From: a virus
DNA length: 20,141 bases
Direction: 5' to 3' (one strand)
IMG/VR virus record: IMGVR_UViG_3300044713_000048
Location: 1-20,141 of that record
Numbering within the stretch: the stretch's first letter is position 1; each line of letters starts with the position of its first letter. The notes beneath the pieces are model-generated. The model saw only the letters and a list, made by a program, of their open reading frames with translations, had not been told where the DNA came from and made no database searches. Below, in pieces: positions 1-20,141 of this stretch. A program made the translations under genes and the position numbers.

Positions 1-1
1 C

Positions 2-679
2 GTCAACCAGCCGATCGCCACCGGCCGCAACATCCAGGAGGCGAGCCAAGCCCTGAAGGACATCAACACCCCGGTCGCCCATCAGTTCGCCACCGCGCTC
101 GACAGCACGCTGGCCAACGCCCAGCCGGTGGCGGGCAGCATGACCAAGCCGGGCGTCGCGGCTCAGGCCGGCGACGCGGCGACGGCTCAGCAGGCCGGCA
201 ATCTTTGGCATGGCCGGATCAAGGATCTCGAGGCGCTCGACAATCCGACGCCGGGGGCGATCAAGCAGGTGCAGAGCTGGCCCAGAAATGCGCCCGGGAC
301 GCCGGTCGGCGACGCCCTGGCGACTTTGACCCAGTCGCAGAAGCCCAGCTTCAGCCCGTACGCCATGCGGCACATGATCGCGCCCGCGGCTGGCGCGGTG
401 ACCGGCGGAGTCGAGGGCTACATCAACGCTGCCGAGGGCCAGGATCCATGGACCAACGCTGGCATCCATAGTCTCGAAGAGGCGATGTTGTTCAGCGGCC
501 TGCATGCTGCTGCGGCGCCGCGCCCGGCCGGCCCGCTCAACGCGGCGCGCTATGCGATCGGCACCGGCAATCGGATCACCTCGCCCAGAGGCGACATCGG
601 CAATTATCTGATGAACCTATATGCCGGCAATGCCGGCAACGTCGCCAACGCCGTGAGCGGCAACAAGCCGCCTCAGTAG
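2..679 (+). CDS. 3' end of a long Ala/Gly-rich protein, probably virion-associated (partial)
   Basis: The reading frame is open from the first in-frame base of the window to a TAG at 677-679, so the start lies upstream; the internal GTG and ATG near 128-142 are not needed as starts. The visible 225 residues are rich in Ala, Gly, Asn and Pro and contain small-residue helical stretches (for example APAAGAVTGG, NAGNVANAV), as is common at the C-terminal ends of large phage internal virion or tail-associated proteins. I recognise no enzymatic motif. It is one of only two plus-strand genes here and meets the leftward genes tail to tail, overlapping the end of the small membrane ORF by 7 nt, so it probably marks the border of the structural module. 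The structural role is inference. Confidence 0.75.
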   Translation, partial: VNQPIATGRNIQEASQALKDINTPVAHQFATALDSTLANAQPVAGSMTKPGVAAQAGDAATAQQAGNLWHGRIKDLEALDNPTPGAIKQVQSWPRNAPGTPVGDALATLTQSQKPSFSPYAMRHMIAPAAGAVTGGVEGYINAAEGQDPWTNAGIHSLEEAMLFSGLHAAAAPRPAGPLNAARYAIGTGNRITSPRGDIGNYLMNLYAGNAGNVANAVSGNKPPQ

Positions 680-843
680 TGAGCGGCGCAGTAGGCGACG
701 ATCAGGATGATCGCAACCCAGACCACCAATGCGGCGACGCCTTCACTCCGTTCGCGCTCATCGCGCTCCGAGAGCGGTTGCGCGATAGCGCCGCGGATCT
801 GGCTCAATCGGTAGAAAATGGCGGCTGATATGAGATTGTTCAT
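673..843 (-). CDS. small single-pass membrane protein (hypothetical)
   Basis: An ATG at 843 opens a 56-residue frame ending in TGA at 673-675. The N-terminal half is polar and charged, with the run SERDERERSE. The C-terminal third (about residues 36-53, VAALVVWVAILIVAYC) is a clear hydrophobic segment long enough to span a membrane. This is the only frame that fills the gap between the plus-strand gene and the HNH gene. The Shine-Dalgarno sequence is poor, so the start and even its reality are uncertain. Small one-span proteins are common in phages (lysis accessory, superinfection exclusion), but nothing in the sequence selects a function. Confidence 0.45.
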   Translation of the reverse strand: MNNLISAAIFYRLSQIRGAIAQPLSERDERERSEGVAALVVWVAIILIVAYCAAHY

Positions 844-863
844 GTCAGGAACATAGTCCCTGA

Positions 864-1178
864 TTATGGATAGTGCAAGGCCAGATGGTGTTTACGGCAG
901 AGCCATCTAACGTCGAGGGGCTTGGCGTAGTCGGGGTGATGCATCTCACTCTCACCCTCATCGCAGATTTCGCAAGGGTAGCGTTCGATGAGGCCGTATC
1001 TGAGATATTGGCCAGCGTAGCTGCGACAATTATCCTTGTGCCGCGCCTCGGCGCTTAATGGATGAGTCTTGCGCCACGCGCGCTGGTAGGCGTTATGACA
1101 CTCGCGACAATATTGCTGCCCAAGCGCGCGCCGTTCGTTCAGCCCACACTTAATACAGAGTTTCATTGGTAGCCACAT
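864..1178 (-). CDS. HNH-type zinc-finger protein, possible nuclease
   Basis: A 104-residue protein with two metal-binding units. The N-terminal unit is a Cys4 knuckle, C8-x2-C11 and C24-x2-C27. The C-terminal unit has C69-x2-C72, the pair H80-H81 and C94-x2-H97-H98, in the order CEIC / MHHPDY / LCRKHH. This is the usual layout of small phage HNH-like proteins, where the HH plus the final His carry catalysis and the Cys residues hold structural zinc. Whether it cuts DNA or only binds it cannot be read from the sequence. The Met at residue 5 (1166) is an equally possible start; neither has a good Shine-Dalgarno sequence. It lies between the membrane ORF and the PEP-CTERM gene, downstream of a hairpin, and may be expressed separately. 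Such genes are often mobile in phages. Confidence 0.8.
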   Translation of the reverse strand: MWLPMKLCIKCGLNERRALGQQYCRECHNAYQRAWRKTHPLSAEARHKDNCRSYAGQYLRYGLIERYPCEICDEGESEMHHPDYAKPLDVRWLCRKHHLALHYP

Positions 1179-1184
1179 GAAACA

Positions 1185-1213
1185 GGGAGGACGGGTGCGG
1201 CTCCCGTCCTCCC
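1185..1213 (-). terminator. hairpin downstream of the PEP-CTERM gene
   Basis: A perfect 11-bp inverted repeat (GGGAGGACGGG at 1185-1195, CCCGTCCTCCC at 1203-1213) with a 7-nt loop lies 41 nt after the stop codon of the PEP-CTERM gene. On the minus strand it is followed by TGTTTC, a weak T tract. The position and the strong GC stem suggest a leftward transcription terminator, though an imperfect one. Confidence 0.6.
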
Positions 1214-1254
1214 CTCAAACCGTCGCCGCAATCAGCCACGGGGGGTCTAGGCTT

Positions 1255-1905
1255 TCAAACGACAGCGATCCGGCCGGTCCGCGAACGGGAGCCCGCGAAC
1301 GCGAGCAGGCCGAAGCCTAGTCCGATCATCACCCAGGTGGAAGTTTCGGGAACCCCGGTAACCAGCTGCGCCGAGCCGCCGAACGACTGTCGCGCCGCGG
1401 TGAAGTCGACGGCGAACTGGATCTCGTCAGAACTGAACGGGCTCGCTCCTGCCGAGACGGGCCCGAAGGCGCCGTCGAGCAGGCCGACCGGGAAGGTGTG
1501 CGTGGCAAGCAAGCCGCCGTCCGCGAAGGTCGACTCGGTGGTCGGGCCAGGATCGTTGGTCAGCCCATTGACTGTGAAGGTCGAGAGCGTGTTGCCGGTC
1601 CCGGTGATGGCGCTTTGCAGGACATCGACAGTCAAGGTGTGCGCGCCCGTAAAGCCAGCCGAGGCGGTAGCGTCGAGCGTGACGCTCGAGAGATCAGCCT
1701 TCGGCAGGATCGGCGAGCCTTGCGCGGCGACCGTGATATTGGCGAAATTGGCGTCGTTGGCGGTGAGTGAGGCTGCGCCGGTGGTGACCCCGCTAATGTC
1801 GTCGATCAATGTGCCGTTGTCGAAGATCTCGATTTGCAGCGTCGCGCGCGCGGGCGTGACGCCGATCGCCGCAAGCAACGCGGCCGACAGGATAAGCTTG
1901 TTCAT
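1255..1905 (-). CDS. secreted PEP-CTERM domain protein
   Basis: A 216-residue exported protein. Residues 1-21 form a signal peptide: MNK, then a hydrophobic core ILSAALLAAIGV, ending in A-R-A. The middle is a Thr/Ser/Ala-rich region with few charges and beta-strand character. The C-terminus (185-216) has the full PEP-CTERM order: V-P-E-T-S-T-W, a hydrophobic helix (VMIGLGFGLLAFAG), then Arg-rich SRSRTGR. In bacteria this signal is recognised by exosortase (EpsH/XrtA family), which cleaves near the PEP motif and releases the protein to the outer surface. No exosortase is visible here, so a host enzyme would be needed. The start is fixed by an AGGAGGG ribosome-binding site at 1912-1918. Hairpins lie on both sides. 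The second P of the motif is Thr here, a tolerated variation. The role in the phage is unknown. Confidence 0.88.
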   Translation of the reverse strand: MNKLILSAALLAAIGVTPARATLQIEIFDNGTLIDDISGVTTGAASLTANDANFANITVAAQGSPILPKADLSSVTLDATASAGFTGAHTLTVDVLQSAITGTGNTLSTFTVNGLTNDPGPTTESTFADGGLLATHTFPVGLLDGAFGPVSAGASPFSSDEIQFAVDFTAARQSFGGSAQLVTGVPETSTWVMIGLGFGLLAFAGSRSRTGRIAVV

Positions 1906-1918
1906 GTGTCACCCTCCT

Positions 1919-1947
1919 AAAAACGAGCGCCGGCATTATGCCGGCGC
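1919..1947 (-). terminator. hairpin plus T-tract in the leader of the PEP-CTERM gene
   Basis: GCGCCGGCA (1927-1935) and TGCCGGCGC (1939-1947) make a perfect 9-bp stem with a 3-nt loop. On the minus strand it is followed by TCGTTTTT and then directly by the AGGAGGG ribosome-binding site of the PEP-CTERM gene. This is a good intrinsic terminator for the long leftward operon. Only 21 nt separate the stem from the ATG, so no promoter fits between them: the PEP-CTERM gene must be reached by read-through or from a promoter upstream of the stem. Confidence 0.65.
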
Positions 1948-1985
1948 CCTCTGCTCGCTGTCTACAGCCCCAGCGCGGGTTTAGC

Positions 1986-2657
1986 TCACTTCGGCTGCGG
2001 GCGCGCCGGGGGCGTGCGGCCCGGCAGCTGACCGGCAGTCGGCGGACGTCCGCCGCCGGGCAAGCCCTGATCGGGTCGAGCGGGAGGCCGCTGTCCAGGC
2101 AAGCCCTGTCCCGGCCGCGGCGGAACGCCAGGGCGCGGGGGTTGCGGGCTCGGCAAGCCTTGGTCCGGATGCTCTTCGCCAACGCCGTAATCCGGATCGA
2201 CCGGATGTTCCGGTACGTCGACCACGAAGTAGTGCATCTTCTTGTGGCCAGTGCTGCTGACCACTGCGGCCAGAACCAGCGCCTTGCCTTCAGGAACGCC
2301 AGGGAGATCCAACGGCGGCCACACTGTGCCCGGGGGCGGATCGACCGGCGGCAGCGGCTGACCGGCGACCGGCGGCAACCCGACGTCGGGGTGCTCGGGA
2401 TCGAGCGGCCAGACCGGCAGCTGGCCCGCATCCTCGCCGCCGCCTTCTTCGATCCCATAACCAGGATCAGTCGGGCGGCCGGGCCGAGCCGGAAGATGCC
2501 CGGGATGCCCGGGCGCGCCGGGGAAGCCGGGAAGGCCATGCGAGGGGTGTTCGCCGCCGCCCCAGCCGGGACGCCCTGAGCCAGGGAGTCCTTGGTCAGG
2601 ATGCCCGCCGCTCGGTTGATCGAAAAATTGGATGTACGCCCATGAACCCTGTGCCAT
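1986..2657 (-). CDS. Pro/Gly-rich repeat protein
   Basis: A 223-residue low-complexity protein, very rich in Pro and Gly. Imperfect repeats of the type HPDQGLPG-x-GRP, RPGQGLPGQRPP and RPDQGLPGGGRP occur at both ends (about 18-60 and 155-220). A short ordinary segment sits in the middle (about 112-150: GTVWPPLDLPGVPEGK, then VLAAVVSS and MHYFVVDV), which looks like a small beta structure. AGGAGA lies 5 nt before the ATG. It is the last gene of the leftward operon, just before a terminator-like hairpin and 9 nt after the SNF2 helicase gene. Similar Pro-rich proteins with a central VWPPL...GK segment occur in phages of alphaproteobacteria, as far as I recall, without known function. Collagen-like or linker-like behaviour is possible. 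Confidence 0.8.
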   Translation of the reverse strand: MAQGSWAYIQFFDQPSGGHPDQGLPGSGRPGWGGGEHPSHGLPGFPGAPGHPGHLPARPGRPTDPGYGIEEGGGEDAGQLPVWPLDPEHPDVGLPPVAGQPLPPVDPPPGTVWPPLDLPGVPEGKALVLAAVVSSTGHKKMHYFVVDVPEHPVDPDYGVGEEHPDQGLPSPQPPRPGVPPRPGQGLPGQRPPARPDQGLPGGGRPPTAGQLPGRTPPARPQPK

Positions 2658-2666
2658 GCGTTTCTC

Positions 2667-4073
2667 CTATACTGGTTCGGCAACCTTGAGGTTTTTGAAT
2701 ACGGATCTGTAAAGAGCATCCTTGCGTTGCAGGGCTTTGACAATCCGCCGATCCAGAGGCGAGCCAGAGAGGTCGATGTACAGCACCCGTTCGCCGGTCT
2801 GGCCGCGCCGGTGGATGCGGTCTTCTATCTGGTCCCTGGTGTCGGCGCTGTAGCTATTTTCAAAAAAGATCATCGTTCGGCACAGATCATCCGGTCCCGG
2901 GCCGCCGAGCAGGGTATGGCCGTACTTGCTGGCCTCAGCCTGGAGGAGGATGATCCGGCAATGGGGATCGGTGTTGAAGCGCCGCTTCTGGTCCTCGACG
3001 TCGGCGGGCTTCATCCCCCCTTTGATCCAGGCGCAGTCGTGGGACACCAGCGCCCTGATCAAGAGGTCGAGGACCGGCCGATGACGGTAGACGATGCAGA
3101 CCTTGCCCTCGACCTCCTCGTCGAGCAGCTGCTGCAGAAGCTTGAGCCGGGGGTTCTCAGCCGGGCGCACCAGCTCATGAACGTCACCGGACTGGTCGTA
3201 TATGAAGCCAGTCTGGATTTGGGCGAGCTTCTCGTACTTAGCGATCGCCACATCGACCGTGACGTAGCCCTGTTCGATGGCGAGCAGGAAGTCATGCTCC
3301 ATCGAGGCATACTGGCGCAGCTGCTCGGTCGACATCTGATAGTCGCGGATAGTGAAATCCTTGCGTGGCAATGAGGGAAGCCAGTCCTTCTTCTTCGCCT
3401 GGAACACCACAGGCTTCATGATCAAGGCCAATTGCTCGGTGTTCTTGGCGTCGACCACCGCCTTCATCTGCCAGCCGCCCATCACGCAAAACGCGCCGCG
3501 GAAGGCATAGAAGTTCCGGCCCTCAAACAGGCCGATCGCCCTCAGCTGCCCCCATAGATCCTGCGGTCCTTGGGTCTGCGGCCGGCCGGTCAGGCAGCGC
3601 ACCCAGGTGCAGACCGGCGTCAGCCGATGGACCGCCTTGGTTTGCTCGCTTCTGTTGCCTTTGATCTGGATGCTTTCGTCGATCACCAGATAGGTTCGGC
3701 CGCGCTCGGCCCACATGGTCATCGCCTTGAGGACGTTGGGCATGCGCAGGGCTTCGTAGTTCAGGATGAACACCGGCGCCCGGTTGCGGCCCTTGAGATT
3801 GATGAACTCGGCGGCCTTCTTCTTTTTCGACGATTGGAACACATGGGCGTCGAATTGAAACCCGTGCTTTTCGATCTCGTCGATCCAGCCTTCCTTGAAG
3901 GTATTGGGACAGATCACGATCATCCGGTCGGCCTCGCCGGTCAGCGTGTAGCCTTCGAACTCAGCGAGCGCGCACAGGGTCTTGCCCAGCCCCTGTTCAA
4001 GGAACCACCCGACGCCCGGCTTGTTGCGAGCGAAGTCGAGGGCGGCGATCTGGACCGGGTCGAGCTGGCTCAT
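2667..4073 (-). CDS. SNF2-family (superfamily 2) DNA helicase/translocase
   Basis: A 468-residue ATP-driven DNA translocase. Motif I (Walker A) is EQGLGKT at about 26-32. Motif Ia lies near VICPNTFKEGW (53-63). Motif II is VIDES at 130-134, a DESI variant of the usual DEAH/DESH. Motif III is LTGRPQTQGPQDLW, close to the SNF2 LTGTP-x-N pattern. The C-terminal RecA domain holds VCIVYRHRPVLDLL, the strand IILLQAEA, and motif VI near residue 420, QIEDRIHRRGQT, with the arginine finger. The length fits compact phage SNF2 proteins, which lack the accessory domains of chromatin remodellers. Phage members are thought to act in replication, recombination or displacement of bound proteins. The ATG overlaps the preceding stop as ATGA. 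It probably works with the VRR-NUC-like nuclease encoded in the same operon. Confidence 0.92.
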   Translation of the reverse strand: MSQLDPVQIAALDFARNKPGVGWFLEQGLGKTLCALAEFEGYTLTGEADRMIVICPNTFKEGWIDEIEKHGFQFDAHVFQSSKKKKAAEFINLKGRNRAPVFILNYEALRMPNVLKAMTMWAERGRTYLVIDESIQIKGNRSEQTKAVHRLTPVCTWVRCLTGRPQTQGPQDLWGQLRAIGLFEGRNFYAFRGAFCVMGGWQMKAVVDAKNTEQLALIMKPVVFQAKKKDWLPSLPRKDFTIRDYQMSTEQLRQYASMEHDFLLAIEQGYVTVDVAIAKYEKLAQIQTGFIYDQSGDVHELVRPAENPRLKLLQQLLDEEVEGKVCIVYRHRPVLDLLIRALVSHDCAWIKGGMKPADVEDQKRRFNTDPHCRIILLQAEASKYGHTLLGGPGPDDLCRTMIFFENSYSADTRDQIEDRIHRRGQTGERVLYIDLSGSPLDRRIVKALQRKDALYRSVFKNLKVAEPV

Positions 4074-4249
4074 GATCGTTCTTTAATTGCTTTAACGATG
4101 TTTGGTAGCTCAGCAAGATCGCTAAAATCTGAACTGTTATTATCAATCGCGTCAGCAACCTCCAATATGGCCATGGCGATCGCGTAGAGAGGATCGTCGC
4201 TTCTGCTATAGCGAGCTGTAAACTCTTCACACATTTCAATGCGGGTCAT
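4070..4249 (-). CDS. small acidic hypothetical protein
   Basis: A 59-residue, mostly helical and acidic protein (for example AMAILEVADAID, then SSDFSDLAELP). I recognise no family. I chose the ATG at 4249, not the in-frame GTG at 4264, because GGAGGAAG lies 6 nt before it and because it shares one base with the upstream stop (TGATG). Its own stop overlaps the helicase start by 4 nt, so it is translationally coupled on both sides. It could be a small partner of the helicase, but only position suggests this. Confidence 0.75.
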   Translation of the reverse strand: MTRIEMCEEFTARYSRSDDPLYAIAMAILEVADAIDNNSSDFSDLAELPNIVKAIKERS

Positions 4250-4629
4250 CACTTCTTCCTCCACGTCCCGTCGCCGACCGGCTCGATTATGCCGCGCTCC
4301 CGCAGGAACATCATTCGCGAGGTGAGCGAGTTGGCGGAAAAACCGGCAGCGATGACCTTGGGTCGGATATCGATCGGGCGCGCTGGCTTGTCCGATATCG
4401 CAGTCATGATGATGCCGTTGATACCGCTGTCGAGTTGGACCGGGCGTTTTTTGTGCTTGGTGGTGATGCGCTTGGCGGTGATGCGCTTGACGGCGTGGGC
4501 GATCGCCTCGACCGGGCGCCGCTCGATCAGCTCCTCGACCGAGAGGTTCTCGACCGGCAGGAATTTCGACATCAGGCCGAACAGCGTCTCGGCGTCCATG
4601 GTGAAACCGATTTTGAATTTGATGCTCAT
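4249..4629 (-). CDS. winged-helix DNA-binding protein, paralogue of 6627-7013
   Basis: A 126-residue protein in two parts. The N-terminal 38 residues look like a strand followed by a helix (KFKIGFTMDAETLFGLMSKF), perhaps a dimerisation unit. A basic linker follows (RITAKRITTKHKKR). The C-terminal 60 residues read as a winged helix: a first helix GIIMTAISD, a turn KPARPIDI, a recognition helix near SANSLTSRMMFL, and the wing RGIIEPVGDGTW. The same order and several matching positions occur in the protein at 6627-7013, so the two are probably diverged duplicates. A nucleoid-associated or transcription-control role is likely. Both ends overlap neighbours (ATGA at the start, TGATG at the end). 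Confidence 0.8.
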   Translation of the reverse strand: MSIKFKIGFTMDAETLFGLMSKFLPVENLSVEELIERRPVEAIAHAVKRITAKRITTKHKKRPVQLDSGINGIIMTAISDKPARPIDIRPKVIAAGFSANSLTSRMMFLRERGIIEPVGDGTWRKK

Positions 4630-4838
4630 AAGTATCTCACAAATACAGCTACAACCTTGCGCATGTTTTCCTCCGATGGCTGGCTGATCCCCCGAACCCA
4701 GACTGAAATCCGATCGCGGCCGCGCGCCACATGCTTGCCTTCGGTGTTGAGGTAGCGGCCCCAGATCTCCTCGGCGAAATCGGATTGGCTCATCCGATGG
4801 CGTTTCAAGAAGGTCTGAAGTTCTTTAGCGAAGGTCAT
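4626..4838 (-). CDS. XRE/Cro-type helix-turn-helix protein
   Basis: A 70-residue single-domain protein with a Cro/CI fold: helix 1 FAKELQTFLKRH, helix 2 MSQSDFAEEIWG, a longer than usual loop with basic residues (KHVARGRDR), recognition helix RISVWVRGISQPS, and a final helix ENMRKVVAVFVRYL. The loop between helices 2 and 3 is extended by about 10 residues relative to a standard XRE domain. It is coupled by ATGA overlaps to another XRE protein upstream and to the winged-helix gene downstream, so three DNA-binding proteins are made in a row. It is probably a phage repressor or antirepressor; its target is unknown. Confidence 0.8.
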   Translation of the reverse strand: MTFAKELQTFLKRHRMSQSDFAEEIWGRYLNTEGKHVARGRDRISVWVRGISQPSEENMRKVVAVFVRYL

Positions 4839-5155
4839 TTCACCCGCCTGATCTTGGCCATGCGCACAGCGTGGCCTACGGAGGCCGCTGGCATGGGTTG
4901 AACGGCGGAGGCCGCCTCATAAGGGACGAAGCTCAATTTGTAGCCCAGCGCCCGCGCTACCGCGTTGAGCGTGGCGGCCTGGGGCTTGCGCGTCGAACCA
5001 GCGAACCAGTTGCGCAGGGTCACCGTGGTGACGCCCGACTCCTCTTGAATGCGCTTGTGGGTCCAGCCGCTCCCCTGAACGACGGTCCTGATCTCGTCGA
5101 TGATCGGATCCTTGTCGGTGAAATTGTAGGATTTGTAGGTGAAACCCTTAGACAC
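4835..5155 (-). CDS. XRE-family helix-turn-helix regulator
   Basis: A 106-residue protein with one HTH domain at about residues 15-75: helix IIDEIRTVVQGSG, W-T-H-K-R-I-Q-E-E-S-G-V (helix 2), TVTLRNWFAGSTRKP (recognition helix) and TLNAVARALGYKLSFVP. This is a standard phage repressor-like layout with the closing ALGY-x-L signature. The tail of about 30 residues is Ala/Pro-rich and basic. The start is a GTG with GGAG at a good distance (TGGAGATCGCCG before it). It overlaps the preceding gene by 8 nt and the next XRE gene by 4 nt. Confidence 0.85.
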   Translation of the reverse strand: MSKGFTYKSYNFTDKDPIIDEIRTVVQGSGWTHKRIQEESGVTTVTLRNWFAGSTRKPQAATLNAVARALGYKLSFVPYEAASAVQPMPAASVGHAVRMAKIRRVK

Positions 5156-5372
5156 CGGCGATCTCCATCAGCTTGGCGACGAAGGCGTTGGTCGCTTCGC
5201 GTGCAATTTGGTGCAATTCCTGAAGGCGCTTGATCGGGAAATTTTCGACTCCGTCTTTTTGCCAATAGTCGATCGTCGCCTTGTCGTAGGCGCGATAGAG
5301 CTTGCCTAATTCAGTGGCGCTGAACGCCTCGTAGCGTTGGCGTTGGGCGCGCCATTCTTCAGCCTCGGTCAT
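5148..5372 (-). CDS. small helical hypothetical protein
   Basis: A 74-residue protein, largely helical and charged, with aromatic-rich segments (RQRYEAF, KLYRAYDKATIDYW) and a final helix of the type ATNAFVAKLMEIAGV. No family is recognised. I place the start at the ATG at 5372, which shares a base with the upstream stop (TGATG); the longer frame to 5435 is a shadow inside the DUF7694-like gene. Its stop overlaps the XRE start by 8 nt. Confidence 0.72.
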   Translation of the reverse strand: MTEAEEWRAQRQRYEAFSATELGKLYRAYDKATIDYWQKDGVENFPIKRLQELHQIAREATNAFVAKLMEIAGV

Positions 5373-5722
5373 CAGACCATCACCTTCGGTGGAAGGGGGA
5401 TCTTGGCGTTGTGCGGGCGCCAGAGATGCAAGCAATAGGGATGAACGTTGATGTGATCCTCCTCGGGAACGTGCAGCTGCATCACCACCTCTTTTTCATG
5501 GAAGAAAGTCGCCTTGGCGTAGCTCATCTCGGCCCAGCTTGGGGTGCGCTTGGAAACGTGCGGGCTGACCGAGACGTGATCCCAGCCTTCACCCGCGGTC
5601 GCAATGCAGCGAAGCTTTTCGCCAGCGAGCGGATAGGGGATCAGGAATGCCCCGCCGATCGCGCCAGCCTCGTAGGGCGTGTCGGGGATCCGAAAGGCGT
5701 TAAGCTCGAAAAGGTTACGCAT
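5372..5722 (-). CDS. DUF7694-like phage protein
   Basis: A 116-residue protein resembling the phage family annotated as DUF7694. The family pattern is visible in order: G-x-F-L-I-P near residue 25, the core GEGWDHVSVS at about 44-53, a P-S-W-x-E-M segment with A-x-x-x-F after it, then VMQLHVPEEDHIN and the very conserved HPYCLHLWRPH (about 93-103). The biochemical role of the family is unknown; it is common among early genes of tailed phages. Assignment is from memory of the family pattern. GAGGAAG lies 4 nt before the ATG. The gene overlaps its upstream neighbour by 8 nt and shares TGATG with the downstream one. Confidence 0.8.
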   Translation of the reverse strand: MRNLFELNAFRIPDTPYEAGAIGGAFLIPYPLAGEKLRCIATAGEGWDHVSVSPHVSKRTPSWAEMSYAKATFFHEKEVVMQLHVPEEDHINVHPYCLHLWRPHNAKIPLPPKVMV

Positions 5723-5912
5723 CGGCTTCCTCGCGCTCTTTTCGCAGTCTGAGATCGCGCTCGACCAGCGCCTTGGCTTGGAATACCGTTCCGATCGCCT
5801 GACCGAGCACCAATGCGGTTTCGTCTGGGCAATCCCCTTCGAGCTGACCGCGTATCGGCAGTAATTCTTGGAGGGCGGTTTCGAGCCGCGTCAGGATCTC
5901 AGGGAGCCGCAT
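5715..5912 (-). CDS. small helical hypothetical protein
   Basis: A 65-residue protein that is almost entirely alpha-helical: an amphipathic helix ILTRLETALQELLPI, a short acidic turn GDCPDET, and a second helix ending in the charged run VERDLRLRKEREEA. It probably forms a helical hairpin or coiled coil. The start is the ATG at 5912, preceded by GGGAG; the longer frame to 5948 begins inside the next gene. It overlaps the upstream gene by 14 nt and the downstream one by 8 nt. I recognise no family. Confidence 0.68.
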   Translation of the reverse strand: MRLPEILTRLETALQELLPIRGQLEGDCPDETALVLGQAIGTVFQAKALVERDLRLRKEREEADA

Positions 5913-6258
5913 CGCCGGGCTCCCGTATCCGCGGCGTCGCCGGTTCAAACAGGTTGACGCGCGTGCGAACCGCCTGGGCGACGCTGCTTTCGAGCGTCGG
6001 CGTTGGGGTCAGCGCCTTGTCGCGCACCCGCGCATACATCGCGATCCGGTTCCAGTGCTTGGCATCGTTAGCGTCGCCGCTGAGGATCATCGCGATGCGT
6101 GAAGCGATCTGCTCCAAAGCCTCCTTCGACTCAGGTGGGAGGAGCTCCCAGTTCTTCCCACGCCTGAGCGCGAATTTGAGCCCTTGAGCGAGTTGCGCGG
6201 TGTCTTCGAAAGCGCCGTTGGTCATCACCTTGTCGCGTAAGCTATCGTCGAGGTTCAT
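5899..6258 (-). CDS. DUF6378-like phage protein
   Basis: A 119-residue protein. The core, about residues 14-85, matches the pattern of a small phage family annotated, as far as I recall, as DUF6378: GAFEDTAQLAQGLKFAL near the N-terminus, then SKEALEQIASRIAMILSGD, then N-D-A-K-H-W-N-R-I-A-M-Y-A. The repeated small helices with a conserved GD-x-N-x-x-x-H-W-x-x-I-A segment are typical. The family has no proven role; it often sits beside nucleotide-metabolism or host-takeover genes. The start at 6258 is set by an ATGA overlap; the track frame reaching 6435 is antisense-like noise inside the nuclease gene. The C-terminal 30 residues are Pro/Arg-rich and look disordered. Confidence 0.75.
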   Translation of the reverse strand: MNLDDSLRDKVMTNGAFEDTAQLAQGLKFALRRGKNWELLPPESKEALEQIASRIAMILSGDANDAKHWNRIAMYARVRDKALTPTPTLESSVAQAVRTRVNLFEPATPRIREPGDAAP

Positions 6259-6626
6259 GCGGTTACTTTCATCAAGAGAAACTTGCCCAGAACGGCGGCG
6301 CCGTCTCGGGAACCGAAAAAGCATTCGCGGGTGTCGGCCTGCTCCACCCACGGCGAAACGTGCATGATCGGGCCCTTCCAGCCGATGAGGACGACCGGAG
6401 TGCCGGTCGCCAGGATCCTGTTGCCCTCGACCCACTGACGCTCGGTCGGGGCGAACTTGAAGCCATCGACAATCTTACCCTCGGCCCAGATCCACGGGAG
6501 ACGAGGAAGCTTGATGACAAGGTCGAGCACGCCGACCGCAAATCGATCCTCGAGACGGCGTGCGTAGCCGCCGCGGAGGGCGTTGACCTCCGCGACCAGC
6601 TTCCGCTTGCGAGCGGCCTCGTCCAC
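6255..6626 (-). CDS. VRR-NUC-like PD-(D/E)XK nuclease
   Basis: A 123-residue single-domain protein with the spacing of a small VRR-NUC type nuclease: a basic N-terminal helix (ARKRKL), E26-D27, the strand VGVLDLVIKL with D35, the strand IWAEGK with E49 and K51, the PTERQ segment with Q64, and a last strand TPVVLIGW. The pattern G-x-x-D-L-V ... E-x-K ... Q matches metal-dependent PD-(D/E)XK enzymes, which in phages cut branched or damaged DNA and often pair with an SNF2 helicase, also present in this operon. The start is a GTG directly after the upstream TAA, with AGGCGG about 9 nt before. The catalytic residues are read by eye; substrate is unknown. Confidence 0.78.
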   Translation of the reverse strand: MDEAARKRKLVAEVNALRGGYARRLEDRFAVGVLDLVIKLPRLPWIWAEGKIVDGFKFAPTERQWVEGNRILATGTPVVLIGWKGPIMHVSPWVEQADTRECFFGSRDGAAVLGKFLLMKVTA

Positions 6627-7013
6627 TTACTCAGCCGCCTGGGAGTAACCAACAAGCCCGTAGACGCCCTCCGAGACGCGCTCGATAACGCGGTTCTTCT
6701 GCAGGGCGGCGAGGCCGGTCGATAGCGACCCGGCGGCCAAGCCAGCGTCCTCCAGCCCCTGCTTGAGCTCTTTGGCGCTCAACGGGCCGTTCTGCAGTGA
6801 GGCGATGATCGTGTCGTTGACCTTGGAGCTGCGCATCCTGGTCGGCTTCGATCGGAGTTTGTAGGGCGACTGAGTGTTGTCGCCGACCGACAGCTCCTTG
6901 ACGATCTTGTTGACGTTAACCTGCATCGTGCCAGCGATCGGCCCGATCTTCTCGATCATCTCGATGAAGGTTTCCTTGTTCGGGCATTTAAAAGTCAGTT
7001 CGTACGTGTTCAT
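6627..7013 (-). CDS. winged-helix DNA-binding protein, paralogue of 4249-4629
   Basis: A 128-residue protein. The N-terminal part is a strand and helix (YELTFKCPNKETFIEMIEKIG), followed by a basic linker (KLRSKPTRMRSSKV). The C-terminal winged helix has a first helix VNDTIIASLQNG, a turn PLSAKELKQGLED, a recognition helix SLSTGLAALQKN, and a wing RVIERVSEGVYGL. It has the same architecture and matching key positions as the protein at 4249-4629, most clearly across the recognition helix and wing. AAGGAAAAG precedes the ATG. It follows a coupled small gene (ATGA overlap) and is directly followed by the nuclease gene. Role is inferred as DNA binding or regulation. Confidence 0.8.
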   Translation of the reverse strand: MNTYELTFKCPNKETFIEMIEKIGPIAGTMQVNVNKIVKELSVGDNTQSPYKLRSKPTRMRSSKVNDTIIASLQNGPLSAKELKQGLEDAGLAAGSLSTGLAALQKNRVIERVSEGVYGLVGYSQAAE

Positions 7014-7219
7014 TGCTTTTCCTTGTTCAGCACCTCTAATTGCGAACCATAGATTTCCAGGGCGCAGCGCATGGCCCGCGACGCCATCTTCAGATGAACC
7101 CCCTGCTTTAGTAGACCATCTGTGTTTCTGACAATCTCTAAATGCTCGATCACGATCTCCAGCACCTCGTCTAGAGTGACGGCGTAAGGGTAGGTTAGAG
7201 CTTCATCAGTTGGGTCCAT
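7010..7219 (-). CDS. small helical hypothetical protein
   Basis: A 69-residue, mostly helical protein: an acidic helix TLDEVLEIVIEHLEIVRN, then a second half with ASRAMRCALEIYGSQLEVLNKE. No family is recognised. The ATG at 7219 overlaps the previous gene by 25 nt, and AGGGA stands before it. Upstream extension to 7705 is an Arg/Pro-rich shadow of the genes at 7195-7760 and is not supported. The stop overlaps the winged-helix ATG as ATGA. Confidence 0.7.
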   Translation of the reverse strand: MDPTDEALTYPYAVTLDEVLEIVIEHLEIVRNTDGLLKQGVHLKMASRAMRCALEIYGSQLEVLNKEKQ

Positions 7220-7599
7220 GCGTCCCTGTGCGCCTCCCCAAGAGTGTGGAACCGGCCGGAAAACACCGCGTCGCGCATCACGGTTTCGAAACGCGACCAG
7301 CCATAATCCGGGATCTTCTTGTATTCGAACAGGACGACCCGGTAAGTGACGCCCTTGTGGGTGATGACGTGGGATCGGTTGCCATTGACGGTCCGGTTCC
7401 AGTTGCTGAGGTCCATGAACGTGTAGCGTTCGTGCTCGGGCGAGGGCCAAAGTCCAGGGTGCCGTTTGTTGGGCGGCGGGGTCCAGGCCGGCTTGAAGCT
7501 GGCCAGCTTGCGCTGCGCCGCGGCGCGGGTCGCCGGATCGCCGCGCTGGTCCTCGGCGATTGCGCGGATCTTCTCGTAGAGGGTTCGGTGATCGGTCAC
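7195..7599 (-). CDS. hypothetical protein with Trp/Tyr-rich core
   Basis: A 134-residue protein. The first 35 residues form a charged helical stretch (YEKIRAIAEDQRGDPATRAAAQRKL) resembling the short repeats seen in many phage early proteins. A Pro/Trp segment follows (TPPPNKRHPGLWPSPEHE), and then a compact alpha/beta region with ITHKGVTYRVVLFEYKK and the ending RFHTLGEAHRDAWTQLMKL. The start is a GTG coupled to the preceding stop (GTGA) with AGGAT upstream. I do not recognise a named family. Confidence 0.72.
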   Translation of the reverse strand: MTDHRTLYEKIRAIAEDQRGDPATRAAAQRKLASFKPAWTPPPNKRHPGLWPSPEHERYTFMDLSNWNRTVNGNRSHVITHKGVTYRVVLFEYKKIPDYGWSRFETVMRDAVFSGRFHTLGEAHRDAWTQLMKL

Positions 7600-7760
7600 T
7601 TCTCAATCCTGGCGTCCTTGATCTGCTCCTTGGCCCGCTTGGCGACTTCCATAAGCTCGCTGGCCAAGTTGAAGGCCTCCACCGGAGTGAGCCAGAGTTC
7701 GCCATGGCCGTAGATCTTGATCTTGCCTTCGACGGCTTCGGTCACCACTGCCTTACTCAC
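7596..7760 (-). CDS. small hypothetical protein (54 aa)
   Basis: A 54-residue frame starting with GTG at 7760 and ending at TGA 7596-7598. It reads MSKAVVTEAVEGK, then strand-like IKIYGHGELWLTP, then a helix EAFNLASELMEVAKRAKEQI. It is supported by a very strong ribosome-binding site (AGGAGGTGG, 3 to 4 nt before the GTG), by an 8-nt overlap with the upstream gene and a GTGA overlap with the downstream one, and by the normal amino acid makeup. The pattern of a short beta strand pair plus an amphipathic helix resembles small phage proteins, but I cannot name the family. Confidence 0.75.
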   Translation of the reverse strand: MSKAVVTEAVEGKIKIYGHGELWLTPVEAFNLASELMEVAKRAKEQIKDARIEK

Positions 7761-7956
7761 CGTCCACCTCCTCGAAGCACAGGCGCCGGATCTCGCAGCC
7801 GCAGCGGCGCGCCATCAGGTTGAGGATCTCGATTGTCCGCTCCTGCCGTTCCTTGGCGCTGATCTCAATGAAGGATGAGATCAGGCTAAGCTGGATCGTT
7901 TCGTACATGACCAGCGCGGTCACCCGAACATAGTTGTCGATGCTCAATGGCGGCAT
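7753..7956 (-). CDS. small helical hypothetical protein
   Basis: A 67-residue protein. It is helical in the middle (VTALVMYETIQLSLISSFIEISAKERQERTIE, seen as two segments) and Cys-containing near the end (C-G-C, then C). The ATG at 7956 is preceded by AAGGGGGAAAT, a G-rich ribosome-binding site whose GGGGG could pair with a CCCCC in the structured leader just upstream. No family is recognised. It is the first gene after an 87-nt gap, so its translation may be controlled by that RNA. Confidence 0.7.
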   Translation of the reverse strand: MPPLSIDNYVRVTALVMYETIQLSLISSFIEISAKERQERTIEILNLMARRCGCEIRRLCFEEVDGE

Positions 7957-7960
7957 ATTT

Positions 7961-8038
7961 CCCCCTTGCGGAGAGGCTCGCCCCCAATCGGGGGTTTGTG
8001 CTTGAGGACAAGCCTCTCCTACCTCCGTCGCTCGGAGG
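7961..8038 (-). promoter_or_regulatory. structured leader RNA with competing hairpins
   Basis: This gap between the SSB-like gene and the 67-residue gene is packed with complementary segments, read on the minus strand. First is CCTCCG / CGGAGG (8038-8033 with 8027-8022). Then an outer 9-bp stem GGAGAGGCT / AGCCTCTCC (8019-8011 with 7978-7970) encloses a small CTTG/CAAG hairpin and a CCCCC/GGGGG hairpin (7994-7990 with 7985-7981). The ribosome-binding site of the next gene contains another GGGGG (7965-7961), so the single CCCCC can pair with either. This suggests a cis-acting control element, or a processing or termination signal; no T tract is present. Confidence 0.5.
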
Positions 8039-8043
8039 GTTCA

Positions 8044-8976
8044 CTAAAACGGAATGTCGTCCTGGTCCTCTTTGGGCGTGTACATGGGCCGCGGCTCTGG
8101 ATTGCGATCGGCGCGGATCGTCTCAGCCTCGCCCTCGAAGTCGGTGACAAACCCGCTCTTGGCGTACTGATCGTAGAGCGCCCGCGCCTCGATCCCTTCC
8201 TGCTCGGTCTGCAGATTGCCGAGATATTGGTAATCGTAGGTGTAGTAGAAGTCGCCGGTCGGCCCGGTCTTGCGCTGGCTGACGATCTTATACCGCTGAT
8301 AGAATTGATCGACCCCCATCGCCCGCGCGGTCGAGATGAAGTTCTGGGTTGGTGCGATGCCGGTGCGGGCGTTGGTGAACACGCAAAGCTGCTTCTTGCC
8401 GTTCGGCAAGTCGATCAGCCACAAGACGTCATAGGTCAGGGTCGCCGCCGGCTTCGAACTCGGATTGTCGTCCTGGCTCGAGCCGAACTTGTGCATCTTG
8501 TTTTCGAAAACGGTGGTTCGAATATGCCACTTGTAGACTTTCGGATTGCCGGGGAAGCGGACCTCGAAGGTCTGGTTGGGGTGGTCCCAATGCATGCCGT
8601 CCGAGGCGGTCGCCAGCGGACCTTTCTGCTCACCGGGGCCGCCGACGCCTTTCGGCGCCCATAGCTGGTAGCTCTTGCGCAGGAAGATCGGCGTGCCGGT
8701 GACCGAGGGGCCGAAGTCCTTGTTCAGGATCGTCATCCAAAAATTGCCGACGCTGGCGCCCGGGGTGCGGTCCATGATTTCGGGGCTTTGCCCGGCCAGG
8801 ATCTTCAGCCGCGGCGGCTTGAGGTCGGACCCGTCAATGTTGCCCATCGACGCGCCGGTCGAGGCCTTGCGCATCCAGTCAGGGACCAATGCGCTCTCTG
8901 TTTTTACGATGTCGTTGCTCACGATGTACATTTCCTTTGAACTGTTCCAGCGATAACGGGGCTTTTCATAGTTCAT
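8044..8976 (-). CDS. probable phage single-stranded DNA-binding protein
   Basis: A 310-residue protein. The strongest clue is its last eight residues, EDQDDIPF, which closely match the acidic SSB C-terminal tail (bacterial SSB ends DDDIPF) used to recruit replication and repair partners. The N-terminal region has the pattern LVPDWMRK ... KPPRLKILAGQSPEIMD seen in a widespread group of phage proteins near replication genes. The middle is rich in aromatic and basic residues (YKWHIRTTVFENKMHKF, FYYTYDYQYLG), suiting an OB-fold-like nucleic-acid binder, though I cannot prove the fold. The ATG at 8976 sits 1 nt after the preceding stop. A GTG at 8922 with AAAGGA upstream is an alternative start that removes 18 residues. 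Confidence 0.72.
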   Translation of the reverse strand: MNYEKPRYRWNSSKEMYIVSNDIVKTESALVPDWMRKASTGASMGNIDGSDLKPPRLKILAGQSPEIMDRTPGASVGNFWMTILNKDFGPSVTGTPIFLRKSYQLWAPKGVGGPGEQKGPLATASDGMHWDHPNQTFEVRFPGNPKVYKWHIRTTVFENKMHKFGSSQDDNPSSKPAATLTYDVLWLIDLPNGKKQLCVFTNARTGIAPTQNFISTARAMGVDQFYQRYKIVSQRKTGPTGDFYYTYDYQYLGNLQTEQEGIEARALYDQYAKSGFVTDFEGEAETIRADRNPEPRPMYTPKEDQDDIPF

Positions 8977-8977
8977 G

Positions 8978-9466
8978 TCACGCCTTGGTGATGCTGGTGT
9001 AAGGCGTGGAGGAAACTTTGAAGATGTCGCTTGGCAATGACCGTTTGGCTAACGCCTCCTCTTTGGCGAATGCGCCGAGCGTCGCGGCATTGACCGTTTC
9101 GATGATCAGGCTTTGATTGTTGGTGTTGTGCAGCCACTGGAAGGCTGCGGCCTTGTCGAGCATCGAGGCTGACCAACGGTCGTTGATCGACACTCGGCCG
9201 ATATCGTCGATCTTGATCGTCTTGACGCCCTGGTTGCCGAACAGGGTCGGCAGGAGCTCCTGCGAGATTGTGTCGACAAGCGACTGAAGAGCCGACATCT
9301 TGGTCGCCAGCGTCTTGACCGTGTCGCGCAGCTCGGAGAAATATACAACGGCGTCGGGAATATTGGCGTTTTCGATCGCCGTGTTGGCGTCGCGCGTGGC
9401 ACGCTCAAGCAGGGCGTCGAGTTTCTGGCCGGCATAGTTGGCCGCGGTTTCGGTATCGAATTGCAT
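8978..9466 (-). CDS. coiled-coil phage protein, first gene of the leftward operon
   Basis: A 162-residue protein. The N-terminal two-thirds are helical with heptad-like spacing (AGQKLDALLERATRDAN, then SELRDTVKTLATKMSALQSLVDTI). After LLPTLF comes a small ordered region: VKTIKIDDIGRVSIND and RWSASMLDKAAAFQWLHN. The end is NAATLGAFAKEEALAKRSLP, then the Thr/Ser-rich STPYTSITKA. Phage genes of this type often stand next to a single-strand-binding protein, as here (1-nt gap), so it may be a replication or recombination partner; I cannot name the family. AGAAGGA precedes the ATG. It is the first leftward gene after the divergent control region. Confidence 0.72.
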   Translation of the reverse strand: MQFDTETAANYAGQKLDALLERATRDANTAIENANIPDAVVYFSELRDTVKTLATKMSALQSLVDTISQELLPTLFGNQGVKTIKIDDIGRVSINDRWSASMLDKAAAFQWLHNTNNQSLIIETVNAATLGAFAKEEALAKRSLPSDIFKVSSTPYTSITKA

Positions 9467-9558
9467 CTGATCAGTCCTTCTGGTTTAAGACCACACAGGG
9501 GCCTTGCCACCAGAGCTATTCGGACTGTTTGGGACTGTCAAGCGGAAAGAGGGGAAGT
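9467..9558 (-). promoter_or_regulatory. divergent promoter/operator region
   Basis: The 92-bp gap separates the leftward operon (first ATG at 9466) from the rightward gene at 9559. On the minus strand there is a consensus -35 box TTGACA at 9541-9536. The position 17 bp further gives only TAGCTC as -10, a weak match. The plus-strand sequence GGACTGT occurs twice as direct repeats (9522-9528 and 9532-9538), exactly 10 bp apart and lying in the -35 and spacer region. The same GGACTG recurs inverted near the start of the leftward gene (9477-9472). This is what a repressor operator would look like. Confidence 0.5.
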
Positions 9559-9951
9559 ATGTCGATTATCAGCACGCTTGCGTTAATGATCACCGGTTTC
9601 GTCGCCAAACAGCCGGTCAAAGTCGATCCGCGCGATGCCGAAATCGCCCAGCTCAAGACGCAGGTCGATGATCTCCGTAGCGAGCGTGACCGTTGGATGG
9701 ATTTGGCCGAGGCGTGGCGTGGCCGGTACTACGGGTCGGACTCTGCGATGCAGCAGGTCGCCCAGGCCCAGGCGCAAGCGCAGCAACTGATGGCTTATTC
9801 GCAGCAGGCGCAGGCAGCGCAGATGCTGGCACAACAACCGCAATATCAACAAGACGGGCTGATCAATCAGGCGTTTTACAATTGCAATTGCGTTCCGGCG
9901 CGCCACGACATGTTCCTGGGCGCTAACGCCCTTTCAAATCCTCGGGAGTAA
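9559..9951 (+). CDS. Gln/Ala-rich coiled-coil protein with N-terminal membrane segment
   Basis: A 130-residue protein on the plus strand. An N-terminal hydrophobic segment (ISTLALMITGFVA) could be a membrane anchor or signal. A heptad-type helix follows (AEIAQLKTQVDDLRSERDRWMDLAEAW), then a long Gln/Ala run (about 72-107) and a tail with two Cys (NCNCVPARHDMF). AGAGGGG lies 4 nt before the ATG at 9559, better than the upstream TTG. It is the only complete rightward gene here, facing the long operon from the shared 9467-9558 region. Its 3' end overlaps the LuxR-type gene by 29 nt on the opposite strand. Function unknown; membrane tether or virion component are both possible. Confidence 0.78.
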   Translation: MSIISTLALMITGFVAKQPVKVDPRDAEIAQLKTQVDDLRSERDRWMDLAEAWRGRYYGSDSAMQQVAQAQAQAQQLMAYSQQAQAAQMLAQQPQYQQDGLINQAFYNCNCVPARHDMFLGANALSNPRE

Positions 9952-10171
9952 AAAGACCGATCGCGACTGCCAGCGCGGTGGCTTGGGCCAGCGTGGCGCA
10001 ATTGAGCTTGTAGCGCGCATTGTCGAGGTAGGTTTTGACCGAGCCAAACGACATCCCGATAATCAGCGCGGCTTCTGCATAGGTCTTGCCGCGCGCAATC
10101 CATAGCAAGCATTCGCGCTCGCGTGGCGAGAGGTCATTGGCTAGCGCCAAGTCGCGGCCTTTACCGCCCAC
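9923..10171 (-). CDS. stand-alone LuxR/GerE-type helix-turn-helix protein
   Basis: An 82-residue protein that is only a LuxR-type DNA-binding domain. The pattern is complete: LSPRERECLLWIARGKTYAE, AALIIGMSFGSVKTYLDNARYKL, then AQATALAVAIGLF. No receiver or autoinducer domain is attached. Such small HTH proteins in phages are thought to act as transcription factors on phage or host promoters. The start is uncertain: GTG at 10171 is given, but the TTG at 10150, with TAAAGG before it and 10 nt overlap with the previous gene, is also good. It is the last gene of its operon and its end overlaps the rightward gene by 29 nt. Confidence 0.85.
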   Translation of the reverse strand: MGGKGRDLALANDLSPRERECLLWIARGKTYAEAALIIGMSFGSVKTYLDNARYKLNCATLAQATALAVAIGLFTPEDLKGR

Positions 10172-10365
10172 ATCTGCGCCGTCTGCGCCTCGGTGATCGC
10201 CACCGAGTACATGCGCTTGACCTCGGGATCGGCTGTACCTTCGCGCCCGGCATTGCAGACATCGATGAAGTTGGCTGCAGCGACCTTCAGATCGTAAACC
10301 TCGCCGCTGCCGCTCGGGTTGAAGGAAAGCCCAACTGCGCGCGTGCCGAAAGTCAACTCGCTCAC
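10141..10365 (-). CDS. Acb2/Tad1-like protein, candidate anti-CBASS/Thoeris sponge
   Basis: A 74-residue protein resembling the small phage group now often annotated as Acb2/Tad1 domain. The characteristic features are LTFGTRAVGLSFNPSG at the N-terminus, a first helix (GEVYDLKVAAANFIDVC), a loop with GTADPEVKRM, and the final helix SVAITEAQTAQMWAVKAATW. Proven Acb2 and Tad1 members sequester cyclic nucleotide or gcADPR signals and so block CBASS or Thoeris immunity; whether this one does is inference, and I match it from memory of the pattern. The start at 10365 is coupled by ATGA to the previous gene. It precedes the LuxR-type gene in the same operon, with 10 to 31 nt overlap depending on that gene's start. 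Confidence 0.72.
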   Translation of the reverse strand: MSELTFGTRAVGLSFNPSGSGEVYDLKVAAANFIDVCNAGREGTADPEVKRMYSVAITEAQTAQMWAVKAATWR

Positions 10366-10550
10366 ATCGTCCTCCGCCGCTCAGCCTGGGACATCTTACC
10401 CCGCTTGACGCCCTTGGCAGTCGGCTGGTTCGTGCCCTTTTTCAAGCTGCCGCTCTTCTGCAGCGTCGAGGTGCCGATCGCATAGGCGCTCGACGTTCCC
10501 CAGCCCTTCTTTTTCAGTTGCCTGACCGCTTCATCGAGGATCGCTGGCAT
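10362..10550 (-). CDS. small basic phage protein
   Basis: A 62-residue, strongly basic protein: a helix ILDEAVRQLKKKGWGTSSAYAIGTSTLQKSG (seen as two parts), then a Lys/Arg-rich tail with LKKGTNQPTAKGVKRGKMS. This layout, with S-x-A-Y-A-I-x-T-x-x-L-Q-K-S-G followed by L-K-K-G-T, is widespread in tailed phages; its role is not known, but its charge suits nucleic-acid binding or packaging. AAGGAG lies 7 nt before the ATG, a strong site. ATGA links it to the Acb2-like gene. Confidence 0.8.
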   Translation of the reverse strand: MPAILDEAVRQLKKKGWGTSSAYAIGTSTLQKSGSLKKGTNQPTAKGVKRGKMSQAERRRTM

Positions 10551-10729
10551 GGATTGCTCCTTGGCAAAACGACATAGCTATGCCACGCGCGGGTGGTGTG
10601 CCGCCGGGCGGCCATCAGCACCAGCGGCTCGCGATGACTGAGCCACCAAACCAGATCGGGCGGTCCAGGCGGCTCGGGCAGTTCTGGCAACCACGCATCG
10701 GCCTCCGTTGGGAACAGGCGCTCGATCAT
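10514..10729 (-). CDS. small Pro/Trp-containing hypothetical protein
   Basis: A 71-residue protein starting at the ATG at 10729, coupled by ATGA to the Ig-domain gene. It is acidic and Pro-rich first (TEADAWLPELPEPPGPPD), followed by a compact stretch, LVWWLSHREPLVLMAARR and HSYVVLPRSNPC. The last 37 nt overlap the next gene. The longer frame to 10927 is an Arg-rich shadow. I do not recognise a family; Trp and Pro patterns could mark a protein-interaction peptide. Confidence 0.65.
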   Translation of the reverse strand: MIERLFPTEADAWLPELPEPPGPPDLVWWLSHREPLVLMAARRHTTRAWHSYVVLPRSNPCQRSSMKRSGN

Positions 10730-11295
10730 CCAAGCGCGGTGACGATGACGCTGTTCGAAGCCTGCGACGTTGAGCCTGCGCCATTGACCGCGGTCACCAG
10801 ACAATTGACCTCGCCGGCCGTCACGTCGGCCGCGACGATGGTGTAGGACGCCGCAGTCGCCCCGGCGATCGCCGTCGCCGCGCCGCGTCGCCACTGATAG
10901 GTGTACGAAGTCGGGTGATTGAGCCAATTGCCGTTGGTGACCGTCAGCACGCTATTGAGCGCCGCGGTTCCCGGGATGAACGGCGCATCGACGTTGACCG
11001 GCGGCACGGCGTTGCCGAGCAGTTCGTTGATCTCGTCGGCCATCGCAGTGTTACTGAGATTGCCGGCCTTGCCGATGTTGATGATCCGCAGCATTTCGTT
11101 GGTGAACGGCGTCTGCCCGGCGATGCCGGGGATCAGACCGACTGCGGGAGTCTGCATGGTTTTGTCGTAAGTGGTCGGATCAGCGTCGAGCGCAGTGATG
11201 ATCGCTTGCACCTCGGCCGCCAGATTGGGGTAGGCCCAATATTGCGCCATGATCAGGCTGATTTTGCCCTGGAAGGTGACCGGATCCATGCTCAT
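10726..11295 (-). CDS. Ig-like domain protein, possibly virion decoration
   Basis: A 189-residue protein in two parts. Residues 1-100 are helical with conserved-looking segments (ISLIMAQYWAYPNLAAEV, MLRIINIGKAGNLS). The C-terminal 85 residues have an Ig-like/adhesin pattern: a PFIPGTAALNSVLTVTNG start, then YTYQWRRG, then ASYTIVAADVTAGEVNCLVTAVN, ending SNSVIVTA, that is, alternating short strands with the W typical of the Ig core. Phage Ig-like domains commonly decorate capsid or tail proteins and may bind cell-surface sugars. AGAAGGGA stands before the ATG. It lies next to Pro-rich genes in what is otherwise a replication cluster. Confidence 0.78.
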   Translation of the reverse strand: MSMDPVTFQGKISLIMAQYWAYPNLAAEVQAIITALDADPTTYDKTMQTPAVGLIPGIAGQTPFTNEMLRIINIGKAGNLSNTAMADEINELLGNAVPPVNVDAPFIPGTAALNSVLTVTNGNWLNHPTSYTYQWRRGAATAIAGATAASYTIVAADVTAGEVNCLVTAVNGAGSTSQASNSVIVTALG

Positions 11296-12431
11296 GTGCT
11301 TGTCCCTTCTCCACCGAGCTCAGTTCCTGGCACGGTCAAATTGGGACCGAATTTGGGCGGCCATTTCGCGCCTCTTTGAAGCGGTCCGATGCTTGGCGGC
11401 GCGGTGGGTATGAGCGACGAAGGCTGCGCGGTGGGTATGAGCGACGAAGGCTGCGCCTGCTGTTGCTGATTTTGCTGCATCGCCGCCTGAACAGCGGGAT
11501 GTTGAAACAACTGCGACAGGTCAAGCATGCCCATTTGCGGTGGGCCGCCGGTTCCTCGAGCCCCGCCGATCGATCCACCGCCCAGCATGCCGCCGCCGAT
11601 CCCTGGATTGGCGTTGGGTCGATTGCCCATGATCCATGGATTGTTGCCGAGATTGACCGACGCTGGATTGACCCTGCCATTGACCGGCCCGGGCGTTGCG
11701 CCGGGCGGCGCCGCAGCCACCGGGGTAGGCGTGACGGGCCGCGAAGGCGGCGCGAGCGCGCCGGGCGTCGGCACAGGCGGTTGCTGCCCAGGCGCAGCAT
11801 AAGTGGTTGGAAAACCAGCTGCGCCCAACACCGGCCGGTTGGCGTCCGATCCGATACCGCCCTGCCCTGAATTCGGGTTAGGCCAATACTTTGGCTGGAG
11901 CTCGCCCGTCTCGGCTGGAGTCGGCGCCATGACGCCAGCCCCGGCGATCGCGCCGCGAAAGGTTGGATTGATCATACCGCCGAACCCCAAGGCGGGCGCG
12001 CCTGCAGCTGGGCCGCCGGGTCCGTTCATCGGCGAGCCGGCTTGAAAGGTCGCGTTCGGATTGGCCTTGAACCAGCTGCGCGGATCCCAAGCGTTCTCGG
12101 TCGATGTGCCGCCGGTGAACTGGCCAACCTGCTTGTTGGGGGCAATTCCGCGCCGCGGTGGGATGATCTGCGGCCCAGTGGTGTTGAGGCTCGCGCCTGG
12201 GGCGCCGAGCGCCGGATAGCCCATTGAGGGTGCGCCCGCACTGGCAGGGCGAGGAATGACGCCGCTCCCTGGCAGCATCCCACCGCTGGGACCAGCGCCT
12301 GTCGTGCCGCCGCCAGGAACCGGAGCGCCGGCCGGCATCGGCGTCGCGCCTGGAGCCGGCAGCGCGCTGGGCGGGATCCAGTTTCCGTCCGGACCGAGAG
12401 TCCAGCCGGGAGGCGGACTACCGCCGCTCAT
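11292..12431 (-). CDS. large Pro/Gly/Ala-rich low-complexity protein
   Basis: A 379-residue protein made almost wholly of Pro, Gly, Ala, Ser and Thr with scattered Asn. It contains a Q-rich stretch (AAMQQNQQQQAQ) near residue 318 and a repeated QPSSLIPTA unit, with the degenerate APPSIGP after it, which matches a tandem 27-nt repeat in the DNA. Segments such as WTLGPDGNWIPPS at the start and PRSWFKANPNATFQAG midway hold the only aromatic clusters. It is probably disordered, like phage tail-fibre linkers or spacer proteins. It starts 14 nt inside the preceding gene and its stop overlaps the Ig-domain ATG (ATGA). No family recognised. Confidence 0.78.
   Translation of the reverse strand: MSGGSPPPGWTLGPDGNWIPPSALPAPGATPMPAGAPVPGGGTTGAGPSGGMLPGSGVIPRPASAGAPSMGYPALGAPGASLNTTGPQIIPPRRGIAPNKQVGQFTGGTSTENAWDPRSWFKANPNATFQAGSPMNGPGGPAAGAPALGFGGMINPTFRGAIAGAGVMAPTPAETGELQPKYWPNPNSGQGGIGSDANRPVLGAAGFPTTYAAPGQQPPVPTPGALAPPSRPVTPTPVAAAPPGATPGPVNGRVNPASVNLGNNPWIMGNRPNANPGIGGGMLGGGSIGGARGTGGPPQMGMLDLSQLFQHPAVQAAMQQNQQQQAQPSSLIPTAQPSSLIPTAPPSIGPLQRGAKWPPKFGPNLTVPGTELGGEGTST
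11401..11454. repeat. two perfect tandem 27-nt repeats
   Basis: The unit GCGGTGGGTATGAGCGACGA plus AGGCTGC occurs twice in direct tandem (11401-11427 and 11428-11454) without a mismatch, inside the large low-complexity gene. It encodes the repeated peptide QPSSLIPTA. Its perfect identity suggests a recent slip or duplication. Confidence 0.9.
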
Positions 12432-12765
12432 AATCGATTACGCCAGCAACCTGCTGCTGCGGCTCGTCGAGATTGCGTTCATCGTGCGCGGCGACCCAAT
12501 TGTGGATCCCCATCGCCTGCATCTCTTGTGATCGCTGGAATTGTTCGACGCCAACCGGGACGACGTCGCTTTGCGCTGGCGCGCCGGGCTCGACCTCTTC
12601 GGGCTCGACGCCGGGCCACTGATTGTCGGGCGGCGGCGGCTCATCGGGCAACTGCCCTGGCGCATTGGGCAGTCGACTGGCCAGTCGTTGCGGCGGCTCG
12701 TCCTGGGGCAACGGCGGCGGGGTGCGAGAAATTGTGGTGCTGGTGGTGCGCTTGACGGTTGCCAT
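12418..12765 (-). CDS. Pro-rich acidic hypothetical protein
   Basis: A 115-residue protein. A basic Thr-rich start (ATVKRTTSTTISRT) is followed by a Pro-rich stretch (residues 16-70) with Asp/Glu, such as EEVEPGAPAQ. The end holds an ordered-looking part with VEQFQRSQEMQAMGIHNWVAAH, which could be a short helix pair. The ATG at 12765, with AGGAGG 6 nt before it, is better than the Met at 12795. It overlaps the low-complexity gene downstream by 14 nt. It may be a structural or scaffold-like partner of it; no family recognised. Confidence 0.72.
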   Translation of the reverse strand: MATVKRTTSTTISRTPPPLPQDEPPQRLASRLPNAPGQLPDEPPPPDNQWPGVEPEEVEPGAPAQSDVVPVGVEQFQRSQEMQAMGIHNWVAAHDERNLDEPQQQVAGVIDYERR

Positions 12766-12775
12766 GATCGGCCTC

Positions 12776-13018
12776 CTATCGCTGCGCCGGAACATCCTTC
12801 AAATCCCGCAAAAGCGCAATGCCGCGCAATCGCTCATCCCCCAGCGGGCAATCGATCCAGTTGAGATCCGGCAACGGAATTTCGATCCGATCTTCTGTAC
12901 TGAGCCGGCTCAGTACGGTGCGGTGCAGCGGCGCGAGCGCAGTGAAACAGCGTTGGGGTTTGAGGTAATGCCAGATCCGGTAGCAGTGGGCGTCGGCCGG
13001 GGTGGCGAGAAAGATCAA
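12776..13018 (-). CDS. hypothetical protein downstream of the helicase
   Basis: An 80-residue frame containing IFLATPADAHCYRIWHYL, then LSRLSTEDRIEIPLPDLNWIDCPLGDERLRG. It looks like a real small protein with mixed alpha/beta character and two hydrophobic cores. I place the start at TTG 13018, which overlaps the helicase stop by 4 nt (TTGA); the ATG at 13099 would overlap by 85 nt and add an Arg-rich stretch, less likely. The frame ends at TAG 12776-12778, before the Pro-rich gene. No family recognised. Confidence 0.6.
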   Translation of the reverse strand: MIFLATPADAHCYRIWHYLKPQRCFTALAPLHRTVLSRLSTEDRIEIPLPDLNWIDCPLGDERLRGIALLRDLKDVPAQR

Positions 13019-15495
13019 TCCGACATACCAATGTCGTCCACGTCGCGGTCGTAACGCTTGCGCGTATCTTGCTGCGCCTGTCTGTTTTTTCCCCGCCATT
13101 CCGGAGCCCCGTAGGTTGTCGTCACGGTGTTGGGACCGTGATCCGTACTCTCTACGGGATGTTGAGGCATGATGGCAAGGCCGTGCGCGTCGCCGAGTTT
13201 CTTGATCAGATCGCCATAACGATATTTAAAGCGATAAAAACCACTACCCATCTCCTCGACGATGCTGGCGCGCTGAAATTCGAACAGCACCTGCAGGGTT
13301 TCCGCCGGGCGAATATTGAGCTCCTTGGCGACCCGTTGCACCCCGCCCGACAAGAGCGGCATATTGAACCACGCCGTGATATCGAGCGTCTGCACCACTC
13401 GGGCGTCGGCGATCATATAGCGCGCTACCAATCGCGCTTGCGACATCGTCGAGGTAACCACCTGCTCATCGTCGCGCGATGAGTGAGTAAGATCTTCCAG
13501 CTCTTCACGGTTAACTTCAAGATCGACGAAATAACGCATCAAGTGTTGACGAAAAAGAACGTTCTTCAAATTGGTGATCAGCTCATTGTAAAACGGTTTC
13601 AATCCCCAAGCCCATTGCTGGAACTCTTGCGTTAGCATGTGCTTGTTCTCGGCGGTGTAGGAGATGATGAAAAAGAACGCCCGATCAGCCCGGTCTTCCG
13701 GCGACAATCCGATATTCGGTTGATTGGCGGCCAGGAGCACCCGGCTGTAAATGTCATATTGTCGCTCGCTCTTGTAAATTTCCCGGCCAGCCAAACGGAC
13801 GGTGCGAATGATTTTCTTTAACTCATCAATTGTGGGGCGATCTTTTAACCGAACTTCATCAATGAACGTGATCAGCCGTCCGACAAAGGGGGTGATTGTG
13901 AACCTGTTTTCCGCCGGGGCAAACCCGGCCGGCGCGCCAGCCAGTTCGCCAAATAGGGCTTTCATAAACTCATCGCCAAACACGCTTTTGCCGACGCCCT
14001 GGCCGCCGATAACGACCGGGCATACCTGCTGCTTGATCTCTGGGTGCTGAATGATCCAGGCAATGAATTTCTTGAGCCACAAAATTTGAGCATCGTTGTC
14101 TTGGGTCAGGTATCCCAACATGGTGTCGAGCGCGCTGACCGCCGCGCGCATAATCGTCGCATTGATGGTCTGAGCAGGTTTGATGATGAACCCGCGATAC
14201 GTGTTGAGAACATGATACTCGTCAGGCTGTCGGTCGTCGTTGTTGATCAGTCCATGCACTGGCGAATAGCGCAAAATCGCTCCCGGCTCTTGGCCTGGGA
14301 AGCCGTCTGAGCGCATGACATCAGTGCGCAATTTGGATTGTGAATAAAGCCGGAACACGTTGTAAGGCTTGTTTTTAAGGATGATGCTTTCATTGTCGTA
14401 AATGCGAACCAAAGCATCGAATTTCCGCTCAAAATTAACACCTCTCAACAGGGCTTCCCGATCGATATAGACATCTTCACTGGTGTTAAAAACATAGCGT
14501 TCACGAAACCGTTCGATGGCGTTGATGTCGGCGCCAGCCCGAAACGCCCGCCGGATCCCAATTTTGGCCTGGACGCCAAGCGTCCGCTCGAGCGCCGGCC
14601 AGCCCGAGACGGGCGCTTCCCGATTGCGGTCCAGTTCCAGCTCGGCTCGATGAAAGAACCCCTCCAACTCGCGCGGCGCACCCAGGCCAGCAAGAAACTG
14701 GATCAACTCAGCCGCAGTTGTCCCATTGTCGATCGGCGCCCAGCACAAATCGCCAAGCTTCTTGTTGCGCTCGTTGACCGCCGGGCCTTCAAGGAACGCC
14801 TCACGCGCTATCCAGCCGCCGAGCGTGCGCAAAAGGCTCTCGTCCCAATGGTCTGAGCCGTCGAGATAGATCCGGATCCAGTAACCAAGCGTGGCGAAGG
14901 CGATCGCACGACAAATAGTTTCGCAATTTGTCGCAGGCACAGGCCTTGCTTCGAGATCCTCAGTTCCAAGCTCCTGATTGTCGGCCGCCGGCTTGCCCCC
15001 CGGCCGCCAGACGATCGTGTCGCCAGCAAAGCGCGAGCCGGGCAACGGCGCGCTGTAATACGGGATCGGCTTGGTTTTACCTTGCAACGAATAGGCGAGC
15101 TTGGTTTCAACCCAGGCGTTTGCTTTGTCCTTCGAGCCGCGCGGCCAACGATCGATCCAGGCTTCGATAGAACGGGGATCGGCGATCTTGAACAGAACGG
15201 AGCTGACCGGCTTGAGATAGCCGCCCCAGGCCGCCCTGGCGTCGACCTGGGAGGCGAAAAGCTTGAACCAGATATCGTCGGGCGCCTTGATCTGCAGTTC
15301 GACGAAGCCGTCGCGCAGTTCAGCCCCGAGATTGCGCTCCTCGCCCTCGTTCAGCCAATCCTTGGGAACGGTTTGCGCCGGCCCTTCGACGGGAACGGCG
15401 CTTTCGGATTTGAACCAGATAACCGAGACATTGAGACGACGTTGATCGATGAAATTGACGGTAAGATTGCGCTGGATTTTTGTTAATTCTGACAT
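13015..15495 (-). CDS. D5-type/DUF5906 replicative helicase
   Basis: An 826-residue replication protein. Its C-terminal half is a superfamily 3 (AAA+) helicase of the DUF5906/D5 type: Walker A VIGGQGVGKS at about 495-504, Walker B LITFIDEV with D546 and E547, then the sensor/arginine finger region ANQPNIGLSPEDRADRAFFF. Residues 200-270 hold the linker seen before such helicases (GSDHWDESLLRTLGGWIARE). The N-terminal 180 residues have no clear hhhDhD primase motif, so either the primase is diverged or the protein acts as a helicase only. The basic, Gln-rich tail (RKRYDRDVDD) may bind DNA. It is the first gene of the operon, read from the control region at 15496-15565. Confidence 0.9.
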   Translation of the reverse strand: MSELTKIQRNLTVNFIDQRRLNVSVIWFKSESAVPVEGPAQTVPKDWLNEGEERNLGAELRDGFVELQIKAPDDIWFKLFASQVDARAAWGGYLKPVSSVLFKIADPRSIEAWIDRWPRGSKDKANAWVETKLAYSLQGKTKPIPYYSAPLPGSRFAGDTIVWRPGGKPAADNQELGTEDLEARPVPATNCETICRAIAFATLGYWIRIYLDGSDHWDESLLRTLGGWIAREAFLEGPAVNERNKKLGDLCWAPIDNGTTAAELIQFLAGLGAPRELEGFFHRAELELDRNREAPVSGWPALERTLGVQAKIGIRRAFRAGADINAIERFRERYVFNTSEDVYIDREALLRGVNFERKFDALVRIYDNESIILKNKPYNVFRLYSQSKLRTDVMRSDGFPGQEPGAILRYSPVHGLINNDDRQPDEYHVLNTYRGFIIKPAQTINATIMRAAVSALDTMLGYLTQDNDAQILWLKKFIAWIIQHPEIKQQVCPVVIGGQGVGKSVFGDEFMKALFGELAGAPAGFAPAENRFTITPFVGRLITFIDEVRLKDRPTIDELKKIIRTVRLAGREIYKSERQYDIYSRVLLAANQPNIGLSPEDRADRAFFFIISYTAENKHMLTQEFQQWAWGLKPFYNELITNLKNVLFRQHLMRYFVDLEVNREELEDLTHSSRDDEQVVTSTMSQARLVARYMIADARVVQTLDITAWFNMPLLSGGVQRVAKELNIRPAETLQVLFEFQRASIVEEMGSGFYRFKYRYGDLIKKLGDAHGLAIMPQHPVESTDHGPNTVTTTYGAPEWRGKNRQAQQDTRKRYDRDVDDIGMSD

Positions 15496-15565
15496 CGACG
15501 CACCCGGGGAGGCGTCGAGATCTCGACCTGTTCGCGGAGGCTGTCAAACTGTGATGTGGACAGTT
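15496..15565 (-). promoter_or_regulatory. palindromic operator and possible promoter before the helicase gene
   Basis: A perfect 14-bp palindrome, GTCGAGATCTCGAC, lies at 15514-15527, 19 nt before the helicase ATG. Upstream on the minus strand is a consensus -35 box TTGACA at 15547-15542; the position 17 bp away (GAGATC) falls inside the palindrome, so a bound protein would block the promoter. A further 6-bp inverted repeat (AACTGT/ACAGTT) lies at 15547-15565 over the -35 box, and TCGACGC/GCGTCGA (15495-15501 with 15512-15518) could fold in the RNA. The layout fits a repressed phage promoter; the -10 box is weak. Confidence 0.5.
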
Positions 15566-15628
15566 CGAAATTGCGTTGTTAGATGAACAAACGAGGCCGC
15601 TTCGCACCCGACCTCATGCGGACTATGG

Positions 15629-15655
15629 CGGGCTCCAGTTGTCGGCTGGAGCCCG
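15629..15655 (-). terminator. strong hairpin after the right-hand operon
   Basis: CGGGCTCCAG (15629-15638) and CTGGAGCCCG (15646-15655) form a perfect 10-bp stem with a 7-nt loop. It follows the TAA of the last gene of the right-hand train directly. There is no T tract on the minus strand, so termination would be Rho-assisted or partial, or the hairpin may stabilise the RNA 3' end. The stretch 15566-15628 holds nothing else I can identify. Confidence 0.55.
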
Positions 15656-16036
15656 TTAGAGCGGCCCGAGTCGTGGATATTTCTTGTTGTACTCGGTCTT
15701 GTAAACCGCGAGCGCAGTCAGCAACGTGCCGTGTCTATCGATCGCCCGCGTTAGCGTTTCCGACACGCGGGCGATATTGATGTTGCTCACGCCCGAGTGC
15801 TGCAGGATCATCTGATAATTGAGCGATGGATCGGCGACGCTGGTCGAGATGATTTTGATTTTGTCGCGCAGGATCTGTTCCTGATTGCGCTTGGTGCCGG
15901 GAGTCTTCTGGATCGACGCCTCACGGGTCAGATCAACCACCACTTCACGGATGATTTCACGCCATTTGGCATCAGTCCGTACTTCCCCCAATAAAGCCGC
16001 TTCCAACCGCTTCCTGGCTTTTGTCACGTTGCTCAT
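15656..16036 (-). CDS. hypothetical basic helical protein
   Basis: A 126-residue protein. It is helical and basic: TKARKRLEAALLGEVRTD, WREIIREVVVDLTREASIQ, KRNQEQILRDKIKIISTS, then ARVSETLTRAIDRHGTLLTALAVYKT. The pattern of repeated amphipathic helices would suit a small terminase-like or DNA-binding protein, but no motif decides this and the name stays hypothetical. The ATG at 16036 has GCGAGGTG before it. It overlaps the previous gene by 65 nt, more than usual. It is the final gene before the hairpin at 15629-15655. Confidence 0.7.
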   Translation of the reverse strand: MSNVTKARKRLEAALLGEVRTDAKWREIIREVVVDLTREASIQKTPGTKRNQEQILRDKIKIISTSVADPSLNYQMILQHSGVSNINIARVSETLTRAIDRHGTLLTALAVYKTEYNKKYPRLGPL

Positions 16037-16502
16037 ATTCGCACCTCGCCTCCAACACCGCGATTGCTGAGGCGGTGTATTTCGACCAGTCGGCCTTCGC
16101 GAGGTCGATCTGGCGCGTTTCCGGTTTGCCTTCGATCTCCATGTATTTTTCCATGAGCAGCATGCGGTCTTCGATGGCGACGATCCGCCAGGGGCCGACC
16201 CACATGTGATCGTCGCACTGGAACCCGGTAGCGTCGGTGCGCGGCACGTCCTTGATGGTGAAGCGGGGCGGGAACAGTCCCAGCTTGGCGAGCGCAATAT
16301 TGGCCGGCGCTGCCGGCATTGGGATCTGCTTGCCCTCGACCCAGCTGAAGTGAAAGCGCCGGTAGTCCTTCAGGGTCGCTTCGAACGCCGAGTCTTCCTG
16401 CAGATAGCGCGGCCATTTGGGCCAGCGTTTGGTGTGCTCCTCGAAGCGGGCGCGCCAGTCGGGCTCCTCGAGTTCGATCGATCCGGCCTCACGCGGGGTC
16501 AT
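15972..16502 (-). CDS. hypothetical protein
   Basis: A 176-residue protein. Residues 10-60 are acidic and aromatic (WRARFEEHTKRWPKWPRYLQ, FHFSWVEGKQIP). The middle holds a beta-rich patch (FQCDDHMWVGPWRIVAIEDRM). The end is a helix with two Cys-type residues spread out, no clear zinc site. I recognise no family. The start at the ATG at 16502 overlaps the preceding stop by 4 nt (ATGA); the in-frame ATG at 16514 would add four residues. The 3' end runs 65 nt into the next gene. Confidence 0.72.
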   Translation of the reverse strand: MTPREAGSIELEEPDWRARFEEHTKRWPKWPRYLQEDSAFEATLKDYRRFHFSWVEGKQIPMPAAPANIALAKLGLFPPRFTIKDVPRTDATGFQCDDHMWVGPWRIVAIEDRMLLMEKYMEIEGKPETRQIDLAKADWSKYTASAIAVLEARCEYEQRDKSQEAVGSGFIGGSTD

Positions 16503-17119
16503 GGCATCAACCATTTGATCATTTTGGCGTGCTCAACCACGGTGCTTCGATCGCATGGGACGCATCGGAGTTCGTAGCCTCCATCGACCTCTGTGGGCAT
16601 CACTTTCGCTCTGCACACTTGGCACATCCAGCGTTGACATCGGAGGATGGTTTCGCGCTCCCAATCGTGCTGAGCCTGGATCCGAAGCGTTTCGCGCCGT
16701 CGTTGCTCGGCCCAATATTCCCTATGGGCCTCAGCGCGCGCCCGGGCCTTTTCAGCCTCTCTGGCTTCAGCTGCTTCATTTCTGGCTCTGAGCGCAGCGA
16801 CCGCTTCGTCATAGGCCTGCTTGAGCAGCGCCCGCTTTTCGGCGCGCGCGGCGTTCTGCCGGTCGGTCAAATAGGCTGCGCCGGTGCGTACGGCGTCTTT
16901 GGCCGTTTCCTCGGCGGCCTGCCAGCTGACTTCTCGCTCGCTACGAAACCGCTCGCCGGGAACCGGCTCAGCCATCGGCTCGGGCGCCCGTTCGCCGCGG
17001 CTCAGGCGCTCGACCATGTCGTGCTGCCAATCGGGCCGGTCAAAGTCGCGGTCTAAAACTGCAAGCGGCCAGGGTCGGTAAGATTTGAATTGCCAGACAT
17101 GCTTGTCGGCGACCGGCAT
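16499..17119 (-). CDS. coiled-coil protein with C-terminal zinc ribbon
   Basis: A 206-residue protein. An N-terminal Trp/Arg-rich part (FKSYRPWPLAVLDRDFDRPD) leads to a long charged coiled coil (about 75-155, with AEKRALLKQAYDEAVAALRA and EAREAEKARARAEAHREY). It ends in a Cys4 zinc ribbon: C166-x2-C169 and C186-x2-C189 with the linker RAKVMPTEVDGGYELR. This layout suits a DNA- or RNA-binding adaptor. ATG at 17119 shares TGATG with the preceding stop; GTG at 17128 is the longer alternative. Its end overlaps the next gene by 4 nt. Family not recognised. Confidence 0.75.
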   Translation of the reverse strand: MPVADKHVWQFKSYRPWPLAVLDRDFDRPDWQHDMVERLSRGERAPEPMAEPVPGERFRSEREVSWQAAEETAKDAVRTGAAYLTDRQNAARAEKRALLKQAYDEAVAALRARNEAAEAREAEKARARAEAHREYWAEQRRRETLRIQAQHDWERETILRCQRWMCQVCRAKVMPTEVDGGYELRCVPCDRSTVVEHAKMIKWLMP

Positions 17120-17421
17120 CAGATCCACGTCTCGATAATCTTGGTGTCGTCGCCGGGCTCGCGATCGACCCGATGCAGCCCGGCGCTCTCGAAGATCTCG
17201 CGCAGGAATTCGAGCTTGCCGCCGATCGCGTTCTGAGTCGGGCCGCCCGGCGCTTCATGCCGGCGGGCCACGATGTGGTCGGGGTAATCTATGGGATGGT
17301 CGTAGATGGTCCACAGGCACAGGGCGCCGCGCTGGGCCGCCTCGGCTTGGGTGCTCAGCACCCGATCGATCAGCACCTCGATGTCGGCCCACTCGGCCCC
17401 TGGAGGCTTGTCGTCGGTCAT
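17119..17421 (-). CDS. small conserved phage hypothetical protein
   Basis: A 100-residue acidic protein. It has a helical first half (ADIEVLIDRVLSTQAEA) and a characteristic LWTIYDHPIDYPDHIVARRHE near residues 36-56, seen in small phage proteins whose role is unknown. The end is acidic with FLREIFESAGLHRVDRE. Both ends overlap neighbours (ATGA upstream, TGATG downstream), which supports the start at 17421. It may be a host-directed protein, but nothing in the sequence decides this. Confidence 0.75.
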   Translation of the reverse strand: MTDDKPPGAEWADIEVLIDRVLSTQAEAAQRGALCLWTIYDHPIDYPDHIVARRHEAPGGPTQNAIGGKLEFLREIFESAGLHRVDREPGDDTKIIETWI

Positions 17422-17774
17422 CGTGCAAGCCGCATCTGCTCAAGCTCTTTGGCCAGTTCCTCGTTGCAGGCCTGGATCATTTCGTCGGTGACGAACTTCG
17501 CCCAGGCGGCCTTCTCACCAAGTTCTTCGATCAGGTCGTTGGTGTCGCGGGCCGAGTTCGACCGCGGCGAGTTCGGATAGGAGTCCGCCTCGCCAGTTAA
17601 GGCTTTGTAATAAATGGTGTTCTTGCCCACCTTAAAGACTCGGGTAAGGATCGGAACCTTGATCCCCCGGCGCCACAAGAGGTTGATCGCGACCCGCTCG
17701 TCCTGGGTCAGCCCGTCGTCGCGCGCCCGGCGCTTGGTGCGGTAAATCAAGGTTCGATCCAGTTGAACGTTCAT
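17418..17774 (-). CDS. helix-turn-helix protein, resolvase-like HTH
   Basis: A 118-residue protein. Residues 20-63 form a helix-turn-helix: LTQDERVAINLLWRRG as first helix, KVPILTRVFKVG as second, and KNTIYYKALTG as recognition helix. The rest is a helical tail (DTNDLIEELGEKAAWAKFVTD, AKELEQMRLAR). The start is the ATG at 17774 with GGAAAGG before it; a GTG at 17786 would add four residues. It begins 22 nt after the previous gene, one of the few non-overlapping junctions here. It is probably a phage DNA-binding regulator. Confidence 0.75.
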   Translation of the reverse strand: MNVQLDRTLIYRTKRRARDDGLTQDERVAINLLWRRGIKVPILTRVFKVGKNTIYYKALTGEADSYPNSPRSNSARDTNDLIEELGEKAAWAKFVTDEMIQACNEELAKELEQMRLAR

Positions 17775-17795
17775 AGCCCTTTCCACTTCGTAGTC

Positions 17796-18005
17796 CTATT
17801 TAGGCGTCGGCTCATCGAGCGTCAATTGCGAGCGCCGGCAGAGGCGACACATCGGGTAGGATTTGACCTTCCATTCGGAAATGTCATCCAGCATGTTCAT
17901 GCCATCGCTATTGCAAGCGGTGTACATCCATCGGCTTCCCAGCTGAGGTTTGCCCTCGCCGGTGACGATGTGGACCCTCTCCATGAAGCTGAGGCCGTAC
18001 CTCAT
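17796..18005 (-). CDS. small Cys-containing hypothetical protein
   Basis: A 69-residue protein. A first beta-like part (RVHIVTGEGKPQ), then SRWMYTACNSDGMN, then ISEWKVKSYPMCRLCRRSQ with a C-x2-C pair near residues 53-56. A third Cys at about 30 could complete a metal site with a His. The ATG at 18005 overlaps the upstream stop by 4 nt. No family recognised. Confidence 0.65.
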   Translation of the reverse strand: MRYGLSFMERVHIVTGEGKPQLGSRWMYTACNSDGMNMLDDISEWKVKSYPMCRLCRRSQLTLDEPTPK

Positions 18006-18208
18006 GTCAGGGGTCGCCCGAACGCCTTGGCGATCGCTTCGCGCGCTTGGTTGTCGATCCTGGCGCGCTGGCGCTCCTCGCGCTCGATGTCGAGTTCGAT
18101 GTCGCGCAGGTCCGCCTGACAGATGGTCTTTTCACATTCGGCGAGCAGCGCCTTGTCGATCGCGCGGCGCTTGGGGCCGAACACGCTCGCCCAGCTATTT
18201 TTTCGCAT
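18002..18208 (-). CDS. small helical hypothetical protein
   Basis: A 68-residue basic and acidic helical protein. It starts MRKNSWASVFGPKRRAIDKA, continues LLAECEKTICQADLRDIELD, and ends in a charged coil EREERQRARIDNQAREAIAKA. It may form a coiled coil. The ATG at 18208 has GGGAGG 5 nt before it; the extension to 18286 is a shadow of the next small gene. It overlaps that gene by 14 nt. Confidence 0.68.
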   Translation of the reverse strand: MRKNSWASVFGPKRRAIDKALLAECEKTICQADLRDIELDIEREERQRARIDNQAREAIAKAFGRPLT

Positions 18209-18335
18209 CTTTGCCTCCCTTGGACGGTTGCTTGGCTTTGGCGTGCTTGGATACCTGAACAGGCCCGGGACCGCTTGCGCCACCAAGGCGGACCATCATT
18301 TTCTTCTGTTGCGAGTTAAAGGTTTTGAACTTCAT
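18195..18335 (-). CDS. very small basic protein (46 aa)
   Basis: A 46-residue frame, ATG at 18335 and TAG at 18195-18197, that reads MKFKTFNSQQKKMMVRLGG, then ASGPGPVQVSKHAKAKQPSK and GGKDAKK. Its strongest support is the ribosome-binding site AAGGAGGA 3 nt before the ATG, the overlap with both neighbours, and the Lys-rich composition typical of small nucleic-acid-binding phage proteins. Function unknown; DNA or RNA binding is a guess from charge. Confidence 0.72.
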   Translation of the reverse strand: MKFKTFNSQQKKMMVRLGGASGPGPVQVSKHAKAKQPSKGGKDAKK

Positions 18336-18532
18336 CGTTCCTCCTTGTGCTTGCGGCACAGAGCCAAAAGTTCATGGGCGAGGCGCTCATGCAGCGCATC
18401 GACGCTGACCAGGAGTTCGCTGCGCAATTGCGAGCGCGCCACATCGCAGCGTTGGTAGGTCGCCATCGCCTGAGCGATGGCGATGCAGGTGCCTTGCGCG
18501 CTGGCGGCGATGTCGGTCGAGGTGACTTTCAT
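18332..18532 (-). CDS. small helical hypothetical protein
   Basis: A 66-residue helical protein beginning MKVTSTDIAASAQGTCIAIA, with a second helical half QLRSELLVSVDALHERLAHE and a Lys-rich end. The ATG at 18532 has GGAG before it. Its start overlaps the stop of the HTH gene upstream by 4 nt, and its stop overlaps the start of the basic protein (ATGA). No family recognised. Confidence 0.68.
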   Translation of the reverse strand: MKVTSTDIAASAQGTCIAIAQAMATYQRCDVARSQLRSELLVSVDALHERLAHELLALCRKHKEER

Positions 18533-18693
18533 TGATAGGCTCCAGTGCGGTTTAAAACCGCTTGGATCACCCAGATGTTGACGCCAAAGGAGCGCGCCAA
18601 CGATGAAACCGTCCATCGCCCAGGCCCGGCGTAAAGCTCGCGAACCTCGATCGCCTCTTGTGGGGTTAATTTGGGCTTACGACCGCTAGTCAA
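18529..18693 (-). CDS. small resolvase-like HTH protein (TTG start)
   Basis: A 54-residue protein from a TTG start at 18693 to TGA 18529-18531. After MTSGRKPKLTPQ come the two helices of a resolvase/Hin-type HTH: EAIEVRELYAGPGRW, then SSLARSFGVNIWVIQAVLN. A GAGGTGA ribosome-binding site lies 6 nt before the TTG, and an in-frame TGA lies just upstream, so no other start is available. It overlaps the preceding gene by 8 nt and the next by 4 nt. The whole protein is little more than one HTH, so it probably acts as a small transcription regulator or a tether for a host protein. Confidence 0.75.
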   Translation of the reverse strand: MTSGRKPKLTPQEAIEVRELYAGPGRWTVSSLARSFGVNIWVIQAVLNRTGAYQ

Positions 18694-19003
18694 CTCTGGT
18701 CACCTCGAAATCGCCATTGGGCTGCAGGATCAGGAGCCAAGCGCCCTGCGGGTAGAAATAGACCTGCTCGTCGCCGATCTGGGTCATGGCGCCTGGGCGA
18801 AACGGCGGATCGCCGGGATAGCGCAGGGTCATAGTCATGCGATCGAGCCTGAAGTTGCCCGAGAATGGTCGGTAGCCGCCGCCATGGGCGTAGCGGTCAT
18901 TGAGTTGCTCGCGCACTGGGCGCTTGTCTTCGGGCAAGAGGATCTCGGGCAGGAACCCGAGATCGGCGGGATGCAGGCGATTGTCGAGTTGGATCCAGGT
19001 CAT
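18686..19003 (-). CDS. conserved phage hypothetical protein
   Basis: A 105-residue protein with a pattern I know from small phage proteins: LGFLPEILLPEDKRPVREQL, then YAHGGGYRPFSGNFRLD, a LRYPGDPPFRP segment, EQVYFYPQGAWLLILQPNGD, and FEVTRVD at the end. The family has no known function that I can state. The GGG-Y-x-P-F centre and the final beta strands suggest a compact beta-rich fold. Start at 19003 overlaps the preceding stop (ATGA). Confidence 0.78.
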   Translation of the reverse strand: MTWIQLDNRLHPADLGFLPEILLPEDKRPVREQLNDRYAHGGGYRPFSGNFRLDRMTMTLRYPGDPPFRPGAMTQIGDEQVYFYPQGAWLLILQPNGDFEVTRVD

Positions 19004-19197
19004 AAAACTTGCCTTCCCAGCAATTCGGCGACGCTGACGTGGCCAGAGGTGAGTTCAAGGATTTTTCGCAGTGTGTTGCGCTTGGGGATCGTGCGACCGG
19101 CCAGCACGCGGTAAATGGTGGTCGGGTGAACCCCGACCATTTTCGCGAACGCCTCGGGGCTGAGCATGTTCTCAGCCAGGAACTGGTCGAGGCTCAT
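19000..19197 (-). CDS. small XRE-type helix-turn-helix protein
   Basis: A 65-residue protein consisting of one Cro-like HTH: helix SLDQFLAENML, S-P-E-A-F-A-K-M-V-G-V (helix 2), TTIYRVLAGRTIPKRNTL (recognition helix plus turn), KILELTSGHVSVAELLG. It is a third single-domain HTH within the right-hand train. It is coupled by ATGA to the genes on both sides. Function as a repressor or activator is likely; target unknown. Confidence 0.82.
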   Translation of the reverse strand: MSLDQFLAENMLSPEAFAKMVGVHPTTIYRVLAGRTIPKRNTLRKILELTSGHVSVAELLGRQVL

Positions 19198-19397
19198 CTG
19201 GCCTCAACAAGTTTGTGATCCACGTAGGCGTAATTGACCGGGTTGTGGTCTTCGACCACGCGCGTGTCGTGGACGGAGGTCCAGCGAAAGGCCAAGTCAG
19301 TAACTTGGCTCATCGCTTCCTCCCGGGTGGCGAAGCGCAAACCGTTGCCGCACCATTTGCCGTCCGGTTCAATCTGAACTTCGGGCTTCCAAGACAT
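19194..19397 (-). CDS. small conserved phage protein, MSWKPEV type
   Basis: A 67-residue protein of a recurrent phage type: SWKPEVQIEPDGKWCGNGLR at the start, then FATREEAMSQVTDLAFRW, TSVHDTRVVEDHNPVNYAY. The order W-x-P-E-V, WCGN, RFAT-x-EEA and D-P/N-VNY is conserved among such proteins as I recall; the function is unknown. The ATG at 19397 has GAGGG before it and shares TGATG with the upstream gene; the extension to 19634 is Arg-rich and not supported. Confidence 0.78.
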   Translation of the reverse strand: MSWKPEVQIEPDGKWCGNGLRFATREEAMSQVTDLAFRWTSVHDTRVVEDHNPVNYAYVDHKLVEAR

Positions 19398-19561
19398 CAC
19401 GCGGCCCTCAAACGGCGCTTTTCGGCGTAATAGCCTGCCAGGAAAGCGTCGCCCGCGCGCACTGGCAGGGCGTTGGCGTAGACGTTGGCTTGCGCCCGCG
19501 TCAGGTTCAGCGCGGCCCGCATGCCATCGCGAAAATGTTCTGTGTATTCTTGGTTTTTCAT
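19397..19561 (-). CDS. small hypothetical protein (54 aa)
   Basis: A 54-residue frame, ATG at 19561 and TGA at 19397-19399. It reads MKNQEYTEHFRDGMRAALNL, TRAQANVYANALPVRAGDAF, then LAGYYAEKRRLRAA. It is helical and basic at its end. AAAAGGAATT precedes the ATG with good spacing. The stop shares a base with the next ATG (TGATG). It runs opposite in frame to the tail of a longer open frame that I reject. No family recognised. Confidence 0.7.
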   Translation of the reverse strand: MKNQEYTEHFRDGMRAALNLTRAQANVYANALPVRAGDAFLAGYYAEKRRLRAA

Positions 19562-19630
19562 GGCAATTCCTTTTCCCGGCGGTGATGCCGATCAGGCCCG
19601 CTCGGGTGCGCCAAACGGGCCTGGGCTCCA
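19562..19630 (-). other. intergenic spacer with an imperfectly placed hairpin
   Basis: The 69-nt gap before the gene at 19397-19561 holds CAGGCCCG (19593-19600) and CGGGCCTG (19616-19623), an 8-bp stem with a 15-nt loop. It has no T tract. It could be a weak RNA structure; I see no other signal. Confidence 0.35.
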
Positions 19631-19786
19631 TCACCTCCTTTCGGTTTGCTTGCGCTCTATGGCGCGCATGCGCTCTATCGCCGCCTCCAACAGCGCCACC
19701 AGACGTTCGCCAGCCTCTAGACGCTGTTGAGGGTTAGGGAGGCGCGCCAACCGGCGCGCCTGTCGTTCGACGCCGATCTTGCTCAT
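19631..19786 (-). CDS. small basic helical protein
   Basis: A 51-residue basic protein: MSKIGVERQARRLARLPNPQ, then QRLEAGERLVALLEAAIERM, ending in RAIERKQTERR. Two amphipathic helices are plausible. The start is the ATG at 19786, coupled by ATGA and preceded by GGAG at 6 nt; the Met at 19792 is an alternative. No family recognised. Confidence 0.65.
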   Translation of the reverse strand: MSKIGVERQARRLARLPNPQQRLEAGERLVALLEAAIERMRAIERKQTERR

Positions 19787-19956
19787 TCCCATCTCCAAGG
19801 TTGAGCGTCGGCGAGGAGCCGCTCGCATTGCGCAGGCGTCATGATCTCCCAGGCGAGCCGCAAGAATTGCTGCAAGTCGCCGACTTCATGGTCGGGCTCG
19901 CTGTCGAGCCCGTGTTGTGTTGCGCTGGCGAGTAGCGCCTCGATGGAATTATCCAT
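19783..19956 (-). CDS. small acidic hypothetical protein
   Basis: A 57-residue acidic helical protein: MDNSIEALLASATQHGLDSE, a second part DLQQFLRLAWEIM, and TPAQCERLLADAQPWRWE at its end. The ATG at 19956 has GAAAGG before it; the longer frame to 19977 lacks support. It begins 2 nt after the stop of the zinc-ribbon gene upstream. No family recognised. Confidence 0.68.
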   Translation of the reverse strand: MDNSIEALLASATQHGLDSEPDHEVGDLQQFLRLAWEIMTPAQCERLLADAQPWRWE

Positions 19957-19958
19957 GG

Positions 19959-20141
19959 TCAAACCTTTCCGATGCATTCGGGACCGAACCCTGAGCGAAT
20001 GCTCTCTGGGACGGTCAGGGGGCGGCCACAGCGGCCACAGCGGCCTTCGTGGGACACTTCCACGCTGTCGGGCGCGGAGGCGTTGGCGGCCATGTGGCGC
20101 CAGAACCAGTCGAAGGCTTTGGCCGATGGGGCGTCACGCGC
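19959..20141 (-). CDS. DUF6011-like zinc-ribbon protein (partial)
   Basis: The frame is open from the right edge of the window to TGA 19959-19961; the N-terminus is outside. The last 60 residues contain AKAFDWFWRHMAANA and then CGRCGRPLTVPESIRSG, with FGPECIGK near the end. C-x2-C-G-R-P-L-x-x-P-E-S-I-x-x-G-x-G-P-x-C is the pattern of the small zinc-binding phage family DUF6011. The family is common in early regions of phage genomes; its role is unknown, binding to nucleic acid is assumed. It is not in the same frame as any longer candidate. Confidence 0.82.
   Translation of the reverse strand, partial: ARDAPSAKAFDWFWRHMAANASAPDSVEVSHEGRCGRCGRPLTVPESIRSGFGPECIGKV

Follow-up and report, generated by a model that had tools for sequence, protein, structure and literature searches.

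A recurrent family of phage-encoded PEP-CTERM-type proteins with a conserved body and variable ends

PEP-CTERM proteins combine a signal peptide with a C-terminal PEP motif, a helix and a basic cluster, and are coupled to EpsH/exosortase (PMC1569441); the substrates of exosortases are believed to end up at the surface (PMC11980579). Exosortase sorting is part of bacterial exopolysaccharide and floc biology, and the roles of many of its substrates are largely obscure. The virus record IMGVR_UViG_3300044713_000048 raises the question of what such a protein would do in a phage. Within its positions 1 to 20,141 (the whole stretch of 20,141 nt that was analysed, hereafter the window), an original prediction made from the letters alone, with no strand given, described a surface protein with a signal peptide and a complete PEP-CTERM tail, dependent on a host exosortase and unusual in a phage genome. 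The features of this gene, of its product and of its surroundings are collected in table 1; the protein and its relatives are referred to as family F1, and individual loci by L numbers.

Table 1. Features of the PEP-CTERM-type gene (PEP gene), its product and its surroundings in the window
Feature	Position	Strand	Basis or remark
216-aa phage PEP-CTERM-type protein, family F1, whole ORF	1255..1905	minus	ATG start at 1905
Signal peptide, residues 1-21 (MNKLILSAALLAAIGVTPARA), predicted cut before T22	1843..1905	minus	sequence; A21-T22-L23 kept across F1
Body, residues 22-184, beta-rich	1354..1842	minus	family alignment, AF2, pN/pS
C-terminal sorting tail, residues 185-216	1258..1353	minus	PEP-CTERM model matches
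PEP-CTERM signature VPETSTW, residues 185-191, PET variant of PEP	1333..1353	minus	sequence, family alignment
Hydrophobic tail helix, residues 192-206 (VMIGLGFGLLAFAGS)	1288..1332	minus	sequence; AF2 helix 190-215
Basic cluster RSRTGR, residues 207-212	1270..1287	minus	sequence
Shine-Dalgarno AGGAGG of the PEP gene	1913..1918	minus	sequence
11-bp hairpin + TTTTT just upstream of Shine-Dalgarno, within leader	1925..1949	minus	hairpin analysis
12-bp hairpin downstream of PEP gene	1184..1214	minus	z -3.2
HNH/endonuclease VII-like gene, directly downstream of PEP gene	864-1178		profile match
Gly/Pro-rich collagen-like protein (PDQGLPG repeats), cluster c6	1986..2657	minus	ORF list, neighbour clustering
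SNF2-type phage DNA helicase (PHROG 62), anchor of window slot	2667..4073	minus	profile matches
Two genes matching Pam3 phage gp34-like and gp33-like families (PF23977, PF23984)	8044-9466		profile matches

The signal peptide of the window protein has n, h and c regions and an AxA-type cut site, and because the protein is free of cysteine it is not a lipobox; a cysteine count across F1 found none except in L054, where it lies inside the tail helix. A simple rule recognized a signal peptide in 52 of 61 F1 sequences. The body is 15% threonine with much alanine, glycine and serine, and lysine, arginine and tyrosine are almost absent, a composition like that of the Thr/Ser/Asn-rich bodies of PEP-CTERM substrates (PMC1569441). 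The full tail reads VPETSTW - VMIGLGFGLLAFAGS - RSRTGR. Motif, helix and basic cluster are all present, yet to call the tail complete is a little generous: the motif (VPETSTWVM) is slightly off consensus, with P-E-T instead of P-E-P and V instead of A after W. VPE-x-STW is found in nearly all members of the family alignment, and both the alignment and the AF2 models place a hydrophobic helix and then a basic cluster at the extreme C-terminus.

Because of these two substitutions the window protein falls below the curated cut-offs of the PEP-CTERM models, scoring 15.4 bits against PF07589 (E 0.02; cut-off 20.7) and 16 bits against NF035944 (PEPxxWA-CTERM; cut-off 35). The family as a whole matches them well: NF035944 is matched by 36 of the 38 aligned members (best E 5.5e-11) and PF07589 by 34 of 38 (best E 1.3e-8), which bears out the prediction of a PEP-CTERM surface-type protein with a signal peptide. 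TIGR02595, the profile that had been proposed for checking it, has no listed match to the window protein alone but matches 30 of the 38, among which L107 exceeds the cut-off (23.1 vs 16 bits), so that a complete lack of PEP-CTERM matches, which would have spoken against the prediction, is not what the three models return. The best whole-protein match in NCBIfam is to the FxDxF family (NF038126), reached by 37 of 38 members at E up to 0.01, yet the 50-bit cut-off is not reached where scores are shown (window, 25.8 bits, E 1e-5; L107, 38.2 bits), and membership in that family was rejected because the scores are below cut-off and the match lies largely in the tail.

PEP-CTERM is a bacterial sorting signal and the window is a linear virus record, and the gene might accordingly have come from bacterial DNA or been joined to phage genes by a chimeric assembly. 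A first scan of viral contigs found 59 loci with F1 relatives at 71–100% identity, and the total rose to 68 loci on 67 viral contigs, three of the loci at 53–57% identity. On many independent viral contigs the gene neighbours are terminase, portal, capsid, helicase, primase or tail-fibre genes. One 45.5-kb carrier (L066/L114) is a circular genome, as seen from an overlap of ~145 nt, with a single indel, between its two ends; here the gene lies close to those for terminase, scaffold and head proteins. A 46-kb sister contig (L002, protein 99% identical) encodes terminase, portal, scaffold, major head protein, tail fibres and ejection protein. No F1 relatives were found in 50,697 cultured phage records, in 72,556 plasmid records or in an 84,980-species bacterial contig collection, the last searched with exact 8-residue patterns that distant relatives could escape; HMM searches of 385 + 43 alphaproteobacterial genomes returned matches to the tail only and none to the body. 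The same gene recurs on more than 60 viral contigs and among several sets of phage genes, one of the contigs being a circular genome, and its body is missing from the searched bacterial genomes. These data refute a bacterial or chimeric origin, to which we give a negligible probability, and neither chance nor contamination can explain the gene. The signal is thus phage-linked as predicted, but it is no one-off: it marks a recurrent, exchangeable class of phage genes.

Clustering of neighbouring ORFs distinguishes at least eight gene neighbourhoods for F1. In the window type, the gene comes after a helicase (PHROG 62 in the window, where primase, endonuclease and Pam3 homologues are also present). 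In the L030 type it lies between portal and major head protein, in the L027 type after tail-fibre genes and in the L045 type beside an exonuclease/ParB-methylase cassette, and in phages of 40% GC (L012, L023) it follows polymerase and helicase. The collagen-like gene of cluster c6 adjoins the PEP gene in several phage backbones (18 loci). Flanking the gene in the window are two hairpins: the upstream one, which with its TTTTT ends ~20 nt ahead of the start codon, could be a terminator, an attenuator or another mRNA element, and the downstream one is a probable terminator. Another phage of the set carries a PurZ-like (2-aminoadenylosuccinate synthetase) gene (L018:13337-14440), which hints at a modified-base genome.

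The GC content of F1-bearing contigs ranges from 0.40 to 0.65, and GC3 of the gene follows contig GC (r 0.89), which indicates long residence in each phage lineage. The tree of F1 bodies, which is largely unresolved, requires 18 label changes where 12 would be the minimum, and its starred branches unite different backbones (L006 with L011/L015, and L027 with L037); both observations point to movement of the gene between phages. The varied position also bears on the idea that the product acts in lysis or envelope disruption, for instance as a unimolecular spanin whose C-terminal helix lies in the inner membrane, as a phage protein with an export signal and a C-terminal membrane helix might suggest. 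We consider this very improbable, given that the gene sits beside helicase, among head genes or after fibre genes, that the lipobox cysteine that would follow a spanin signal peptide is absent in F1 (the cysteine of L054 being in the tail helix) and that the PEP/W signature is kept beyond the need of a plain anchor.

The three parts of the protein have evolved differently. Mean pairwise identity within F1 is 88% for the body, 55% for the signal peptide and 51% for the tail, and the corresponding pN/pS values are 0.18, 0.48 and 0.53; the body is under strong purifying selection, and the signal peptide and tail diverge or are replaced. Between the window and L003 the DNA is 92% identical in the body and 65% identical in the signal peptide and tail, and outside the gene identity is at chance level. 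The ends also exceed the body in synonymous differences (pS 0.57 and 0.54 vs 0.26 in the body, p 7e-4; for L032 vs L040, 0.60 in the tail and 0.20 in the body), which indicates that at least some tails have been replaced and not merely relaxed. That one body is so well conserved across phages agrees with a constant target; under a pure arms race, faster change would be expected.

F1 is not the only such family. The pattern VPEPxTWA[ML] occurs in at least 120 stretches of viral contigs and picked out other PEP-CTERM proteins; some of these contigs may be prophage edges with host genes. Further recurrent body types among the matches listed (L116-L230) are F2 (13 sequences), F3 (8) and F4 (3); L247, a candidate for a distant F1 member, proved to be an F2-type protein and was excluded from the F1 profile, though the second AF2 run was made on an alignment that still included it. 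Some of these bodies occupy slots that hold F1 in other phages. The slot portal/c12-[PEP]-c15/capsid holds F1 (L030, L106, L107, L109 and more), F3 (L202, L223) or F4 (L167, L216, L225). Beside the exonuclease cassette in L226, and behind the helicase in the L022-type phages L144 and L151, F3 takes the place of F1; F2 does so beside the c2 helicase in L149 and, in L138, between primase and c8. In L042 (F1) and L223 (F3) the bodies are unlike, whereas the flanks are 92% (upstream) and 83% (downstream) identical. Comparison of the profiles, which are shallow, did not link F1 with F2, F3 or F4 (probability below 1%), but they may share a fold. No F2 or F3 bodies were found in cultured phages.

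The tail can change as well. The F1 protein of L054 (L054:1339-1995) ends in VVPGPVVGAGLPG, a helix and RRK instead of the PEP tail, and the layout to which this ending belongs, [A]VPGP[IV]xGAGLPG followed by a hydrophobic helix and RRRR, is found with the pattern VPGP[IV]xGAGLPG in at least 120 stretches of viral contigs (L284-L403). Among the matches listed, the pattern lies 27–48 aa from the C-terminus in 130 of 130, with a hydrophobic stretch and then a cluster of Arg after it; a signal-peptide-like start is present in 100 of the 124 longer proteins. There was no NCBIfam match above cut-off and no occurrence in 385 + 5 + 43 alphaproteobacterial genomes. This has the appearance of a sorting tail, so far undescribed, that phages employ, and L054 shows that it can take the place of the PEP tail.

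What all slot cargo has in common is only a signal peptide and a tail, the bodies being different, and this would suit a decoy in which a flood of substrate blocks the exosortase-dependent maturation of host PEP-CTERM or exopolysaccharide proteins, with the tail doing the work. Such a decoy could do without a conserved body, yet in F1 conservation is highest in the body and lowest in the tail, and we regard such a role as improbable. A more far-reaching reading is that phages have a widespread system dedicated to such cargo, in which fixed slots in unrelated phages receive interchangeable secreted bodies with exosortase-type tails (both PEPxxWA and the second tripartite type), and that exosortase hijack would be a general surface-remodelling strategy, a proposal that we put at slightly below an even chance.

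The dependence on a host enzyme that had been predicted is supported, as we detected no phage-encoded exosortase in 25 viral records. Among 385 alphaproteobacterial genomes, 52 encode an exosortase, and all six genomes with PEPxxWA tails fall among those 52 (p ~5e-6 with, and 3e-5 without, the genome used as centre), the tail search having scored 21 candidates per genome, which limits its recall. This co-occurrence, together with the lack of a phage exosortase, makes it quite likely that a host exosortase processes the F1 product. The nearest cultured phages are mostly Ochrobactrum or Rhizobium phages, distant and at low identity, and comparison of the capsid and polymerase of other backbones with cultured phages indicated no host; the hosts are probably exosortase-bearing Alphaproteobacteria. 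No tyrosine integrase was found in 40 records and no prophage copy of F1 in the bacterial contig collection (exact 8-residue patterns), suggesting a lytic life. An effect during lytic infection is therefore likelier than lysogenic conversion, which is disfavoured on the same two grounds.

For the F1 family, AF2 yields a weak model (pLDDT 68, pTM 0.58), a beta-sandwich with a helix at either terminus, and the body alone was modelled no better (pLDDT 60). Foldseek TM-scores of the models are ~0.2–0.4, VIA gave Z scores of at most 9.6, at low identity, to jelly-roll, carbohydrate-binding and adhesin domains, and no sequence relative of the body was found in the PDB. As the models are weak and the fold matches generic, we retain only "beta sandwich"; the matches would be compatible with a binding domain. 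They also relate to a possible role in matrix or adhesion, in which the protein would join the exopolysaccharide and alter aggregation or the retention or release of virions in biofilm or soil. In bacteria, PEP-CTERM proteins have been linked to exopolysaccharide and flocs (PMC1569441; PMC9850573), and the weak model shows a resemblance, with Z scores of 8 to 9.6, to domains of the carbohydrate-binding and adhesin kinds; against this, the model is poor, Z near 8 is common for beta sandwiches and a short lytic infection leaves little time for matrix building. We consider this role rather unlikely, at clearly better odds than a decoy.

In its signal peptide, its body without other homology and its tripartite tail, F1 is like the substrates of PEP-CTERM/exosortase (EpsH, XrtA) systems of the PEPxxWA-CTERM subtype. 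Unlike bacterial substrates, it is phage-encoded, with no exosortase found in the phage records, and one body is shared across unrelated phages, with PET in the window copy. Superinfection-exclusion and receptor-masking proteins are small phage-made envelope proteins that are dispensable for virion building. F1 may be likened to them as a small, predicted envelope protein of phage origin; we know of, and found, no such protein with an exosortase signal.

Our best explanation, which we consider probable, is that apparently lytic phages carry the F1 gene as moron-like cargo and that its product would be exported by Sec, with its signal peptide cut after A21. The C-terminal helix would anchor the product in the inner membrane so that the PET/PEP motif is placed on the periplasmic side, where the host exosortase would cut at the motif and pass the body to the outer surface or the exopolysaccharide. 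There the body, as a ligand-binding or shielding beta domain, would alter the surface of the infected cell. The off-consensus, sub-cut-off motif of the window protein counts against this explanation, as does the conservation of the body where an arms race would bring faster change, and neither sequence matches nor reliable fold matches point to a ligand of the body. The surface change would most likely shut out competing phages, by receptor masking or superinfection exclusion; we prefer this role because the gene is optional and mobile, cargo is swapped at fixed sites and the body is free of cysteine. Even so, exclusion of competitors is favoured only tentatively, at distinctly less than an even chance, and other surface roles take the remainder.

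In openly accessible papers we found no report of phage PEP-CTERM families. The class of mechanism is known; the phage setting and the exchange of cargo appear to be new. If the proposed explanation is true, a phage-specific family and a tail type have been overlooked by current annotation, phages would use a host sorting pathway to alter the cell surface during infection, and these genes would offer a handle on the function of PEP-CTERM bodies and on phage-phage competition.
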